Source of the DNA: Kaistella treverensis
GTDB taxonomy: Bacteria; Bacteroidota; Bacteroidia; Flavobacteriales; Weeksellaceae
Direction of reading: 5' to 3'
NCBI RefSeq assembly: GCF_900114045.1
Contig: NZ_FORQ01000002.1
Coordinates: 124,001-188,000, forward strand
DNA length: 64,000 bases
How positions within the stretch are numbered: position 1 is the first letter of the stretch; each line of letters begins with the position of its first letter. This document shows positions 1 through 64,000 of this stretch, one piece after another. The translations under genes and the position numbers were made by a program. The notes under the pieces were generated by a model. It saw nothing but the letters and a program-made list of their open reading frames with translations, did no database searches and was not told where the DNA came from.

Positions 1-117
1 ATTGAAGTGGAAAGATTTAATGCTGCATTGCGTAGAAAAGAACTTTCCCTGATTCTCTCCGGCCGAATGAAGGCTGCTGATTCAATAGAATTAAAAAAAC
101 TTTTCGCTTCAAATTAA
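1..117 (+). CDS. C-terminal end of an unidentified protein (partial)
   Basis: An open frame runs from the window edge to a TAA at 115-117 and gives the last 38 residues of a protein that begins upstream. The tail is charged and helical-looking (it contains RMKAADSIELKKLF), without a motif I recognise. It lies 9 bases before the next start on the same strand, so the two genes probably share a transcript. Family unknown. Confidence 0.4.
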   Translation: MEVERFNAALRRKELSLILSGRMKAADSIELKKLFASN

Positions 118-126
118 AATTTCCGC

Positions 127-1062
127 ATGAAAATCCTGCTTTTAGACAAAAACCATCCACTGATTACGGAACAGCTTTCCCAAAATGGTTTTGCTCTGGA
201 AGAAGATTTTTCCTCAACTTACGACGAAGTTTCAGCAAAAATTTCGGGCTACGACGGCATTATTATCCGCAGCAGAATTCCGCTGGACGCCAATATTTTA
301 AAGCACGCGACCAAACTCAAATTTATTGCGAGAGTTGGCGCCGGAATGGAAAATATTGACGGTGATTTTGCCCAAAAAAATAATATTGCACTCATCAGTT
401 CACCCGAAGGAAACCGCGACGCCGTTGCTGAACAGGTTCTTGGAATGCTGTTGGTTTTAATGAACCGATTATTTATCGCTTCAGAAGAGGTAAAAAACGG
501 AATCTGGAAACGTGAAGAAAACCGCGGCGAAGAATTGCTCGGCAAAACTGTAGGACTTATGGGCTACGGAAACATGGGAAAAGCTGTAGCCAAAAGACTT
601 TCGGGTTTTGGCTGCAAGGTGATATTTTACGATATATTGCCAAATATCGGCGATGAATTTGCGACGCAGGTAAGTTTGGAAGAATTACAAAATGAAGCGG
701 ACATCATCAGCCTTCACCTACCGATTACAGAAAAGACGCATTATATAATTGATGAAAATTTCATCAAAAAGGTCAGAAAAAATTTCTACCTCGTCAATAC
801 CGCACGCGGGAAAAATGTAAAAACTAAAGATTTAGTTTCGGCTATAAAATCAGGGAAGATAAAAGGCGCCGCGATGGATGTTCTGGAATTTGAAAAGTCT
901 TCATTTGAAAATCTGGAAGCTCAAAATCCGGACTTAGATTTCCTGCTTCACTCCGAAAAAGTTTTACTTACACCGCACATTGCCGGCTGGACCATAGAAA
1001 GCAAAGAAAAACTTGCGCAGGTAATTGTTGACAAAATCTTAGCGCAGTTTCCGCGACCTTAA
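127..1062 (+). CDS. D-isomer-specific 2-hydroxyacid dehydrogenase (SerA-like)
   Basis: NAD-dependent oxidoreductase of the D-2-hydroxyacid dehydrogenase family, 311 aa. The Rossmann dinucleotide motif GYGNMG is at residues 146-151. The family catalytic Arg is in NTARG (R227), the acidic residue lies in DVLEFE (251-256), and the catalytic His is in TPHIAGW (H284). It resembles phosphoglycerate dehydrogenases but is short and lacks a C-terminal ACT domain, so it could act on phosphoglycerate, glyoxylate or another 2-keto acid. Cytosolic: no signal peptide. The ATG at 127 follows the upstream partial gene by 9 bases. Family assignment is sure; substrate is not. Confidence 0.9.
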   Translation: MKILLLDKNHPLITEQLSQNGFALEEDFSSTYDEVSAKISGYDGIIIRSRIPLDANILKHATKLKFIARVGAGMENIDGDFAQKNNIALISSPEGNRDAVAEQVLGMLLVLMNRLFIASEEVKNGIWKREENRGEELLGKTVGLMGYGNMGKAVAKRLSGFGCKVIFYDILPNIGDEFATQVSLEELQNEADIISLHLPITEKTHYIIDENFIKKVRKNFYLVNTARGKNVKTKDLVSAIKSGKIKGAAMDVLEFEKSSFENLEAQNPDLDFLLHSEKVLLTPHIAGWTIESKEKLAQVIVDKILAQFPRP

Positions 1063-1145
1063 CAAATGTTTATGATTTGGGTCTTAAGCAATTTTGGTAA
1101 AATCTCTTATCTTGCGGTGATTTTTTAAAGCAAAATCCTTTTTTA

Positions 1146-2405
1146 ATGAAATTTTTCCGCCTTTTTTTCTGTTTTTTTCTTTTTTCTACCGTCGTAATTT
1201 CCTGTAATAAAGAAGGTTCAGATTCTCAAACTCAAGAAACTTCCCTACCCAACTTCGGAAATGTAGAGCTGGACAACATTTTCGAAGGAAAAGACAATAA
1301 GCTTGAGAATAAAGATTCTGTCGTCGCGGTTCTAGACCGATACTACAAAAAAGTGTGGGAAGAGGGTGGTTTATGGGGCGGTTTTTTGGTGGCAAAAGGC
1401 GATGAAATTCTGTATGAAGGTTACCGCGGATTTGCACAAGCCAATAATACAGAACCAATTAATGATACAGTCGCGTTGCATGTGGCTTCGGTTTCTAAAA
1501 CCATCACGGCAATGGCGGCGCTAAAGTTGGTGGAAGCGGGCAAAATTAAGCTACAGGATCCGCTCACCAAATTCTTCCCGGGTTTTCCCTATCCAAAAGT
1601 TACCGTTTTCACTTTGCTGAGCCAGCGCAGCGGACTACCGAAATACGAGTATTTTATTGACAAAATTCAGCCTGCGCCAGCGGAAATGTCCAAGGAATAT
1701 CTTTCAAATCAGGACATTTTAAATATGCTGATTAAATATAAACCCGATCTCGCGCGCGATACCGATACCGGTTTTATGTATTGCAACACCAATTTCGCAC
1801 TGCTCGCGCTTCTGATTGAAAAAGTCACCCAAACTCCGTTTCCACAGGCGATGGATGAAATGATTTTTGAACCGTTAAAAATGAATCATTCCTATATTTT
1901 AAAGGAAAAGTATATGGATAAAGCGGCCAAATCTTTCTACCAACGCGGCCCGAGAGTCTATCCGTATGACCGGCTTGATTTGATCTACGGTGATAAAAAT
2001 GTGTACACCACGCCGCGCGATTTGCTAAATTTCTCAAAAGCCTTATTTGCGAAAAATTTCCTTCGACCGGATTTAAAGGATCTGATTTTTGAGCCGTACA
2101 GCAACGAAAGACCTGGCGTAAACAATTACGGTTTGGGGTTCCGCATGAAAGTTTTCAATGAAGACGAAAAACTTACTTACCATAACGGTTGGTGGCACGG
2201 TACGAACTCGGTTTTCGGACATTTATTGAAGTCCCAGGTTACGATTATCGCCATTGGTAATAAATATTCGAGCAAAGTTTATACAGCGTTGGCGCTTTCA
2301 GGACTTTTTGAAAATTTCCCGTTTGAAAAGGCAAAAATTCAAAAAGAAATAAATGAGACCGACACTACCGCGGAAAAACTGAGCAACGCGGTGTACAGTG
2401 AATAA
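1146..2405 (+). CDS. Serine hydrolase of the beta-lactamase/class C family, lipoprotein
   Basis: A 419 aa secreted lipoprotein: the hydrophobic N-terminus ends in a lipobox at VISC (Cys20). It carries the class C beta-lactamase/DD-peptidase fold motifs: SVSK (Ser115-Lys118) with the nucleophile, YCN in the middle third, and HNG followed by a Trp-rich stretch near the C-terminus. Such proteins (AmpC/EstB/ClbP relatives) hydrolyse esters, amides or peptides; the substrate cannot be read from sequence. Its last codons overlap the promoter and spurious upstream start of the next gene. Likely periplasmic or outer-membrane anchored. Confidence 0.85.
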   Translation: MKFFRLFFCFFLFSTVVISCNKEGSDSQTQETSLPNFGNVELDNIFEGKDNKLENKDSVVAVLDRYYKKVWEEGGLWGGFLVAKGDEILYEGYRGFAQANNTEPINDTVALHVASVSKTITAMAALKLVEAGKIKLQDPLTKFFPGFPYPKVTVFTLLSQRSGLPKYEYFIDKIQPAPAEMSKEYLSNQDILNMLIKYKPDLARDTDTGFMYCNTNFALLALLIEKVTQTPFPQAMDEMIFEPLKMNHSYILKEKYMDKAAKSFYQRGPRVYPYDRLDLIYGDKNVYTTPRDLLNFSKALFAKNFLRPDLKDLIFEPYSNERPGVNNYGLGFRMKVFNEDEKLTYHNGWWHGTNSVFGHLLKSQVTIIAIGNKYSSKVYTALALSGLFENFPFEKAKIQKEINETDTTAEKLSNAVYSE

Positions 2406-2411
2406 ATTTAG

Positions 2412-2419
2412 TAATTTTG
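2412..2419 (+). promoter_or_regulatory. -7 promoter box for the Ig-like lipoprotein
   Basis: TAATTTTG fits the Bacteroidota -7 consensus TAnnTTTG. It lies 14 bases before the ATG at 2434, just after the stop of the upstream gene, and argues against the earlier in-frame start at 2398. Confidence 0.5.
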
Positions 2420-2433
2420 CAGAAATCCGTTAC

Positions 2434-4110
2434 ATGAAAAGATTTCTCTTTCTCTTACTTTTTGGTTTTCTTTTCACGTCGTGTGCCCGCGTGGGTTCGC
2501 CGGTTGGTGGTTCTCGGGACAGCATTCCGCCACAGGTAATCGGGAGTAATATTGACAGTCCGCGCACCAATGTATCGCGCAACATCAAAGAACTGCGCAT
2601 TGATTTCGATGAATACATCAATTTAAAAGAAATCAGCCGCCAGCTTATTATTTCTCCACCGATCAAAAAAATTACCAAGATTTTACCTTCCGGTATCGCG
2701 AATAAATTTCTGCTCATTAAATGGGACGATACTTTACAGGAAAATACCACGTATAATTTCAATTTCGGAAATGCTATTGTAGATAATAACGAGGGAAACG
2801 CGCTCGGATATTACAATTTTGCCTTTTCTACCGGCGAAAAAATCGACAGTTTGTTCATCAGCGGAGATGTAAAAAAACTTTTAACCGACACCGAAAAAGG
2901 TGGTGAATCGAAAAATATTGTGGTCGGATTGTATCAGCAAAAAGACTCCATGGACTTCCGCCAAAAACCCTATTACATCACAATGGCTGATCCGGACGGC
3001 TATTTTGAACTGAATTATCTGGCGCCAGGAAAATATAGAGTTTTAGCCTTCGAAGACAGCAACGCGAATTCCGTGTACGATCCGGGGAAAGAGCAGGTCG
3101 GTTTTTTGGCTGAAAATATTAATCTGGACAAAAGCATTTCCGGGCTTCAACTAAGTTTGGTTCCTTCCCAGAAAAGCAACAAATATTTGGAAATGAAGGA
3201 AGTTCCGGGCGGAATTTTAATGACTTTTGAAGGAAATCCGGAGAAAGTGGATGTTTTATCTTTGAACGAAAAGCTCAAAGACTATAAAATAACGCACGCG
3301 CCAAAATCCGATTCGGTTTTTGTCTGGTTCGATGCAAATCAGCAAAATATTGGCATTGAAAGCAATGAAAATTTAAAATTCAGTTATGACAACGGAATAA
3401 AGCAGGACACGGTTTCGGTTTTCTACCGTTACAACACGAAAAACGAAATGTTGCTGAGCAACGCGCGCGGTAATCTCTTACCGCCGCAAAAAGATTTCAT
3501 CATCCGCAGCAATTATTACATTAATGAAATTGCAGCTGAAAAATGGACGTTAGCCTTAGACAGTATTCAGCAGGATTTTACAGCGGAAATATCCAAAGAA
3601 AATCCGTTTGAAATACACGTAAAATCCAATTTTGCTGAAGGAAAAAAATATTCACTTTCCATTCCGAAAGAAACCGTTTCATCCTATTACGAAAGCTTAG
3701 CAAAATCATATCGTTTTGATTTTGAATCTGATAAGACCGAAAATTACGGTTCATTTTCTTTAACAATTATAAATGGGCCGGCGAAAAAATTCTGGACACA
3801 ACTTATAAGTGCAAATGGCGAAGTAGCTTATTCAAAATACGGAACTGATCCAAATATCAATTTTTCGGGCTTAAAACCGGAAAAATATCAGCTTCGGATT
3901 TTGGTTGACGAAAATGAAAACGGCGTTTGGGACAGAGCAAATTTTGCTGAAAATATTTTCGCAGAACCTGTTTACACTTTCGAAAAAGCTGTGGAAATCC
4001 GGCCACTTTGGGAAATAAAAGAAACCTGGACATTGCCGACAAGCAGCGAAACATCAACTTCAGAAATTCCGGAAAAAATGCCAGAAAAGCCGGTAATAAA
4101 TAAACCATGA
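2434..4110 (+). CDS. Ig-like (Big_5) domain lipoprotein
   Basis: Large outer-membrane-type lipoprotein, 558 aa from the ATG at 2434, with a signal peptide and lipobox ending TSCA. The N-terminal part (pattern ending in NFAFSTGEK) looks like the SbsA Ig-like Big_5 domain found in many Bacteroidota lipoproteins; the rest is beta-rich repeats with calcium-site-like D/N-rich turns (DSNANSVYDPGKE and DENENGVWD). I prefer 2434 to the upstream in-frame start at 2398 because a TAnnTTTG box lies at 2412-2419 and only 2434 begins with a proper signal peptide. It overlaps the next gene by 4 bases (ATGA). Function unknown. Confidence 0.8.
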   Translation: MKRFLFLLLFGFLFTSCARVGSPVGGSRDSIPPQVIGSNIDSPRTNVSRNIKELRIDFDEYINLKEISRQLIISPPIKKITKILPSGIANKFLLIKWDDTLQENTTYNFNFGNAIVDNNEGNALGYYNFAFSTGEKIDSLFISGDVKKLLTDTEKGGESKNIVVGLYQQKDSMDFRQKPYYITMADPDGYFELNYLAPGKYRVLAFEDSNANSVYDPGKEQVGFLAENINLDKSISGLQLSLVPSQKSNKYLEMKEVPGGILMTFEGNPEKVDVLSLNEKLKDYKITHAPKSDSVFVWFDANQQNIGIESNENLKFSYDNGIKQDTVSVFYRYNTKNEMLLSNARGNLLPPQKDFIIRSNYYINEIAAEKWTLALDSIQQDFTAEISKENPFEIHVKSNFAEGKKYSLSIPKETVSSYYESLAKSYRFDFESDKTENYGSFSLTIINGPAKKFWTQLISANGEVAYSKYGTDPNINFSGLKPEKYQLRILVDENENGVWDRANFAENIFAEPVYTFEKAVEIRPLWEIKETWTLPTSSETSTSEIPEKMPEKPVINKP

Positions 4111-4565
4111 AAGTTTTCCTCAACATCATTTATTGGTTTTTAATTGTAATCGCGCTGATACAGTTTATTCCGGTAAACCGCGTAAATAAACCTGTAGATG
4201 CGAAAGCTGATTTTGTTAAAATTTACAATACGCCGAAAAACGTGACGCAGATTCTAAAAAAAGCGTGCTACGACTGTCATTCCAACGAAACGGTTTATCC
4301 GGATTACGCGTACATCGCGCCCATTTCCTGGTCGATAAAAAATCATGTGGATGAAGGACGCGAACATTTAAACCTTTCAGAATGGGGAAACATCAATAAA
4401 GATTTGAAAAAAGATATGCTTGAAAATTCGGTTCATTCGGTGAAAGGTTACACCATGCCGATGCCGGGATACATTTCAAAACATCCGGAAGCCAACCTTA
4501 CAAAAGCTGAGCGCACTTTGGTTGCAAACTATTTTGAGCAGATTTTAAAAACAAAAAACTATTAA
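4107..4565 (+). CDS. Haem-binding domain protein (one CxxCH), membrane anchored
   Basis: A 152 aa protein with one N-terminal membrane segment (about residues 5-22) and a c-type haem site CYDCH (Cys54-Cys57-His58). A distal Met could come from the MPMPGY segment. This matches the small haem-binding domain family common in Bacteroidota, usually anchored in the inner membrane with the haem in the periplasm. It starts inside the stop of the previous lipoprotein gene (ATGA), so the two are translationally coupled. It is followed by a strong terminator. Electron partner unknown. Confidence 0.8.
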   Translation: MKVFLNIIYWFLIVIALIQFIPVNRVNKPVDAKADFVKIYNTPKNVTQILKKACYDCHSNETVYPDYAYIAPISWSIKNHVDEGREHLNLSEWGNINKDLKKDMLENSVHSVKGYTMPMPGYISKHPEANLTKAERTLVANYFEQILKTKNY

Positions 4566-4592
4566 TCTTTAAAAGAAAAATAGTTTTTAAGT

Positions 4593-4625
4593 AAATTTAT
4601 TTGCCGCTAAAAGCGGCAAATTTTT
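4593..4625 (+). terminator. Bidirectional terminator; member of the dispersed palindromic repeat family
   Basis: TTTGCCGCT (4600-4608) and AGCGGCAAA (4612-4620) form a 9-bp stem with a 3-base loop, followed by a T-run and preceded by an A-rich tract. It sits between convergent genes. The stem sequence is also the core of the repeat family seen at 31059, 43334, 49824, 60615 and elsewhere. Confidence 0.8.
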
Positions 4626-4644
4626 CGTTTTTATTAAACTGAAT

Positions 4645-4974
4645 TTATCCGCGTGTTATTTTCGGTCTTGAGAAGATCGACATTAAAACACCGCCAAATA
4701 ATCCGATGGTTTTAATAACCGCAACCTGAGAATCCGGACGCATAAAAGCGCCTACAATACAAAGTCCGGCGGCGATATACATCGGATAAATTAAATTTTT
4801 ATTGGTTAAAGTCGGCGCTTGAAGGACAAAACTTGCCCCGATCAGCACGTAAAAAAGTCGGTGATACAGAAAATCATTGATATTCTGAGGGAACAGGTTA
4901 AAAAACCCGATGACGATACAGATTAACGCACCGATTGATAAAATACCCTGAAGGGTTGTAGTGTTCATGTTCAT
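4645..4974 (-). CDS. Small integral membrane protein, unidentified
   Basis: A 109 aa hydrophobic protein with about four transmembrane stretches (near residues 10-28, 38-52, 64-78 and 88-104) and few charged residues. I do not recognise the family. Its start overlaps the panB stop by one base (TAATG), so it is translated as the last gene of the regulator-panB transcript. An alternative start exists two codons downstream. Role unknown. Confidence 0.7.
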   Translation of the reverse strand: MNMNTTTLQGILSIGALICIVIGFFNLFPQNINDFLYHRLFYVLIGASFVLQAPTLTNKNLIYPMYIAAGLCIVGAFMRPDSQVAVIKTIGLFGGVLMSIFSRPKITRG

Positions 4975-5789
4975 TAGTAACTTTCGTTTTGGTTAGGGAA
5001 ATCTCCGGTTTTCACATCTTTTACAAAGCTGGAGACTGCGCCTGTAATTTCGGTATATAAATCGAGATATCGGCGGAGGAATTTGGGTGAAAAACCTTTG
5101 TTCATGCCGACCATATCGTGGTAAACGAGAACCTGACCATCGCAGCCCGCGCCGGCGCCAATTCCGATGGTTGGAATTGAAATGCTGTCTGAAACTTTTT
5201 GGGCCAAATCTGCCGGAATTTTTTCCAAAACCAAGGCGAAGCAACCCAATTCTTCAAGCAATTTCGCATCATTGATGAGCTTTTCTGCTTCTTCATCTTC
5301 TTTCGCGCGAACTTTGTAAGTCCCAAATTGGTAAATGGATTGAGGCGTTAAGCCGAGATGTCCCATAACAGGAATTCCCGCGTTTACGATTTTTGAAATT
5401 TCCTGTTCCATTTCTTTGCCGCCTTCAATTTTGACGGCGTGTGCGCCGCCTTCCTTCATCATCCGCACGGCAGATTCCAGCGCTTTTTCGGGATTGCTTT
5501 GATAACTGCCGAAAGGCAAATCGGCAACAATCAAAGCGCGTTCAATACCCCGCGTAACGCATTGCGTATGATAAATCATTTGGTCCAGCGTAATGGGCAA
5601 AGTGGTTTCGTGACCTGCCATTACATTTGCTGCGGAATCACCAATTAAAACCGCATCTACCCCGCCCGCATCCACCATTTTTGCAGTGGTGAAGTCGTAC
5701 GCGGTAAGCATGCTGATTTTTTCTTTGTCGAATTTCATTTTTCGCAAAGTTTCAGTGGTGATTTTTTTTATTTCTGAGTGTACAGACAT
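4974..5789 (-). CDS. panB: 3-methyl-2-oxobutanoate hydroxymethyltransferase
   Basis: PanB transfers a hydroxymethyl group from 5,10-methylenetetrahydrofolate to alpha-ketoisovalerate, making ketopantoate for pantothenate and CoA synthesis. The 271 aa length is standard. Visible family features are MLTAYDFTTAKMVDAGGVD near the N-terminus, IGDSAANVMAGH with the metal-binding Asp, VMGHLGLTPQS, and the glycine-rich IGIGAGAGCDGQVLV followed by HDMVGM. It lies 39 bases downstream of the Crp/Fnr-type regulator and overlaps the next small membrane protein gene by one base. panC and panD are not in this window. Confidence 0.97.
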   Translation of the reverse strand: MSVHSEIKKITTETLRKMKFDKEKISMLTAYDFTTAKMVDAGGVDAVLIGDSAANVMAGHETTLPITLDQMIYHTQCVTRGIERALIVADLPFGSYQSNPEKALESAVRMMKEGGAHAVKIEGGKEMEQEISKIVNAGIPVMGHLGLTPQSIYQFGTYKVRAKEDEEAEKLINDAKLLEELGCFALVLEKIPADLAQKVSDSISIPTIGIGAGAGCDGQVLVYHDMVGMNKGFSPKFLRRYLDLYTEITGAVSSFVKDVKTGDFPNQNESY

Positions 5790-5828
5790 AATTTTCGTAA
5801 TTGCAGGTTGAGTAACTTGCTGTAGTTT

Positions 5829-6542
5829 TTATAAAGTAACGTGACCAAGACGAACCAGTTTTTCGTGGTTCAAAATTTTAATATTCCGGCCTTCAACTTC
5901 GATTAATTTATCCTGTTTAAACTCCGAAATCAAACGGATGGCGCTTTCTGTAGCCGTTCCGATGATGTTCGCAATTTCTTCGCGCGTCAATGAAATTTTA
6001 ATAAAACCTTCCGGATCTGTGCCTAATTTCTGCTCCAACAAAAGCAGAATTTCAGCAAGTCTTTCGCGAACTGTTTTCTGTGCTAAAAAGGTAACGGTAT
6101 TTGAAGATTCTCCGAGCTCAAAGGCTATTTTTTGCAACATTACAAAAGACAGCGCGGGCATTACTTCCAATAAATGAAGAAACAGGTCCGAAGGTAAAAA
6201 AGTGGCTTCGATGTCGGTCATCGCTTCGGCGGCAGCCTGGAAATTTTCACCACAAAGAATGGCGCGGTAACCAATCATGTCGCCTTCTTTGATAAAGCGT
6301 AAAATCTGGTCCTTTCCGTAAACGCCCTGTTTAGATAATTTTGCGGTTCCTTTGTTCAGAAAATAAACGCCATCCGGTATTTCGCCGTCTTCAAAAAGGA
6401 TCCCGCCTTTATGGAAATTAAGGGTCTTTTTTTGGGTTAAATAAGCGTTAAAATCTTCCGGTGATAAAGATTCTTTAAAGGTTTGATCATTAAAGACTTG
6501 CCGAAGCCGCTCCTCGATCATTGTATGTTTCTCTAAGGACAT
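5829..6542 (-). CDS. Crp/Fnr-family transcription regulator
   Basis: A 237 aa regulator with an N-terminal cyclic-nucleotide-binding-type beta-roll (about residues 20-130), a dimerisation helix, and a C-terminal winged HTH (LTREEIANIIGTATESAIRL, about 185-205). It has a single cysteine (in ILCGEN) and no N-terminal cysteine cluster, so it cannot hold the Fe-S cluster of true FNR; a haem, small molecule or other signal would be needed. It is divergent from ccoI with about 90 bases between starts, which suggests control of the cbb3 operon. I place the start at 6542, not at the longer in-frame start 6593, because a TAnnTTTG box lies at 6563-6570. Confidence 0.88.
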   Translation of the reverse strand: MSLEKHTMIEERLRQVFNDQTFKESLSPEDFNAYLTQKKTLNFHKGGILFEDGEIPDGVYFLNKGTAKLSKQGVYGKDQILRFIKEGDMIGYRAILCGENFQAAAEAMTDIEATFLPSDLFLHLLEVMPALSFVMLQKIAFELGESSNTVTFLAQKTVRERLAEILLLLEQKLGTDPEGFIKISLTREEIANIIGTATESAIRLISEFKQDKLIEVEGRNIKILNHEKLVRLGHVTL

Positions 6543-6562
6543 AGTTATATGACATTTATCAG

Positions 6563-6570
6563 CAAAAATA
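6563..6570 (-). promoter_or_regulatory. -7 promoter box for the Crp/Fnr-type gene
   Basis: On the minus strand this reads TATTTTTG, a full match to TAnnTTTG, 21 bases before the ATG at 6542. A second match (TATATTTG) lies at 6591-6598, so two starts of transcription are possible. Confidence 0.5.
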
Positions 6571-6604
6571 GGGTATTTAAGTGCCAGACCCAAATATAAT
6601 TTTA

Positions 6605-6612
6605 TAATTTTG
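6605..6612 (+). promoter_or_regulatory. -7 promoter box for ccoI
   Basis: TAATTTTG matches TAnnTTTG and sits 20 bases before the TTG start of ccoI. It is only 6 bases from the distal -7 box of the divergent regulator gene, so the two promoters overlap back to back. Confidence 0.5.
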
Positions 6613-6632
6613 CACCCCTAATAAAGATTACA

Positions 6633-9023
6633 TTGTCAGAAAACTGTTTTCACTGCGGTCAGACGATTGACAGGGAGCGCATCACCTTCGATAACAAAGC
6701 CTTTTGCTGCAACGGGTGCAAATCGGTATTTGATATTCTGAATATGAACGATTTATGCAACTTTTATGAAATGAATAAAAGTTCCGGAATCCGGCCGAAT
6801 GATGAAAATATCGCACAGTTTGATTATCTGGACACGCCCGAAGTTTTCACCAAAGTCACCGATTTTTCTGAAGGTAATACAACCTTGGTAACTTTTAAAA
6901 TTCCGGTTATCCATTGTTCATCGTGCATTTGGCTGCTGGAGAGTCTTCAGACTTTGAACAACAACATTAACTATTCGCAGGTAAATTTTACCCGCAAAAA
7001 CGTGCAAATTTCCTTTAATCATAATGAGCTGAAATTAAGCGACCTCGCAAAATTTCTGACCAATCTCGGTTATAAACCGGTTGTTAATTTAGAAACTGCA
7101 GAGAAAAAGGAGGAATTTTTAGATAAAACTTTGATTGTAAAACTCGCGATTGCAGGTTTTGCTTTTGGAAACGGAATGTTCCTGAGTTATCCGGAATACG
7201 CCGAACAGGTCATGGGAACTACCGATTTCTGGATGGAAACGTACAAAAATCTTTTCCGCTTTATCATGTTCCTGTTAGCGACGCCGGTCGTGTTTTATTC
7301 AGCTTCAGATTATTTTAAATCAGCCTGGTTTGGCTTGAAAAATAAAATTGTAAACATTGATGTTCCGATTGTTTTGGGAATTTTAATGCTTTACGGCCGA
7401 AGTATTTACGAAGTTTTAACCGACTACGGACCGGGATATTTCGATACGCTGTGCGGACTGTTATTTTTCATGCTTTTGGGCAAACTTTTTCAGAAAAGAA
7501 CCTACAGCGCTTTGTCGTATGACCGCGATTACAAATCTTTTTATCCCATTGCGGTTACGAAAATCGATTTTAATGGAGAACAGAAAAATATCCTGCTAAA
7601 CGAGCTAAAAATTGGTGATCGCATCATGGTGCGAAACCAGGAAATTATTCCGGTGGATGTGATTCTTATTAAAGGTGAAGGAAACATCGATAACAGTTTT
7701 ATTACCGGTGAAAGTGCCTCCATTCCTAAAGAACCAGGCGATAAAATTTTTGCGGGCGGAAAACAAATCGGTTCTGTTCTGGAACTGGAGGTGATAAAAA
7801 CCGTGAACCAAAGTTACCTTACACAGCTTTGGAATAAAGAAGCTTTCAAAAAGTTTGAAACCGGACTGGACACCATTACGAACGATATCAGCAAATATTT
7901 CACTTTTATCATTCTGGGAATTACTTTGCTTGCAGGCATTTATTGGGCGCAGGTTGATTTCGAAAAAATGTTTCAGGTTGTGGCTGCGATTTTAATTGTG
8001 GCTTGTCCGTGTGCGCTTGCGCTTTCGGCACCATTTACTTTAGGCCATATTATGCGGATTTTAGGCCGGAATAAATTCTACGTAAAGGATACGCTGACTA
8101 TTGAAAAACTGGCAAAAATCGACACGCTAGTTTTTGATAAAACCGGAACAATTACGCACAATAAAGAAGCTAATATCAGCTATGAAGGGGAAACGATTTC
8201 AGAATTTGATCTGATTAACCTGAAAAGTCTATTGAAAAACTCAAACCATCCGCTTTCGAAAACTTTATACCAGCATTTGGAAGTGGTTGAAGAATATCTG
8301 CCGGTTGAAAATTTTGTGGAAACAGCCGGAAAAGGTTATTCCGGAACTGTTCGCGGAGAAATTTATAAAGTTGGTTCGGCGTCGTTTAATAATCAACCTT
8401 CAAAAAACCTGGAAACAGCGGTCTATATTTCAAAAAAAGACCGTTTTATGGGGAAATTTATTTTCACCAATGAATACCGTGAAAATATGTCGGAAATGTT
8501 CGCGCAGCTGAAAAATTTTCCGGTTCATATTTTAAGTGGTGATAATGCTTCTGAAGAAAGTTCGCTAAAAAGTTTAGTGCCGAATATCGCGGGAATGAAA
8601 TTCAACCAAAGCCCGGAAAACAAGCTGAATTATATTAAAGAACTTCAGGAAGAAAGTAGAAAAGTGGCGATGTTGGGCGACGGTCTGAATGACGCCGGCG
8701 CGCTGAAACAAAGTAATGTAGGAATAGCTGTGGCAGACGATACGCATTCATTCACGCCGTCGTCGGACGTGATTATGGCTGGAGAAAAAATGCGCTTTTT
8801 AAAGGATTATTTTGATTTGTCCAAGGACGCAATAAAAATCGTAAAATTTACGTTTGGAATAAGCTTCTTTTACAATATCATCGGTTTGAGCTTCGCAGTA
8901 ACGGGTCATCTTTCACCTTTGGTGGCAGCTATTCTGATGCCGATCAGTTCGATTACAGTGGTAATTTTCACCTCAGTTGCAACGTGGACGCGTTCCGGTA
9001 AGTACTTTAAAACCAATAAATAA
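6633..9023 (+). CDS. ccoI: cbb3-type copper-exporting P-type ATPase CcoI (FixI/CopA2-like)
   Basis: P1B-type ATPase of 796 aa that moves Cu(I) across the inner membrane for cbb3 oxidase assembly. It has an N-terminal zinc-ribbon-like Cys region (Cys5, Cys8, Cys25, Cys26, Cys29) typical of CcoI-type pumps and a heavy-metal-associated site HCSSC (Cys95, Cys98). The membrane CPC motif (VACPCALAL) is near residue 456, the phosphorylation site DKTGT near 501, the HP motif in SNHPLSK, and GDGLND near 681. The start is TTG at 6633; no ATG gives the Cys-rich N-terminus. It heads the cbb3 cluster. CcoI rather than a detoxifying CopA is inferred from the zinc-ribbon N-terminus and the operon. Confidence 0.95.
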   Translation: MSENCFHCGQTIDRERITFDNKAFCCNGCKSVFDILNMNDLCNFYEMNKSSGIRPNDENIAQFDYLDTPEVFTKVTDFSEGNTTLVTFKIPVIHCSSCIWLLESLQTLNNNINYSQVNFTRKNVQISFNHNELKLSDLAKFLTNLGYKPVVNLETAEKKEEFLDKTLIVKLAIAGFAFGNGMFLSYPEYAEQVMGTTDFWMETYKNLFRFIMFLLATPVVFYSASDYFKSAWFGLKNKIVNIDVPIVLGILMLYGRSIYEVLTDYGPGYFDTLCGLLFFMLLGKLFQKRTYSALSYDRDYKSFYPIAVTKIDFNGEQKNILLNELKIGDRIMVRNQEIIPVDVILIKGEGNIDNSFITGESASIPKEPGDKIFAGGKQIGSVLELEVIKTVNQSYLTQLWNKEAFKKFETGLDTITNDISKYFTFIILGITLLAGIYWAQVDFEKMFQVVAAILIVACPCALALSAPFTLGHIMRILGRNKFYVKDTLTIEKLAKIDTLVFDKTGTITHNKEANISYEGETISEFDLINLKSLLKNSNHPLSKTLYQHLEVVEEYLPVENFVETAGKGYSGTVRGEIYKVGSASFNNQPSKNLETAVYISKKDRFMGKFIFTNEYRENMSEMFAQLKNFPVHILSGDNASEESSLKSLVPNIAGMKFNQSPENKLNYIKELQEESRKVAMLGDGLNDAGALKQSNVGIAVADDTHSFTPSSDVIMAGEKMRFLKDYFDLSKDAIKIVKFTFGISFFYNIIGLSFAVTGHLSPLVAAILMPISSITVVIFTSVATWTRSGKYFKTNK

Positions 9024-9103
9024 CCCGGAAAAAAAGCAGTTATTTAGAAGGAATTTAAATTAACAAAACTTAACATCAGGTGAGGAATATCATAATTTTT
9101 AAG

Positions 9104-9133
9104 TAAATTTGACCGACATATTGCCTAAATTTG
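9104..9133 (+). promoter_or_regulatory. Tandem -7 boxes upstream of ccoS
   Basis: Two TAAATTTG boxes, at 9104-9111 and 9126-9133, lie in the 116-base gap between ccoI and ccoS. The second would place transcription start almost at the ATG at 9140, giving a near-leaderless message; the first allows a leader of about 20 bases. They suggest that ccoS-ccoNOQP is also transcribed separately from ccoI. Confidence 0.5.
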
Positions 9134-9139
9134 CAGGAA

Positions 9140-9358
9140 ATGGAAATATTGTATTTAATGATTCTTTGCAGCGTTACACTTGCTGTAATTTTTCTAATCA
9201 TTTTTATAATAAGTGCAAGAAAAGGGCAGTTTGAGGATGATGAATCGCCGGCGGTACGAATACTGCTAGAGTCGGAAATCATAAAAGAAAACGGAGAAAA
9301 AGAGAAATCTCAGCCGGAAAAAGAAAATAAAAATATAGAAGAAAAAGAGATTAGTTAA
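9140..9358 (+). CDS. ccoS: cbb3-type cytochrome oxidase assembly protein CcoS
   Basis: A 72 aa protein with one N-terminal membrane helix and the SARKGQFEDDESPAVRIL segment typical of CcoS, which is needed for haem and copper insertion into the catalytic subunit. The C-terminal tail is unusually Glu/Lys-rich. I choose ATG 9140 over the TTG at 9131, because that TTG is the last part of a -7 promoter box (9126-9133). The stop lies one base before the ccoNO start. Confidence 0.9.
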   Translation: MEILYLMILCSVTLAVIFLIIFIISARKGQFEDDESPAVRILLESEIIKENGEKEKSQPEKENKNIEEKEIS

Positions 9359-9359
9359 T

Positions 9360-11639
9360 ATGGAGACACAAAAGTTTAGTTATGATAATAACATTGTGCG
9401 GGCCTTTCTTTATGCAACCGTAGTCTTCGGGATTATTGGTTTTTTGCTGGGACTTACCGCCGCTTTAATGTTATTTTACCCCGAACTTCCTGAGTATTTC
9501 TTTGGGACAGATGATGCTACCATCGTCAGTTTACAAAGCGGTAATCTTCAGGGTTTAATTAATACCCATGGCGCTTTCGGTTTCGGCCGTATCAGAATGC
9601 TGCACACCAGTGCTGTAATTTTTGCCTTTGTTTGTAACGGCTTTTTCGCCGGTGCATATTACTCTTTGCAGAGATTATTGAAAACCAGAATGTACAGCGA
9701 CACTCTTTCCTGGATTCACTTCTGGGGATGGCAGTTGATGATCGTAGCAGTGGTTATTACATTCTTAATGGGGATCAACACTTCAAAAGAATATGCAGAG
9801 CACGAGTGGCCAATTGATATTTTAATTACTGTTATCTGGGTTGTTTTCGGAATTAACATGTTCGGAACAATCATCAAAAGAAGAGTTAGACACTTATACG
9901 TTGCTATTTGGTTCTATTTAGGGACCTGGGTGGCAATTGCGATGCTTCACATTTTCAACAACTTAGAAGTTCCTTTATCTTTCGCAGGTTGGAAATCTTA
10001 CTCAGCTTACGCAGGTGTTAAAGATGCTTTGGTTCAGTGGTGGTACGGCCACAATGCGGTAGCGTTTGTATTGACAACGCCAATCCTTGGTCTAATGTAT
10101 TATTTCTTACCAAAAGCAGCAGACAGACCCGTATTTTCATATAAACTGTCGATTATCCACTTCTGGTCGCTTATCTTCGTTTATATCTGGGCAGGACCAC
10201 ACCACTTACAGTATACTGCAATTCCTGGTTGGGCTCAGGCTTTAGCAACCGGTTTCTCCATCATGCTTATTGCACCGTCTTGGGGTGGTATGCTTAACGG
10301 ACTTCTTACATTAAGAGGTGCGTGGGATAAAGTAAGAGAAAACCCTGTATTAAAATTCTTCGTAGTAGCAATTACCTGTTATGGTATGGCGACTTTCGAA
10401 GGACCTTTATTGGCTACAAAAACATTAAATAAAATTGGTCACTATACCGATTGGGTTATTGGTCACGTTCATGTCGGAGCTTTAGGCTGGAACGGTTTCA
10501 TGACTTTCGGGATGATTTATTACCTCCTGCCAATTATGTGGAGAACCAAACTGTGGTCAGTAAAATTAGCTAACTGGCATTTCTGGCTAGGTACTTTAGG
10601 AATTATTTTCTATGCCGTGCCTTTATATATCGCTGGATTTACGCAAGGTTTAATGTGGAAACAGTTTAACCCAGACGGAACTTTAGTTTACAAAAACTGG
10701 TTAGATACTGTAACAGCGATTATCCCTTACTATCAAATGCGATTTGTGGGTGGTTTCCTTTACATTTCCGGAGCGATCCTGATGTGTGTGAACCTTGTTG
10801 CTACCGTAAGAAGCGGATCATTCCAGAAAGAAGTTCCTGCAGAAGCACCAGCTTTAGCAAAAATCAGCAATAAAAGAAAAGAAGGCGAAGGACTTCACCT
10901 TTGGATTGAAAGAATGCCGACTTTGCTTACAGTACTTTCATTTATTGCCGTTGCAATCGGAGGTTTCCTGGAAATTGTACCGACACTTACCATTAAAGAA
11001 AACGTACCGACTATAGCCGCGGTAAAACCTTATTCACCACTTGAACTGGAAGGTCGTGATTTATATATCCGCGAAGGCTGTAACTCTTGCCACTCGCAGA
11101 TGATCAGACCATTCCGAGACGAGGTTGTCAGATTCAACGGTAAAAACGGGCAATATTCCAAAGCAGGAGAATTTGTTTATGACAGACCTTTCCTTTGGGG
11201 TTCTAAAAGAACAGGTCCGGATTTGCACCGTGAAGGTGGTAAAAACCCAAGTTCATGGCACTATAAGCACATGTTGAACCCTAGAGTAACTTCTGCAGGT
11301 TCCATCATGCCAAGATATCCATGGTTGATTTCTCGTGACCTTGACCGCAGCCAGATGGTAGCTAAAGTTGAGTTGATGAAGAATACATTTGATGTTCCGT
11401 ACACACAGGCACAAATTGATTCCGCTGACTCATGGGCTGATAACCAGGCAAGCGCTATTGTGAAAGAAATTTATTCTGAAGCAGCTGACGTTAAAAAAGC
11501 TTATGAAGATAAAAAAGCCGCTGAAGGAGCCAATTTTACTCCTTTGGAGAAGAAAGAAATCGTAGCCTTGATTGCTTATCTGCAAAGACTTGGTACGGAT
11601 ATTAAAACAACAGAGATTAAAACGGCTAGCACCAATTAA
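9360..11639 (+). CDS. ccoNO: Fused cbb3 cytochrome oxidase subunits I and II (CcoNO)
   Basis: Catalytic subunit I fused to the mono-haem subunit II in one 759 aa chain. The CcoN part (about 1-480) has the low-spin haem His in RMLHTSAVI, the copper-site His in WYGHNAV, the adjacent His pair in GPHHLQY, and the distal His pair in GHVHVGALGWNGF. After a linker near 490-505 and one membrane helix comes the CcoO part with a c-type haem site CNSCH (about 571-575) followed by QMIRPF. It reduces oxygen to water at low oxygen tension and pumps protons across the inner membrane. The NO fusion is the usual arrangement in Bacteroidota. Confidence 0.97.
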   Translation: METQKFSYDNNIVRAFLYATVVFGIIGFLLGLTAALMLFYPELPEYFFGTDDATIVSLQSGNLQGLINTHGAFGFGRIRMLHTSAVIFAFVCNGFFAGAYYSLQRLLKTRMYSDTLSWIHFWGWQLMIVAVVITFLMGINTSKEYAEHEWPIDILITVIWVVFGINMFGTIIKRRVRHLYVAIWFYLGTWVAIAMLHIFNNLEVPLSFAGWKSYSAYAGVKDALVQWWYGHNAVAFVLTTPILGLMYYFLPKAADRPVFSYKLSIIHFWSLIFVYIWAGPHHLQYTAIPGWAQALATGFSIMLIAPSWGGMLNGLLTLRGAWDKVRENPVLKFFVVAITCYGMATFEGPLLATKTLNKIGHYTDWVIGHVHVGALGWNGFMTFGMIYYLLPIMWRTKLWSVKLANWHFWLGTLGIIFYAVPLYIAGFTQGLMWKQFNPDGTLVYKNWLDTVTAIIPYYQMRFVGGFLYISGAILMCVNLVATVRSGSFQKEVPAEAPALAKISNKRKEGEGLHLWIERMPTLLTVLSFIAVAIGGFLEIVPTLTIKENVPTIAAVKPYSPLELEGRDLYIREGCNSCHSQMIRPFRDEVVRFNGKNGQYSKAGEFVYDRPFLWGSKRTGPDLHREGGKNPSSWHYKHMLNPRVTSAGSIMPRYPWLISRDLDRSQMVAKVELMKNTFDVPYTQAQIDSADSWADNQASAIVKEIYSEAADVKKAYEDKKAAEGANFTPLEKKEIVALIAYLQRLGTDIKTTEIKTASTN

Positions 11640-11660
11640 TATCAATTAAACTGCATTGTC

Positions 11661-11852
11661 ATGATACCGCAGAGTGTAAAAGATATATTAGCAAACGGCG
11701 ATAATGTTGGTCTTTACCAGACCATCGCCATGATATTGTTTATCATATTTTTCTTAGGTATTGTGTTCTACGTTTTTTCCAGACCGAAGAAATACTACGA
11801 AGAAGAAGAGAATGCACCTTTAAACGATGATATTGAAGATAAAGATCTTTAG
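11661..11852 (+). CDS. ccoQ: cbb3 oxidase subunit IV-like protein CcoQ
   Basis: A 63 aa protein with one membrane helix (about residues 20-42, LYQTIAMILFIIFFLGIVFY) followed by a basic residue pair and an acidic tail. Size, topology and position between ccoNO and ccoP identify CcoQ, a stabilising subunit. Sequence conservation in this family is poor, so context carries much of the call. Gaps are 21 bases to ccoNO and 15 to ccoP. Confidence 0.85.
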   Translation: MIPQSVKDILANGDNVGLYQTIAMILFIIFFLGIVFYVFSRPKKYYEEEENAPLNDDIEDKDL

Positions 11853-11867
11853 AAAAACTAAACTATT

Positions 11868-12746
11868 ATGAAACAAAGAACACCCGTATACATTACCATA
11901 CTTGTAATTCTTGTGATTTTATTCATCATTTATTACATGTTTGTGCAGGACTCCTCTTTCCTTTCGTCACCATATTTTTGGGGAACGGTAGCGATTGCAA
12001 TCATCTTATCCATGATTCACAACACCATTGGAGATTTGATAGAGAATGACATGTTCAAAAAGCTGACGCTGGATCAAAAGACAGAATATCTTTCGGTTAA
12101 GAAGCAACCTTACTTCAAAACTTTGTATGAAAGTGCCTTTAAAAAGCAATCGAATACTCAGGAGCAGGACATCTTAATTGACCATGGTTTTGACGGAATT
12201 ATGGAGTTGGACAATCAACTTCCAAAATGGTGGTTAGGATTATTTTATGCAGGTTGCATTTATTGTGTAATTTATATGGTTTCATACTGGACAACAGATT
12301 TTGCACATCAGGTGCCGGAATACGACAGAGAATACATTGCGCAAACTGCAAGTATTGAAGAGTACATGAAAAACACTCCACCGCCAACAATAGAAAATGC
12401 AGTTTTCTCTCCGGATAATATTGCAGCCGGTGAAGAAGTATATAAAACCAACTGTGTATCTTGTCACAGTGACGGTGGAAAAGGAGGAATTGGACCAAAC
12501 TTAACCGATAACAACTGGATTAACCAACCGGAGAAAACTTTATTTAAAAATGTCTTCCACATGGTGGAAAATGGAAGTCCGAATAATCCGGCGATGCAGG
12601 CCTTCGGTAAAAACGGTGTACTTACAGGATTTGATATCCAGAATGTAGCCGCTTATGTTTATCATATTAACCAGGAGCAATCACCTATTACACCTGCACA
12701 AGGTGGCGCAGCTCCACAGGGAACTACCGCCAACTGGGAGAAATAA
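11868..12746 (+). CDS. ccoP: cbb3 oxidase subunit III (CcoP), mono-haem form
   Basis: Electron-accepting subunit, 292 aa. It has two N-terminal membrane helices (about 8-25 and 33-50), then a CcoP N-terminal-type helix (about 123-142) and a periplasmic cytochrome c domain with a single haem site CVSCH (Cys196-Cys199-His200). The expected axial Met is in the C-terminal half (NPAMQAFG). Proteobacterial CcoP has two haem c sites; only one CxxCH is present here. The tail is Pro/Ala/Gln-rich. Downstream is a 92-base gap before ccoG with no clear terminator. Confidence 0.95.
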   Translation: MKQRTPVYITILVILVILFIIYYMFVQDSSFLSSPYFWGTVAIAIILSMIHNTIGDLIENDMFKKLTLDQKTEYLSVKKQPYFKTLYESAFKKQSNTQEQDILIDHGFDGIMELDNQLPKWWLGLFYAGCIYCVIYMVSYWTTDFAHQVPEYDREYIAQTASIEEYMKNTPPPTIENAVFSPDNIAAGEEVYKTNCVSCHSDGGKGGIGPNLTDNNWINQPEKTLFKNVFHMVENGSPNNPAMQAFGKNGVLTGFDIQNVAAYVYHINQEQSPITPAQGGAAPQGTTANWEK

Positions 12747-12838
12747 ACATCAAACAAAAACAACACTACTATGAAAACATAATTTGTTATCTTATACAAC
12801 GGGATAGCGGATTATGTTTTTTTTAATTTGAGAAAAAA

Positions 12839-14287
12839 ATGTCAGAAGAAAAACACTATAGAGGTGGACAGGGGCAAGTTGTAGAAGCTGAAACTTTCAG
12901 AGATTCAGTAGGTACAATGGAGCAGTCTGGTAAGCGGAAATGGGTTTTCCCACGAAAACCTAAAGGCCGCTATACCGACTACCGAACCTTAGTAGCCGTA
13001 ATTTTATTATCATTATTTTTCGCCATTCCGTTTATTAAAATTAATGGCAACCCTTTATTATTACTAAATATCTTAGATCGCCAGTTTTTTATCGCTGGTC
13101 AGCCATTTTATCCTCAGGATTTTTTCATCCTGGCGATGGGCGCTATAACTTCTATCGTCTTTATCATACTTTTTACGGTGGTATTCGGGCGTATTTTTTG
13201 TGGATGGATCTGTCCGCAAACAATATTCTTGGAAATGATTTTCCGTAAGATAGATTATCTGATAGAAGGTGACAGAAACAAGCAGATGAAGCTGGACCGC
13301 CAGGAATGGAATGCGGAAAAAATAGGCAAAAGAGGCCTAAAATATTTTATTTTCGTAATCATCTCGCTGATCATTACTCACTGGATGTTTATGTACATCG
13401 TAGGACATCAGGAAGTTTTGAACATCATGCAGCAGGGACCGTTCGCTAACTTTTCGAACTTTTTGGTAATGATTCTTTTCACCGCTGCATTCTATTTTAC
13501 ATTTGCGTGGTTCCGCGAGCAGGTTTGTACTTTGGTCTGTCCTTACGGAAGACTTCAGGGCGTCTTGATAGACAAGCAGACTATCAATGTTTACTATGAT
13601 TTTAAAAGAGGTGAAAACCGTTCAAAATGGAGAAAAGGTGAAGACCGCGCTGCCGAAGGTAAAGGCGACTGTATCGACTGTAACCAATGTGTAGTAGTTT
13701 GTCCAACCGGAATTGATATCCGCGACGGGCAACAGCTGGAATGTGTAAACTGTACCGCTTGTATCGACGCTTGTGACGAGGTAATGGTAAAAGTTGGTTT
13801 ACCGAAAGGGCTTATCCGCTACGCAACCGAAGATGAGATTGAAAAGGAAGTGCCTTTCAAATTCACCAACAGAATGAAAGCCTACTCCGCTGTTTTAATT
13901 TTAATGGTCGGATTCCTTGGTTTTCTTTTAAGTAACCGCGGCGAAATGGAAGCGAAATTCATTAAACCTGCCGGCTCATCTTATTTTGTGCGTGACGGAA
14001 ACATCACCAATATTTATAACTATACTTTCCTGAATAAATCTACAAAAGATCAGATTGTGACTGTTAAAATTATTGAACCTAAACACGGAAAAGTTACCTT
14101 GAGTGGAGAAGACAAAATAATGCTCAAAAAGGACCAAATAACCAAAGGGACAGTAAACATCAGTTTCCCCGAAAAAGAAGTCCAGGTTTCAAAACAAAAA
14201 GTAAAAATCGGCGTTTATGATACGTCAGGCAAATTATTGGATTCTTTCGACACGTATTTCGAAGGTCCATTTAAAATTCAATTTTAA
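12839..14287 (+). CDS. ccoG: cbb3 accessory ferredoxin-type protein CcoG (FixG/RdxA)
   Basis: Membrane-bound 4Fe-4S protein of 482 aa, thought to reduce copper for cbb3 maturation. Several membrane helices surround CGWICPQ (first Cys about 121) and CTLVCPYGR motifs. A dicluster ferredoxin domain follows with CIDCNQCVVVCP (from about 278) and CVNCTACIDACD. The C-terminal third is a periplasmic Ig-like domain typical of FixG. It lies in the order ccoG-ccoH-SafE-like; the gap to ccoH is 8 bases. Confidence 0.95.
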   Translation: MSEEKHYRGGQGQVVEAETFRDSVGTMEQSGKRKWVFPRKPKGRYTDYRTLVAVILLSLFFAIPFIKINGNPLLLLNILDRQFFIAGQPFYPQDFFILAMGAITSIVFIILFTVVFGRIFCGWICPQTIFLEMIFRKIDYLIEGDRNKQMKLDRQEWNAEKIGKRGLKYFIFVIISLIITHWMFMYIVGHQEVLNIMQQGPFANFSNFLVMILFTAAFYFTFAWFREQVCTLVCPYGRLQGVLIDKQTINVYYDFKRGENRSKWRKGEDRAAEGKGDCIDCNQCVVVCPTGIDIRDGQQLECVNCTACIDACDEVMVKVGLPKGLIRYATEDEIEKEVPFKFTNRMKAYSAVLILMVGFLGFLLSNRGEMEAKFIKPAGSSYFVRDGNITNIYNYTFLNKSTKDQIVTVKIIEPKHGKVTLSGEDKIMLKKDQITKGTVNISFPEKEVQVSKQKVKIGVYDTSGKLLDSFDTYFEGPFKIQF

Positions 14288-14295
14288 GCAAAAAA

Positions 14296-14751
14296 ATGTT
14301 CAAAAAATTCAGCTGGGGTCACGGCATTGTCGTGGCATTAGCATCATTCATAGCGTTCATCTTATTTATGATTCTTATTTTTCCGGAAGGACAGCAAAAT
14401 TCAGAGCTGGTTTCCGACGATTATTATCAGGATGAATTAAGTTATCAGACCGTCATCGATTCTAAAAAAAATGCCGATTTACTGGCAGAAAAACCAAGTT
14501 TTCAGCAATCGCCAGCGGGAATTAAAATTTTGTTTCCTGAAACGCTTACACCGGAAAACGGTAAAGTAAATTTTGAATTATACCGCACGGATGATTCCAA
14601 CCTCGACGTGAAAAAAGAACTTTCCCTGGACGCAGCTCACGCCATTTTAATTCCTGCAAAAGTAATTTCGAAAGGTTCCTACACTTTAAAAATCAAATGG
14701 CAGCAGGATAAAAAACCGTATCAGGTAGATTACGACGTGTTATGGAACTAG
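14296..14751 (+). CDS. ccoH: cbb3 oxidase assembly protein CcoH (FixH-like)
   Basis: A 151 aa protein with one N-terminal membrane anchor (about 12-32) and a periplasmic beta-rich domain of the FixH family. The SDDYYQDELSYQ segment just after the anchor is characteristic of Bacteroidota FixH proteins. It is needed for assembly or stability of the cbb3 complex. It overlaps the next gene by 10 bases, indicating coupled translation. Confidence 0.9.
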   Translation: MFKKFSWGHGIVVALASFIAFILFMILIFPEGQQNSELVSDDYYQDELSYQTVIDSKKNADLLAEKPSFQQSPAGIKILFPETLTPENGKVNFELYRTDDSNLDVKKELSLDAAHAILIPAKVISKGSYTLKIKWQQDKKPYQVDYDVLWN

Positions 14752-15485
14752 CGCTAATACTTTCGGCATTGGGGCTGGGCTTCGCCTCGGGTTTTCACTG
14801 CATTGGTATGTGTGGCCCGATTGCGTTGTCGATGGGATTGACCAAAAAACAGTCTACCAATTTCTACCTTCAAAATCTTACGTATCAATTTGGCAGAATT
14901 ACCACCTATTCTATTTTAGGCGGAGTTTTGGGAATAATCGGTGAAGGATTTGAAATGGTTGGCTTCCAGCAATATCTTACCATCGCGGTGGGAATTCTTC
15001 TCATTTTAATGGCTGTTTTTTCCTTCGGCGGAAAAGATTTTGCTTCAAAATTGCCCTTTTTATCCGAATTTTTATTCAAAGTAAAAATGAAACTTTCCAA
15101 ACTGCTTCAAAAAGCAGATTACCGTTCGCGTTACGCCACTGGTTTGCTGAACGGACTTTTACCTTGCGGAATGGTTTATATGGCATTAACCGCAAGTCTC
15201 GCTGCTGGTGGAATTTTACAGAGCGCAGGCTTTATGGCGCTTTTCGGACTCGGCACTTTACCGTTTATGTTTTTGGTGGTTTTAGTCGGGAATTTAATGA
15301 CCAGTGCGCTGCGCCTGAAAATCTTAAAAATTGTGCCTGTAATGATGATTATTTTAGGAGGTTTATTTATCCTTCGCGGCATGGAACTCGGCATTCCGTA
15401 CGTTTCGCCACAAAAAGCATCAATGCAGGTTATCCACAACAATTCTATCGAACATCAGCACGGCAACCACGAAAGTTGTCATTAA
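14742..15485 (+). CDS. SafE/UreH-type membrane protein with His/Cys tail, cbb3-associated
   Basis: A 247 aa membrane protein with about six helices of the sulfite exporter TauE/SafE (UreH_2-type) family. It has the signature GFHCIGMCGPIALSMGL near the N-terminus and NGLLPCGMVYMAL in the middle, i.e. paired Cys residues in helices as in DsbD-like transporters. Homologues commonly end cbb3 clusters and are suspected of metal or thiol transport. The C-terminus is rich in metal ligands (EHQHGNHESCH). It overlaps ccoH by 10 bases. A role in copper handling is inference; the sulfite name is probably a family label only. Confidence 0.85.
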   Translation: MELALILSALGLGFASGFHCIGMCGPIALSMGLTKKQSTNFYLQNLTYQFGRITTYSILGGVLGIIGEGFEMVGFQQYLTIAVGILLILMAVFSFGGKDFASKLPFLSEFLFKVKMKLSKLLQKADYRSRYATGLLNGLLPCGMVYMALTASLAAGGILQSAGFMALFGLGTLPFMFLVVLVGNLMTSALRLKILKIVPVMMIILGGLFILRGMELGIPYVSPQKASMQVIHNNSIEHQHGNHESCH

Positions 15486-15554
15486 ACTTCTGAATTTTAA
15501 CCTGTTCCGTATTTTGGTATCTATTTTGAAGCTCAAATAAATAGATATAAAATC

Positions 15555-16340
15555 ATGATGATGAAAAAAATAGGGCTTTGGCTTTCTGCAGTTGGTCTCA
15601 TCGCGCTTCAATCCTGCTCCGTTAACACAGAAACTACATATTACAAAGATTCGGCGTCCAGCATGGAGTCGAATATTCTTATGGATAAAGGCATGCTCTC
15701 GATGATGAATATGATGAGCGGCGACCAGTCTAAACCTGCAGCTTTATCAAAGCTTTCCACGGACTGGAAAAGCTTTTACGATATACAAAAAGACAACCTT
15801 TTAACGCTGAATAAAGATTCCACCAAAGTTTTGCAGAAGATGTTTGTAAAACTTAACAAAGACAAAGGCGAAATCTACGGTGTTTCATTAAAATACGATA
15901 AACTTTTGCCACAGGAAGTGACATCGCTTTTAAGCCAAAGTAAAGAACTGAAAAGACTACCGCTCCAAAATATCGCGAAATGGAACGGCAACACATTAAC
16001 CATTGATACCGATAAATTTAATTCTGCCTCATTTTTAAATACCATCGAAGAAAACGCAGAACAAAAAGAAATTAAAAATCCGAAAACAAAAAGCGATTCC
16101 ATTGAAGCTTACGGCAGACAAATGGCGCAAAGTGTAATGGGGATGATGAAAATGTTTCCGGTAAATTTTTCCAGCACAATCAAATTTCAGAAACCGATAA
16201 AATCAATAGTTGGGAAGCACGATTTCGTTAAACAAATCGATAAGAAAACCATTCAGATCAACGTCCGCAGCGACGATTTGCTGGATGATGGCAAAAAACT
16301 CACCAACAAAGACAAAAAAATAATCGTCACAACAGAATAA
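15555..16340 (+). CDS. Unidentified lipoprotein downstream of the cbb3 operon
   Basis: A 261 aa lipoprotein: the signal peptide ends at a lipobox with Cys in LQSCSV. The mature part is lysine-rich with a Met-rich patch (GMLSMMNMMSG) and a second one (MGMMKMF). I do not recognise a domain. Three successive ATG codons (15555, 15558, 15561) can serve as start. It follows the SafE-like gene by 69 bases on the same strand and ends at a bidirectional terminator, so it could be the last gene of the cbb3 transcript, but no functional link is shown. Confidence 0.75.
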   Translation: MMMKKIGLWLSAVGLIALQSCSVNTETTYYKDSASSMESNILMDKGMLSMMNMMSGDQSKPAALSKLSTDWKSFYDIQKDNLLTLNKDSTKVLQKMFVKLNKDKGEIYGVSLKYDKLLPQEVTSLLSQSKELKRLPLQNIAKWNGNTLTIDTDKFNSASFLNTIEENAEQKEIKNPKTKSDSIEAYGRQMAQSVMGMMKMFPVNFSSTIKFQKPIKSIVGKHDFVKQIDKKTIQINVRSDDLLDDGKKLTNKDKKIIVTTE

Positions 16341-16368
16341 AAAAAACCGCCTTATTAGGCGGTTTTTT
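16341..16368. terminator. Bidirectional terminator between the cbb3-side lipoprotein and serS
   Basis: CCGCCT (16347-16352), loop TATT, AGGCGG (16357-16362), flanked by an A-run on the left and a T-run on the right, so it works for both convergent genes. Confidence 0.9.
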
Positions 16369-16382
16369 TGATTTTATAAATT

Positions 16383-17651
16383 TTAGCTGATAAGGTCAAA
16401 ACGCGCATATTCCGCGATTTTTGCCGGAATTTTTATTCCGCCTTCAACCTGATTATTTTCCAGAATCGCCGCCATAATTCTCGGCAACGCAAGTGCAGAA
16501 CCATTTAATGTATGAACCAACTGCGTTTTTCCATCGCTTTTAAATCTGCATTTCAGGCGGTTTGCCTGAAAGTTTTCGAAATTCGAAACCGAAGAAACTT
16601 CAAGCCATTTTTCCTGAGCTGCGCTCCAAACTTCAAAATCGTAAGTCATCGCTGAAGTGAAGCCCATATCACCACCACATAACCTTAAAATACGGTACGG
16701 AAGCTCTAATTCTTCCAAAAGCGACTGCACATGTTTCACCATTTCTTCCAGTGCTGCGTAGGAATTTTCCGGTTTTTCCAAACGTACGATTTCTACTTTT
16801 TCAAACTGATGAAGACGGTTCAAACCACGGACGTGCGCGCCATAACTTCCGGCTTCACGGCGGTAACATTGTGAAAAAGCCGTGTTCTTTAACGGTAAAT
16901 CTTTCTCCTCCAGAATTACATCCCGATAAATATTCGTCACCGGAACTTCCGCAGTCGGAATCAGATACAAATTATCTTCAGCCGCAAAATACATCTGACC
17001 TTCTTTGTCAGGCAATTGTCCCGTTCCGTACGCCGACGCTTCATTCACAACATGTGGCGGATTTACTTCCATATAACCTGCGTCCACATTTTTATCTAAA
17101 AAATACTGAACCAATGCTCTTTGCAAGCGAGCACCTTTATCCAAATAAACCGGAAAACCGGCACCCGCTATTTTTACACCAAGTTCAAAATCTATTAAAT
17201 TATATTTTTTTGCCAATTCCCAGTGCGGAATTGCACCTTCGCCCAAACCTTCAACCTCGTGAGATTGGTAAATAATTTCGTTGTCGTCCGCAGAACTTCC
17301 GGCTTTCACCTTTTCGTACGGGATATTCGGAATTAAATATAAAATTTCCAGCAGCTGATTTTCTACATCTTTCAGTTTTTGCTGTAATTCCTGCGAATTT
17401 TCTTTGTACGCCGCGGTTTTAGATTTCGCTTTTTCAGCTTCCTCTTTTTTACCTTCTTTCATCAAAATCCCGATTTCTTTCGAAATTTTGTTCATTTCCG
17501 CTAAATTTTGGTCAAGTTCAAACTGAAGTTTTTTGCGCTGATCGTCCGCAGCAATTGCTTCATCTACCAATTCAGGTTGTTTGAAATTTCGTTTTTGCAA
17601 ACCAGCAAGAACGCGGTCTTTACTTTCGCGTAAAAAATTTACTTGTAACAT
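16383..17651 (-). CDS. serS: Serine--tRNA ligase
   Basis: Class II aminoacyl-tRNA synthetase of 422 aa, charging tRNA-Ser. An N-terminal coiled-coil arm (about 25-100, Lys/Glu/Gln-rich) is followed by the catalytic core. Typical segments are TAEVPVTNIYRD, FSQCYRREAGSYG (motif 2), GLNRLHQFEKVEI, and the C-terminal ALPRIMAAILENNQ (motif 3 Arg). The transcript starts at a -7 box at 17702-17709, leaving a leader of about 45 bases that can form a small ACGG/CCGT hairpin. Confidence 0.98.
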   Translation of the reverse strand: MLQVNFLRESKDRVLAGLQKRNFKQPELVDEAIAADDQRKKLQFELDQNLAEMNKISKEIGILMKEGKKEEAEKAKSKTAAYKENSQELQQKLKDVENQLLEILYLIPNIPYEKVKAGSSADDNEIIYQSHEVEGLGEGAIPHWELAKKYNLIDFELGVKIAGAGFPVYLDKGARLQRALVQYFLDKNVDAGYMEVNPPHVVNEASAYGTGQLPDKEGQMYFAAEDNLYLIPTAEVPVTNIYRDVILEEKDLPLKNTAFSQCYRREAGSYGAHVRGLNRLHQFEKVEIVRLEKPENSYAALEEMVKHVQSLLEELELPYRILRLCGGDMGFTSAMTYDFEVWSAAQEKWLEVSSVSNFENFQANRLKCRFKSDGKTQLVHTLNGSALALPRIMAAILENNQVEGGIKIPAKIAEYARFDLIS

Positions 17652-17701
17652 AAGCTAAAAAAAATTGAGTTCTAAAACGGAAAAAAACCGTCAGTAAGCG
17701 G

Positions 17702-17709
17702 CAAATTTA
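17702..17709 (-). promoter_or_regulatory. -7 promoter box for serS
   Basis: Minus-strand TAAATTTG, 51 bases before the serS ATG and directly after the stop of the upstream lipoprotein gene. Confidence 0.5.
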
Positions 17710-17713
17710 CGTA

Positions 17714-18211
17714 TTATTTGGAGATTTTTACCACATTCAGCGGCTGATCGGTTTTGGTAAATTTCAGCACGTTGTTATACCAGATTTTTGAAACCTGAAA
17801 AATTTCCGGCGTTGACTGATATTGAATTTTAAGCGTGTCGTTGGTAACAAAACTCGTGGAATCATTTATTTTTTTCGTGAGTTCCAGCGCAAGCTTCGAT
17901 TCATAAATTTGAAATGCTGCGCTTGAATCGATGGTGATGCGTTTTGCATCAGCAATATATTCCAGGTAAGTTACCGTGTCTGCATCTTTTTTCAATGAAA
18001 CACTAACCGGCGCGGTGTCGGTAACGCCATAAACATCATTTATTTTGATTTCGGTATAGGAACCGGGAATTTTCGAATTCAGCATGTCCTGTCCCGACGA
18101 ATCAATATAAAGCTGAATAACCTGATCAATTCGCTGAATATTTTCGTCCTCATTCCGGCACGATAATACAGCAAAACCGCCAATCATCAGAATAAAAAAA
18201 AGATTTTTCAT
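17714..18211 (-). CDS. Unidentified small lipoprotein
   Basis: A 165 aa protein with a signal peptide and lipobox (AVLSC, Cys18). The remainder is Asp/Thr/Ile-rich and probably beta-stranded, with no motif I know. I choose the ATG at 18211 over 18217 because it opens directly with the signal peptide (MKNLFF). It follows the flippase gene by about 15 bases and is likely the last gene of that operon. Confidence 0.7.
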   Translation of the reverse strand: MKNLFFILMIGGFAVLSCRNEDENIQRIDQVIQLYIDSSGQDMLNSKIPGSYTEIKINDVYGVTDTAPVSVSLKKDADTVTYLEYIADAKRITIDSSAAFQIYESKLALELTKKINDSTSFVTNDTLKIQYQSTPEIFQVSKIWYNNVLKFTKTDQPLNVVKISK

Positions 18212-18226
18212 TACCACAAAGATAAT

Positions 18227-19474
18227 TTATTTTAAATCCTTCCAGTAAAGATAGAAGCTAAAAGTTAGCAGAAATCCGCCAATCAGCATGCTTAAAGTCA
18301 AGCTTACCGCCATTCCCATCACGCCAAATTTCCCAACCAGAAAGAATGAAAAAATCAGCAGCAAAAGCAGCGTAAAAAATGAAATTACCGTATTGGCTTT
18401 CATTAAACCAACCGCAGAAAGCAGGTTTCCGTACAGGTTCCGGAAAAGGAGGTTCAGACAAAAGCCTGTGAGCAAAACGAAAAAAACAGGCGAATTAGCA
18501 GCATATTTTTCATTAAAAAATAAATTTACAATTTCGTGTCGGAAAACATATCCGACCAGTAAAATTCCTGCGCTTACCGGAATAAAAATTTTGTAATAAT
18601 TGGTGATATAATTTTGAAGAAAGCTTTTGTTCCGAAAGTTTTTTGCAAGAAGCGGAAAATCACTCTGCATAAAAGCGAGCGCTAAAAATGTAATGTTTGC
18701 GGGAATTAAAATAGCAACTTTATAATTTGCGACTGCAACAGCATTCATCAGGAAACTTAAAAGCAAAACGTCAGCGGAAAAAAGCGTATCCGAAAGCAGC
18801 GCCGTGCCCGCTGAAAACAGGCCGTACCTGCTCATTTCCTTATTTTTAAATTTTGCCGAAGGCAATTTTAAAACAAAATTTTCACGCCTGAAATAAAAAA
18901 GTGCCACAAACGGTGTAAAAGCTATGGAAAAAAGATAACCGCGAATTCCAAAAAAATAGGTCAGAAACAGCAAAAAAATCAGTCCGACAATATTTACCGT
19001 ATTTGTTAGTTGTGCAAACCGCATATTATTTCCGAAAATCCGCGCTTCCGACTGCAGATGATTCAAAAAATAAAAACCAATTAAGCGGATGGTAAAAAAG
19101 AGAAAAAACACCAGAATATCGTCGTATTTTTCAACGTAAATAAAAGCAACACCAAGAAAAATCACGCTCAAGAAAAGCTGCCGGTAAAAACCTTCTTTCA
19201 GCAAAAACGTGGAAAGCTGCTGCTTATCGAAGTCATTTTCCTGCAAAGAGCCGTAACGGAGAAGACTTTGCTGACTTCCGAAACCGCTGAAAGGTAAAAA
19301 AATAGCGAAAACCGAAGCCACAATGCTGATCATTCCGAACTCGTTTTCGGGTAATAATTTGATAATCACAAGCGAGCCTGCAAAAGCGCAAATTTTGGCA
19401 ACCAAAAGCGATAAAAAAACGTGCTGTCCTTTATTTTTAAAAAAATCGCTGATAAAGAGTTGCAGACTTTCCAC
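18227..19474 (-). CDS. Polysaccharide/oligosaccharide flippase (Wzx/MATE-like)
   Basis: A 415 aa polytopic membrane protein with about twelve hydrophobic segments and no large soluble domain, in the polysaccharide biosynthesis (MVF/MOP superfamily) pattern. It probably flips lipid-linked glycans across the inner membrane. The start codon is GTG, immediately after the stop of the AsnB-like gene with no gap. With the AsnB-like enzyme and GT4 it forms a small glycan cluster. The transported glycan is unknown. Confidence 0.85.
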   Translation of the reverse strand: MESLQLFISDFFKNKGQHVFLSLLVAKICAFAGSLVIIKLLPENEFGMISIVASVFAIFLPFSGFGSQQSLLRYGSLQENDFDKQQLSTFLLKEGFYRQLFLSVIFLGVAFIYVEKYDDILVFFLFFTIRLIGFYFLNHLQSEARIFGNNMRFAQLTNTVNIVGLIFLLFLTYFFGIRGYLFSIAFTPFVALFYFRRENFVLKLPSAKFKNKEMSRYGLFSAGTALLSDTLFSADVLLLSFLMNAVAVANYKVAILIPANITFLALAFMQSDFPLLAKNFRNKSFLQNYITNYYKIFIPVSAGILLVGYVFRHEIVNLFFNEKYAANSPVFFVLLTGFCLNLLFRNLYGNLLSAVGLMKANTVISFFTLLLLLIFSFFLVGKFGVMGMAVSLTLSMLIGGFLLTFSFYLYWKDLK

Positions 19475-21127
19475 TTAAAAAAAGAGTTTGAAAATGGCCA
19501 GAATATTTACAGCTTGTGATTTTGAAAAAAAATCGCGCTGCGCGAAAAGTTCGGTAACATCCTTTTCCAGCTCCGGAAAACCGCTTAAACGGTGAATATT
19601 ATTTTGAAAATATTCCGCATAATAACGCTGAATTTCCGGCTGCGAATCATAATAAAACTGATACGGATACATGCTGGATTTTGCTGGTGTTTTGAGCACT
19701 TTTTCATTTAAAATTTTAAAGCCGCGCTTTACAAAACGGTCGCCAAATTTCGTTTTCCAACGCGCATCGGGTTTTAGCAAAGTTCTTTCCCAGCGGTACT
19801 TTACGGCTTCGGGACAATATTTATTCAGCCATTCGAGATAGAAATTCTGATTATATTTCCATTTTTCCGGCAGCGAAATAGCAGTTTCCAGAAAATCTTT
19901 GGTCATAAACGGCGAAGTTTGATAGGCTTTTTGCTGAAAAACGTGCGCGCCAAAAATTGTTCGGTTAAAAGCTATGTTGCGGATCAAAAAAAGTTCTTCA
20001 GTTTCATAATTTTTCAGCGTTTCATGAAGCGAATTTTTGATTTTTGGCAGAAATTTTCGGTTTACCACCAATTTAAAATCCGAAGGTTTTTTGCGGAACG
20101 GAGCGGAATTAAAACCGCCCAAAACGCCATCGCCAATCTGCCCGCTATGAAATAAACCGAAGTTTTGATATTTTAAATTTTCCATCGCGTGCTGCACGTG
20201 AATGGCGCCGGTGTACAAAACCATTCCTTCCGACAGCGCCGTCAACTCATCGATTTTTTTTAAAAAACTTCCGCCATCTAGAGGAACAAATTCATAATTT
20301 ATTTGCTGCTCCTGGGCTATTTTTTTCGAAATCGTGTGATCAAAATATTTTGATTGTGAAAAGCAGAAGGCGCGGTCAGGTTTCCGGTGATTTTTCAAGG
20401 CATAAAACATCGCAATGCGACTGTCCAAACCCCCACTTAAAAGACAGAGATGATTTTTACCAAGCTCGCTATCTTTTTCATATTCCAACCGAACGGATTC
20501 TGAGAAAACCTCGTGAATCCTTTCCAGCGCCTGTTCTTTGCTGCCGCTGAAAGCCGGAATTTTGGCTAAACTGAAATATTCGCGTTCGACAAGTGAAGTT
20601 TCGGAAAAATCGATTTCCAGAAAATAGCCATCCAGAAGTTTTTTTACCTGCTTTACGGGCGTTTTTCCTTCAGTTAGATTGGTGAAACACAGCAGCTGAT
20701 ACAGCGACTCAACATCAGGTTCGACATTAAAATGGGAATTTTTTAATGATAATGTCAGCCGCTTTAAATCGGTATCGATGAAGATCTGATTGTTTAAAAA
20801 AATGTAGAAAACACGCTGCGTAGAAGTGATATTGGTAAAAACCAAAAGTTTTTTCCTTTTTTTATCAAAAAGAAAACCACGAAACTCACCTTCAAAAACT
20901 GAAAAAAAATGCTCTTTTTGCCCGGAATAAATGTTGTGGATGAGCGCCTCAAAATCTTTTGCGGCAAATTGCTGAAAAAGCTTTCTCCTATTCAGCAGAA
21001 CACCATCAAAAAGAAAATCAAAAGCCTCGGCTTGAAAGTAAAAATCGTCATAATTACCACCTAAAAAAGAGCTGATTTGGATATTTTGCGGAGCAACAGA
21101 AATGGAAAAACCTTTCGCCATGAACAT
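19475..21127 (-). CDS. Asparagine synthase-like amidotransferase with degenerate glutaminase domain
   Basis: A 550 aa AsnB-type protein. The N-terminal part (about 1-180) resembles the class II glutamine amidotransferase fold, but neither possible start (21127 or 21121) yields the N-terminal Cys nucleophile, so glutamine hydrolysis is unlikely. The C-terminal synthetase part has the PP-loop pyrophosphatase motif SGGLDS (231-236) for ATP binding. In glycan and peptide clusters such enzymes amidate sugars or peptides. It sits between GT4 and flippase genes, which suggests modification of a surface glycan. Its amine donor would have to be ammonia or come from a partner. Substrate unknown. Confidence 0.8.
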   Translation of the reverse strand: MFMAKGFSISVAPQNIQISSFLGGNYDDFYFQAEAFDFLFDGVLLNRRKLFQQFAAKDFEALIHNIYSGQKEHFFSVFEGEFRGFLFDKKRKKLLVFTNITSTQRVFYIFLNNQIFIDTDLKRLTLSLKNSHFNVEPDVESLYQLLCFTNLTEGKTPVKQVKKLLDGYFLEIDFSETSLVEREYFSLAKIPAFSGSKEQALERIHEVFSESVRLEYEKDSELGKNHLCLLSGGLDSRIAMFYALKNHRKPDRAFCFSQSKYFDHTISKKIAQEQQINYEFVPLDGGSFLKKIDELTALSEGMVLYTGAIHVQHAMENLKYQNFGLFHSGQIGDGVLGGFNSAPFRKKPSDFKLVVNRKFLPKIKNSLHETLKNYETEELFLIRNIAFNRTIFGAHVFQQKAYQTSPFMTKDFLETAISLPEKWKYNQNFYLEWLNKYCPEAVKYRWERTLLKPDARWKTKFGDRFVKRGFKILNEKVLKTPAKSSMYPYQFYYDSQPEIQRYYAEYFQNNIHRLSGFPELEKDVTELFAQRDFFSKSQAVNILAIFKLFF

Positions 21128-21163
21128 TTTTGAAAGATAAATTTAAATCAATTTTTCTATGTT

Positions 21164-22291
21164 TCAGCGGCCCTGCAGAATTTTCCGGTAAACTTCATCA
21201 AATTTGCGCGAAATGGTTTCCATTGAAAAGCAATGCTCAATGTATTGGTGTAAAATTTCCGGTTTATCGAAGTCGATTTTGTTCAGAAGTACGCTTTTCA
21301 TCGCATCGTATAATGCGTCTTCCGAATTTTTAATCAGAATACCATTTCTTCCATTTACAATCTCTTTAATACCGCCGACATTTGTCGCAATAACAGGCGT
21401 TCCAGAAGATAAAGATTCCAAAAGGACGCACGGAAAATTTTCGTAATCGCTGAAAAGTACAAAGCAACTGCTTTCGCGCATTTTCCGCGCAACTTCTTCA
21501 ATTTTTAAAGTAGAAAAAGTTTTTACAAAGTCTCCGGCTTTATGCCTTGAAATAATTCTGTTTAAATTTTCCACCTCTCCGTCACCACCGATGTGCATTT
21601 CGAAATTGGTAAATTCCTTACGGAGCTTTAAAGCTGCTGCCAGAATTTTTTCCGGGTTTTTCAGTTGTATTAAATTTGAAATGTGGAGAAAAGTAAATTT
21701 CTGCGGATGATGTTTTTTCGGCGGAAAAACATTCATATTTACCACATTTTCCACCACATGAGAACAGCGCGTAAATCCCAAAATTTTCATATCATTTTGC
21801 AAACTTTTGCTTACCGGCAAAATTGCTGAGGCATTTTTTGCAATTTGGTGTGCCAGAAAAACTTTTAATTTCGACCTTTTAGCACGGTTAATTTCTAAAA
21901 ATCCGGACCAGTGTTCGCTAACAACGAAAGGAATATGATGTTTCCGTTTAAGATAAACGGCAAAAAGCATGGAATTGAAAAGGACATTAGCATGCACCAA
22001 ATCCGGTTTTTGCATCTGGGAAAAACCTCTTTGGTAAGCTTTCATGCGCCGGAAAAAATTCCGGGCTGGATTGATGGATTTTTTGTAATAAATAATCAGC
22101 GTACGGATGCCGTTAACCTGCTGATCATCAATAATATAACGTTCTTTTTGCGCACAATCACCGATAGCATGCAAAACTTCCACGTCGTGCCGAAGCGCGA
22201 CTGCTTCTGCATGTCTTTGCACAAAATTTCCATTTGTAGGTTCCAGCTTATTTGGAAACCAGGAGGAAATAAATAGAATTTTATGGCGCAT
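21164..22291 (-). CDS. Glycosyltransferase family 4
   Basis: GT-B fold glycosyltransferase, 375 aa. The N-terminal domain starts with KILFISSWFPNKLEPTNGNF, typical of GT4 acceptor domains. The C-terminal half has the nucleotide-sugar region with SDYENFPCVLLESLSSGTPV, the E-x7-E type signature of retaining GT4 enzymes, followed by GGIKEIV and NGILIKN. Cytosolic face of the inner membrane. First gene of the glycan cluster on this strand; a weak -7 match (TAAATTTA) lies upstream. Sugar specificity unknown. Confidence 0.92.
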   Translation of the reverse strand: MRHKILFISSWFPNKLEPTNGNFVQRHAEAVALRHDVEVLHAIGDCAQKERYIIDDQQVNGIRTLIIYYKKSINPARNFFRRMKAYQRGFSQMQKPDLVHANVLFNSMLFAVYLKRKHHIPFVVSEHWSGFLEINRAKRSKLKVFLAHQIAKNASAILPVSKSLQNDMKILGFTRCSHVVENVVNMNVFPPKKHHPQKFTFLHISNLIQLKNPEKILAAALKLRKEFTNFEMHIGGDGEVENLNRIISRHKAGDFVKTFSTLKIEEVARKMRESSCFVLFSDYENFPCVLLESLSSGTPVIATNVGGIKEIVNGRNGILIKNSEDALYDAMKSVLLNKIDFDKPEILHQYIEHCFSMETISRKFDEVYRKILQGR

Positions 22292-22330
22292 AGCACAACT
22301 TCTAACGTAAATTTAAGCAATTAATTGCAC

Positions 22331-22366
22331 AAAAAACCCTTTGGACAACTTTATGTCAAAGGGTTT
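22331..22366 (-). terminator. Terminator of the Fe-S/hypothetical transcript
   Basis: AAACCCTTTG (22334-22343) and CAAAGGGTTT (22357-22366) form a 10-bp stem; on the minus strand it is followed by a T-run. It separates the gene ending at 22388 from the GT4 gene. Confidence 0.8.
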
Positions 22367-22387
22367 CAGCTTTATTTTTTTAAATGT

Positions 22388-22879
22388 TTAATCTACATAG
22401 ATTCCGGCCCAACTCCTTTTCAGCGGCAAAAGAAAATCGCTTAAAAAAGCCACATAGGTATTTTTGGAAAAATCGAAAACCTGAATGTTCTGAGAAATTG
22501 TACCGGTTTTTAAACCTGTTCTAAAATCCTGGAGTTTCAGGGTCTGAATTTCACCATTCTCCACAAAACTTGCTTTCATTCGGTCGAATAAGCCGAGGTT
22601 AAATTCCGCATCGATTTCGCGCATTACACCGCCCAACTCATCGATAGAACAGCCTGAAGCGGCTTCTTTTTCTTCATCTACAGAAACAACGATAAACTGA
22701 TTTTTTTCGATTTTAAACGAAGCGGACAAAGGTTTGCCGTGCGCAGCCCAGGTTGCAAGAAAATCAAAAAGTTTTTCAGTGATTAATTTGCTTTCTTTTG
22801 CGGTCAGCTGTCGTGACGCGGGATAAATTATAATTCGGTAATCGTTGGTTTCAACGATATTGGATTCTTCTATTTTCAT
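22388..22879 (-). CDS. Conserved hypothetical protein (often mislabelled ABC transporter ATPase)
   Basis: A 163 aa soluble protein without Walker motifs. Patterns such as YPASRQLT at the start, LATWAAHGKPLSA, FIVVSVDEE and ASGCSIDELGG in the middle match a conserved Bacteroidota family that databases frequently label as ABC transporter ATPase. Nothing in this sequence supports ATP binding. It lies 42 bases downstream of the Fe-S protein gene and before a terminator, so it probably ends that operon. Function unknown. Confidence 0.8.
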   Translation of the reverse strand: MKIEESNIVETNDYRIIIYPASRQLTAKESKLITEKLFDFLATWAAHGKPLSASFKIEKNQFIVVSVDEEKEAASGCSIDELGGVMREIDAEFNLGLFDRMKASFVENGEIQTLKLQDFRTGLKTGTISQNIQVFDFSKNTYVAFLSDFLLPLKRSWAGIYVD

Positions 22880-22921
22880 TTCTTTTGATTTAAAAAATTA
22901 GCCGTTATAACGCCCGATTTT

Positions 22922-23704
22922 TTATAAATCTTCAGCTTCAGCTAAAAGTTCGGCGATGTCTTTAACCTGAACTTCGGTGTTGTTAAAGTGCTTTACACCG
23001 TCGGTAATCATGGTGTTGCAGAACGGGCAGCCAGTCGCAATAATATTCGGTTGTTCAGCTAAAGCTTCTTCGGTTCTTTCCACATTGATGTCTTTATCGC
23101 CTTTTTCGGGCTCTTTAAACATTTGCGCACCACCGGCGCCACAGCACAATCCATTGGATTTGCATCTTTTCATTTCCACCAACTCCGAATCGAGTTTTTG
23201 CAGCAACTGACGCGGTGCTTCGTATTCACCATTTCCGCGACCAAGATAACACGGATCGTGGAAGGTAATTTTTTTACCAGCGAATGTTCCTCCTTCAATT
23301 TTTAGACGGCCTTCTTCCATTAATTTTCGAAGAAACTGCGTGTGGTGCATCACTTCGTAATTTCCGCCGAGACCCGGATATTCGTTTTTGATGATATTAA
23401 AACAATGCGGACAAGCGGTAACAATTTTTTTCACGCCGTAACCGTTCAAAATTTCGATGTTGGTTAAAGCCATCATCTGGAAAATAAATTCGTTGCCGGC
23501 ACGTTTTGCAGGATCTCCGTTGCAGGATTCCTCCTGTCCGAGAACCGCAAATTCTACCCCTACTTTGTGCAAAATTTTGCATAATGCCTTGGTTACTTTT
23601 TTCGCGCGGTCATCAAAGCTTCCCATGCAGCCCACGAAAAATAAGACTTCCGGAGCTTTACCTTCGGCAGCATATTCTGCCATTGTTTTTATTGTGAAAT
23701 CCAT
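22922..23704 (-). CDS. (Fe-S)-binding protein with CCG domains (HdrB/LldE-like)
   Basis: A 260 aa soluble iron-sulfur protein with two cysteine-rich CCG-type domains. The first uses Cys26, Cys61 and CPHC (98-101) and has CNG where CCG is usual. The second is complete, with Cys152, CCG (187-189) and CPFC near 226-229. Such domains occur in heterodisulfide reductase HdrB, GlpC and lactate oxidase LldE. It follows the membrane-bound ferredoxin-type partner by 69 bases; together they probably move electrons between quinones and an unknown donor. Substrate not determinable. Confidence 0.88.
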   Translation of the reverse strand: MDFTIKTMAEYAAEGKAPEVLFFVGCMGSFDDRAKKVTKALCKILHKVGVEFAVLGQEESCNGDPAKRAGNEFIFQMMALTNIEILNGYGVKKIVTACPHCFNIIKNEYPGLGGNYEVMHHTQFLRKLMEEGRLKIEGGTFAGKKITFHDPCYLGRGNGEYEAPRQLLQKLDSELVEMKRCKSNGLCCGAGGAQMFKEPEKGDKDINVERTEEALAEQPNIIATGCPFCNTMITDGVKHFNNTEVQVKDIAELLAEAEDL

Positions 23705-23773
23705 GTTATAGTTTACCAGTTTTCAGCACGTGAAAAGCGAGGATTTTTTCGGTGCTATTTTCTAAGATTTTTG

Positions 23774-25105
23774 TTAATTATCATTTGCCCAGTTCAGGCG
23801 GTCGGCTTGATTATACTGCCACGGCGCGGCATTATTTTCAATGTTTGTCATCATCAGGTTCAGTTCCTGCGGCGCGGCGGACTGTTCCATTACCAAAAAG
23901 CGACGCAATTCCACAATAATTGATAACGGGTCGATAAGCACCGGACAGGCTTCAACACACGCGTTGCAGGTTGTACAGGCCCAGATTTCTTCGCGCTGAA
24001 TATGATCGTCTAATAATTTTTTACCGTCATCGACAAACTTCCCGTTTTTATTGATGTTTTTACCGACTTCTTCAATACGGTCGCGCGTATCCATCATAAT
24101 TTTTCGCGGCGAAAGTTTTTTTCCGGTAATATTTGCCGGACAAACCGCGGTGCATCTGCCACATTCCGTGCAGGAATACGCGTTGAGAAGCTGAACTTTA
24201 TGCAAATCGAAAATATCACTTGCTCCGAATTTTTCCGGAACCGCATTCGCATCTTCTTCTGCAGGTGCGGCGTAAGGATCCGCATTTGGATCCATCATTA
24301 ATTTAATTTCCTTGGTTACGGAATCTAAATTATTGAATCTTCCAAGCGGACCGAGTTTCGCATACCAGGTATTCGGGAAGGCCAAAAGAATATGAAGATG
24401 TTTGGAATAATACAGATAGTTCATGAAGAACAAAATGCCGATGAAGTGAAACCACCACGCGCCACGTTCTAAAAACATCAACGCTGAATCGCTAAAATTT
24501 GCCAAAAGAGGGGCGAAAAAAGATGAAGAAACGGGGAAGCTTCCGTGTGCGGCATAAGCGTTGCGCTGCTGTAAAAGCCAATCTGAAGAATTCATGGTGA
24601 AAAATGCCATCATCAAAGCAAATTCAATAATTAGAATCCAGTTGGCGTCGTTTTTCGGCCAGCCGAAAAGTTCTTTCATTGTTAATCTTCGTACTCCATA
24701 GAAATTTCTTCTAATGAAAAATATTACCACGGCAATAATCACCAAAAGTGCTAAAATTTCTAAAGTTGCCGTAAAAGCAGAATAGAAAGAATTGCCCATT
24801 ATACCGGCTAAAAAACGGTGTGTACCGAAAATACCATCGATAATGATTTCCAGAAGTTCAATATTGATAATGACAAAACCTACATATACGATGACATGTA
24901 GGATTCCCGCAATTGGACGTTTGGTCATTTTGCTTTGTCCCAGTGCTACGCGCGCCATGGTTTCCCACCGTCTTGGCTTTTGGTCGCTTCGGTCTATTTC
25001 CCTGCCTAACTGAATATTTCGATAAATTTCTTTTAAACTTTTAAAGAAAAGTCCGAAGCCAACAACAAGTGCGACAAAAAAAAGAATATTGTCAATATAT
25101 TCCAT
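23774..25105 (-). CDS. Membrane-bound 4Fe-4S dicluster protein (HdrE/NarI-like plus ferredoxin domain)
   Basis: A 443 aa protein with about five membrane helices in the first 240 residues, including haem-type His positions (HVIVYVGFV), and a C-terminal ferredoxin dicluster: CTECGRCTAVCP (about 312-323) and CTTCNACVEACP (about 372-383). This is the HdrDE/GlpC-like architecture paired in Bacteroidota with a CCG-domain protein. It starts 12 bases after mlaD. Probably an inner-membrane quinone-linked oxidoreductase; partner and substrate unknown. Confidence 0.88.
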   Translation of the reverse strand: MEYIDNILFFVALVVGFGLFFKSLKEIYRNIQLGREIDRSDQKPRRWETMARVALGQSKMTKRPIAGILHVIVYVGFVIINIELLEIIIDGIFGTHRFLAGIMGNSFYSAFTATLEILALLVIIAVVIFFIRRNFYGVRRLTMKELFGWPKNDANWILIIEFALMMAFFTMNSSDWLLQQRNAYAAHGSFPVSSSFFAPLLANFSDSALMFLERGAWWFHFIGILFFMNYLYYSKHLHILLAFPNTWYAKLGPLGRFNNLDSVTKEIKLMMDPNADPYAAPAEEDANAVPEKFGASDIFDLHKVQLLNAYSCTECGRCTAVCPANITGKKLSPRKIMMDTRDRIEEVGKNINKNGKFVDDGKKLLDDHIQREEIWACTTCNACVEACPVLIDPLSIIVELRRFLVMEQSAAPQELNLMMTNIENNAAPWQYNQADRLNWANDN

Positions 25106-25117
25106 AGGAAAAAGGTT

Positions 25118-26068
25118 TTAGTCTTTTGTATTCTTACCGAAAACCGAAAAGTTCAGATATCTTTTTGGATTTGCTTTTAAATCTTCCACCAATAAATTGA
25201 GATTTTCAGCAGTTTTATTTAGGTTCTGGTAAAGTTGCTCATCTTTTGCCAATTTACCAAGACTTCCTTCACCATTTTGTATGCCGCTAATAACACCGTT
25301 TAATTTATCCGCCGTTGTGCTGAGTTTATCGATGGTGTTGTTTAGTTTTTGAACGTCTACCGCATCGGCAACCTGACCGTATTTATCGATTGCTGTTTTC
25401 GCACTGATAGTTGCTAAATTCGCGTTATCCAACATTTTTTGGATGCGTGGATCGTTATTCGCTAAAAGTGCATTGGTCTGCTGCGAAGTTCTTTCAAAAG
25501 CCGTCACCGTTCTATTAAGATTGGTTAAAAGTGCATTAATTTGCTGACGGTTTTGATCATCAACGAGTTGGTTAGCATTTGTGACTAAAGAATCTACTCT
25601 TTTCAACACGACCTGCACCTGATCTTTCACCGGACCTACCTGTGAGGAAATGCTGTTCAGCATAGAAAGTTTGAATTCGCCGGCTAAAGTATCACCATCT
25701 TTTGCCATCTCTCCGCCATAAGCTAAATTCACGCGCATTTGCTTGCCAGACATTAATCCGGGTTCGAAAATTTCCAAGGTAGATTTCTTGGAAAACTCAA
25801 AACTGTCGTCAACGAGGACTTCAACTACGAAGTGTATCTTCCCGTCGGCTTCCGTAATGGGAATGATGTTATCCACCTGCCCAACTTTCAAACCGTTAAT
25901 AGAAACGGGGTTTGAGGCTTCTAAACCTTCGACATTATCAAATTTTGCGTAGAAAATATTATCGGTGGTAAAAAGACTTTTACCTTTCATAAACTGGAAC
26001 AAAAAGACAAAGCCAACAATGGCGAGAAGTGCGATGAGACCAGCTTTTATTTCTTTTGTGAATTTCAC
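25118..26068 (-). CDS. mlaD: MlaD-family lipid-trafficking protein
   Basis: A 316 aa protein with one N-terminal membrane anchor and an MCE domain (about residues 30-110, with GLEASNPVSINGLKVGQVDNI), then a long helical tail (about 140-300) rich in Gln/Asn/Leu. MlaD proteins form hexameric rings carrying phospholipids between membranes. I choose GTG at 26068: the ATG at 26101 starts inside a -7 box (26090-26097), so translation must begin downstream. It is first in an operon with the two Fe-S genes, while mlaE-mlaF are 10 kb away. Confidence 0.88.
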   Translation of the reverse strand: MKFTKEIKAGLIALLAIVGFVFLFQFMKGKSLFTTDNIFYAKFDNVEGLEASNPVSINGLKVGQVDNIIPITEADGKIHFVVEVLVDDSFEFSKKSTLEIFEPGLMSGKQMRVNLAYGGEMAKDGDTLAGEFKLSMLNSISSQVGPVKDQVQVVLKRVDSLVTNANQLVDDQNRQQINALLTNLNRTVTAFERTSQQTNALLANNDPRIQKMLDNANLATISAKTAIDKYGQVADAVDVQKLNNTIDKLSTTADKLNGVISGIQNGEGSLGKLAKDEQLYQNLNKTAENLNLLVEDLKANPKRYLNFSVFGKNTKD

Positions 26069-26089
26069 TTTTGTGTATTTTTTATGCGA

Positions 26090-26097
26090 CAAATATA
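26090..26097 (-). promoter_or_regulatory. -7 promoter box for mlaD
   Basis: Minus-strand TATATTTG, a full TAnnTTTG match. It overlaps the codons of a longer in-frame reading, which decides for the GTG start at 26068. Confidence 0.6.
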
Positions 26098-26142
26098 GCA
26101 TATTTTAAATAAAGTGCTGTGAAAACCATAGGTTCTAAAAAC

Positions 26143-26166
26143 ACAAAAAGCGACCGTAAAGTCGCT
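26143..26166 (-). terminator. Terminator after the PpiD-like gene
   Basis: AGCGAC (26149-26154) and GTCGCT (26161-26166) with a 6-base loop; on the minus strand it is followed by TTTTTG. Confidence 0.75.
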
Positions 26167-26187
26167 TCCTATGTATGTTACAAAGTC

Positions 26188-28335
26188 TTACTGTTGAGCT
26201 GAACGGTTGTAAAGTTCAATTCTGTAATCTTTAATCTTCGCATTGTCCTGTAGGCTTTTCAGGAAAAACTGTCCAAATTGCTGGGAATTTTGTCCTGCGA
26301 TCGCTTCAGCCATTTGCTTCACGTCGCCCGGTTGTTTGTTGATGCTTTCACCTTTTTTCCAAACTACATAAACTCCGGTTAAACCTTCAACTGGTTTGGA
26401 TAATTTATTTTTAGCTACACCAAACGCGGCGCCGGCAACTTTCGGCTCCATTGCACCGTTCACCTGAGGATTCAGCATATTTACCTGTGCAGACTGTTTG
26501 CTGGCTCCGAAAAGTTTTGCGATCTGGTCTAAACTTGAAGCATTAGCGTTGTTAATTTTTTCGGTAATTTTCTTAGCCAATAACTGGTTTCTGATAATTG
26601 GTTCCACCTGGTCGCGCACTGCTTCCGGATCTGCAGAACCTGCGTCCTGAATTCCGTTTACATAAGCTACAACTCTATCTCCTGTTCCTTCGACAGTGAA
26701 AATATCTGTATCACCTTTTTTTGTGTTTTTGTTAAATGCCCACGCGATGATATCTTCGTCTTTGTCCGTTCCAAGTCCCTGCAAAGTTCCCTGGAATCTG
26801 CCAACCTCTTTTGGATTGGTGAACATATAATTATTTTTCTTCGCTAAATTGGCGAATTCATTAAAGCTTTTACCCTGAACCTGCTGAATGAATTTCGTGG
26901 CTTTGGTATATACTTCGTTTTCCGTTTTATCCGATGGTTTGATGGCCTTAACAAGGTTTGCCACTTTATAACCCATGGCACCACTTTTCTTATCTTCGAT
27001 ATTGATGATGTGGTAACCGTATTGTGTTTCTACAACTGCTGTTGCACCTTTACCGTTTGTTGCTAAAAAGTTCAGATATTCCGGCACGAATGGCGTTTCC
27101 GGAGTTGTCCAGCCCACGCTTCCACCTTGAGCGGCAGAACCCGGATCAGCTGAATATTTCAGGAACTGTGCAAATTTTGACGGATCAGCTTTTACTGCAT
27201 TTCCGATAGAATCAGCTAATTTTTTCGCTTCTTCTTTTGAACGTGTTTCTGTACCACCCGCCTGGTTTCCTTTATAAGTCACCAAAATATGTCTTGAAAG
27301 TGTAGAATCCGAAGGTTTTTTATCTAAAAGTTTAGATACTACATAAAAATTCTGCTCTTTATATGGACCAAAAGTTGTCCCGATCGCTGCGGTTGCAACT
27401 TTATCTTTAATTGCTGCCGGCAATTGTGCTGCAGGGAAATATTGTGGGTTGAAAGGCAAATCTGAATTCAAAGCAATGAACATTGAATCGTTTTTCGTGT
27501 TCACGAAATTTTCATTTCCTTCGCTTGTAGGGCTTCCAACGGTCATCAATTTGTTCATTTCCGCCTGCATCGCTGCGTCATCTGCTGCGCTTGGCGCTGC
27601 CGGGAAATACACTACACCAATGTTTCTGCTTGCATCTCTTTTAAATACAGTCGGGTGAAGTTTAATATAATCCGAAATATCTTTAGAGGTTACTTTAACA
27701 GGATTTTTCTGCGCGAAAGCTTCATAATCTACTTTTACAAAATCGATATCAGCAAGCTGATCTCTTTCTTTCATAATCTGCTCTGCTTCTTTTTTGCTTA
27801 CGGTAATTCCGCTGCTTACATTAGCAAAAAGCTGGCGCGCCATCATTCTGTATTCGATGGATTTTCTGGTTTTTAACCAGTTATTGTATAATTCAACATT
27901 ACTGGATTTCAGCTGCGTAACCTGATTTTTAATTTCCTGAATTTTAAAGTTTCCTTTTTCGTCAAAATTGTCTTTATTCTGGGCAAATAAAGGATCGAAC
28001 TGAAGCTGGTTCCAGAACATATCTTCAGTAAGGGTAAGACCCATTTTTTTGAATTGCTGCTCGATCAGTTTAGACTGAACTAACATTTGCCAAGCCTGCT
28101 CTTCCAAACCTTTGGTAGGCTGACCTTGCTGCTGTGCCTGCTGCTGAAGCATGAAAAGCTGATCATCAAAATCTTCTTTAGAAATCTCCTGGCCGTTTAC
28201 TTTACCATAAATTCCGGGTTGTGCACCGAATAATTTTTCCAGACTGTCCGGGTTCACCACGAAAGCCAACATTGCTACCGCTATAATTCCCATTAAAAGC
28301 CAAGGTCTATTTCTAATTTCTCCTAAAATTGCCAT
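26188..28335 (-). CDS. Peptidylprolyl isomerase/chaperone, PpiD/SurA-like
   Basis: A 715 aa inner-membrane anchored periplasmic folding factor. An N-terminal membrane helix (about 12-30) is followed by a SurA_N-type domain (about 35-200), a parvulin PPIC domain (about 345-450, starting SRHILVTYKGN and ending QYGYHIINIEDK), and a long C-terminal helical region. This is the PpiD architecture; it helps newly exported outer-membrane proteins fold. A near-consensus -7 box (TATTTTCG at 28363-28370) lies upstream. Confidence 0.93.
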   Translation of the reverse strand: MAILGEIRNRPWLLMGIIAVAMLAFVVNPDSLEKLFGAQPGIYGKVNGQEISKEDFDDQLFMLQQQAQQQGQPTKGLEEQAWQMLVQSKLIEQQFKKMGLTLTEDMFWNQLQFDPLFAQNKDNFDEKGNFKIQEIKNQVTQLKSSNVELYNNWLKTRKSIEYRMMARQLFANVSSGITVSKKEAEQIMKERDQLADIDFVKVDYEAFAQKNPVKVTSKDISDYIKLHPTVFKRDASRNIGVVYFPAAPSAADDAAMQAEMNKLMTVGSPTSEGNENFVNTKNDSMFIALNSDLPFNPQYFPAAQLPAAIKDKVATAAIGTTFGPYKEQNFYVVSKLLDKKPSDSTLSRHILVTYKGNQAGGTETRSKEEAKKLADSIGNAVKADPSKFAQFLKYSADPGSAAQGGSVGWTTPETPFVPEYLNFLATNGKGATAVVETQYGYHIINIEDKKSGAMGYKVANLVKAIKPSDKTENEVYTKATKFIQQVQGKSFNEFANLAKKNNYMFTNPKEVGRFQGTLQGLGTDKDEDIIAWAFNKNTKKGDTDIFTVEGTGDRVVAYVNGIQDAGSADPEAVRDQVEPIIRNQLLAKKITEKINNANASSLDQIAKLFGASKQSAQVNMLNPQVNGAMEPKVAGAAFGVAKNKLSKPVEGLTGVYVVWKKGESINKQPGDVKQMAEAIAGQNSQQFGQFFLKSLQDNAKIKDYRIELYNRSAQQ

Positions 28336-28570
28336 CTTTTTTTGTATAATTTTATCAGTGTGCGAAAATACACATTTTTAGCAGATTAGAAAAAAAATAA
28401 ACTATTTATTTAAAAGCCCCAATCTTTCCTGTGCCAAATTTGTCTGCGTTTTTACGTGGCATAAACCTTGTCAAAATAAGGAAACCTTTTCGAAGGCCGA
28501 ATTTTCTACCTCCGACGTAGAAGAAACTCCTATAAATTCTATTAAAAATGACAATTTGTCATTCAACCAT

Positions 28571-30973
28571 ATGACAGACTTTGAAGAAATGAAACTTGAC
28601 GAAATTTTAGAAGACGGCTTCAGCATTGTAACTGAGGAAATAAATATAGCAGACATCGCCACCACCGAAGAAGAAGAAAACCAGCTGGTTTTCCCGATTT
28701 TGCCAGTACGAAATATGGTGATGTTCCCGAAAGTGATCATTCCGATAACAGCAGGACGGGAAATGTCCATCAAGCTTTTGGAAGAAGCCCAGAAAAACAA
28801 TAAGCTCATCGGGATTTTAAGCCAGAATAATTCGGGTATCGAAAATCCGGAAACTACAGATTTGTACGAAATCGGGACTTTAGCGAAAATCATTAAAATC
28901 ATTAAACTTCCCGAAGGAAATATTACCGCCATTACACGCGGTTTTCAGCGTTTTAAAGTAAAAAAATTCACGGCTAAAAGGCCATATTTTTTAGCGGAAA
29001 TAGAAAAGCTGAAAGACGTTCCCACCAAAAAGAAAGAAGAGTACGAAGCTTTGCTTGAAAATATTAAAGCGCTTGCGCTGAAAATTATTGAGCTTGATCC
29101 AAACATACCGAACGCCGCGAATTTTGCGATAAGCAATATGTCGGATAATGAAGATTTATTAAATTTTATCTGCTGTAATGCCAATTTTTTGTCAAATCAA
29201 AAACAGAAGCTTTTGGAAGAAAAAAGCCTGCTGATACGTGCCGAAAAATGTTACACGCTGATGCACGACGAATTTCGCAAGCTGGAATTGCGCAGCCAGA
29301 TTCACCAAAAAACCTCGAAAGATCTAGACAAACAGCAACGCGAATATTTTCTGAATCAGCAAATTCGCACGATTCAGGAAGAACTGGGCGGCGGTCCGGA
29401 ATCTGACGTTGAAGAATTGCTGGACAAAGCCAAAAAAATAAAATGGAGCGAGGAAGTTGAAGAGCATTTCAAAAAAGAAATTAACCGTTTGCAGCGCCAA
29501 AATCCGAATTCTCCGGATTACAACGTGCAGCGAAATTATCTGGATTTTTTTACCGATTTACCTTGGAATAATTACTCGAAAGACATTTTTGATATCGCTA
29601 AAGCCGAAAAAGTGCTCGATAAAGCGCATTACGGTTTAGAGGACATTAAAAAAAGAATTTTGGAACACATGGCTGTTCTGAAATTGAAAAATAATATGAA
29701 ATCGCCGATTTTATGTTTGGTCGGTCCTCCCGGCGTCGGAAAAACCTCACTCGGCAAATCGGTTGCGGATGCTTTGGGTAGAAAATATGTAAGATTATCG
29801 CTCGGCGGACTTCATGACGAATCTGAAATCCGTGGTCACCGGAAAACTTATATCGGTGCAATGGCGGGACGAATTTTGCAGTCCATTAAAAAAGCGGGAA
29901 CCTCCAATCCGGTAATTGTTCTGGATGAAATCGATAAAATAGCGACCGGAATTCACGGTGATCCAAGCTCAGCTTTGCTTGAAGTTTTAGATCCGGAGCA
30001 AAACAATTCCTTCTACGACAACTTCCTGGAACTCGGTTATGATTTATCGAAAGTAATGTTCATTGCCACCGCAAACTCTTTATCTACCGTGCAGCGTCCG
30101 CTTTTGGACCGAATGGAAATCATTCAGATTGCCGGCTACACTTTAGAGGAAAAAGTAGAAATTGCAAAACGCCATTTAATTAAAAAACAGCAGGAAGAAA
30201 ACGGTTTAGACACCAAATCATTTAAACTCGGAAATGCCGAGTTGAAACATATTATTGATGCACATACGTCTGAAAGTGGCGTGCGAAGATTGGAAAAACA
30301 AATCGCGTCAATAGCCCGCTGGGTTGCCTTGCAAACCGCAATGGAAAAAGAGTACAATGCAAAAATTTCCATAGAAAAAGTGGACGAAATTCTCGGCGTT
30401 CCGCGGCCCCGAAGTTTGGCGGAAATCTCCGATGTTCCCGGTGTCGTAACCGGATTAGCCTGGACGGAAGTAGGCGGCGACATCCTTTTCATTGAAAGTA
30501 TTTTAAGCGAAGGCAAAGGAAATCTCACCATGACCGGAAATCTTGGGAATGTTATGAAAGAATCGGCGACTATCGCGTTGGAATACATTAAAGCAAAACA
30601 CGACAAACTCGGCATTTCTGCAGAAGATATTCAGAAAAAAAACATCCACGTTCACGTTCCGGAAGGCGCGACACCAAAAGACGGGCCGTCTGCGGGAATC
30701 GCGATGTTAACCTCGATTGTTTCCAGCTTTAAAAATCAAAAAGTAAAACCTCATCTTGCAATGACCGGCGAAATTACCTTGCGTGGAAAAGTGTTACCTG
30801 TCGGTGGAATTAAAGAAAAACTTTTAGCCGCTGCACGCGCCGGAATTAAAGAAATCATCCTGTGTGAAGCCAATCGCAAAGATGTGGAAGAAATTAAAAA
30901 AGATTATCTGAAAGACCTCAAAATAAATTACGTAAAAACCATGAGCGAAGTCGTGGATTTAGCTTTAAAGTAA
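28571..30973 (+). CDS. lon: ATP-dependent Lon protease
   Basis: Homo-oligomeric AAA+ serine protease, 800 aa from the ATG at 28571 (805 aa from TTG 28556). An N-terminal substrate-binding LAN domain (about 40-240) and helical region are followed by the AAA module with Walker A GPPGVGKT (about 388-395) and Walker [10 protein letters not shown]. The C-terminal protease domain has the Ser-Lys dyad in DGPSAG (about Ser707) and [10 protein letters not shown]. It degrades misfolded and regulatory proteins in the cytosol. No TAnnTTTG box is clear upstream, and the choice between TTG and ATG is not certain. Confidence 0.98.
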
Positions 30974-30981
30974 AAAAGAAA

Positions 30982-31007
30982 AAATGCCCTTTTTAGGGCG
31001 TTTTTTT
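30982..31007 (+). terminator. Terminator after lon
   Basis: GCCCT (30986-30990), loop TTTT, AGGGC (30995-30999), then a run of seven T after one G. Confidence 0.85.
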
Positions 31008-31058
31008 ATTTCAAAAATGAACTTTTTGGAGATAAAAATTACGGAAATGCAAAAGCTT

Positions 31059-31092
31059 AAAAATTTGCCGTTTTAGCACCGAAAAATTTAAT
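31059..31092. repeat. Dispersed palindromic repeat, copy 2
   Basis: Reads AAAAATTTGCCGTTTTAGCA and continues into CCGAAAAATTTAATT. The left half is identical to other copies in the AATTTGCCG core; the right half is diverged. Located in the lon-pgi gap, upstream of the pgi promoter. Confidence 0.5.
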
Positions 31093-31164
31093 TCTACATT
31101 TTTAGCAGAAGTAAAATGATAGAAAATCTCAGAACGTATTTTTTCCCGAGGTTTTATTTTTCCT

Positions 31165-31172
31165 TAAATTTG
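31165..31172 (+). promoter_or_regulatory. -7 promoter box for pgi
   Basis: TAAATTTG, a full TAnnTTTG match, 49 bases before the ATG at 31222. Confidence 0.5.
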
Positions 31173-31221
31173 CACGACTTTATAATTCGCCGGGCTTTAA
31201 TCACCATTAAAATTTAAAAAA

Positions 31222-32862
31222 ATGTTGCCTAAAATAAATCCAACGCACACCACTGCCTGGAAAAATCTCACCAAACACTTTGCTGAAACCGATTTCGACC
31301 TTAGAACTATGTTCCAGGAAAATCCTGAAAGGTTTAAAGATTTTTCCGTTCAAAGAGAAAATTACCTTTTTGATTATTCAAAGAATTTAATTGATCAGGA
31401 AACCTTTGGATTTTTGCAGGATTTAGCTGAAGAATGCGACCTGAAATCTGCAATAAATGCCATGTTTAGCGGCGAAAAAATAAACGAAACCGAAGGCCGC
31501 GCTGTTTTGCACACCGCGCTTCGGGATTTTTCAGATAACGAAATACTGGTTGACAGCGAAAACATCAAACCTGCAATCAGAAAGGTTTTGGATCAGATGA
31601 AAACCTTTTCGGAAAAAATTATCTCGGGTGAACACACCGGATTTTCAGGACAGGAAATCACCGACGTGGTCAATATCGGAATTGGCGGTTCAGATTTAGG
31701 TCCGGTGATGGTTTGTTCGGCTTTAAAACATTTTAAAACACGGCTAAACGCGCATTTTGTTTCGAATGTAGACGGAAATCATATCGCTGAAGTGCTTAAA
31801 AATCTAAATCCGGAAACAACGCTTTTCATCATTGCTTCCAAAACTTTTACCACGCAGGAAACCATGACCAATGCAGAATCTGCAAAATCCTGGTTTTTAA
31901 AAAGCGGAAAAGAAACAGATGTTGAAAAACATTTTGTGGCACTTTCCACCAACGTAGAGGCGGTAAAAAAATTCGGCATTGCAGAGGAAAATATTTTCGA
32001 ATTCTGGGATTGGGTTGGCGGCAGATATTCACTTTGGAGCGCGATTGGTTTAAGCATCGTGCTTTTCGTGGGATACGAAAATTTCGAACAGCTCCTAAAA
32101 GGGGCACACGAAACCGATACACATTTCCGAACAGCAGATTTTAAAGAAAATGTGCCGGTTTTAATGGCACTTAGCGGAATTTGGTACCGCAACTTTTTTG
32201 ATGCCGGAACGTACGCGATTTTGCCTTATTCCCAGTATTTAGACCGTTTTCCGGCATATCTTCAGCAAGGCGATATGGAAAGCAACGGAAAATGTGTTGA
32301 CAGAAATGGCGATTTTGTAGATTATGAAACCGGACCGGTAATTTGGGGCGAACCCGGAACTAACGGCCAGCACGCCTTTTACCAGCTGATTCATCAGGGA
32401 ACGCAGCTGATTCCGGCAGATTTTATTGCTTATGCAAAATCGTGCAACGTAATTTCCGATCATCAGGAAAAATTATTGGCGAACTTTTTTGCGCAAACTG
32501 AAGCTTTAGCTTTTGGAAAAACGCCGGATGAAGTTCGGGCAGAATTAGAAAAAACGGGCATTTCAGGAGAAGAAATTGAGGAACTGGTAAACTTTAAAGT
32601 TTTTCAGGGAAATACACCGACGAATTCCTTTATTTTCGAGGAATTAACACCGTTTTCACTTGGCCAATTAATCGCGCTGTACGAACATAAAATTTTCGTG
32701 CAAGGTGTAATTTGGAATATTTTCAGTTTCGATCAGTTCGGTGTGGAATTGGGAAAAGTGCTTGCCGGAAAAATTTTAGCAGAATTGAAAAGTTCCGAGC
32801 GGGTAAATTCACATGATTCTTCTACCAACGGACTCATGAAATATTTTAAAGCGAAAAAATAA
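31222..32862 (+). CDS. pgi: Glucose-6-phosphate isomerase
   Basis: Interconverts glucose-6-phosphate and fructose-6-phosphate in glycolysis and gluconeogenesis; 546 aa, standard for the long bacterial/eukaryal form. Visible features are [14 protein letters not shown] in the first sugar-isomerase domain, [13 protein letters not shown] for phosphate binding, [17 protein letters not shown], and [18 protein letters not shown] with the catalytic Glu and His. Cytosolic. Own promoter; the gap to folD is 29 bases, so folD-queE may follow on the same transcript. Confidence 0.98.
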
Positions 32863-32891
32863 AGTTCTCATAAAAAACTAAAAGTAAAACC

Positions 32892-33776
32892 ATGGCACAA
32901 ATTCTCGACGGACTGAAAGTTTCCAAAGAAATAAAAGAAGAAATCCGCATCGAAGTTGAAAAAATCGTTGAAAACCGCAGACGTCCGCCACATTTAGTCG
33001 CTATTTTGGTCGGCAAAAACGGCGCGAGTATGACGTATGTAAATAATAAGATTAAGGACTGCCACGACGTGGGTTTCCGGTCTTCATTGGTGGAATTTCC
33101 GAGCACGGTTTCTGAAGCCGAACTGTTAGAAAAAATAGATGAGCTGAATAAATCCAAAGATGTAGACGGTTTCATCGTTCAACTGCCTTTGCCACAGCAA
33201 ATCGATCAGGAAAAAATCATCATGGCAATTGATCCACGAAAGGATGTGGATGGTTTTCACCCGGAAAATTTCGGAAAAATGGCGCTTGAAATGGATACTT
33301 TTTTGCCCGCCACGCCGTTTGGAATTTTGACTTTACTTGAAAGATATCAAATCGATACCAAAGGAAAACATTGCGTGATCATCGGCAGAAGCAGAATTGT
33401 CGGAAAACCGATGAGCATTTTGATGGGAAGAAAAGATTTCCCAGGAAATTCTACCGTGACTTTAACGCATTCTTACACACCGCACATTGAACAATACACG
33501 CTGAAAGCTGATATCGTAATTACCGCGCTGGGCGATCCGAACTTCCTGAAAGGAAATATGATTAAAGAAGGCGCTGTTATCGTTGACGTGGGAATTACGC
33601 GCGTGGAAGACCAATCCGCAAAAGGTTACACGCTTGTTGGCGACGTAGATTTTGAAAGCTGTAATGACAAAGCAAGCTGGATTACACCAGTGCCGGGTGG
33701 CGTAGGCCCGATGACCAGAGCCATGTTAATGAAAAACACGCTGCTGGCTTACAAAACCTCAGTTTATAATGACTAA
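32892..33776 (+). CDS. folD: Bifunctional methylenetetrahydrofolate dehydrogenase/cyclohydrolase
   Basis: FolD converts 5,10-methylene-THF to 10-formyl-THF, supplying one-carbon units for purines and formyl-Met. 294 aa, typical. The catalytic Tyr/Lys pair is in YVNNKIKDC, the substrate loop in VQLPLPQQI, the NAD(P) site in GRSRIVGKPM, and the closing motif is PVPGGVGPMTRAML. It overlaps queE by 8 bases, showing coupled translation. Confidence 0.98.
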   Translation: MAQILDGLKVSKEIKEEIRIEVEKIVENRRRPPHLVAILVGKNGASMTYVNNKIKDCHDVGFRSSLVEFPSTVSEAELLEKIDELNKSKDVDGFIVQLPLPQQIDQEKIIMAIDPRKDVDGFHPENFGKMALEMDTFLPATPFGILTLLERYQIDTKGKHCVIIGRSRIVGKPMSILMGRKDFPGNSTVTLTHSYTPHIEQYTLKADIVITALGDPNFLKGNMIKEGAVIVDVGITRVEDQSAKGYTLVGDVDFESCNDKASWITPVPGGVGPMTRAMLMKNTLLAYKTSVYND

Positions 33777-34401
33777 AGAAGAAGAAAATATTTTATTGAA
33801 AGAAGGTAAAATGCTCCCCGTGATGGAGCACTTTTATACCATTCAGGGCGAAGGCGCGCACACCGGAAAAGCCGCATATTTCATCCGTCTTGGCGGCTGT
33901 GACGTGGGATGTCACTGGTGCGACGTGAAAGAAAGCTGGGACCCAAATCTGCACCCGCTATTAAATACGGAAGAAATTGCCCAAACAGCGGCAAGAAATT
34001 GTAAAACTATCGTGTTGACAGGCGGTGAACCGCTGATGTACAATTTGGAATATTTAACCCGAAGATTGAAAGAGCTTGGCTGCGACATCCACATCGAAAC
34101 TTCCGGAGCGTATGAAATGAGTGGACATCTGGACTGGATTACGCTTTCACCAAAAAAAACCGGCTTGCCAAAACCAGCGATTTACGAAAAAGCCAGCGAG
34201 CTGAAAATGATTATTTTCAACAATAACGATTTTAAATTTGCTGAAGAACAAGCCGCGAAAGTTTCGGAAAGCTGCGAACTTTATTTACAAAGTGAATGGA
34301 GCAAACGAAATGAAATGTACCCAAAAATCACGGATTATATTTTAGCAAACCCGAAATGGCGGGCTTCTGTGCAAACGCATAAATATTTGAATATTCCGTA
34401 A
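33769..34401 (+). CDS. queE: 7-carboxy-7-deazaguanine synthase
   Basis: Radical SAM enzyme of 210 aa making 7-carboxy-7-deazaguanine from 6-carboxytetrahydropterin on the way to queuosine. The cluster motif is C-x3-C-x2-C in GGCDVGCHWCDVKESWD, and TGGEPLMYN is the SAM-binding GGE segment. The start overlaps the end of folD; a link between folate and pterin chemistry is plausible but not needed. Other queuosine genes are outside this window. The stop codon lies in a weak inverted repeat (CGTAAAT/ATTTACG, 34397-34418). Confidence 0.95.
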   Translation: MTKEEENILLKEGKMLPVMEHFYTIQGEGAHTGKAAYFIRLGGCDVGCHWCDVKESWDPNLHPLLNTEEIAQTAARNCKTIVLTGGEPLMYNLEYLTRRLKELGCDIHIETSGAYEMSGHLDWITLSPKKTGLPKPAIYEKASELKMIIFNNNDFKFAEEQAAKVSESCELYLQSEWSKRNEMYPKITDYILANPKWRASVQTHKYLNIP

Positions 34402-34435
34402 ATTATAGTAGATTTACGAGTAGCTTTCGTTTGCA

Positions 34436-35806
34436 ATGCAGAAAATCCGGTACTCGAGATATTTCCGACTTGTCTTTATACTGCTCGACATCCTGGTGAT
34501 TTCGGCGGTTTTTATTTATTTCTATTTAAAAAATTACCGTGAATTATTTGCAGAATTCACATCGGAACAAAATATTCTTTCAATCACTCTACTGATTTTA
34601 TTCTGGATTTTACTCAGTGGGCGCACCAAGCTGTATTCCGTACCGCGAACCATAACGTACACGCTTTATTTAGAAAGACTCGTAACGCATATATTACTCT
34701 TCATTTTCGGGGTGGTTTTGCTGGCAAAAGTCAGCAATAACGATTTTCTGAAACAGGACCGCGCGTGGATGGGACTGAGTCTGTTTTTCATTTTATTCTT
34801 TCTTAAATCAGCCATTTTTTTCGCTTTAAAATACATCCGAACTTTAGGCTGGAATTACCGGAACATTATGTTTCTAGTGGATGACACTTCGGCTAAAATG
34901 CTCAAAACCATTTTAAATGAGAGAAAAGATTACGGTTTTAGAAACTGGGAATATCCGCCGAGGGAAAATATAAACCTGCAAAATCTGGTCAGTTTCTGGC
35001 GAAAAAACGGGATTCACACCATGTATCTTTCCGCGGAATCCGCGGAATTATACCGCGATAAGGAAGATGAAATTTATGAACTTGCGGAAAAATATCAGGT
35101 TCGTATCAGCTTGATTCCGAGTGTCATCAATAATTTTTTTGAGTTTGACCTCAGCTATATCGAAACGCAGCCAGTTTTCGTACGGGTAAAATTCCCACTT
35201 GATAATCTGGTGAACAGTCTGATAAAAAGAACATTCGACCTGCTTTTTTCGGCGCTTGTTTTGTTATTTATCTGCAGCTGGCTTTTTCCTATCATTGCTG
35301 TTATGATAAAAATGGGCGATAAAGGCCCGATTTTTTTTGTTCAGAAAAGATACGGTTTTCATGACCGCATTTTTAACTGTATAAAGTTCCGCTCGATGCG
35401 CGTGAACGGCGAATGTACCACGAAAACCACCGCGCCGGATGATGACAGAATTACCAAAATCGGCAGATTTTTGCGCAGAACAAGCTTGGACGAAATGCCG
35501 CAGTTTTTCAATGTTTTAAAAGGTGAAATGTCTGTCGTAGGACCGCGGCCACACATGCTTTTAATTGATGATTTTTACAAACCGAAAATCGGTCGCTATT
35601 CCGTTCGAAGTTTGGTAAAACCCGGAATTTCCGGTCTGGCACAGGTGAACGGTTTGCGCGGCGACAATGGCGATATGGAAATTGCCATGCAAAAACGGAT
35701 TTTGGCAGATAACTTCTACGTGAAAAAATGGACGATGAGTCTGGACATTGTAATCATCATCAAAACCATTATTTTGCTGATTGCCGGCGACAAGAACGCT
35801 CGCTAG
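34436..35806 (+). CDS. Exopolysaccharide polyprenyl glycosylphosphotransferase (WcaJ-like sugar transferase)
   Basis: A 456 aa membrane enzyme that transfers a sugar-1-phosphate to undecaprenyl phosphate, starting surface glycan synthesis. About four N-terminal helices are followed by a CoA-binding-like domain and the C-terminal bacterial sugar transferase domain (about 258-450) with KRTFDLLFSA, the KFRSM motif, TSLDEMPQFFNVLKGEMS and VGPRP. It could feed the flippase/GT4 cluster at 18-22 kb, but that is inference. A weak -7 match (TAGCTTTC) lies just upstream. Confidence 0.93.
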   Translation: MQKIRYSRYFRLVFILLDILVISAVFIYFYLKNYRELFAEFTSEQNILSITLLILFWILLSGRTKLYSVPRTITYTLYLERLVTHILLFIFGVVLLAKVSNNDFLKQDRAWMGLSLFFILFFLKSAIFFALKYIRTLGWNYRNIMFLVDDTSAKMLKTILNERKDYGFRNWEYPPRENINLQNLVSFWRKNGIHTMYLSAESAELYRDKEDEIYELAEKYQVRISLIPSVINNFFEFDLSYIETQPVFVRVKFPLDNLVNSLIKRTFDLLFSALVLLFICSWLFPIIAVMIKMGDKGPIFFVQKRYGFHDRIFNCIKFRSMRVNGECTTKTTAPDDDRITKIGRFLRRTSLDEMPQFFNVLKGEMSVVGPRPHMLLIDDFYKPKIGRYSVRSLVKPGISGLAQVNGLRGDNGDMEIAMQKRILADNFYVKKWTMSLDIVIIIKTIILLIAGDKNAR

Positions 35807-35848
35807 AATTGATGAAATAAAAAAAATAAAAAACACTAATTTAGCCAA

Positions 35849-36601
35849 ATGTTAAAAAATCTGTTCAGCCAAGTTGGCGCGTACTTTATACTTTTAGGAA
35901 AAACCCTGAAAAGACCTCAAAAGTCTTCGGTATTTTTCAAACTTTTGATGCGTGAGATTTACGATTTGGGCGTAAATTCTTTTGGTTTAACGTTGTTTAC
36001 TTCCACGTTTGTTGGCGCAGTTGTCGCGATTCAGATGTATAATAACTTTTCCGCCTCCACATTTCCGATTCCGAATTCTTTTATCGGATACGCTACGAAA
36101 GTCGTTTTGATTCTGGAATTTGCACCCACGATTATTTCCGTAATTCTGGCGGGAAAAGTAGGTTCTTATATTGCTTCAAGTATTGGAACAATGCGTGTTA
36201 CGGAGCAAATTGATGCTTTAGATATTATGGGCGTTAATTCACCCAATTTTTTGATTTTCCCAAAAATTTTAGCCAGCGTAATCTTCAATCCTTTACTGAT
36301 CGCCATTAGTATCGTTTTCGGTATTTGGGGCGGTTATCTTGCCGGTCTCGCGACAGGAAGCTGGAGTAAAGCCGATTATATCACAGGAATCCAAATGTAT
36401 ATGCCCCAGCATTTTATTTGGTATGCGTTTTTCAAGACTGCAGTTTTTGCCTTTTTAATTGCGACAATTCCGGCCTATTTTGGTTATAATGTGAAAGGCG
36501 GCTCGCTGGAAGTAGGCCGTGCGAGTACGCAAGCCGTAGTATGGACGATTGTAGCGATCATCGTTATGAATTTAATTTTAACACAAATGTTCCTCAGCTA
36601 A
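35849..36601 (+). CDS. mlaE: MlaE-family ABC transporter permease
   Basis: A 250 aa inner-membrane permease with about five helices and the MlaE signatures VGAVVAIQMYNNF and LAGKVGSYIASSIGTMRVTE. With MlaF and an MCE protein (MlaD) it moves phospholipids between membranes. Its stop overlaps the mlaF ATG by one base (TAATG). A near-match -7 box (TAATTTAG) lies about 15 bases upstream. Confidence 0.95.
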   Translation: MLKNLFSQVGAYFILLGKTLKRPQKSSVFFKLLMREIYDLGVNSFGLTLFTSTFVGAVVAIQMYNNFSASTFPIPNSFIGYATKVVLILEFAPTIISVILAGKVGSYIASSIGTMRVTEQIDALDIMGVNSPNFLIFPKILASVIFNPLLIAISIVFGIWGGYLAGLATGSWSKADYITGIQMYMPQHFIWYAFFKTAVFAFLIATIPAYFGYNVKGGSLEVGRASTQAVVWTIVAIIVMNLILTQMFLS

Positions 36602-37419
36602 TGATTGAAGTAAAAGACCTAAAAAAGCAGTTTGATGAGGTAGAAGTTTTAAAAGGCGTTACTACAACTTTCGAAACGGGAAAAGTAAACCTCATCATCG
36701 GACAGAGTGGTTCCGGTAAAACCGTTTTCCTGAAGAGTTTGCTGAATGTTTATCAGCCGACGTCAGGTGAAATATTGTTTGACGGGCGTAACATCAATAA
36801 AATGTCGCGCGATGAAAAACAGTTGTTGCGTGCAGAAATTGGTACGGTTTTTCAGGGAAGTGCGCTTTTCGATTCAATGACCGTGGAAGAAAATATCACT
36901 TTTCCGCTGGATATGTTTACGAACCTTTCATTTCGTGAAAAAAAACGCCGCGCTTTCGAGGTAATTGGCCGCGTGCATCTGGAAAAAGCCAACCGTAAAT
37001 TCCCGTCGGAAATTTCAGGTGGAATGCAGAAACGTGTCGCAATTGCGCGCGCAATAGTGAACAATCCGAAATATCTGTTCTGTGATGAACCGAATTCCGG
37101 CTTGGATCCTTACACTTCCAATATTATTGATGATTTGTTGCTCGAAATTACCAAAGAATATAAAACCACGACCATTATCAATTCGCACGATATGAATTCG
37201 GTGATGACGATTGGCGAGAAAATTGTATATCTGCGAAATGGTCTTAAGGAATGGGAAGGAGACAAAGATATCCTTATCAATGCAGGCAATAAAAATCTGA
37301 TTGATTTCGTTTACTCTTCAGAATTATTTAAAGAGTTACGGGACTATTTCCTGGAAACCAACAAAACCTCTATTGAAAACGTTATAACAAAACCTCAAAC
37401 AAATGAAAAAAATTCTTAG
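36601..37419 (+). CDS. mlaF: MlaF-family ABC transporter ATP-binding protein
   Basis: A 272 aa ATPase. Walker A GQSGSGKT, signature EISGGMQKRVAIARA (with the GG-M-KR pattern of MlaF proteins), Walker B YLFCDEPNSGLDP, and a switch His in NSHDM. I choose the ATG at 36601, which is coupled to the mlaE stop; the upstream in-frame start at 36541 would lie inside mlaE. The C-terminus overlaps the next gene by 17 bases. Confidence 0.95.
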   Translation: MIEVKDLKKQFDEVEVLKGVTTTFETGKVNLIIGQSGSGKTVFLKSLLNVYQPTSGEILFDGRNINKMSRDEKQLLRAEIGTVFQGSALFDSMTVEENITFPLDMFTNLSFREKKRRAFEVIGRVHLEKANRKFPSEISGGMQKRVAIARAIVNNPKYLFCDEPNSGLDPYTSNIIDDLLLEITKEYKTTTIINSHDMNSVMTIGEKIVYLRNGLKEWEGDKDILINAGNKNLIDFVYSSELFKELRDYFLETNKTSIENVITKPQTNEKNS

Positions 37420-38020
37420 TACTGTTCTTGTTGGCGCTAGCCTTCTGAGCACTGCACAGGTAACATTCGCGGGAAAAGCAAACTTGCTTTTTAAAACGGA
37501 CTCGCCAAGCTGGAAAAATATAAAAAGCAGCGCGGTATCTGCATACGACCAATCTGGTAAAAACAATGTTGGATTTAACGTAGGACTTTCAGCGAAAATA
37601 GATTTGCCAGCGTCGCTTTTTGTGATGCCGGAAATTTATTACACCACATTTAAAAACGAATTCACTGTTCCGGAAACTTCAACTACTATTGAAGCAAAAA
37701 GTAACCGCGTGGATGTGCCGGTGCTTTTAGGTTACCGACTTTTAGGTGATAATTTAGGCGTATTTATTGGGCCGGTTGCTTCATACAATCTTTCTTCAGA
37801 CAACCAATACAACGATTTTAAAGAAAATGCACTAAAAGATTTCACTTTAGGTTACCAGTTTGGTGCACAGGTACAAATTCAGAAATTGATATTGAACGCG
37901 AGATATGAAGGCGCTTTTACTGAAGATCAAAGAGAGTTCATCAACAGCACGAATAACGAAGTAATTCGTTATGACAGCCGTCCGAGCTTATTTATGGTCG
38001 GAATTGGTTACCAATTATAG
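37403..38020 (+). CDS. Outer-membrane beta-barrel protein (PorT-type)
   Basis: A 205 aa protein with a signal peptide (cleavage after about AQVTFAG) and alternating beta-strand pattern ending GIGYQL with a terminal hydrophobic residue, typical of small OM barrels (OMP_b-brl family). It overlaps mlaF by 17 bases and so is co-translated with the Mla transporter; a role as outer-membrane partner of the lipid pathway is possible but unproven. Ends at an intrinsic terminator. Confidence 0.85.
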   Translation: MKKILSTVLVGASLLSTAQVTFAGKANLLFKTDSPSWKNIKSSAVSAYDQSGKNNVGFNVGLSAKIDLPASLFVMPEIYYTTFKNEFTVPETSTTIEAKSNRVDVPVLLGYRLLGDNLGVFIGPVASYNLSSDNQYNDFKENALKDFTLGYQFGAQVQIQKLILNARYEGAFTEDQREFINSTNNEVIRYDSRPSLFMVGIGYQL

Positions 38021-38044
38021 AATACCTGCTTTTATGCGGGAAAG

Positions 38045-38076
38045 ATCCTCTGAATTAATAATTCGGAGGATTTTTG
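38045..38076 (+). terminator. Terminator after the mlaEF-OMP operon
   Basis: ATCCTC (38045-38050) pairs with GAGGAT (38066-38071), with inner pairing GAATT/AATTC, then TTTTTG. The stop codon of the convergent gene on the minus strand (38055-38057) lies inside the stem. Confidence 0.75.
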
Positions 38077-38378
38077 TTATCATCAGTAACGTAAGTTACA
38101 TTTTGTTTTTTTGCCTGTTCAGCGGCTAATTTTTCTAGTTCTTCTTTTTCTTTCCGAAGCTGTCTCAGTTCGCGGCGCTTTTCTTCAGCTCGCAGCGCAG
38201 CGCCTTTGCTCACGTAACCTACAATTCCACCGATAATTAAACCAATACCAATTCCGGCGAGAATTCCCATTAAACTCATTGGTTCGAAAAGTTTTACCGC
38301 GGAAAAATCGGGCAACATGTAGTAAAGCAAAAATGCCAAACCTAAAAGCAACAAACCGATAAAAGATAAATTTTTCAT
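38055..38378 (-). CDS. Small two-helix membrane protein with coiled coil
   Basis: A 107 aa protein: two membrane helices (about 5-22 and 36-58, the second Gly/Ile-rich) followed by a charged coiled coil (about 65-92) and a polar tail. No family recognised; it resembles YtxH-like small membrane proteins in shape only. Its -7 box (38402-38409) lies in the loop of the upstream gene's terminator hairpin. Function unknown. Confidence 0.7.
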   Translation of the reverse strand: MKNLSFIGLLLLGLAFLLYYMLPDFSAVKLFEPMSLMGILAGIGIGLIIGGIVGYVSKGAALRAEEKRRELRQLRKEKEELEKLAAEQAKKQNVTYVTDDNKNPPNY

Positions 38379-38388
38379 AGCTGGATTT

Positions 38389-38429
38389 TAAAAGACCTTC
38401 CCAAATTTAGTAAAATTATGGGAAGGTCT
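38389..38429 (-). terminator. Terminator of the M48 gene with a promoter box in its loop
   Basis: AGACCTTCCC (38393-38402) pairs with GGGAAGGTCT (38420-38429); on the minus strand the stem is followed by TTTTAAAA. The 17-base loop and first stem base contain TAAATTTG (minus strand, 38402-38409), the -7 box of the next gene. Confidence 0.75.
38402..38409 (-). promoter_or_regulatory. -7 promoter box for the small two-helix gene
   Basis: Minus-strand TAAATTTG, full match, 24 bases before the ATG at 38378, inside a terminator loop. Confidence 0.5.
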
Positions 38430-38452
38430 GTTTATAAATGAATGTGTGATTT

Positions 38453-39262
38453 TTAAATTTTTCCGCCTGCAGCTTTATAATATTGTAAAGCTTTCGGCAT
38501 GTGTTTCTCTAAATCTGCTCTTCGTGTATCCGGATTCGGGTGAGTTGAAAGGAATTCCGGTGGTCTGCTGCCGCTGGAAGCGCTTTCCATACGCTGCCAG
38601 AAAGGCTGAGCTTCGCGTGGATCATATCCCGCCATCGCCATCAGGTAAAGCCCCATTTCATCAGCTTCTAGCTCTTGGCTTCGTCCGTATTTCAAAAGGG
38701 CAACCTGCGCACCGATCGGATAAGCCTGTTGGAAAATTGCCGCCAGTTGTCCGTTAGAAATTGTACTTCCTAAAATTGCTCCACCATATTGAGCAACCAT
38801 TGCCTGCGAAATTCTTTCGTTACCGTGACCTGCCAGGGCGTGAGAAATTTCATGACCTAATACCACCGCTAAACCTGTGTCAGTTTTGGTAATCGGGAAA
38901 ATTCCGGTATAAACTGCCACTTTTCCGCCTGGCATTGCCCAGGCATTAATTGCTTTATCATCGATGAGGTTAAATTCCCACTGATAATTCGCGATATCTG
39001 CTTCACGACCGATACCACGGTAATAATTAGTCGCTGCATTTTTAATTCTTAATCCTACATTAGTTACGCTTTTCGCCTGACTTGTGCCCGAAACAACTTT
39101 AGCTTTAGAAAGCGTTTCGCGATATTGTTGTAAAGCCATCGCCTGGATTTCCTGATCGTTGGCTAACTGAAGAGTTTTTCTGCCGGTAATCGGGTTCGTA
39201 GTACACGCAAACATCATCACAGATACAATGCTGAGCCCGATGAATTTATTTAATTTTTTCAT
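38453..39262 (-). CDS. M48-family metalloprotease lipoprotein (LoiP/YcaL-like)
   Basis: A 269 aa zinc peptidase, lipoprotein by its signal peptide ending MMFAC. The zinc motif HEISH is in VLGHEISHALAGHG, the third ligand Glu in ELEADEMGLYLMAMAGYDP, and the STHPNPDTR region is typical of the M48C group. Likely acts in the periplasm on misfolded outer-membrane proteins. I choose ATG 39262 (MKKLNK) over 39295, because only it starts with the signal peptide. Confidence 0.93.
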   Translation of the reverse strand: MKKLNKFIGLSIVSVMMFACTTNPITGRKTLQLANDQEIQAMALQQYRETLSKAKVVSGTSQAKSVTNVGLRIKNAATNYYRGIGREADIANYQWEFNLIDDKAINAWAMPGGKVAVYTGIFPITKTDTGLAVVLGHEISHALAGHGNERISQAMVAQYGGAILGSTISNGQLAAIFQQAYPIGAQVALLKYGRSQELEADEMGLYLMAMAGYDPREAQPFWQRMESASSGSRPPEFLSTHPNPDTRRADLEKHMPKALQYYKAAGGKI

Positions 39263-39425
39263 AGTGGTAATTGTTGATTTGTTTCCTTTAAACAATTTTT
39301 ATTCCAAATGAAAATTAATAGAATTATTGCATAATTTTTGCTACCTGCTAATTTAAACGGCAAATACGCATAATTGCCGTAAAATATTGGAAAAACCAAT
39401 ACCTTTAAAACAAAAATATTCTCCT

Positions 39426-39959
39426 ATGAAAAATTTAATTACAATCCTCAGCTCTCTATTTATATTTATTTTCTTAAGTTCGTGCGGTACACAAAGCACC
39501 ATTCCTTCGGAAAAAGTGCAGAGTTTGGTGGAAAGCGGCGAGTTTACCTTTATGGCAGAACACGCAAATCCCACAAATTATGACGTAATCAAGATCATGA
39601 ATTCCTTCCCGACCGGCGGTTCTTCGCAAATGTTGTCTTTGGACGCAGGCTACACCATCGAACTGAAAAAAAATGAAGTGGATGTCGTGATGCCTTATTT
39701 CGGCAGAATGTACACCTCATCGATGAAAAGCGATAATTCCTTTAGATTTACTTCGAAAGAATTTACGGTAAACCGTGCGGAGGGCTCCAAAGGCAGTTCT
39801 GTCTTTGTCATCATGCCTACCGACCAGCAAATCGTCACAAAGATTGTGATGGAAGTTTTCAAAAACGGAAAAACTTACGTTGCAATCCAGTCAACCGACC
39901 GACAACCGATAACCTACGACGGTTACATTACGGCGAACACGACTACAGCTGCTGATTAA
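39426..39959 (+). CDS. DUF4251-family lipoprotein
   Basis: A 177 aa protein with signal peptide and lipobox (LSSC). The mature part fits DUF4251: FTFMAEHANP near the start and VVMPYFGRMYTSSM in the middle, a Bacteroidota-only family of unknown function. I choose ATG 39426 because the 13 residues gained from 39387 precede the signal peptide. Its end overlaps the convergent meaB end by 4 bases. Confidence 0.85.
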   Translation: MKNLITILSSLFIFIFLSSCGTQSTIPSEKVQSLVESGEFTFMAEHANPTNYDVIKIMNSFPTGGSSQMLSLDAGYTIELKKNEVDVVMPYFGRMYTSSMKSDNSFRFTSKEFTVNRAEGSKGSSVFVIMPTDQQIVTKIVMEVFKNGKTYVAIQSTDRQPITYDGYITANTTTAAD

Positions 39960-40939
39960 TTCTTCAGCAGCGTGTCCACAAATAATTTTGCTTCTGAACT
40001 TGGGTTGACTTCCAGTTCGGAAGCCTTTTTTTTATGCGAATCATACAACATTTCGCCGTCGTTGCCGGATTTTGTTTTCTGAAGAATAAATTGTTTTACC
40101 CAATAATCAAAACGTTTTTCCGCCTGTTTTTTCCGGGTTGCTAAAAACGAAAAATTTGCCATTTTAAGGGCAATAAATTCCTGAATCTTTTCATAGACCG
40201 ATTCCAAACCTTTGTTTTCCAGCGCGGAACCAAGCAAAACGGGAACTTTCCAGTTTTTCTCTTTTTCGGGCATGAAATGTAAAGCGCGTAGCAGTTCTAT
40301 TTTGGTGTTTTTAGCAATTTGATGGTTTTGGTCTTCAACTTTATTAATGAAAATCATATCCACCATTTCCATAACGCCGCGCTTAATTCCCTGCAGTTCA
40401 TCGCCGCCGCCTACAATTTTCAGAAAGACAAAAACATCGGTAATGTCCGAAACCAAAACTTCGCTTTGCCCCACGCCCACGGTTTCAATCAAAATATAAT
40501 CGTAGCCGGCAGCTTCACATAAAAGCATACTTTCAAAAGTTGCGTTGGCGATTCCGCCTAAATATCCGGAAGTTGGACTCGGACGGATAAAAGCGTTTTT
40601 TTCGCGCGCCAATTCTTCCATCCGTGTTTTATCACCGAGAATTGAACCTTTATTCAGCGAAGAACTTGGATCGATGGCGAGCACGGCAACTTTTTTACCT
40701 GCTTTAATGGCAATTTTTCCGAAATTTTCAATAAAAGTAGATTTTCCAGCGCCCGGCACGCCCGTAATTCCCACACGGACGGAATTGCCGGTAAACGGCA
40801 TTATTGCCGTCAAAATTTCTTCCGCCTGATCCCGATGTTCCGGCTTTTTACTTTCAACCAAAGTGATGGCTTTGGCGAGCAATCTTTTGTCGCCAGCACC
40901 CAAACCGTCGATTAATTGGGAAGTAGAAAAGGTTTTCAT
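39956..40939 (-). CDS. meaB: Methylmalonyl-CoA mutase-associated GTPase MeaB (ArgK family)
   Basis: G3E-type P-loop GTPase of 327 aa that protects and reloads adenosylcobalamin in methylmalonyl-CoA mutase. Walker A GVPGAGKST, VLAIDPSSSLNKGSILGDKTRM, IRPSPTSGYLGG and the guanine motif NKVEDQ are visible. The mutase subunits are not in this window. A segment of the coding region (40150-40179) resembles the dispersed palindromic repeat. A -7 box lies 6 bases before the ATG, suggesting a near-leaderless message. Confidence 0.95.
   Translation of the reverse strand: MKTFSTSQLIDGLGAGDKRLLAKAITLVESKKPEHRDQAEEILTAIMPFTGNSVRVGITGVPGAGKSTFIENFGKIAIKAGKKVAVLAIDPSSSLNKGSILGDKTRMEELAREKNAFIRPSPTSGYLGGIANATFESMLLCEAAGYDYILIETVGVGQSEVLVSDITDVFVFLKIVGGGDELQGIKRGVMEMVDMIFINKVEDQNHQIAKNTKIELLRALHFMPEKEKNWKVPVLLGSALENKGLESVYEKIQEFIALKMANFSFLATRKKQAEKRFDYWVKQFILQKTKSGNDGEMLYDSHKKKASELEVNPSSEAKLFVDTLLKN
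40150..40179. repeat. Palindromic-repeat-like segment inside meaB
   Basis: Reads AAAAATTTGCCATTTTAAGG and then GCAATAAATT, close to the intergenic repeat consensus, and is translated on the minus strand as part of LKMANFSFLA. Could be an insertion into a tolerant linker or chance similarity. Confidence 0.35.
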
Positions 40940-40945
40940 CTACTT

Positions 40946-40953
40946 CAAAAATA
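40946..40953 (-). promoter_or_regulatory. -7 promoter box for meaB
   Basis: Minus-strand TATTTTTG, full match, ending 6 bases before the ATG. Confidence 0.45.
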
Positions 40954-41049
40954 CAAATTCTTTTCAGAAGAAATCGGGCAGTTTTGGTTTTCAAAATATT
41001 TTAAATGTTTGTTCAGTACTTCAAAAATTTAATTTAAAATGAAAATCGC

Positions 41050-41057
41050 TATTTTTG
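41050..41057 (+). promoter_or_regulatory. -7 promoter box for the small cytochrome gene
   Basis: TATTTTTG, full TAnnTTTG match, 26 bases before the ATG at 41084. Confidence 0.5.
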
Positions 41058-41083
41058 AAAGACTGATAACATAAAATCTAAAA

Positions 41084-41404
41084 ATGAATAACATTAATAA
41101 TTTAAAAAAAAACACCTTTAAACCGGCAATTTTTTTAGCTTTTGCTTTTGCTGTAACCGCAACTACCATTTCGTGTACGCCGAAAGTCCAGGCTGAAGAG
41201 GACCGAAAATTTTCCACGGAATATTTAGCGCAGGGACAAACGATTTTTCAGAATTCCTGTGCAAAATGCCACGATTTACCAGATCCTTCGGAACATTCTG
41301 CCGAAGCCTGGACCGGAATTTTAGCTGAAATGGCACCGAAAGCAAAACTCAATGCAACTCAACACGAAATGGTGTACAATTATATTATTTCCGCAAGAAA
41401 TTAA
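41084..41404 (+). CDS. Small c-type cytochrome lipoprotein
   Basis: A 106 aa protein with an N-terminal hydrophobic segment and a possible lipobox in TTISC (Cys31). The haem site is CAKCH (about 62-66), and Met in ILAEMAPKA is the likely distal ligand. Short class I cytochrome c. It begins a same-strand run with the tRNA-binding and exonuclease genes, but these seem unrelated in function. Redox partner unknown. Confidence 0.85.
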   Translation: MNNINNLKKNTFKPAIFLAFAFAVTATTISCTPKVQAEEDRKFSTEYLAQGQTIFQNSCAKCHDLPDPSEHSAEAWTGILAEMAPKAKLNATQHEMVYNYIISARN

Positions 41405-41409
41405 AAAAA

Positions 41410-41751
41410 ATGACCAAACCTGAAATCACCTGGGCAGATTTTGAAAAACTGGACATCCGAACGGGCACCATTACGGCGGTCGCGGATTTTCCGTTGGCGA
41501 AAAATCCGGCTTATCAGCTTGAAATTGATTTCGGCGAGTTGGGAATTAAAAAATCTTCAGCACAGATTACGGAACTTTATACCAAAGAAAATCTCATCGG
41601 AACACAAATTCTTGCTGTGGTGAACTTTCCGAAAAAACAAATCGCGAATTTTATGAGCGAATGTCTGGTGCTCGGGATTTATGGTAAAAACAAAGAAGTT
41701 ATTTTGGTTTCACCAGCACAAAAAGTTGGAAACGGCTTGTCTCTCGGATAA
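41410..41751 (+). CDS. tRNA-binding domain protein (CsaA/Trbp111-like)
   Basis: A 113 aa OB-fold protein: FEKLDIRTGTI opens the domain, KSSAQITELYT and NFPKKQIANFMSE are typical of the EMAP/Trbp111 group, and GNGLSLG is the C-terminal part. Such proteins bind structured tRNA as dimers; CsaA also has chaperone-like activity. It starts 5 bases after the cytochrome stop. Confidence 0.9.
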   Translation: MTKPEITWADFEKLDIRTGTITAVADFPLAKNPAYQLEIDFGELGIKKSSAQITELYTKENLIGTQILAVVNFPKKQIANFMSECLVLGIYGKNKEVILVSPAQKVGNGLSLG

Positions 41752-41771
41752 AATATTAAAAAACGCAGATT

Positions 41772-42470
41772 ATGATTCAAAATATTCCTTTAGAAAAGAT
41801 TCTATTTTTAGATATTGAAACCGTGCCGCAGGTTGGCCATTGGGACGAGCTGCACGAAACTGACCAATATCTTTGGGACAAAAAAACGCGTTTCCAGCGG
41901 AAAGAAGAGTTTTCTCCTGCGGAATTTTACCACGAAAGAGGCGGAATTATGGCGGAATTCGGAAAAATTATCTGCATTTCGGTGGGAATTTTAGAAAAAA
42001 GCGAAAGACTTCTGATCAAAAGTTTCTACGGCGACGATGAAAAAAAGCTGCTGGAAGAATTCGGTGAAATTTTCAACCGACCAAAATTGCGTGACGTGGT
42101 TTTATGCGCACACAATGGTAAAGAGTTTGACTTTCCGTGGATAGCGCGTCGCTTTTTAATCAACGGAATGCAGCCGCCGACACCATTTCAGCTTTACGGC
42201 AAAAAACCCTGGGAAATTCCGCATCTGGACACGATGGAACTGTGGAAGTTTGGTGATTACAAATCTTTTGTCTCGCTGGAACTTTTAGCACATATTTTCG
42301 GAATTCCAACACCGAAAGATGACATCGACGGTTCACAGGTTTCCTCAATTTACCATATAGAAAAAGACTTATTTAGAATCGTTCAATATTGTGAAAAAGA
42401 TGTCTTAACTTTGGCAAATGTTTTCCGGCGCATGCGTCAGGAAGATTTATTAGACAAAATTGGAAGCTAA
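41772..42470 (+). CDS. Predicted 3'-5' exonuclease (PolB-exonuclease-like)
   Basis: A 232 aa DEDD-superfamily nuclease related to the exonuclease domain of family B DNA polymerases. Motif I LFLDIETVPQ, motif II CAHNGKEFDFPWIARRF, motif III YCEKDVLTLANVF with the last Asp. No polymerase domain. Probably acts in DNA repair or RNA trimming in the cytosol; substrate unknown. Confidence 0.88.
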   Translation: MIQNIPLEKILFLDIETVPQVGHWDELHETDQYLWDKKTRFQRKEEFSPAEFYHERGGIMAEFGKIICISVGILEKSERLLIKSFYGDDEKKLLEEFGEIFNRPKLRDVVLCAHNGKEFDFPWIARRFLINGMQPPTPFQLYGKKPWEIPHLDTMELWKFGDYKSFVSLELLAHIFGIPTPKDDIDGSQVSSIYHIEKDLFRIVQYCEKDVLTLANVFRRMRQEDLLDKIGS

Positions 42471-42483
42471 AGTTGAAATAAGA

Positions 42484-42810
42484 ATGAAATATACAGACGA
42501 CCAGATAGCCGAAATTGGCGAAAATATTATTGTAAATCTTAAAACCGTGTACGACCCGGAAATTCCGGTGGACATTTATGAACTGGGACTTATCTACGAC
42601 GTACAGATTTCCGATGAAGGCGCCGTAAAAGTCATTATGACTTTAACAACACCAAACTGTCCGGTAGCGGAAAGTTTACCGGCTGAAGTAAGGGAAAAAG
42701 TCTCCGAGGTTGAAGGTGTGAAAGAAGTTGACCTCGACCTTACTTTCGAACCAGCCTGGAACAAAGATATGATGAGTGAAGAAGCCCGCTTCGAACTTGG
42801 AATGATTTAA
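42484..42810 (+). CDS. Iron-sulfur assembly protein of the MIP18/DUF59 family (SufT-like)
   Basis: A 108 aa protein with YDPEIPVDIYELGLIYDV at the start, TTPNCPVAESLP with the conserved Cys, and FEPAWNKDMMSEEARFELG at the end, the pattern of the DUF59 proteins linked to the SUF Fe-S pathway. No other suf gene is nearby. I choose ATG 42484 over the TTG at 42460, which lies in the previous gene. Ends at a strong bidirectional terminator. Confidence 0.9.
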   Translation: MKYTDDQIAEIGENIIVNLKTVYDPEIPVDIYELGLIYDVQISDEGAVKVIMTLTTPNCPVAESLPAEVREKVSEVEGVKEVDLDLTFEPAWNKDMMSEEARFELGMI

Positions 42811-42839
42811 AAAAAAAGCCGCTAAAAGCGGCTTTTTTT
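42811..42839. terminator. Bidirectional terminator
   Basis: AGCCGCT (42817-42823), loop AAA, AGCGGCT (42827-42833), with A-run before and T-run after. Serves the DUF59 gene and the convergent OsmC gene. Confidence 0.9.
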
Positions 42840-42844
42840 GTGAT

Positions 42845-43252
42845 TTATAAATGTCCGTATTCAAACAGAACAGTTCGTTGAACATTCGGGTGAATGGAAA
42901 GCGCCACCGGGCAATTTAAGGCCGTTTCTTCGATGAATTTCTTTTCATTCTCCGTATAATTTCCAGGAAAACGCACGATGCAGAAAATGGTGCCGATTCT
43001 TTTCGGTTGCGGATGCGTAGATTTTTTCAAGTCGCATTTCGCGCCGGTGATATCAATGCCACGTTCTTTTCCCAAAACAGCCACTGCCATCAGCATGGAC
43101 TGTCCCAGCGAAATACCAAATAAATCCGAAGGTGAGAACATTTCAGAAGTTCCGCCTTCCCGCACGGGCGCACAGGTAATGATTTCGGCGCCGGATTTTT
43201 CATGTTTCGAAACGATTTTTTTATCGCCCAAATAAGTAATTGTTGATGTCAT
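42845..43252 (-). CDS. OsmC-family protein lacking the first redox cysteine
   Basis: A 135 aa OsmC/YhfA-type protein. OsmC peroxidases use two Cys; here the position expected for the peroxidatic Cys is Ser (Ser52 in ISLGQSMLM) while the second is kept (Cys115 in NCPVALS). The paralog 43379-43786 has Cys at both. From ATG 43252 both proteins are exactly 135 aa, which supports this start over 43294. A 7-of-8 -7 box (TATCTTTA, 43273-43280) lies upstream. Without the Cys, peroxidase activity is doubtful. Confidence 0.85.
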   Translation of the reverse strand: MTSTITYLGDKKIVSKHEKSGAEIITCAPVREGGTSEMFSPSDLFGISLGQSMLMAVAVLGKERGIDITGAKCDLKKSTHPQPKRIGTIFCIVRFPGNYTENEKKFIEETALNCPVALSIHPNVQRTVLFEYGHL

Positions 43253-43333
43253 AGCAGTGTTTTTTGTTCTTATAAAGATACCAAAATAAAACACGCTTTG
43301 TTCTAAGAATCACCTAATTAATATCATAAAACC

Positions 43334-43371
43334 GAAAAATCTGCCGCTTTAAGGGCAAATTTTTTAATTTT
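43334..43371. repeat. Dispersed palindromic repeat, copy 3
   Basis: Reads GAAAAATCTGCCGCTTTAAG and continues GGCAAATTTTTTAATTTT. It lies directly after the end of the second OsmC gene and may also end its transcript. Confidence 0.6.
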
Positions 43372-43378
43372 AAAAATC

Positions 43379-43786
43379 TCAGCTGTCGTAGGTGAAACTG
43401 ATGGTTTTCTTTAAATCTGAACTCAGCGACAAAGCCACCGGGCAGTTGTACGCTGTTTCTTCGAGGAATTTTTTCTCATCCTCGCTGAAATTTCCTTTTA
43501 TGTGAACATCGCAAACGATTTCTGCAATTTTTCGCGGCTTCGGGTTCATATTTTTCTGAACTTCCGCATAAGAACCATCGATTGAAATTCCGCGGTCTTT
43601 ACCTAAAATCGCAATGGTTGTCAGCATACATTGCGCTAAAGAAGTCGCGCAAAGATCGGTTGGTGAAAACGCTTCACCTTTTCCGTGGTTATCTGTCGGC
43701 GCATCAGTATAAATGATGGTTCCGGACTGTAAATGTTCGGATTCGCAGCGTAAATCGCCGGAATAAATAACTTTTGAAGTTGCCAT
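43379..43786 (-). CDS. OsmC-family peroxiredoxin-like protein
   Basis: A 135 aa OsmC/YhfA-type protein with both family cysteines: Cys53 in TSLAQCMLT and Cys115 in NCPVALS, plus an additional Cys46. OsmC-type proteins reduce organic hydroperoxides. It aligns without gaps with the downstream paralog at 42845-43252. It starts 17 bases after the HMG-CoA lyase gene and is likely cotranscribed with it. Confidence 0.9.
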   Translation of the reverse strand: MATSKVIYSGDLRCESEHLQSGTIIYTDAPTDNHGKGEAFSPTDLCATSLAQCMLTTIAILGKDRGISIDGSYAEVQKNMNPKPRKIAEIVCDVHIKGNFSEDEKKFLEETAYNCPVALSLSSDLKKTISFTYDS

Positions 43787-43803
43787 AATTTTAAAAAATT
43801 TGG

Positions 43804-44652
43804 TTAAAAATGGAAGATATTTTTGGCTCTGTTAAAAGCGCTTTCAAAATTGAGCAAATTCAGCGAATGATCAATCTTTTCGGAGGCCATAAAATTAATG
43901 ATTTGCTCAGTCGGCATATTTCCTACGAGTTCGTCATTTGCCATGGGACAGCCGCCGATTCCTTTAATTGCTGAATCAAAACGGCGACAGCCATTATCGT
44001 AAGCGGCTTTTAATTTTGAGTAAGAATCCTGATATCGGTTATGGAAATGCGCACCGAAATCGATGTGCGGATATTTTTTTGGAATTAATGAAAAAAGCTG
44101 TGCAATTTGCTCGGCAGTTCCCGTTCCCGTAGTGTCGGAAAGCAAAATATTTTTAATGCCGATATCGCTGAAACGCTGCGCCCATTTATCAATCTCTTCC
44201 GCGGTCCAAACATCGCCGTACGGATTCCCGAAAGCCATTGAAAAATAAACGTTTAAAATTCGGCCGTCTTTTTCCAGAAGCGCCGTAATCTTTTTGATTT
44301 CATTAAAGGCTTCTTCGCGGCTTTTATTGGTGTTTCTGTGTTGAAAAGTTTCGGAAAGTGAAAACGGAAAACCCAAAATATCTACGGATTGATGTTTCAA
44401 GGCCTTTTCGGCGCCGCGAAAATTTGCCACAATCACCGAAAGTTTGGTGTTGGAAATGCTTTTATCGATTCTGTCCAAGACCACACCGGAATCCGCCATT
44501 TGCGGAATGCTTTTCGGCGAGACAAAACTGCCGCAGTCCAGCACATCAAAACCAACCGCCATCAGCGCATTAATATAGTCGATTTTGGTATCGGTCGGTA
44601 TAAAATCTGGCCAACCTTGCATGGCGTCGCGCGGACATTCGGTTAAAAACAT
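43804..44652 (-). CDS. Hydroxymethylglutaryl-CoA lyase
   Basis: TIM-barrel lyase of the HMGL-like family, 282 aa, cleaving HMG-CoA to acetoacetate and acetyl-CoA at the end of leucine breakdown. ECPRDAMQGW holds the first metal Asp, DTTGTGT is present, HFHNRYQDSY gives the metal His pair, and IKGIGGCPMA has the active-site Cys. Other leucine degradation genes are not in the window. Confidence 0.93.
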   Translation of the reverse strand: MFLTECPRDAMQGWPDFIPTDTKIDYINALMAVGFDVLDCGSFVSPKSIPQMADSGVVLDRIDKSISNTKLSVIVANFRGAEKALKHQSVDILGFPFSLSETFQHRNTNKSREEAFNEIKKITALLEKDGRILNVYFSMAFGNPYGDVWTAEEIDKWAQRFSDIGIKNILLSDTTGTGTAEQIAQLFSLIPKKYPHIDFGAHFHNRYQDSYSKLKAAYDNGCRRFDSAIKGIGGCPMANDELVGNMPTEQIINFMASEKIDHSLNLLNFESAFNRAKNIFHF

Positions 44653-44671
44653 TTTTCCTTTTTGGTTTTCT

Positions 44672-44679
44672 CAAATATA
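44672..44679 (-). promoter_or_regulatory. -7 promoter box for HMG-CoA lyase
   Basis: Minus-strand TATATTTG, full match, 20 bases before the ATG at 44652. Confidence 0.5.
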
Positions 44680-44789
44680 CCAAAACTTTAAAAAACGGCT
44701 AAAAAAACCCGGAAAAAATTTTAATAAGCTGAGGATGTATATTTTAGGAAAGAAATACGCTGAAGCGCAGCAAAAATAATTCCTAAATC

Positions 44790-44822
44790 TTGGGCGGGGC
44801 TCAACCTAAAATTTTAACTTTG
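44790..44822 (+). promoter_or_regulatory. Promoter of pepT (-33 TTG and -7 box)
   Basis: TTG at 44790-44792 and TAACTTTG at 44815-44822, 22 bases apart, fit the Bacteroidota -33/-7 pattern. The ATG follows 16 bases later. Confidence 0.55.
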
Positions 44823-44838
44823 TTAAAAATACTTTATA

Positions 44839-46098
44839 ATGACAAGCATCGATTTTAATCTTGACTGGAAACTGAAGCTGCAAAACCGCTTTATCACTTA
44901 TGCAAAAATATATTCTACCAGCGATCCGGAGAGCGAATTCACGCCATCAACTCCGCAACAGTGGGACATTGCGAACTATATTTTTGAAGAACTGAAAACC
45001 CTTGGTTTAAGCGATGTTTCGATTGATGAAAACGGTTATATTTATGCCTATGTTCCTTCAAATCTTGAAAATGATGATGAACCTGTCGTAGGTTTTATCT
45101 CGCATTATGACACCTCACCAGACTTTAATGGAAAAGATGTAAAACCGCAAATTTGGGACGATTACGACGGAAAAGATCTGGTTTTAAATAAAGAAACCGG
45201 TTTTACTCTTTCACCATCAAAATTTGAAACGTTAAAAGATTATATAGGGAAAACATTAATTACCACCGACGGAACTTCATTGCTTGGCGCTGATGACAAG
45301 GCCGGTATTGCCGAAATTGTAACCGCCGCGGAATTTTTGCTTGCACATCCGGAAATTAAGCACGGAAAAATCGCTATTGGTTTCACACCGGACGAGGAAA
45401 TCGGGCGTGGCGCGCATAAATTTGATGTTGAAAAATTTGGTGCTGAATGGGCGTATACCATGGACGGTTCTGAAGTTGGTGAGCTGGAATATGAAAACTT
45501 TAATGCTGCCGGCGCGGTGGTGAAAATTCACGGACTGAGCGTTCATCCGGGATACGCTTATGGTAAAATGGTAAATTCCGCCCTTTTAGCGGCGGATTTT
45601 ATTAAGATGTTGCCGGAAAATGAAACACCGGGAACTACGAGAGAATTTGAAGGTTTCTACCATTTAATGGAAGTGAAAGCGGACATTTCTGAAGCGAAAC
45701 TTCAGTACATCATCCGCGATCATGACAGCGAAAAGTTTGAAGCACGAAAAAAATTCATCACCGATCAGGTAGCAGAATTTAATAAAAAATTCGGTGAAGG
45801 AACGGCAGAAATTGAGATTAAAGAGCAATACCGAAATATGAAGCAGCAGTTTGAAGGAAAAATGCACATCATTGATATTGCAGAACAGGCTTTGAAAGAC
45901 GCGAACATCGAACCTAAGATCAAAGCTATTCGCGGCGGTACAGACGGCGCACAGCTATCTTATATGGGTTTACCTTGCCCGAATATTTTCGCGGGTGGCA
46001 TGAACTTCCACGGACCATACGAATATGTGGCGCTGGAATCCATGGAAAAGGCGGTGAAAGTGATCATCAACATCGCGAAAGCGGTAAAGAAGAAATAA
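44839..46098 (+). CDS. pepT: Peptidase T (tripeptide aminopeptidase)
   Basis: M20-family zinc peptidase of 419 aa that removes N-terminal residues from tripeptides in the cytosol. FISHYDTSPDFNG has the first metal His and catalytic Asp, GADDKAGIAEI the bridging Asp, TPDEEIGRGA the catalytic and metal Glu, TMDGSEVGELEYENF the fourth metal site, and RGGTDGAQLSYMGLP the later conserved region. Own promoter; ends at a terminator. Confidence 0.97.
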   Translation: MTSIDFNLDWKLKLQNRFITYAKIYSTSDPESEFTPSTPQQWDIANYIFEELKTLGLSDVSIDENGYIYAYVPSNLENDDEPVVGFISHYDTSPDFNGKDVKPQIWDDYDGKDLVLNKETGFTLSPSKFETLKDYIGKTLITTDGTSLLGADDKAGIAEIVTAAEFLLAHPEIKHGKIAIGFTPDEEIGRGAHKFDVEKFGAEWAYTMDGSEVGELEYENFNAAGAVVKIHGLSVHPGYAYGKMVNSALLAADFIKMLPENETPGTTREFEGFYHLMEVKADISEAKLQYIIRDHDSEKFEARKKFITDQVAEFNKKFGEGTAEIEIKEQYRNMKQQFEGKMHIIDIAEQALKDANIEPKIKAIRGGTDGAQLSYMGLPCPNIFAGGMNFHGPYEYVALESMEKAVKVIINIAKAVKKK

Positions 46099-46121
46099 TT
46101 TTAAATAATATCTTCATGGGG

Positions 46122-46150
46122 AAACCTTCACCTTTTGGTGGAGGTTTTTT
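46122..46150 (+). terminator. Terminator after pepT
   Basis: AAACCTTCACC (46122-46132), loop TTTT, GGTGGAGGT (46137-46145) with one G-T pair, then a T-run. Confidence 0.8.
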
Positions 46151-46282
46151 TGCCTTAAAAACATTCTTTTTCAACCACAAAAGGCACGAAGAGTAATTTT
46201 CAGGCTGCCTAAGAGAAGAACAAAACGGTTCGCGCAAAAGAACTTAAAGCTTTTAATTTGGCAGTTTAAAAGTATATAAAAC

Positions 46283-46312
46283 AAAAAGCCATCACATTTC
46301 TGTGATGGCTTT
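46283..46312 (-). terminator. Terminator after tRNA-Asn
   Basis: AAAGCCATCAC (46285-46295) and GTGATGGCTTT (46302-46312) form an 11-bp stem; on the minus strand it is followed by TTTTTGTTTT, directly after the tRNA 3' end. Confidence 0.85.
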
Positions 46313-46313
46313 G

Positions 46314-46387
46314 CTCCTCTTCTTGGGCTCGAACCAAGGACCCTCTGATTAACAGTCAGATGCTCTAACCAACTGAGCTAAAGAGGA
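46314..46387 (-). tRNA. tRNA-Asn (anticodon GTT)
   Basis: On the minus strand the sequence folds as a cloverleaf: acceptor stem TCCTCTT/AAGAGGA with discriminator G, D-loop AGCTCAGTTGGTTAGAGC, anticodon loop CTGTTAA with GTT, and T-arm CTTGGTTCGAGCCCAAG. No CCA is encoded. 74 bases. Confidence 0.97.
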
Positions 46388-46413
46388 GTGTTTCTCTTTG
46401 CTGTAAGCGTTTG

Positions 46414-46421
46414 CAAATATA
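46414..46421 (-). promoter_or_regulatory. -7 promoter box for tRNA-Asn
   Basis: Minus-strand TATATTTG, full match, 26 bases before the mature tRNA 5' end. Confidence 0.55.
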
Positions 46422-46462
46422 AAAACTTTTTTAATTCTGCCAAAATTATTTCAGATAATTTT

Positions 46463-47800
46463 TTAGAATTTTCCGGTAATCCATTTTAAAATGTCATTTC
46501 CAAAAATTAGCACCATTAAGCCCAGTAAAAATATCACGCCGATCATTTGCGCGTTTTCCAGAACTTTCTGCGGTACAGGCTTGCCCGTGATCATTTCCCA
46601 AAGCGTAAACATCACATGCCCGCCATCTAATCCCGGAATCGGAATTAAGTTAAGGAACGCCAACCAAACTGAAAACATGGCAGTAAAACTCCAGAAAAAC
46701 TCCCAATTGATGGTTTCCGGCATCTGCTTGATGATCCCGATCGGTCCCGAAACTTTCTTATAACCTTCGGTTTTGGTATTAAAGACAATTTTAAACTGCT
46801 TGATCTGCATAGTAAGCACATCAATTGTTCTGGTTAATCCGCGCGGAATTGCTTCTGCCCAGGTATATTCTTTTTTAACGCGTGTTTTTTCGAATTCCTG
46901 CTGGATGATCGAGCTGTCTGCACCAAAACCTAATTCACCTTTTGCATCGACTTTTAAATCGATGTTTTGCTTCGCGTTGTTTCGTTCAATATTTAATTCA
47001 ACATTCTGATTTTTATGCTGGGAAAGCTCAGAAACCAGTTGGTCGAAATACTGAACCGATTTACCGTTAACTCCAACAATTTTATCACCTTTCAGCAATC
47101 CAGAGTTTTTCGCTGCACCATTTGGTAATAAAGAATCTACAACAACCGGAAATCTTGGTCCGAAATAGGCTTTTGCTTCGTTATCAGCCAAAATTTCGGC
47201 AACGCCGTCTTCATTTACCGGAAAAGTAACTTCTTTGCCATCGCGCAAAACTGTCACTTCATTGGCAAAAAGCATATTTATTGTGGAGGTTTCCATTCGG
47301 TCTGCCTTCTTTCCGTCAATTTTTAAAATTTTATCGCCGGTTTGCAAACCCATTTTTTTGGCAGCCGGAGAGACTGAAATTCCGTTTTCAAATTTAGAAT
47401 TTTGGTGGAAAGTTTCGCCTTTAAAATAACTTAAAGAAGAATAGATCAGCCACGCCAGAAAAAAGTTTACGGTAACACCACCCAGCATGATGATCAGTCG
47501 CTGCCATGCCGGTTTACTGCGGAATTCCCAAGGTTCTGCTGGTTTTTTCAGCTGCTCGGTATCCATACTTTCGTCCACCATTCCCGCGATTTTCACGTAA
47601 CCGCCAAAGGGCAACCAGCCTATACCGTATTCGGTACCGCGGATTTTAATTTTTGCGAGGGAAAACCAGGGATCAAAAAAAAGATAGAATTTTTCCACCT
47701 TGGTTTTAAAAAGTTTGGCCGGGATAAAATGTCCTAATTCATGAAGGACCACCAGAATTGAAATACTGAGTATAAATTGAAATAACTGAATTAATGTCAT
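46463..47800 (-). CDS. rseP: RIP metalloprotease RseP (site-2 protease)
   Basis: Intramembrane zinc protease of 445 aa. The zinc motif HELGH is at residues 20-24 in the first helix, two PDZ domains occupy about 115-290, and the NLIPIPGLDGGH segment near the C-terminus provides the third zinc ligand. It cleaves anti-sigma factors or signal-peptide remnants in the inner membrane. A -7 box lies 46 bases before the ATG. Confidence 0.97.
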   Translation of the reverse strand: MTLIQLFQFILSISILVVLHELGHFIPAKLFKTKVEKFYLFFDPWFSLAKIKIRGTEYGIGWLPFGGYVKIAGMVDESMDTEQLKKPAEPWEFRSKPAWQRLIIMLGGVTVNFFLAWLIYSSLSYFKGETFHQNSKFENGISVSPAAKKMGLQTGDKILKIDGKKADRMETSTINMLFANEVTVLRDGKEVTFPVNEDGVAEILADNEAKAYFGPRFPVVVDSLLPNGAAKNSGLLKGDKIVGVNGKSVQYFDQLVSELSQHKNQNVELNIERNNAKQNIDLKVDAKGELGFGADSSIIQQEFEKTRVKKEYTWAEAIPRGLTRTIDVLTMQIKQFKIVFNTKTEGYKKVSGPIGIIKQMPETINWEFFWSFTAMFSVWLAFLNLIPIPGLDGGHVMFTLWEMITGKPVPQKVLENAQMIGVIFLLGLMVLIFGNDILKWITGKF

Positions 47801-47845
47801 TGATAATTTTTAATAATATGTAAAGATTGCGAAGGTACGAATTCT

Positions 47846-47853
47846 CAAAAGTA
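47846..47853 (-). promoter_or_regulatory. -7 promoter box for rseP
   Basis: Minus-strand TACTTTTG, full TAnnTTTG match, located just after the terminator of the upstream OMP gene. Confidence 0.45.
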
Positions 47854-47862
47854 TGCCAAAAG

Positions 47863-47890
47863 AAAAAGGCTCTCAAAATGAGAACCTTTT
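47863..47890 (-). terminator. Terminator after the small OMP gene
   Basis: AAAGGCTCTC and GAGAACCTTTT flank a short AAAAT loop with one mismatch; on the minus strand the stem is followed by TTTTTCTTTT. Confidence 0.75.
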
Positions 47891-47911
47891 GTCTGAATTA
47901 TCGTGCGTTTG

Positions 47912-48355
47912 CTATAAGTTAAACGAAACCCCAATGCTTCCGTTATTTCCAGCTTCAAGATAAAGACCGAAATTGTCGTTGAAGAAATATCTTACCCCCA
48001 CGTGAGCACCAAAGTAAGTACCGCTTTTACCTAAAAGACCTAAATCAATACCTGGATAAATGTCCCAGTTTTCCGGTAAACCAAGTGGCTCCTGTAGGTG
48101 AAAGTTCAAACGACCGAATACACCGAAATCATCATCTGCATACTTATCGTTGTTATGATCGAAAAAGAAATTCGCACCAGCTCCCAAAGAAATGATGTTA
48201 GACAATCCATAATCGTAAGTTCCCGTAATACCAGTACCATAGCCCCAACCGTTAAAACCTACCTGGATTTTTTGGTCGCCTCTACCGTTCCACGCTTGTG
48301 CGAATGCCATTTGCCCCATTAGGAGCATAGCGCATACTAAGACTAGCTTTTTCAT
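47912..48355 (-). CDS. Small outer-membrane beta-barrel-like protein (DUF6646-like)
   Basis: A 147 aa protein with a signal peptide (cleavage near MAFAQ) and alternating Gly/aromatic beta-strand pattern ending GVSFNL. It appears to be a small barrel with eight or fewer strands. It includes an Asp/Asn-rich calcium-like loop (DHNNDKYADDDF). Family recognition as DUF6646 is tentative. Own promoter and terminator: monocistronic. Confidence 0.75.
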   Translation of the reverse strand: MKKLVLVCAMLLMGQMAFAQAWNGRGDQKIQVGFNGWGYGTGITGTYDYGLSNIISLGAGANFFFDHNNDKYADDDFGVFGRLNFHLQEPLGLPENWDIYPGIDLGLLGKSGTYFGAHVGVRYFFNDNFGLYLEAGNNGSIGVSFNL

Positions 48356-48398
48356 AATTTCTAAATTTTTAATGTTATTAATGATGATTTTCCTTATT

Positions 48399-48406
48399 CA
48401 AAAATA
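48399..48406 (-). promoter_or_regulatory. -7 promoter box for the small OMP gene
   Basis: Minus-strand TATTTTTG, full match, 44 bases before the ATG at 48355. Confidence 0.5.
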
Positions 48407-48474
48407 AGACCACTTTATGATTTTCTTAACTTTTTAACTTAAAAAATCGTATATTTAGTTGAAATTGTACTGTC

Positions 48475-49233
48475 GTGAATAATCTTAAAATATCCGCTCC
48501 GCACTTCGATATCATCTGGAAAGACAAAAATGCCAACTTCCGGAACATCGAAGAAAAATTCGCTGCTATTCAGGCAGATATTTTGGTTTTACCTGAAATG
48601 TTTTCAACCGGATTTTATATGCAGGCTGAAGAAATTGCGGATCAAAAAGAAGAGACCCTCAACTGGATGCGCAGCTTTGCGAAAGAAAAAAATATTGCCG
48701 TGTGTGGAAGTGCTTCGGTGAAAGAAAACAAGCGTTTTGTGAACCGTTTTTATTTTGTGGAACCTTCGGGCGAATACCAGTATTACGACAAACGCCATCT
48801 TTTTTCCTATTCCGGCGAAGACAAGACCTATTCCGCAGGCAGCGAAAGAATCATTGTAAGTTATAACGGCTGGCGAATCCTTCTCCAGGTTTGCTACGAT
48901 TTGCGGTTTCCGGTTTTTTCCAGAAATAACGGCGATTATGATGCAATTTTTTACGTCGCCAATTGGCCTTCCACAAGAATTGACGCCTGGAAAACTTTAT
49001 TGAAAGCGCGCGCTATTGAAAATCAATCTTACGTTCTTGGCGTAAACCGAATTGGAATTGATGGAAATAATCTGGAATATCCCGAAAGCAGCTATTGCTT
49101 TTTCGCGGATGGTGAAGAAATTTCTTCCGGCAAAAACGGCATTTTTTCTGCAAATTTAGACTCGGAAAAACTGCAAAAAAACCGGCAAAAATTTCCCTTT
49201 CTTTCGGATCGCGACGAATTTAAAATCCTGTAA
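48475..49233 (+). CDS. Carbon-nitrogen hydrolase (omega-amidase/YafV-like)
   Basis: Nitrilase-superfamily enzyme of 252 aa with the Glu-Lys-Cys triad: Glu in LPEMFSTGF, Lys in YDKRHLFSY, Cys in LLQVCYDLRFPV. This is the omega-amidase/NIT2 group that hydrolyses alpha-ketoglutaramate and similar amides. The start is GTG 48475; a weak -7 match (TATATTTA) lies upstream. It ends one base before the end of the convergent thioredoxin gene, with no room for a separate terminator. Confidence 0.9.
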   Translation: MNNLKISAPHFDIIWKDKNANFRNIEEKFAAIQADILVLPEMFSTGFYMQAEEIADQKEETLNWMRSFAKEKNIAVCGSASVKENKRFVNRFYFVEPSGEYQYYDKRHLFSYSGEDKTYSAGSERIIVSYNGWRILLQVCYDLRFPVFSRNNGDYDAIFYVANWPSTRIDAWKTLLKARAIENQSYVLGVNRIGIDGNNLEYPESSYCFFADGEEISSGKNGIFSANLDSEKLQKNRQKFPFLSDRDEFKIL

Positions 49234-49234
49234 A

Positions 49235-49534
49235 TCAGGAGTATTGTTTAAGCAAATTGGTGAGCGTGTTCACATCGTGCACGCCACTTTCCTTCCAAAG
49301 CAGCTGACCATTTTTGAAAACCGCTAAAGTCGGAACCCCGCGTACACCGTATTGCGAGGCGATTGCCGGAAACTGGTCCACATCAATTTTCACGATTCTG
49401 GCATCGTTGCCAATGTTTTCTTTCACCGTTGTAAGCACCGAGGACTGTACTTTACACGGCCCGCACCATGTTGCAAAAAAATCAATGAGAACCGGGCGTT
49501 CAGAATTGATGAGTTCTTGAAATTTCTGTGACAT
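49235..49534 (-). CDS. trxA: Thioredoxin
   Basis: A 99 aa thioredoxin with WCGPC (residues 23-27), the cis-Pro in GVPTLAVF and a standard fold length. Cytosolic disulfide reductase. It is the last gene of the rhodanese/persulfide operon, 45 bases after a small membrane protein, suggesting it reduces persulfides or disulfides produced there. Whether it is the main housekeeping thioredoxin is unknown. Confidence 0.93.
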   Translation of the reverse strand: MSQKFQELINSERPVLIDFFATWCGPCKVQSSVLTTVKENIGNDARIVKIDVDQFPAIASQYGVRGVPTLAVFKNGQLLWKESGVHDVNTLTNLLKQYS

Positions 49535-49579
49535 AATTTTAAGTTTTATTTGGTCAAAAAAGGAAATAAAAATTACCCT

Positions 49580-49780
49580 TTATTTCACCTCTTTTTTTAA
49601 AGGAATCTCGCATGCTCCGCCGGCGCATCCTAATTTAAATAGTGCCATTACAGCAAAATACACTCCAAAAGGTATCATCCACCAAACTCTGTCATTCACC
49701 GCAATCAGGACAAAAAATAATCCCGCGCAGAAATAAAGCACTCTGCTCAGTGACCAGTTTTTGAAAATGTTATTCTTCAT
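49580..49780 (-). CDS. Small membrane protein of the rhodanese operon (DUF2892-like)
   Basis: A 66 aa protein with two membrane helices (about 12-28 and 32-48) and a Cys pair in KLGCAGGACEI. Size and context recall the DUF2892/YgaP-type inner-membrane proteins found next to rhodaneses. Cys-x4-Cys near the membrane surface could handle sulfur. Function unproven. Confidence 0.7.
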   Translation of the reverse strand: MKNNIFKNWSLSRVLYFCAGLFFVLIAVNDRVWWMIPFGVYFAVMALFKLGCAGGACEIPLKKEVK

Positions 49781-49823
49781 TTTAAAATTGAAAATTCATT
49801 TTTTGAAGCATTGAGAATTTCGG

Positions 49824-49860
49824 AAAATTTGCCCGAAAAGCGGCTAAAAAATTTATTTAA
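49824..49860. repeat. Dispersed palindromic repeat, copy 4
   Basis: Reads AAAATTTGCCCGAAAAGCGG and continues CTAAAAAATTTATTTAA. It splits the rhodanese operon between the two small membrane protein genes. Confidence 0.55.
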
Positions 49861-49866
49861 AAAATA

Positions 49867-50082
49867 TCAGGCTTTGATGTCCTTTTTTTTCGATTTATCA
49901 AAAGTTGAAAACATCAGATACCCCATCAGCATTCCGTATGCCGAGGAATTAAATGGCTTTGAAGTTATCGCGCAAGTGCCCGTGTTGCAACCAATAAAAT
50001 GATAGTACGCATAACCCAAAATTCCTCCTACAAAAATGCCGATAATGCCGAGTTTATATTTGTTAAAAAATTCCATTATCAT
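49867..50082 (-). CDS. DUF6132-family small membrane protein
   Basis: A 71 aa protein with two membrane segments (about 10-26 and 48-60) and a Cys pair in FIGCNTGTCAITS, the pattern of DUF6132. The start ATG overlaps the cupin stop (TAATG); a second ATG two codons later is possible. The Cys-x4-Cys parallels the neighbouring small protein. Likely membrane partner in sulfur metabolism; inference from context. Confidence 0.75.
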   Translation of the reverse strand: MIMEFFNKYKLGIIGIFVGGILGYAYYHFIGCNTGTCAITSKPFNSSAYGMLMGYLMFSTFDKSKKKDIKA

Positions 50083-50381
50083 TACAATTCCTGTGCGACG
50101 GTGAATAAATTTTCCTCGGAAAGGCCGGTAACTTCGTGTTCTACACCAACCGGAATTTCGTACACATCAAACTGGCGAAAATGAAACTGCTCATTTTCCA
50201 TCACGAAATTTATTTCACCTTTTAATACCACCAAAGTTGACGGCACCGGAGCTGTATGCTTTTTCAAAACGCCGTTTTGACCTAAAGCAACCGCAAAATA
50301 TTTCAGTTTGTCGGTCTTTTTTATCGAAAAAACATTTGCTTTTTCGCTGCTGTAAGTGATATTTTCTGATATATTCGTCAT
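50082..50381 (-). CDS. Cupin-domain protein
   Basis: A 99 aa single cupin domain: HTAPVPSTLVVLKGEINF (first cupin motif with one His) and FDVYEIPVGVEHEVTG (second motif with His). The metal-binding set is partial, so enzymatic activity is uncertain. It overlaps the rhodanese lipoprotein gene by 4 bases and the next gene by one, deep in the same operon. Confidence 0.85.
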   Translation of the reverse strand: MTNISENITYSSEKANVFSIKKTDKLKYFAVALGQNGVLKKHTAPVPSTLVVLKGEINFVMENEQFHFRQFDVYEIPVGVEHEVTGLSEENLFTVAQEL

Positions 50382-50752
50382 TTCTTTTCGTCTTTAATGG
50401 CTTCTACGTTGTTTAATGTTTTCGCGTTGTACACGGTGTTCACGCCGTTTTTCTTCAAAATTTCTACCGCTTCACCGGCTTGTCTCCCGGAATTGCAAAA
50501 AACCACCACGTTTTTACCTTTCAGCAAACCAAGGTTGTTTTGAAGTTCAGCTAAGGGAATATTTATTGCGCCCTCTGCGGTTTTCTTCTCGAACTGTTCC
50601 GGAACTCTTACATCTACCAAAACGGTTTCGGAGTCCAAAACCATTGGTTTAATTTCAGTTCTGTCGGCATTTGACACTACTGCTTTTTGAGTTTGACATG
50701 ATGCCACAAATGCGGATATCATCATCAATAACACTAACTTTTTCATCTTCAT
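50378..50752 (-). CDS. Rhodanese-domain lipoprotein
   Basis: A 124 aa lipoprotein (lipobox Cys19 in FVASC) with one rhodanese domain: LVDVRVPEQF, GAINIPLAEL, and the active-site loop with Cys86 in FCNSGRQ. Rhodaneses carry sulfane sulfur on this Cys. The location would be periplasmic. The start overlaps the stop of the MBL-rhodanese gene by one base. Confidence 0.9.
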   Translation of the reverse strand: MKMKKLVLLMMISAFVASCQTQKAVVSNADRTEIKPMVLDSETVLVDVRVPEQFEKKTAEGAINIPLAELQNNLGLLKGKNVVVFCNSGRQAGEAVEILKKNGVNTVYNAKTLNNVEAIKDEKK

Positions 50753-52158
50753 TAAATTTTAGATTGGCAGACAAAATTGCTTTTCGGAACTTTGGTTTCT
50801 TTAATCTTGGAAAAACCACCTTCAATCTCGGTAAAATTGCGGATTCCGCGGAAATTTAAGATACTTGCGGCAATCATGCTCCGGTATCCGCCCGCGCAGT
50901 GAACGTAGAAATGTTCATTTGGATTAATGGTAAGCGCCCAGTCATTAATTTCAACCAATGGTTTACTGAAGGCTTCATTTACATGTTCCGCTTCATATTC
51001 CGATGGTTTTCTCACGTCTAAAACGACCGATTTTTCCGAAAATTCTTCTGCAAAAGTTTCTGCTGAAATCCTTTTAACCTTGTCTATTTCTTTCCCGGAT
51101 TTCTCCCAGGATTCAAAACCACCTTGCAGATAACCAATTACATGATCAAAACCTACCCGCGCTAATCTGGTGATTGATTCTTCTTCGGCACCAACTTCGG
51201 TAACCAAAAGAATTGGCTGCGCAACATCAACGATCATGGCACCAACCCACGGCGCAAAATCGCCTTTTAAACCGATATTTATTGAGTTTGGCACATAACC
51301 TTTGTGGAAGTCTGCAGCACTTCTTGTATCCAAAATTAGAGCTCCGGAATCTTCAGCAACATTCTCAAATTCTTCCGGTGAAAGCGGCTGTTTTCCTTTT
51401 TCTAAAATGGAATCGAAATCTTCGTAACCACCTTTATTCATGGCGACATTCATCCCGAAATATTTTGGTGGCGCCGCCAGACCGTCTAAAACTTCGGCAA
51501 TAAAAGCTTCTTTATTTGGCTGATTGAGCGCGTAGTTTGTTTTTTTCTGATTTCCCAGCGTGTCTACAGTTTCTTTCTGCATATTTTTTCCGCATGCAGA
51601 ACCCGCACCATGCGCCGGATACACCAAAATATCGTCCGGAAGCGGAATAATTTTTTGCTGCAGACTTTCGTATAAAATTCCGGCTAAATCTTCCTGCGTG
51701 ATGCTGCCGGCTTTTTGCGCCAGATCCGGTCTGCCTACATCGCCCAAAAACAACGTGTCACCACTGAAAATCGCGGTTTCTTTTCCATTTTCATCGATGA
51801 GCAGAAAAGTGGAACTTTCCATGGTGTGACCCGGAGTGTGCAAAACTTTAATTTTCACCTTTCCAACTTCAAAAATCTGTCCGTCGGTTGCAATTATAGC
51901 CTCGAAATCCGGTGTTGCGGTCGGTCCATAGATAATTGGCGCGCCAGTTTTCCTTGAAAGATCCACGTGACCGGAGACAAAATCTGCATGAAAATGCGTT
52001 TCAAAAATATATTTCAATTTCACTCCGTCTTTTTCCAAACGGTCAAGATATGGTTTCGTTTCGCGCAGCGGATCGAAGATCACCGCCTCTTTTTCGGAAA
52101 CGATATAATATGCGCCCTGCGCCAGACAGCCTGTATAAATTTGTTCTACCTTCATCAT
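50752..52158 (-). CDS. MBL-fold hydrolase fused to two rhodanese domains (persulfide dioxygenase-like)
   Basis: A 468 aa protein: metallo-beta-lactamase domain (about 1-250) with THFHADFVSGH (His55, His57, Asp59) and HTPGHTMES, similar to ETHE1-type persulfide dioxygenases. The first rhodanese (about 265-360) has lost the active Cys (VTEVGAEEES at the loop). The second (about 370-455) keeps it in HCAGGYRS. Oxidises or transfers sulfur from persulfides in the cytosol, supplying sulfite or sulfane sulfur. First gene of the compact operon down to trxA. Confidence 0.92.
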   Translation of the reverse strand: MMKVEQIYTGCLAQGAYYIVSEKEAVIFDPLRETKPYLDRLEKDGVKLKYIFETHFHADFVSGHVDLSRKTGAPIIYGPTATPDFEAIIATDGQIFEVGKVKIKVLHTPGHTMESSTFLLIDENGKETAIFSGDTLFLGDVGRPDLAQKAGSITQEDLAGILYESLQQKIIPLPDDILVYPAHGAGSACGKNMQKETVDTLGNQKKTNYALNQPNKEAFIAEVLDGLAAPPKYFGMNVAMNKGGYEDFDSILEKGKQPLSPEEFENVAEDSGALILDTRSAADFHKGYVPNSINIGLKGDFAPWVGAMIVDVAQPILLVTEVGAEEESITRLARVGFDHVIGYLQGGFESWEKSGKEIDKVKRISAETFAEEFSEKSVVLDVRKPSEYEAEHVNEAFSKPLVEINDWALTINPNEHFYVHCAGGYRSMIAASILNFRGIRNFTEIEGGFSKIKETKVPKSNFVCQSKI

Positions 52159-52206
52159 TTTTGTTTTTAAAATTTGAGATTTTTACCCGAAATAATCGGT
52201 AATTTT

Positions 52207-52593
52207 TTAGTCGGTTTTCGGGATTTCAAGATATTCAATGCTGTTTCCTTCAGCATCAGACAATTTTCCACCTGTCCCGATCTTGCCTTCCCACATCCAT
52301 TTCTCGTTGGTGAAAACAGGTTCACCTTTGCTGGATATTTTTTTCGCAACCAAAATCTGCTCCGGTTCACCTTCCTTTTCCATTTTCATGGCAACGTCGT
52401 TTCCTTGCGCAAAATACGTTACTTTCAATGTTTCGCCTTTGGAATTTTTCAACTCTACCGCGTCCTGCATAAGACTTTCCTCTTTCGGATCGCTGGCTGC
52501 AACGGTGGAATTATTTTCCGTGTTAATCTGCTCTTTTTTCTGGCACGCCGTGAAAAGTGTGAAAGCAACTACTGCAATTATTAGTTTTTTCAT
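52207..52593 (-). CDS. Unidentified small lipoprotein upstream of the MBL-rhodanese gene
   Basis: A 128 aa lipoprotein (signal peptide, lipobox in LFTAC). The mature part is beta-rich and charged, with KWMWEGKIG near the C-terminus. Not recognised. It precedes the MBL-rhodanese gene by 48 bases on the same strand and could be cotranscribed. Confidence 0.7.
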   Translation of the reverse strand: MKKLIIAVVAFTLFTACQKKEQINTENNSTVAASDPKEESLMQDAVELKNSKGETLKVTYFAQGNDVAMKMEKEGEPEQILVAKKISSKGEPVFTNEKWMWEGKIGTGGKLSDAEGNSIEYLEIPKTD

Positions 52594-52635
52594 TTTAATA
52601 TTTTAAAAAAATCATTTTTGGTTTAAAAGCAACAG

Positions 52636-52668
52636 AAAAAATTCGGCCTTAAAAGCAGGTTTTTTTTG
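52636..52668. repeat. Dispersed palindromic repeat, copy 5
   Basis: Reads GAAAAAATTCGGCCTTAAAA and continues GCAGGTTTTTTTT. Diverged copy between the lipoprotein gene and the copper-receptor gene. Confidence 0.45.
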
Positions 52669-52750
52669 ATTTTTTTCCGTTTTAATGTTTTAGCTTTAAT
52701 TTTTACAAATTTACTTAAAATTTGCCGCAATACTTTATGACCTTGCGCAG

Positions 52751-54739
52751 CTAAAGACTGAAGTTTAAATTCAAATAAAAGTTTCGTCCGGGGCGCGGCA
52801 AATGGTTCCAGTCCGCGTAAGAAGTGTAATATCGGTTGAGTAAATTTTCAACACCGGCTTTCGCAAATAATTTGGTTTTACCAAAGCTGAAATTGTAGCC
52901 CGCGTTTAGATTTACAATAAAATACGCCGGAGTTTCGCTTTCACCATAATTTGCGGCAAAATTTCTGTGTTTTGAGTTTCCAGAAACTGAAGCTTCGGTA
53001 GAAAATTTGTTTTGAGCAAACCTCAGCGAACTCTGATAACTGAGCGGGCTCATAAACGGAAGATTTTGCCCGTCGCTGTCTTTTCCGCGCAGATATACGA
53101 TTTGCGAATTCCATCTTAAAAGTTCCAAAAGCTGAAAATCAGCGTTTAAACTGATATTAAAAACGTCCGCGCTTTCTAAAGCGGAATATTTTTTCAGACC
53201 GCGTGCACCAATTGTCATCGGAACCAAACCTTGCACAATATTTCCCACGATATAGTCGGAGATTTTGAAATAAGACGAAGCCAGTTTCAGTTTATAATTT
53301 TTCTGTTTTAAACCTAAAAAAGCGTTTGCTTCAAACGACGTTTCATTTTTTAAACCCGGACTTCCGATGTAGTCGAATTTTTCAAAACTGTTGAAAAGAT
53401 AAAACCCGTAACCTTCGGAAACAGACGGCGCGCGGTCGCCATAACCCAAGCCAAAACCAGCTTCAAAGCCATTTTTTTCGAAATTGTAATTTGCAGCTAA
53501 ACTTTTTAGAAAGCGGGTTTTTTCGGCATTCATTTCGGGATAAAAAATCTGCAGGCTGCTTAATCCAAAATCGCTTTCGACTTTGTTTTGATGCAAAGTT
53601 GCAGAAGCAGAAAATTTAACGTCAGAATGCTCATTTATTTGAATTTTATCTTCCAGAAAAACAGTATGTGCAAGCGTTCCGACTTCCGGCCAAGTCAGCA
53701 TAAACATCAGTTTTTCAGTTTTATCATTCGGATACATCGTCATTTCCGCGCGTGATTTATTGTAATATCCGGTACCGTTTAACAGAAAATTGTGCTGTTT
53801 AGCAGCGAATTTTAGTTGCGAATAATAACCAACGGTGGTGCTCCAGCCCGGCATATCCATGTGAATTTGCGTGTCGGGTCTTTTTGTATCGTCCATGCGG
53901 TGGGTGATAGTATTATAATAAATTTTAGTTTCCCAACTTTTCAGAAAATCGTTTTGCGGTAAAACCTGAAATTTCAACGAAGTGATGAGCGCTTCCGCAA
54001 GCGAAACATCCATCGGCAGTGCGGGATAACCAACATCGGTGGCTTTGTCATAAATTATTGAAGCTTCAAGAAGTTTATTCTCCGCTATTTTTGCGCCTGA
54101 AATGGCAGAAATATTCATTTTTTTAAACTGCGAGTATGGAATTTCCTGGTTATTTCCGGCTTTATAATTTTCAGCATCGCGCAACATAAAATTTACGTCG
54201 CTGTAAAATTGCGCGGTTTTATATTTCGCGCCGGCACCGAAAATTTTCTGAAGATTTACGCTTTCGAAACCGGTGTTCAGGTTAAAATTCCACTGCTCTT
54301 TTCCAAAAACTGATTTATTTCGCTTTAAATCAATAGAGCCGCCGATGGTGTTTCCGTGGCACGCGCCTCCTTGCCCGGAACTGATTTCAGCTTCCTGCAA
54401 ATTCGAAATTTCCACATAAGACGTGATCGGATCCATTTTGTCGGTACACGCACCGAAAATCCGCATTCCATCGATGGTTACCAAAGTTCTTTCTGTGGGC
54501 AAACCGTTAATCTGCGGTTCCCAGGCATAGGCGCCGCGCTTTATCATATCTACTTTCGCCGATTTCTGCAAATATTCATCAATAGAACCCAGAGGTTTAT
54601 TTTCTTTAGCGGAAAGTTTCGCAGTGCCAATAACAATTACTTCCTGAATGTGGTGAAGATTGCCGGAATCAAGCTGCAGCTGCGCATTTATATTTAAAGA
54701 AAAAAGGGCAAAACAGGGCAAAAAAATTAAATTTTTCAT
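52751..54739 (-). CDS. TonB-dependent receptor, OprC-like with CxxxM copper site
   Basis: A 662 aa outer-membrane receptor: signal peptide (to about residue 19), plug domain (about 30-150) and a 22-strand-type barrel ending in FYLNLNFSL with a terminal aromatic/hydrophobic pattern. The plug carries IFGACTDKMDP, i.e. Cys98-x3-Met102, the same arrangement as the copper-binding Cys/Met pair of Pseudomonas OprC (family TonB-dependent copper receptor). A nearby extra Cys127-His128 is also present. It probably imports copper across the outer membrane using TonB. Downstream of the Met-rich lipoprotein and small Cys protein genes. Confidence 0.9.
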   Translation of the reverse strand: MKNLIFLPCFALFSLNINAQLQLDSGNLHHIQEVIVIGTAKLSAKENKPLGSIDEYLQKSAKVDMIKRGAYAWEPQINGLPTERTLVTIDGMRIFGACTDKMDPITSYVEISNLQEAEISSGQGGACHGNTIGGSIDLKRNKSVFGKEQWNFNLNTGFESVNLQKIFGAGAKYKTAQFYSDVNFMLRDAENYKAGNNQEIPYSQFKKMNISAISGAKIAENKLLEASIIYDKATDVGYPALPMDVSLAEALITSLKFQVLPQNDFLKSWETKIYYNTITHRMDDTKRPDTQIHMDMPGWSTTVGYYSQLKFAAKQHNFLLNGTGYYNKSRAEMTMYPNDKTEKLMFMLTWPEVGTLAHTVFLEDKIQINEHSDVKFSASATLHQNKVESDFGLSSLQIFYPEMNAEKTRFLKSLAANYNFEKNGFEAGFGLGYGDRAPSVSEGYGFYLFNSFEKFDYIGSPGLKNETSFEANAFLGLKQKNYKLKLASSYFKISDYIVGNIVQGLVPMTIGARGLKKYSALESADVFNISLNADFQLLELLRWNSQIVYLRGKDSDGQNLPFMSPLSYQSSLRFAQNKFSTEASVSGNSKHRNFAANYGESETPAYFIVNLNAGYNFSFGKTKLFAKAGVENLLNRYYTSYADWNHLPRPGRNFYLNLNFSL

Positions 54740-54858
54740 AGGAAATGTCGTATAACTTTCCGCTGTAATTTTTGAAAAAAATGCTTCTAAAGCAGGGTAT
54801 AAATTCCCGCGATTTAATTCAACGAAAAGATTAGTTTTGAAAAAGTGTGTGCTAAATT

Positions 54859-55719
54859 TTAGAAATCAAGTTCAAAAAATAGAGAGCTCGCAGGATTAGC
54901 GTCTGTCACATCTTCACCTTTTAGCACTACTCCACGTTGATTCAGCAACTGTAAATTAATTTTCCAGTAACCGGTCATTGTTAAGGACATTTTTCCTTTG
55001 TAAAGTCCGCCGGCGGCTGATTGCGTTGCTGCGACATTGTTCGGTGAACTGTGATTTCCCATTCCCGGCATGCGCGGATCGAGTTTCACGCTGAGACCTT
55101 CTGCCACAGGATAACTCATCATGTCCTGCATTTTCCAGACACCGATTGTTACGTCATTTGTCGCCACTTTTGGTGAAATTGGCTCAACGTAAGCCACGAT
55201 ATATTTCACATTATCACTTCCAACAATTACATTCACTGTTTTTTTGATTGAAGCTGGAACAGACAAATTTCCAGTTGCAGAAAAATCTGCAGTTCCAATC
55301 GAATAGTCGATTTTTAAATTCCAGAATTCCATATTATTTTCCGGCATTTGAAAAACCATATAACCGCCATAAATTGTCGCGTCTTTCAATGTATTCTGCA
55401 ATTCAGATTTCGGACAAGAATGTGTCATATTCATCATGTTCATCAGCGGTGTCCATTTTACATTCGCCGGTGTTTCGTACTGATTAGTTGCTTTGTTTTT
55501 AAAGCGAAGTTTCAAATCATTATAGCCCAATTGCGTGGTTCCGGTTTTGGAATAGAGTTCTATAATATGTGTTTCGTTGGTGATTTCTTTGATTTTAAGA
55601 AAGCCGTTGAGCTCGGTGTTTGTGGTTGGAATTATTTCATCGGAATCTGAAGTCCGACACGAGATAACAAGGAAAGCCAATGCCAGAAAGGCAAAAATAT
55701 TTTTAAGGGAAAATTTCAT
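54859..55719 (-). CDS. Met-rich lipoprotein with FixH/YtkA-like C-terminal domain
   Basis: A 286 aa lipoprotein (Cys21). Soft-metal ligands cluster at LMNMMNMTHSC (92-102), KMQDMM (197-201) and DPRMPGMGNH (214-223). The C-terminal stretch (about 210-260) resembles the YtkA/FixH fold pattern: MPGMG, then LYKGKMSLTMTGYWKI. Placed between a small Cys/His/Met protein and an OprC-like receptor, it is likely a periplasm-facing copper-binding protein. The family assignment is from pattern only. A 7-of-8 -7 box (TATATTTA, 55731-55738) lies just upstream. Confidence 0.75.
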   Translation of the reverse strand: MKFSLKNIFAFLALAFLVISCRTSDSDEIIPTTNTELNGFLKIKEITNETHIIELYSKTGTTQLGYNDLKLRFKNKATNQYETPANVKWTPLMNMMNMTHSCPKSELQNTLKDATIYGGYMVFQMPENNMEFWNLKIDYSIGTADFSATGNLSVPASIKKTVNVIVGSDNVKYIVAYVEPISPKVATNDVTIGVWKMQDMMSYPVAEGLSVKLDPRMPGMGNHSSPNNVAATQSAAGGLYKGKMSLTMTGYWKINLQLLNQRGVVLKGEDVTDANPASSLFFELDF

Positions 55720-55753
55720 TTTGATAGTTTTAAATATAACATGAGGTAAGCCG

Positions 55754-55796
55754 TTTCTTTTTGATAAAAAGAAAATAGCTGCTTATTTAATAAGCA
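55754..55796. repeat. Two adjacent inverted repeats in the copper locus
   Basis: TTTCTTTTT/AAAAAGAAA (55754-55774, 3-base loop) and TGCTTATT/AATAAGCA (55780-55796, 1-base centre). They lie in the 98-base gap between the small Cys protein gene and the lipoprotein gene and could be operator or attenuator structures. Confidence 0.45.
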
Positions 55797-55817
55797 TTGA
55801 AAAAACGGATGTTGATG

Positions 55818-56180
55818 TTATATTTGCGGCGGATGCGGCAGAATTCCTGGAATGTATTCCGCTAAAAACTGGTCTTGATACGAAAATGTGGAAATTTCAG
55901 CATCGAAGCGCGCCTCTTTAATTATTGAAAAATTTGCCACTTTAGCCGGTAAAATATTGAACTCAAAAGAGTATTTCACCAAACTGAAAAAATTAGCCGT
56001 TTTTTCGCCATTTTTTTTCATTTGACATTTTCCGTGACAATCCATTTCCGGCTTGGTTTTATTGACGCAATAAATTTCATAAAAATCCCGGTTGATTTTA
56101 TAGTCCAGCATAAACAAACCATCGCCGAAACTTGCGCCGAAAATAATGATTGAAAGAAGTAAGCTTATTGCCGGTTTCAT
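55818..56180 (-). CDS. Small exported protein with Cys/His/Met cluster
   Basis: A 120 aa protein with an N-terminal signal or anchor helix (about 4-20) and a metal-ligand cluster: Cys38, Met46, Cys48-His49, Cys52, Met54 (CHGKCQM). The C-terminal half is unremarkable and ends YIPGILPHPP. First gene of the copper-receptor transcript with a -7 box at 56188-56195. Family not named; copper binding is inferred from ligands and neighbours. A segment (55928-55958) resembles the dispersed palindromic repeat. Confidence 0.7.
   Translation of the reverse strand: MKPAISLLLSIIIFGASFGDGLFMLDYKINRDFYEIYCVNKTKPEMDCHGKCQMKKNGEKTANFFSLVKYSFEFNILPAKVANFSIIKEARFDAEISTFSYQDQFLAEYIPGILPHPPQI
55928..55958. repeat. 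Palindromic-repeat-like segment inside the small Cys-protein gene
   Basis: Reads AAAAATTTGCCACTTTAGCC and continues GGTAAAATATT; on the minus strand it encodes ILPAKVANFS. Note that the similar meaB segment also encodes ANFS. Confidence 0.35.
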
Positions 56181-56187
56181 GATAGAG

Positions 56188-56195
56188 CAAATTTA
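56188..56195 (-). promoter_or_regulatory. -7 promoter box for the copper locus
   Basis: Minus-strand TAAATTTG, full match, ending 7 bases before the ATG at 56180, so the message would have almost no leader. Confidence 0.55.
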
Positions 56196-56313
56196 AGACT
56201 AAATGCTCTGAATTAAAAAATGACTTTCATCAGCACTCTTACTCCTAGTTTTGGTAACTGACCGAATTAACTCTGTAATATTTTTTATCTTTAACAATTG
56301 AAAAATAAAAAAA

Positions 56314-57840
56314 ATGGCAGATAAAGCGAAATTTATAGAAGATCTTTCCGCGCGCTACGCGCCCAAAGGCGAGTTTATCACCTTAGGCAAAGGAATGCTG
56401 GGCGGCGAAGTGGTTCCGGAGGTTAACGTTACTCTGCCGCTGAAAACCATAAACCGCCACGGTCTCATCGCGGGCGCCACCGGAACGGGAAAAACCAAAA
56501 CTGTACAGGTTTTCGCGGAACAACTTTCACACGCCGGAATTCCTTCTTTGGTTTTGGACATTAAAGGTGATTTTTCCGGAATTGCGGTTCCCGGAAACCA
56601 AAATGACATTATCAAAGAGCGTTACGCAAAAACACAATTACCGTATGAGCCACAAGCTTTTCCGGTGGAATTAATGACTATTTCGGGAGCGCCGGGCGTA
56701 AAACTGCGGGCAACCGTCACAGAATTTGGGCCGATTTTGCTTTCGAAAATTTTAGAATTGAATGATACGCAACAAAGCATCATTTCCATCGTTTTTAAAT
56801 ATTGTGATGACAAAGGCTTGCCCCTCGTTGATTTGGATGACCTGAAAAAAGTACTGCAATATGTGACCGATAATCCGCAGGGAAAAGCGGATTTAACTAA
56901 TAATTACGGTTCAATTTCTCCCGCCTCTTTGGGTGCAATTTTGCGTTCTATCGTAGCGATGGAACAGCAGGGAGCCACAACTTTTTTCGGTGAACCGAGT
57001 TTTGACATCCACGATTTAATTCAGCAAAAAAATGGCAAAGGAGTCGTGAATATTTTGAGGGTTGATAATATCCAGAGTAAACCGCAGTTATTTTCAACTT
57101 TCATGCTTTCGCTTTTTGCGGAAATTTATATGACTTTACCGGAAGAAGGCGATTCTGGAAAACCAAAACTGGTTTTATTCATCGATGAAGCGCATCTCAT
57201 TTTTAAAGAAGCTTCGAAAACGCTTTTAAGCCAAATTGAAACGATGGTGAAATTAATCCGTTCCAAAGGAGTCGGAATTTATTTCATCACCCAAATTCCG
57301 GGCGACGTTCCGGAAAACGTACTTTCGCAATTGGGTTTAAAAATTCAGCACGCACTGCGCGGTTTTACGGCAAAAGACAGAAAGGAAATTTCAAAAGCGG
57401 TAGAAAACTATCCGATTACGGAATTTTACGAATCAAAAGAACTCATTCAAAATCTCGGAATTGGAGAAGCGTTTATCACCGCTCTAGACGAAAAAGGTAT
57501 TCCGACGCCTTTGGTTCATACTTTTTTGATTTCGCCGGAATCAAGAATGGATATTTTAAATGCTGCTGAAATCGCGGATCTTACGAGTCGTTCGGCTTTG
57601 GTGGCGAAATACGAAAACGATCTGAACAAAGATTCTGCCTATGAAATGCTGTCCAGCAGAATGGAACAGGCAGTTAAAGAAGCACCGGCTACGGTAAAAA
57701 CAAAGCCCGTGAAAGAAGAACCGGGAGTTTTTGAAAGTGTGATGAAATCGCGTGCGGGACGTACTTTTACCACCACGCTGGCTCGTGAAGGCGCAAAATT
57801 TGTTTTAGGAATGTTCGGTTTAGGCGGAAGAAAAAGATAA
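56314..57840 (+). CDS. HerA-like ATPase (DUF853 family)
   Basis: P-loop ATPase of the HerA/FtsK superfamily, 508 aa: Walker A GATGTGKTKT, VLDIKGDFSGIA, Walker B LVLFIDEAHLIF, and ITQIPGDVPENVLSQLG with the sensor/arginine-finger region. The C-terminal third is a helical linker ending GLGGRKR. DUF853 proteins are helicase-like motors of uncertain role, perhaps DNA processing. It is followed by a nuclease gene 18 bases downstream. A 7-of-8 -7 box (TATCTTTA, 56286-56293) lies upstream. Confidence 0.9.
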   Translation: MADKAKFIEDLSARYAPKGEFITLGKGMLGGEVVPEVNVTLPLKTINRHGLIAGATGTGKTKTVQVFAEQLSHAGIPSLVLDIKGDFSGIAVPGNQNDIIKERYAKTQLPYEPQAFPVELMTISGAPGVKLRATVTEFGPILLSKILELNDTQQSIISIVFKYCDDKGLPLVDLDDLKKVLQYVTDNPQGKADLTNNYGSISPASLGAILRSIVAMEQQGATTFFGEPSFDIHDLIQQKNGKGVVNILRVDNIQSKPQLFSTFMLSLFAEIYMTLPEEGDSGKPKLVLFIDEAHLIFKEASKTLLSQIETMVKLIRSKGVGIYFITQIPGDVPENVLSQLGLKIQHALRGFTAKDRKEISKAVENYPITEFYESKELIQNLGIGEAFITALDEKGIPTPLVHTFLISPESRMDILNAAEIADLTSRSALVAKYENDLNKDSAYEMLSSRMEQAVKEAPATVKTKPVKEEPGVFESVMKSRAGRTFTTTLAREGAKFVLGMFGLGGRKR

Positions 57841-57858
57841 TTTAAGACAGAAAAAAAA

Positions 57859-59085
57859 TTGTATTCAGTAATCGATATAGAAAGTAACGGCGCAGGTTTC
57901 AGGCAGGAAAGCATTATTGAAATTGCAGTTTACAAATACGATGGTCATCAAATAGTTGATCAGTTTATTTCTTTGGTAAATCCCGATGGTCCGATTACAC
58001 CTTTCGTGCAGAAACTCACCAAAATTTCGCCAAAAATGGTGCTTACAGCGCCGAAATTTCATGAAATTGCGAAGCGCGTGGTAGAAATTACGCAGAACAC
58101 CACGTTGGTCGGTCATAATATTGAATTTGATTACCGAATGCTCAGACAGGAATTTCGCAGATTAGGTTACGAATTCAAAATCAATACTCTAGACACCATT
58201 CCGCTCGCTAAAAAACTGATTCCAACCGCGGAAAGTTATTCGCTCGGAAAACTTGTAAAATCGCTCGGAATTCCGCTCGTTGACCAGCACCGCGCTTCGG
58301 GCGACGCGCGCGCAACTTTGGAACTTTTCAAGCTTTTGATGATTAAAGATAAAGATTCGGAAATCATTCAGCAGCATCACGACGAGCTGAACGCGAAAAC
58401 TTATCCGAATAAAATCCGCGATTTAACGCAGGATTTGCCCGGCGAAAAAGGAATCCTTTATTTTCAGGATGAAAAAGGAAAAATTATTTTCAGCGATTTT
58501 GTAGATGATCTGAATAAATCTGCGAAAATAATTTTTAATGCAACTTCAAAAAAATGGCGTCCTATACAGGAAAAGACCGTGCAGGTTCATTATGAATTTA
58601 CCGGAAGCGATATTCTGGCGAAACTCATGATGCGCACGAAAGGTTTAAAAAAAACCGAGGCGCTGCCGTTCGGACTTTATCATAAAAACGGCCTATATTT
58701 CACCGATAAAATCACCAACCAACCGAATGTTGAACCATTTTTACAACTTAAATCTTTCACGCAAGGAAGCAAAGCCGTAAGTTTCATCAAAACAAAAGCA
58801 GAATTTTCAAATCCTGAAGAATTGAAAAATTTGCTTGAAATAGGGCGAAAAAATCCACTTTGGATTTCTGCGGGCCGCGTTTTGGGTGAAAAATCATTTT
58901 TGATTTTTGAAGAAGGAAAACTGGCAGCGTATGGTTTCTTCGAACTTTTCACCCAAATCGATTCTTTAGCAAAACTTTCAAGCAACAAAATTGCTATCGA
59001 TTTCAAGGTGGAAGATTTGGAAAATGATTTAAAATTGGGCCTTTTAAGGGGAGATTTTGAAATAATTCCGCTTCCGGAAAAATAA
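57859..59085 (+). CDS. DnaQ-like exonuclease fused to a degenerate GIY-YIG-like domain
   Basis: A 408 aa protein, TTG start at 57859. The N-terminal DEDDh exonuclease (about 1-165) has DIE (Asp6, Glu8), HNIEFD (Asp91), and HRASGDA (His144, Asp149). Residues about 193-265 align in pattern with the UvrC-type GIY-YIG domain usually fused here in Bacteroidota, but the catalytic GIY is GILY and the YVGKS is FSDFV, so cleavage by that domain is doubtful. The C-terminal part is unrecognised. Possibly a repair nuclease working with the HerA-like motor. Confidence 0.85.
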   Translation: MYSVIDIESNGAGFRQESIIEIAVYKYDGHQIVDQFISLVNPDGPITPFVQKLTKISPKMVLTAPKFHEIAKRVVEITQNTTLVGHNIEFDYRMLRQEFRRLGYEFKINTLDTIPLAKKLIPTAESYSLGKLVKSLGIPLVDQHRASGDARATLELFKLLMIKDKDSEIIQQHHDELNAKTYPNKIRDLTQDLPGEKGILYFQDEKGKIIFSDFVDDLNKSAKIIFNATSKKWRPIQEKTVQVHYEFTGSDILAKLMMRTKGLKKTEALPFGLYHKNGLYFTDKITNQPNVEPFLQLKSFTQGSKAVSFIKTKAEFSNPEELKNLLEIGRKNPLWISAGRVLGEKSFLIFEEGKLAAYGFFELFTQIDSLAKLSSNKIAIDFKVEDLENDLKLGLLRGDFEIIPLPEK

Positions 59086-59111
59086 ATCGTTCAGAATTAA
59101 ATTAAAAAATA

Positions 59112-59119
59112 TATTTTTG
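59112..59119 (+). promoter_or_regulatory. -7 promoter box of the lysA leader transcript
   Basis: TATTTTTG, full match, 23 bases before the small ORF at 59143. I see no other TAnnTTTG box between here and lysA. Confidence 0.5.
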
Positions 59120-59142
59120 TCAAAAATTTAGCAAAAATAAAA

Positions 59143-59220
59143 ATGTTGATTCTTAAATCTTCCAAACAGGTTAGCGCAAAGGGAAAGAAGTTTTTCTCTA
59201 AGCAAATTTTGGTGGATTAA
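59143..59220 (+). CDS. Candidate lysine-rich leader peptide of lysA
   Basis: A 25-residue ORF (ATG to TAA at 59218-59220) with six lysines, e.g. in SAKGKKFFSK. It follows a -7 box and precedes an intrinsic terminator (59249-59277) that lies 17 bases before lysA, the lysine biosynthesis gene. The layout matches a transcription-attenuation leader. I find no clear alternative antiterminator hairpin, so it could instead be an independent small protein or chance. Confidence 0.35.
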   Translation: MLILKSSKQVSAKGKKFFSKQILVD

Positions 59221-59248
59221 GAGCTCATGTTTTTTAACAATATTGTAA

Positions 59249-59277
59249 AGCAGACTCTTTTCGGGGTCTGCTTTTTT
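59249..59277 (+). terminator. Terminator/attenuator directly before lysA
   Basis: AGCAGAC (59249-59255) pairs with GTCTGCT (59266-59272), followed by TTTTT. lysA starts 17 bases later with no promoter box in between, so lysA transcription must pass this site. Confidence 0.75.
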
Positions 59278-59294
59278 AATTCAAAAATTAATTT

Positions 59295-60494
59295 ATGACT
59301 GATAAAATCTTACTGAAAATTGCGGAAGAATTCGGCACGCCGGTTTATGTTTACGATGCGGAAAGCATTAAAATGCAATACGAAAAGCTCACCTCGTCTT
59401 TTCATAAAAGCACGCGATTTTTTTATGCGGCGAAAGCGCTTACAAACATTAATATTTTAAAATATATTAAAAACCTCGGCGCAAATTTAGACTGTGTTTC
59501 CATTAACGAGGTAAAATTAGGATTAAAGGCCGGTTTTTCCAGCGACAAAATCCTCTTCACGCCGAACTGTGTTGATTTGAAGGAAATTGAAGAAGCCATG
59601 GCGCTGAAAGTTCACATCAACATCGATAATATTTCGATTCTGGAACAGTTTGGAAACAAGTTTGGCAATTCTTATCCGATTTTTGTCCGCATCAATCCGC
59701 ATATTTACGCGGGCGGCAATCACAAAATTTCTACCGGCCATATCGACTCAAAATTCGGAATTTCCATTCACCAATTGCGTCACATCGAACGCGTAATGAA
59801 ATCCACTAACCTTTTGGTAGAAGGACTTCACATGCATACTGGAAGCGAAATAAAAGATGCGGATGTTTTCTTACAAGGCCTCGAAATTATGTTTGAACTG
59901 GCGGAACATTTTCCGGATTTGAAATACGTCGACATGGGAAGCGGTTTCAAAGTTCCGTATCAGGACGGCGACCTGGAAACCGATGTGAAAGCTTTGGGCC
60001 GAAAAGTTGAAAAAGCTTTGACAGATTATCACAAAGAAACCGGCCGAAAATTTCAGCTTTGGTTTGAACCGGGAAAATATTTGGTGAGCACCAGCGGGCA
60101 TTTCGTGGTGAAATCAAACGTGATTAAACAAACTACAGCCACCGTTTTTGTGGGAATTAATTCCGGTTTTAACCATTTGATCCGTCCGATGTTTTACGAT
60201 TCTTACCACATCATCGAAAATCTTTCAAACCCGAAAGGCGCGGAACGAATTTACACCGTTGTGGGAAATATCTGTGAAACCGATACTTTCGCGTGGGACA
60301 GAAAATTGCATGAAGTTCGCGAAGGCGATATTTTGGTGTTTCGCAACGCGGGCGCGTATGGTTTTGAAATGAGCTCAAACTTCAATTCACGCCTAAAACC
60401 TGCGGAAGTAATGTATCTGGACGGAAAAGCACACCTTATTAGAAAACGTGAAGAATTCGATGATTTGCTGAAAAACCAGATTGAAGTTATTTAA
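59295..60494 (+). CDS. lysA: Diaminopimelate decarboxylase
   Basis: PLP-dependent fold III decarboxylase of 399 aa making lysine from meso-diaminopimelate. The PLP Lys is in YAAKALTNINILK, the glycine-rich loop in VDMGSGFKVPY, and the substrate region includes EPGKYLV and CETDTFAWD (conserved Cys). Catalyses the last step of lysine synthesis in the cytosol. Preceded by a putative attenuator; followed by a terminator. Confidence 0.97.
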   Translation: MTDKILLKIAEEFGTPVYVYDAESIKMQYEKLTSSFHKSTRFFYAAKALTNINILKYIKNLGANLDCVSINEVKLGLKAGFSSDKILFTPNCVDLKEIEEAMALKVHINIDNISILEQFGNKFGNSYPIFVRINPHIYAGGNHKISTGHIDSKFGISIHQLRHIERVMKSTNLLVEGLHMHTGSEIKDADVFLQGLEIMFELAEHFPDLKYVDMGSGFKVPYQDGDLETDVKALGRKVEKALTDYHKETGRKFQLWFEPGKYLVSTSGHFVVKSNVIKQTTATVFVGINSGFNHLIRPMFYDSYHIIENLSNPKGAERIYTVVGNICETDTFAWDRKLHEVREGDILVFRNAGAYGFEMSSNFNSRLKPAEVMYLDGKAHLIRKREEFDDLLKNQIEVI

Positions 60495-60560
60495 AAAAAT
60501 TCGGGGCAAAAACATGCTTTTTTTTAATTTTATTAAAGTGACGCGCCGTAATTGAAAATT

Positions 60561-60590
60561 AAAACTTTGCACTGCTGCAAAGTTTTTTTA
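60561..60590 (+). terminator. Terminator after lysA
   Basis: AACTTTGCA (60563-60571), loop CTGC, TGCAAAGTT (60576-60584), then TTTTTATATTT. Confidence 0.85.
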
Positions 60591-60614
60591 TATTTAAACC
60601 CAAAGCTAATTCAT

Positions 60615-60650
60615 AAAAATTTGCCGTTAAAAGGCGCAATTTTTTAATTT
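60615..60650. repeat. Dispersed palindromic repeat, copy 6
   Basis: Reads AAAAATTTGCCGTTAAAAGG and continues CGCAATTTTTTAATTTT. Clear copy, downstream of the lysA terminator and upstream of the TonB-domain gene. Confidence 0.65.
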
Positions 60651-60699
60651 TAAATTTAACAGCAAATACATTTTTCCTGTTCACTTAAATATATCGTCA

Positions 60700-61422
60700 A
60701 TGAAAATAAAATTTCTACTTCTTTTTTCGCTTTTCATTTTTTCAAATGCTTATTCGCAGGACATTTACGAAAGTTATCCGGAAGGTCAGAAAAGCTACAT
60801 CGGGGGCGATGTGCAGTTTTATAAAGACTTCCACCAGGTTTTGGTTGATAAAAAACTGGAGCCTTGCGCAAATAAAGATGAAGCATTTTTCTTTCGCTTC
60901 GTAGTTTATCCGGACAGCACGGTGAAATATTTAAAAACCGATGATGTGGACATGCAGGAGAAAAACAAATGTACTTTTGAATTAACAAAAACGGTGGCAA
61001 AACACCTGACTGGCTGGAATCCGCCTGTGGTTGACGGAAAAAAAGTGGGCGCAATATATGGTTTTTGGATTGTGCCGTCTCAGCTTTTTCAAAATTTACG
61101 ACCCGGCTACGATCCGTTTTTTGATATGCAAGACGCAAGCTACCAAGGCGGTATCAATAATTTCAGAAAGAAAGTTTTCCAAAGTATTAATTTAAATGGT
61201 TTTAATGTTGAGAGAACGTTCAGACTCGTGGTGACTTTCAACATAGAAAGCGATGGAAAAATGAGCAATGTGGAATTGGCTGAATCGTCTGGTCTGAAAA
61301 CTTTTGATGATATGGTAATTAAAAGCATTTCAACCATCAGAAGCAAATGGACACCTGCAAATATCAACGGTGTTCCCATCAGATCGAAATTCAAATTGCC
61401 TTTAGCCTTCGCAATACAATAA
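60700..61422 (+). CDS. Secreted protein with TonB C-terminal-like domain
   Basis: A 240 aa protein with a signal peptide (cleavage near NAYSQ) and a C-terminal domain (about 165-238) of the TonB_C energy-transducer fold: VTFNIESDGKMSNVELAESS and SIRSKWTP-type pattern. There is no N-terminal membrane anchor or Pro-rich linker, so it is not a classical TonB; such free TonB_C proteins are common in Bacteroidota with unknown roles. No TAnnTTTG box is clear upstream. Confidence 0.8.
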   Translation: MKIKFLLLFSLFIFSNAYSQDIYESYPEGQKSYIGGDVQFYKDFHQVLVDKKLEPCANKDEAFFFRFVVYPDSTVKYLKTDDVDMQEKNKCTFELTKTVAKHLTGWNPPVVDGKKVGAIYGFWIVPSQLFQNLRPGYDPFFDMQDASYQGGINNFRKKVFQSINLNGFNVERTFRLVVTFNIESDGKMSNVELAESSGLKTFDDMVIKSISTIRSKWTPANINGVPIRSKFKLPLAFAIQ

Positions 61423-61451
61423 ATTCGCTGCCATTCTGTCATAGAAATTCT

Positions 61452-61459
61452 TATCTTTG
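61452..61459 (+). promoter_or_regulatory. -7 promoter box for miaB
   Basis: TATCTTTG, full TAnnTTTG match, 54 bases before the GTG start at 61514. Confidence 0.5.
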
Positions 61460-61513
61460 CACTTACATTTTGAATTTTAAATCCAAAATTCAAAACCAAA
61501 AATTTATACAAAA

Positions 61514-62953
61514 GTGCAGGAAAAATATATAGACGAAACCAAGCAGGGCGAAGCTTTCGCAATTGCGGAAAAACCGCAAAACACCAAGAAATTATTTCTG
61601 GAAAGTTACGGCTGTCAGATGAATTTCTCTGATTCAGAAATTGTTGCTTCCATTCTGAACGAGCAAGGTTATAACACCACTTTACAGGTGGAAGAAGCCG
61701 ATTTAATTTTATTAAATACCTGTTCCATCCGCGAAAAAGCGGAACAAACCGTGCGCATGCGCCTTTCCCAGTTTAAAAACCTGAAAAAAGAAAAACCGAA
61801 TTTAACTGTCGGAGTTTTAGGCTGCATGGCAGAACGTTTAAAAACCAAGTTTCTGGAAGAAGAACATCTTGTTGATTTGGTGGTCGGTCCCGATGCGTAC
61901 AGAGATCTTCCAAATTTGTTGAAAGAAACCGAAGGCGGCCGCGATGCCATCAACGTGATTTTGTCCAAAGAAGAAACGTATGCCGACATCAGTCCGGTGC
62001 GTTTGGGCGGGAATGGCGTTACGGCTTTTGTTACCATTACGCGGGGTTGCGACAATATGTGTACGTTCTGCGTAGTTCCATTTACGCGTGGCCGTGAGCG
62101 CAGCCGCGATCCGCACTCGATTATCGAAGAATGTAAAGAACTTTGGAACAGTGGTTACAAAGAAGTTACGCTGCTGGGTCAAAACGTAGATTCTTATCTT
62201 TGGTTTGGTGGCGGCGCGAAAAAAGACTTTAAAAAAGCCAGCGAAATTCAGCAGTTAACCGCCATAAATTTTGCACAGCTCATGGAAATGGTTGCCCTGG
62301 CAGTTCCAAAAATGCGAATCCGTTTTTCAACTTCCAATCCGCATGATATGAGCACCGATGTTTTCCAGGTTATGGCGAAATACGACAATATCTGCAAATA
62401 TGTTCATCTTCCGGTTCAAAGCGGCAGCGACAGGATGCTCGAAAAAATGAACCGTCAGCATACGCGCGCGGAATATCTGTCATTGATTAATACCGCTAAA
62501 GAGCTCATTCCGGAAGTTGCGTTTTCTCAGGATATGATCATCGGATTCTGTGGCGAAACTGAAGAAGACCACCAGCTCACTTTAAGCTTGATGCGTGAAG
62601 TGGAGTACGATTACGGATATATGTTCGCTTATTCTGAAAGACCGGGAACGCCGGCGGAAAAGAAAATGGAAGATGATGTTGCCGCCGATGTTAAGCAAAG
62701 AAGACTCGCGGAAGTTATTGCCTTGCAGGGCGAACTTTCCCGAAAAAGAATGCAGGGATATGTGGGAAAAACCCACGAAGTTTTGATTGAAGGAACGTCC
62801 CGAAAAAATGAAAACCAGTGGAAAGGCCGTAATTCGCAAAACGCTGTTTGCGTATTTGACAAACTGGTAGGTCAGAAATTAGGAGACTTTGTGACCGTTT
62901 TTGTTCACGGCAATACGCAGGGAACACTTTTGGGGACAACGGTTGTGGAATAA
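61514..62953 (+). CDS. miaB: tRNA-2-methylthio-N6-dimethylallyladenosine synthase
   Basis: Radical SAM methylthiotransferase of 479 aa that modifies A37 of tRNAs reading UNN codons. The N-terminal MTTase domain has SYGCQMNFSDSE, NTCSIREKA and GCMAERLK (three auxiliary-cluster Cys). The radical SAM core has CDNMCTFC (Cys-x3-Cys-x2-Cys), and a C-terminal TRAM domain (about 410-475) closes the protein. The start is GTG at 61514. Confidence 0.97.
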   Translation: MQEKYIDETKQGEAFAIAEKPQNTKKLFLESYGCQMNFSDSEIVASILNEQGYNTTLQVEEADLILLNTCSIREKAEQTVRMRLSQFKNLKKEKPNLTVGVLGCMAERLKTKFLEEEHLVDLVVGPDAYRDLPNLLKETEGGRDAINVILSKEETYADISPVRLGGNGVTAFVTITRGCDNMCTFCVVPFTRGRERSRDPHSIIEECKELWNSGYKEVTLLGQNVDSYLWFGGGAKKDFKKASEIQQLTAINFAQLMEMVALAVPKMRIRFSTSNPHDMSTDVFQVMAKYDNICKYVHLPVQSGSDRMLEKMNRQHTRAEYLSLINTAKELIPEVAFSQDMIIGFCGETEEDHQLTLSLMREVEYDYGYMFAYSERPGTPAEKKMEDDVAADVKQRRLAEVIALQGELSRKRMQGYVGKTHEVLIEGTSRKNENQWKGRNSQNAVCVFDKLVGQKLGDFVTVFVHGNTQGTLLGTTVVE

Positions 62954-63082
62954 TTTGGGCAGCTTTTTGACTTCGTCGAACGCTAAATTTTAATTTTTTT
63001 TAGAAAGCGTTTCCGCCTTCACTCTCTCCCAATTTTTAAGTCGGGATTCATTCAAGCAGGCTGCGGATTAAATTTTAGAAAT

Positions 63083-63120
63083 AAAAATTTTGCCTATAAA
63101 GCAGCAAATTTTTAATTTTT
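63083..63120. repeat. Dispersed palindromic repeat, copy 7
   Basis: Reads AAAAATTTTGCCTATAAAGC and continues AGCAAATTTTTAATTTTT. In the gap between miaB and the sigma-54 activator gene. Confidence 0.6.
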
Positions 63121-63167
63121 AGCCGCTATTGAGCCAAATTTTCTTAAAACTGAACACAAGAAAAAAA

Positions 63168-64000
63168 ATGACAGAATTACAATCTATAAAAACGCGTTTC
63201 GGCATTATCGGGAACTATCCTGTTTTAAACCGTGCGCTGCAAAAAGCCATTCAGGTTGCGCCAACCGATATTTCTGTTTTGGTGATGGGTGAAAGTGGTG
63301 TCGGGAAAGAATTTATCCCTAAAATCATTCACGGTGAATCGCGCAGAAAACATCAGCCATACATTGTGGTAAACTGTGGTGCAATTCCGGAAGGCACCAT
63401 TGATTCTGAACTTTTCGGGCACGAAAAAGGCGCTTTTACAGGTGCAACTTCCACGCGGAAAGGTTATTTCGAAGTCGCCGACGGCGGAACTATTTTCCTG
63501 GATGAAGTCGGTGAATTGCCGGTACAGACGCAGGTTCGTTTGCTTCGTGTTTTGGAGAGCGGCGAATTTATGAAAGTCGGTTCTTCGCAAATTCAGAAAA
63601 CCAACGTAAGAATTGTTGCGGCAACCAATGTAAATATGCTGAAAGCCATTCAAGACGGAAGATTTCGCGAAGATTTATATTACCGTCTCAACACGGTTCA
63701 AATTGATATGCCGGCTTTGCGCGAGAGAAAAGGTGACATTCACCTGCTTTTCCGAAAATTTGCCATTGATTTTGCGGAAAAATACCGCATGCCCGAACTG
63801 GTGCTTACCGACAGCGCCGTAAATTATTTAGAAAATTACGCTTTTCCGGGAAATGTGCGTCAGCTGCGGAATTTGGTGGAACAAATGACCGTGGTAGAAA
63901 AAGAACGTACGGTTGATGCTAAAAAACTGGAGGAATATATTCCGTTTCAGTCGCAGCTGCCGGCGGTGATTCAAAAAGGTGGCGGCGTTTCACCAAACGA
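63168..64000 (+). CDS. Sigma-54 interaction domain protein (truncated by the window)
   Basis: AAA+ enhancer-binding-type protein; 277 codons are present before the window ends. Walker A GESGVGKEF is at about 43-51, the sigma-54 contact loop GAFTGA is intact (about 88-93), and Walker B is in GTIFLDEVGEL. There is no N-terminal receiver or GAF domain: the AAA module begins almost at the start codon, as in other stand-alone Bacteroidota activators. The DNA-binding HTH would lie past the edge. It activates sigma-54 promoters; targets unknown. Confidence 0.9.
   Translation, partial: MTELQSIKTRFGIIGNYPVLNRALQKAIQVAPTDISVLVMGESGVGKEFIPKIIHGESRRKHQPYIVVNCGAIPEGTIDSELFGHEKGAFTGATSTRKGYFEVADGGTIFLDEVGELPVQTQVRLLRVLESGEFMKVGSSQIQKTNVRIVAATNVNMLKAIQDGRFREDLYYRLNTVQIDMPALRERKGDIHLLFRKFAIDFAEKYRMPELVLTDSAVNYLENYAFPGNVRQLRNLVEQMTVVEKERTVDAKKLEEYIPFQSQLPAVIQKGGGVSPN

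Follow-up and report, generated by a model that had tools for sequence, protein, structure and literature searches.

The window, the whole 64,000-nt stretch of Kaistella treverensis contig NZ_FORQ01000002.1 analysed here, contains three neighbouring minus-strand ORFs that are transcribed in the order small Cys protein, lipoprotein, receptor. The first two genes lie on the same strand with a gap of 98 nt between them, which is within the 1,000-nt limit set for CutF-like uORFs (PMC9973294). The features of the locus, in window coordinates, are as follows.

52751..54739, minus strand: OprC-like TonB-dependent receptor gene, 662 aa (profile, alignment and fold)
53894..53902, minus strand: HxM codons H280 to M282, aligned with OprC H323/M325
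54434..54448, minus strand: CxxxM codons C98 to M102, aligned with OprC C143/M147
54859..55719, minus strand: lipoprotein gene, 286 aa, YtkA-like domain (Pfam; invariant M217/M220/H223/M248; acidic stretch past the lipobox Cys)
55732..55742, minus strand: helix 3' arm, 12 nt 5' of the lipoprotein ATG (pairing and covariation)
55751..55808, minus strand: further helices, predicted to form within the outer one (z −3.69 when the window is folded as a single sequence; outside the congener consensus)
55815..55825, minus strand: helix 5' arm, spanning the uORF stop codon at 55818-55820 (pairing and covariation)
55818..56180, minus strand: candidate uORF (small Cys protein, 120 aa, hydrophobic N-terminus, CutF/CruR-like; ORF and alignment)
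55827..55832, minus strand: P117-P118 codons, C-terminal Pro-Pro (PHPPQI-stop), predicted pause site (P117 invariant in 23/23)
56025..56069, minus strand: C38 to C52 codons, C-x9-C-x3-C motif CVNKTKPEMDCHGKC (C38, C48, G50 and C52 invariant in 23/23 rows)
56188..56195, minus strand: −7 promoter box TAAATTTG, 7 nt 5' of the uORF ATG

The three ORFs, their order, the individual residues and Met clusters and the −7 box had all been set out in a preliminary description of this DNA, and were confirmed in the sequence. The HxM half of the receptor site (H280, M282), Met243 and the C-terminal Pro-Pro of the small protein had been missed.

The receptor and its lipoprotein neighbour

The receptor contains the full copper site of OprC, with C98, M102, H280 and M282 corresponding (numbering checked) to OprC C143, M147, H323 and M325; the C98-TDK-M102 pair sits within ACTDKMDP in the plug and the HxM motif in the barrel. 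All four residues are invariant in the 37/37 receptors compared, the window's own included. Furthermore, M243 aligns with OprC Met286, which is described as a track residue (PMC8610252). Among the matches listed, OprC was the closest solved structure both by sequence and by fold. In a Foldseek comparison of the receptor model with the PDB, the best 28 of the 50 listed rows were all OprC (TM 0.78-0.84), at 18-19% identity in the structural alignments and with plug residues 61-86 and 99-107 of the model at pLDDT < 50. Because its TIGR01778 score of 94.2 bits is below the equivalog cut-off of 472.45 bits, we call the receptor OprC-like and not a TIGR01778 equivalog. The earlier assignment to OprC-like CxxxM receptors is therefore strengthened by the complete site, by its conservation in the receptors compared and by the fold, and this receptor very probably imports copper across the outer membrane, copper being the ligand that we infer from its sequence.

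The FixH/YtkA-like tail previously proposed for the lipoprotein is upheld by Pfam, in which YtkA matches at 27.7 bits (gathering cut-off 25.9). The Met clusters of the protein are M93/95/96/98 with H100/C102, M197/200/201, and M217/220 with H223, and solved structures gave weak beta-sandwich matches alone (TM ≤ 0.30 among the 50 listed rows). Since M217, M220, H223 and M248 are invariant in 37/37 and the gene adjoins the receptor in 28/28 lipoprotein matches, it is plausible that the lipoprotein is a copper-capturing partner of the receptor. It is probably located on the cell surface. The surface-export consensus reported for lipoproteins is a polar residue followed by D/E, at +2 to +6 past the lipobox Cys (PMC5080379); against this location, in the region CRTSDSDE the acidic residues begin at +5, which is later than in that consensus.

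The three-gene cassette is present in 24/36 congeneric genomes, the window's own included, and is therefore more than a chance arrangement; the small Cys protein was found in 33/36. In the named-genome set, the lipoprotein occurs in 78/78 loci with enough flank, and the uORF in 66/75 by profile, with 8 more, lacking an early ATG, recognized by eye. The preliminary description had the imported copper feed a cbb3 oxidase and CcoI. The cbb3 subunits (COX1 and FixO) lie at 9360-11639 in the window, ~41 kb from the copper locus, and the P-type ATPase that had been named CcoI at 6633-9023, ~44 kb from it; this distant co-location is the basis for a possible delivery of copper to cbb3. The linked cuproenzyme in some relatives is NosZ, which is within the examined flank in 17/80 named loci.

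The small Cys protein as a candidate uORF

What, then, is the first gene of the operon? From its sequence, the small protein looks like a cis-acting copper-sensing uORF of the CutF-like kind. CutF-like proteins are defined by length and Pro-Pro rules (PMC9973294), and the small protein, at 120 aa, is below the limit of 150 and has its Pro-Pro within the last 15 residues. Its C48-x3-C52 is a CxxxC, as in CutF. The uORF reading fits because the hydrophobic N-terminus (judged by eye), the CxxxC, the C-terminal Pro-Pro and the first position in the operon agree with the published CutF rules. Six residues had been singled out in this protein previously; C38, C48 and C52 are invariant, whereas M46, H49 and M54 are not.

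When relatives were collected with an N-terminal-only profile, the Pro-Pro lay in the last 15 residues of 97/98 non-training relatives compared with 2/309 neighbouring proteins, often within F[HR]PP, and the spacing from the last Cys to the Pro-Pro was 61-73 residues (10-90% range 64-69; 114 proteins). The two codons vary synonymously among congeners, and the Pro-Pro is therefore kept at the peptide level. The family comprises 2,848 matching proteins; no Pfam domain was found among the 120 listed, and the named members among these are hypothetical or uncharacterized. DUF2946/CruR membership was rejected, as PF11162 (DUF2946) had no match in the small protein at E up to 1, and none in genome G000, and the protein has CxxxC and PHPPQI, not CXXC and RAPP. 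Its best Pfam match, to adenovirus fibre (E 0.16), was discarded as noise.

Relatives of the uORF stand 5' of several different copper gene sets. The first gene 3' of 122 uORFs was MbnP in 32, a CxxxM receptor in 22 and a YtkA lipoprotein in 13, with a further receptor of that kind in 5, no gene in 10 and other genes in 40; where the YtkA lipoprotein came first, a CxxxM receptor followed in 13/13. MbnP/MbnH genes are linked to copper. Among 20 proteins picked from the remaining contexts, Pfam families include PepSY_TM, SCO1, PCuAC and COX1, but some of the proteins are not copper-linked: DUF2911, BNR, beta-lactamase and SOD families also occur, and two proteins had no match. In the Bacteroidota loci L145 and L207, genes for a receptor and a PepSY_TM protein come after the uORF. 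These counts come from 120 context loci; no uORF was called in seven (L119, L140, L144, L147, L180, L206 and L209), and the 122 calls include a few truncated frames (e.g. L069). Family matches were used down to E 3.5e-8, G060 excepted.

A TAnnTTTG box lies 5-10 nt 5' of the start in 28/29 loci of the Kaistella set and is rarer further out, occurring within 80 nt in 32/47 named-set and 25/52 phylum-set loci. A shared promoter motif was considered as the mark of a copper regulon and rejected: G000 has a single copy of RGTCTTAAWTTTG, at the copper locus, against 2 and 2 copies of the reversed control, so that no regulon was seen.

Pairing of the uORF stop codon and the proposed mechanism

The uORF stop codon pairs with RNA just 5' of the next start codon, through 11 bp in the window. 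A helix that is significant at the 5% level and spans the stop codon was found in 21/91 phylum cases and 15/25 congeners, as against 1/225 control gene pairs, and 18/73 named loci were individually significant. The phylum cases (from L115-L214, downstream gap 25-400 nt) are not phylogenetically independent, and their count shifts with the random shuffles (19/91 and 21/91), the 19 being spread over 6 family labels. The congener set leaves out L020, whose start was not found, although L020 entered the comparison of Pro-Pro codons by its coordinates; the named loci are 73 of 80. In the phylum set, duplex energy discriminated less well than helix length, with 11/91 at the 5% level; in the congeners it gave 14/25. 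RNAalifold on 15 congeners found this helix alone, with double changes in 4/9 pairs; its covariation score of 0.235 (shuffled mean 0.126) was reached by 0/500 shuffles, whereas the count of doubly changed pairs lay within the range of the shuffles (77/500).

We consider it likely that these genes form a copper-scavenging operon, in which an OprC-type importer and a Met/His lipoprotein are controlled by a cis-acting copper-sensing uORF with a pause and a helix. The receptor would bind copper at its CxxxM-HxM site and import it with TonB energy, and the lipoprotein, probably at the surface, would collect copper and hand it to the receptor. When copper is scarce, the ribosome on the uORF would pause at the C-terminal Pro-Pro and cover the stop-codon arm of the helix, so that the lipoprotein start stays open. 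Copper binding to the Cys motif as it emerges would end the pause; the ribosome would then leave, and the helix, closing over the start region, would shut off the import genes. Against such copper sensing stands the C-terminal motif, which is not RAPP/RGPP; in a survey of RAPP/RGPP uORFs, the Cu-related class is reported absent from Bacteroidota but the TonB-related class universal in Gram-negatives (PMC12992588).

Could the uORF act differently? It might work by Rho-dependent termination, as CruR does in Bordetella (PMC9426467), with the helix secondary, and the helix is individually non-significant in 70/91 phylum cases; we regard this as unlikely, however, given that the helix shows covariation and clusters at uORF junctions. 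More doubtful still is the view of the small protein as a Cu(I) chaperone of the periplasm, taking copper inward from the receptor, which is the relay proposed in the preliminary description. The export-compatible N-terminus, the three invariant Cys and the frequent proximity to copper genes would suit a chaperone, but conservation nearly vanishes at residues 81-110 (mean 0.23) and returns in the last ten (0.51); a chaperone has no evident use for the near-universal Pro-Pro; RNA pairing links the stop codon to the next start; and members of the family stand in front of different gene sets. In view of the Pro-Pro, the spacing and the helix, the relay was abandoned: the protein has instead the hallmarks of a uORF that senses copper in cis. 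Finally, it is very improbable that the receptor takes a different ligand, be it haem, zinc or a chelate, and is associated with copper by coincidence: the haem model TIGR01785 scores 90.6 bits, near the 94.2 of TIGR01778, and CrtA receptors import chelated copper (PMC12914433), but the four OprC ligands never vary in the 37 receptors, NosZ is nearby in the 17 named loci and copper families recur among uORF-linked genes elsewhere.

Returning to the pausing uORF, we tentatively suggest, at somewhat less than even chances, that a separate class of arrest peptides that sense copper, often with F[HR]PP ~65 residues past CxxxC, is peculiar to Bacteroidota. Their control over copper importers would work through a clamp that joins the uORF stop to the region of the next start, needing neither Shine-Dalgarno nor Rho, and would be common to OprC-, MbnP/MbnH- and PepSY-type copper operons. 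Copper uptake in this phylum, needed for cbb3 oxidase and the N2O-destroying NosZ, appears little studied, a single genome survey having come up in the literature search. The receptor-lipoprotein pair is now defined, with predicted copper ligands, and a function is proposed for the 2,848-protein family. Bacteroidota largely lack Shine-Dalgarno starts, and the operon offers a testable account of nascent-chain metal sensing coupled to initiation in such a phylum.

Comparison with known copper systems

The preliminary description knew of no such three-gene system, which was too strong a claim. An OprC-like receptor with CxxxM-HxM is on record for the flavobacterium Bizionia (PMC11213822), and in Bordetella the three genes cruR-crtA-crpH form an operon that begins with a uORF of this sort (PMC9426467, PMC13038864). 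The Pseudomonas TonB-dependent copper importers OprC/NosA share the CxxxM-HxM site, the Met286 track residue and the fold with the window receptor, which differs in having a lipoprotein partner and a uORF at the start of its operon, in its 18-19% identity and in falling below the TIGR01778 cut-off. MbnP/MbnH operons share the uORF family (32/122 contexts), although the window lipoprotein is of YtkA type, not MbnP.

CruR-CrtA-CrpH likewise has a uORF at the head of a copper receptor operon, and the gene order in L145 and L207 is a further point of resemblance. However, CruR has CXXC, RAPP, a 45-residue spacing and Rho dependence (PMC9426467), in contrast to the CxxxC and PHPPQI of the window protein, which has no DUF2946 match, and CrtA is described as being without conserved Cys/Met (PMC12914433).

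Rhodobacter CutF (PMC9973294) is similarly small, with CxxxC, Pro-Pro in the last 15 residues, an export signal (in the window protein, a hydrophobic N-terminus by eye), a same-strand gene just 3' and RNA structure over the start of that gene. Relatives of the window uORF are very probably in the list of 5,334 CutF-like members in that source, because the list is 40% Bacteroidota when normalized (19% otherwise). CutF, however, raises an oxidase with copper, whereas the genes behind the window uORF are importers; and the CutF stem-loop hides the Shine-Dalgarno, whereas the window helix contains the stop codon itself. This pairing of stop codon and start region in a copper uORF operon is new here.

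Operon layout and promoter

The three genes lie on the minus strand of the window:

55818-56180, minus strand: small Cys protein (120 residues, ending PHPPQI; here the uORF), first in gene order
54859-55719, minus strand: YtkA-like lipoprotein (286 residues), second in gene order
52751-54739, minus strand: OprC-like TonB-dependent receptor (662 residues), third in gene order

The intergenic gaps are 98 nt (small gene/lipoprotein) and 119 nt (lipoprotein/receptor). All the Cys, Met and His residues named in the preliminary description were found in the three proteins, as was its -7 box before the first gene, TAAATTTG, which ends 7 nt from the first ATG. A TAnnTTTG box was present within 80 nt of the start in 32/47 loci of the named set (the best 80 of at least 578 receptor relatives from a scan of genome contigs) and in 25/52 loci of the phylum set. 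As this box is only 5-10 nt from the start in 28/29 loci of the Kaistella set, its position suggests that the operon mRNA is almost leaderless. Further upstream, a stretch kept among congeners (56196-56225, minus strand), whose sequence around AAGACT...AGTCTTAA forms a partial inverted repeat, is possibly a site for a regulator; the window's genome has a single copy of the motif RGTCTTAAWTTTG.

Predicted copper residues and spread of the cassette

Six solved relatives of the receptor were found by sequence and every one is OprC, as are the first 28 Foldseek matches to its predicted model, a model of low confidence in the part of the plug near the site. Receptor residues C98, M102, H280 and M282 align with OprC C143, M147, H323 and M325, the copper ligands in the crystal (PMC8610252). 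The CxxxM pair noticed earlier is conserved in homologues, since all four residues are unchanged in 37/37 receptors, counting that of the window; 28 of these belong to its type and nine to a second type. M243, unchanged in 26/26 receptors, aligns with OprC Met286, and M294 and M296 align with Met339 and Met341, all three being methionine-track residues of OprC (PMC8610252). ACTDKMDP was read in 78 of the 80 named receptors (the best 80 of at least 578), the other two having no match within the stretch scanned. The window receptor misses the TIGR01778 cut-off, and the haem model TIGR01785 scores it nearly as well. An OprC-like receptor with a CxxxM-HxM motif has already been noted in the flavobacterium Bizionia (PMC11213822).

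The lipoprotein matches Pfam YtkA barely over the cut-off. Its lipobox C21 and M217, M220, H223 and M248 are unchanged in 37/37 sequences. Most also retain the N-terminal Met cluster, but L078, L116, L149 and L162, for example, do not. The predicted model is good (pLDDT 88.7) and largely beta strands; no close solved structure matched it. The acidic residues that follow the lipobox Cys are similar to the surface-export signal of Bacteroidetes, although they start later than in its consensus. By analogy with receptor-lipoprotein pairs in the phylum, such as the B12 complexes among the Foldseek matches, the lipoprotein may lie at the cell surface.

The proposed linkage of the two smaller genes to the receptor also holds elsewhere: lipoprotein and close receptor share the same 24/36 genus genomes (own included), with the small gene always present and the order unchanged. 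Homologues of the small protein occur in 33/36 (own included), that of congener G018 being 89% identical. In eight cassette-less congeners the small gene directly precedes another receptor (24-27% identity), and one further congener has a second small-gene copy before this receptor type. Two of these nine receptors score 242 and 215 bits with TIGR01778 (NCBIfam), under its cut-off. NosZ was found in 6/9 of their loci (family confirmed for one), in three loci with the window-type cassette (L079, L083 and L084) and inside the retrieved flank of 17 of the best 80 named loci; in the window's own genome it is on a different contig. Among the same best 80 of at least 578, the lipoprotein was present in 78/78 loci with enough flank and the uORF was found by profile in 66/75. 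In eight of the remaining nine its frame was visible by eye, without an early ATG; in L236 it was found neither by profile nor by eye. Eight uORF frames lacking an early ATG, in L223, L242, L263, L276, L277, L279, L283 and L284, would require GTG, TTG or another start.

The small protein family and its neighbours

Across an even sample of the phylum, 105/296 genomes contained a homologue of the small protein. In 23 diverse rows it keeps C38, C48, G50, C52 and P117 without exception, and mean conservation is 0.70 in the Cys motif, 0.23 in residues 81-110 and 0.51 in the last ten. With the profile rebuilt on the N-terminal 72 residues only, to avoid circularity, PP occurred among the last 15 residues of 97/98 non-training matches, against only 2/309 neighbouring proteins. 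In 114 proteins the residue preceding PP was H (53), P (23) or R (18), giving FHPP in 44 and FRPP in 16, with 61-73 residues from the last Cys to PP. Two relatives, L195 5468-5872 and L285, do not have the C-terminal Pro-Pro and are perhaps degenerate or mis-called.

From 120 genomic contexts we called 122 uORFs; for 112 of these, another gene lay on the same strand no more than 400 nt away. The first downstream gene was MbnP for 32, a CxxxM receptor for 22, a YtkA lipoprotein for 13 (in all 13 a CxxxM receptor came next), another receptor of that type for five, none for 10 and other for 40. Pfam analysis of 20 proteins picked from the other contexts, some not first genes, gave receptors, PepSY_TM, SCO1, PCuAC, COX1, YHS and SOD, and also DUF2911, BNR, Phenol_MetA_deg and beta-lactamase, with two unmatched; because of this mixture, a link to copper is common but not universal among the proteins tested. 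In L149, L162 and L116 a series of uORF, YtkA lipoprotein and OprC-like receptor continues into MbnP (with MbnH in L149 and L162, and a second uORF ahead of MbnP in L116), joining two copper systems in a single cluster. Relatives also stand beside a YHS-domain gene (L124) or a SOD-like gene (L075, L129), and genes of similar size follow the uORF in L120, L121 and L142; this is possibly another metal-stress operon. Receptor and PepSY_TM genes follow a family member in L145 and L207 (both tested) and L163 (only PepSY_TM tested).

A helix over the stop codon and comparison with known uORFs

The end of the uORF can pair with the region before the lipoprotein start:

55815-55825, minus strand: 5' arm, 11 nt across the stop codon of the uORF, exact complement of the 3' arm
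55732-55742, minus strand: 3' arm, separated by 12 nt from the ATG of the lipoprotein gene

Folding this region gave z -3.69, and five relatives gave -5.18, -5.32, -3.06 (receptor directly downstream) and, more weakly, -1.64 and -2.06. When the longest pairing was compared with shuffles of the downstream arm at the 5% level, 15/25 congeners and 21/91 phylum cases were significant, each overlapping the stop codon, against 6/225 other adjacent gene pairs, one overlapping it (Fisher exact on the 5% counts, 21/91 vs 6/225, 4.5e-8). Named loci gave 18/73, all over the stop codon, and 16/64 without nine from Kaistella or Chryseobacterium. RNAalifold on 15 congeners returned the stop-codon helix alone, with 4/9 pairs changed on both sides. 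A version of the helix with 10 pairs has 84% of its cells paired, falling to 26-45% when the partner is slid 1-3 columns. Its covariation score was 0.235 vs 0.126 in shuffles (0/500 reach 0.235); as the tool warns, related sequences may score above such shuffles even in the absence of structure. The count of double-changed pairs alone is ordinary (77/500 shuffles).

Judging from the usual ribosome footprint, a ribosome paused with its P site on the Pro-Pro codons would shield the greater part of the 5' arm and leave the next start open, and its release would let the helix form. Since the downstream genes are importers, they would be expected to be on at low copper and off at high copper. A Rho-dependent variant of uORF control is plausible, if less likely.

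In sequence pattern the small protein resembles CutF and CruR. A CutF/CruR-like copper uORF and an OprC-like receptor are each of a kind already known. Among the open-licence papers searched, the CutF supplement with its Bacteroidota list aside, we found no printed account of the uORF-YtkA lipoprotein-OprC-like operon, of a fixed-spacing F[HR]PP signature or of the proposed stop-codon clamp. CutF is described as carrying a signal sequence, a CxxxC motif and PP at its C-terminus, as working only in cis, and as opening a stem-loop that covers the start of the next gene; of its published relatives, 40% are Bacteroidota when normalised and 19% otherwise (PMC9973294). The window protein fits the CutF-like rules tested on length, C-terminal PP, downstream gene and Cys motif, and fails the DUF2946 criteria. 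A survey of RAPP/RGPP uORFs reports a Cu-related class as absent from Bacteroidota but a TonB-related class as present in all Gram-negatives (PMC12992588); the window's PHPP and the family's F[HR]PP differ from RAPP/RGPP. In another survey, Bacteroidota alone had clusters of Pro-ending uORFs ahead of sec genes (PMC10987492). CruR is reported to head a copper-receptor operon, which it switches off with copper (PMC9426467), the same direction as we propose here and opposite to that of CutF. The uORF-receptor-PepSY_TM order in L145, L207 and L163 echoes Bordetella cruR-crtA-crpH.
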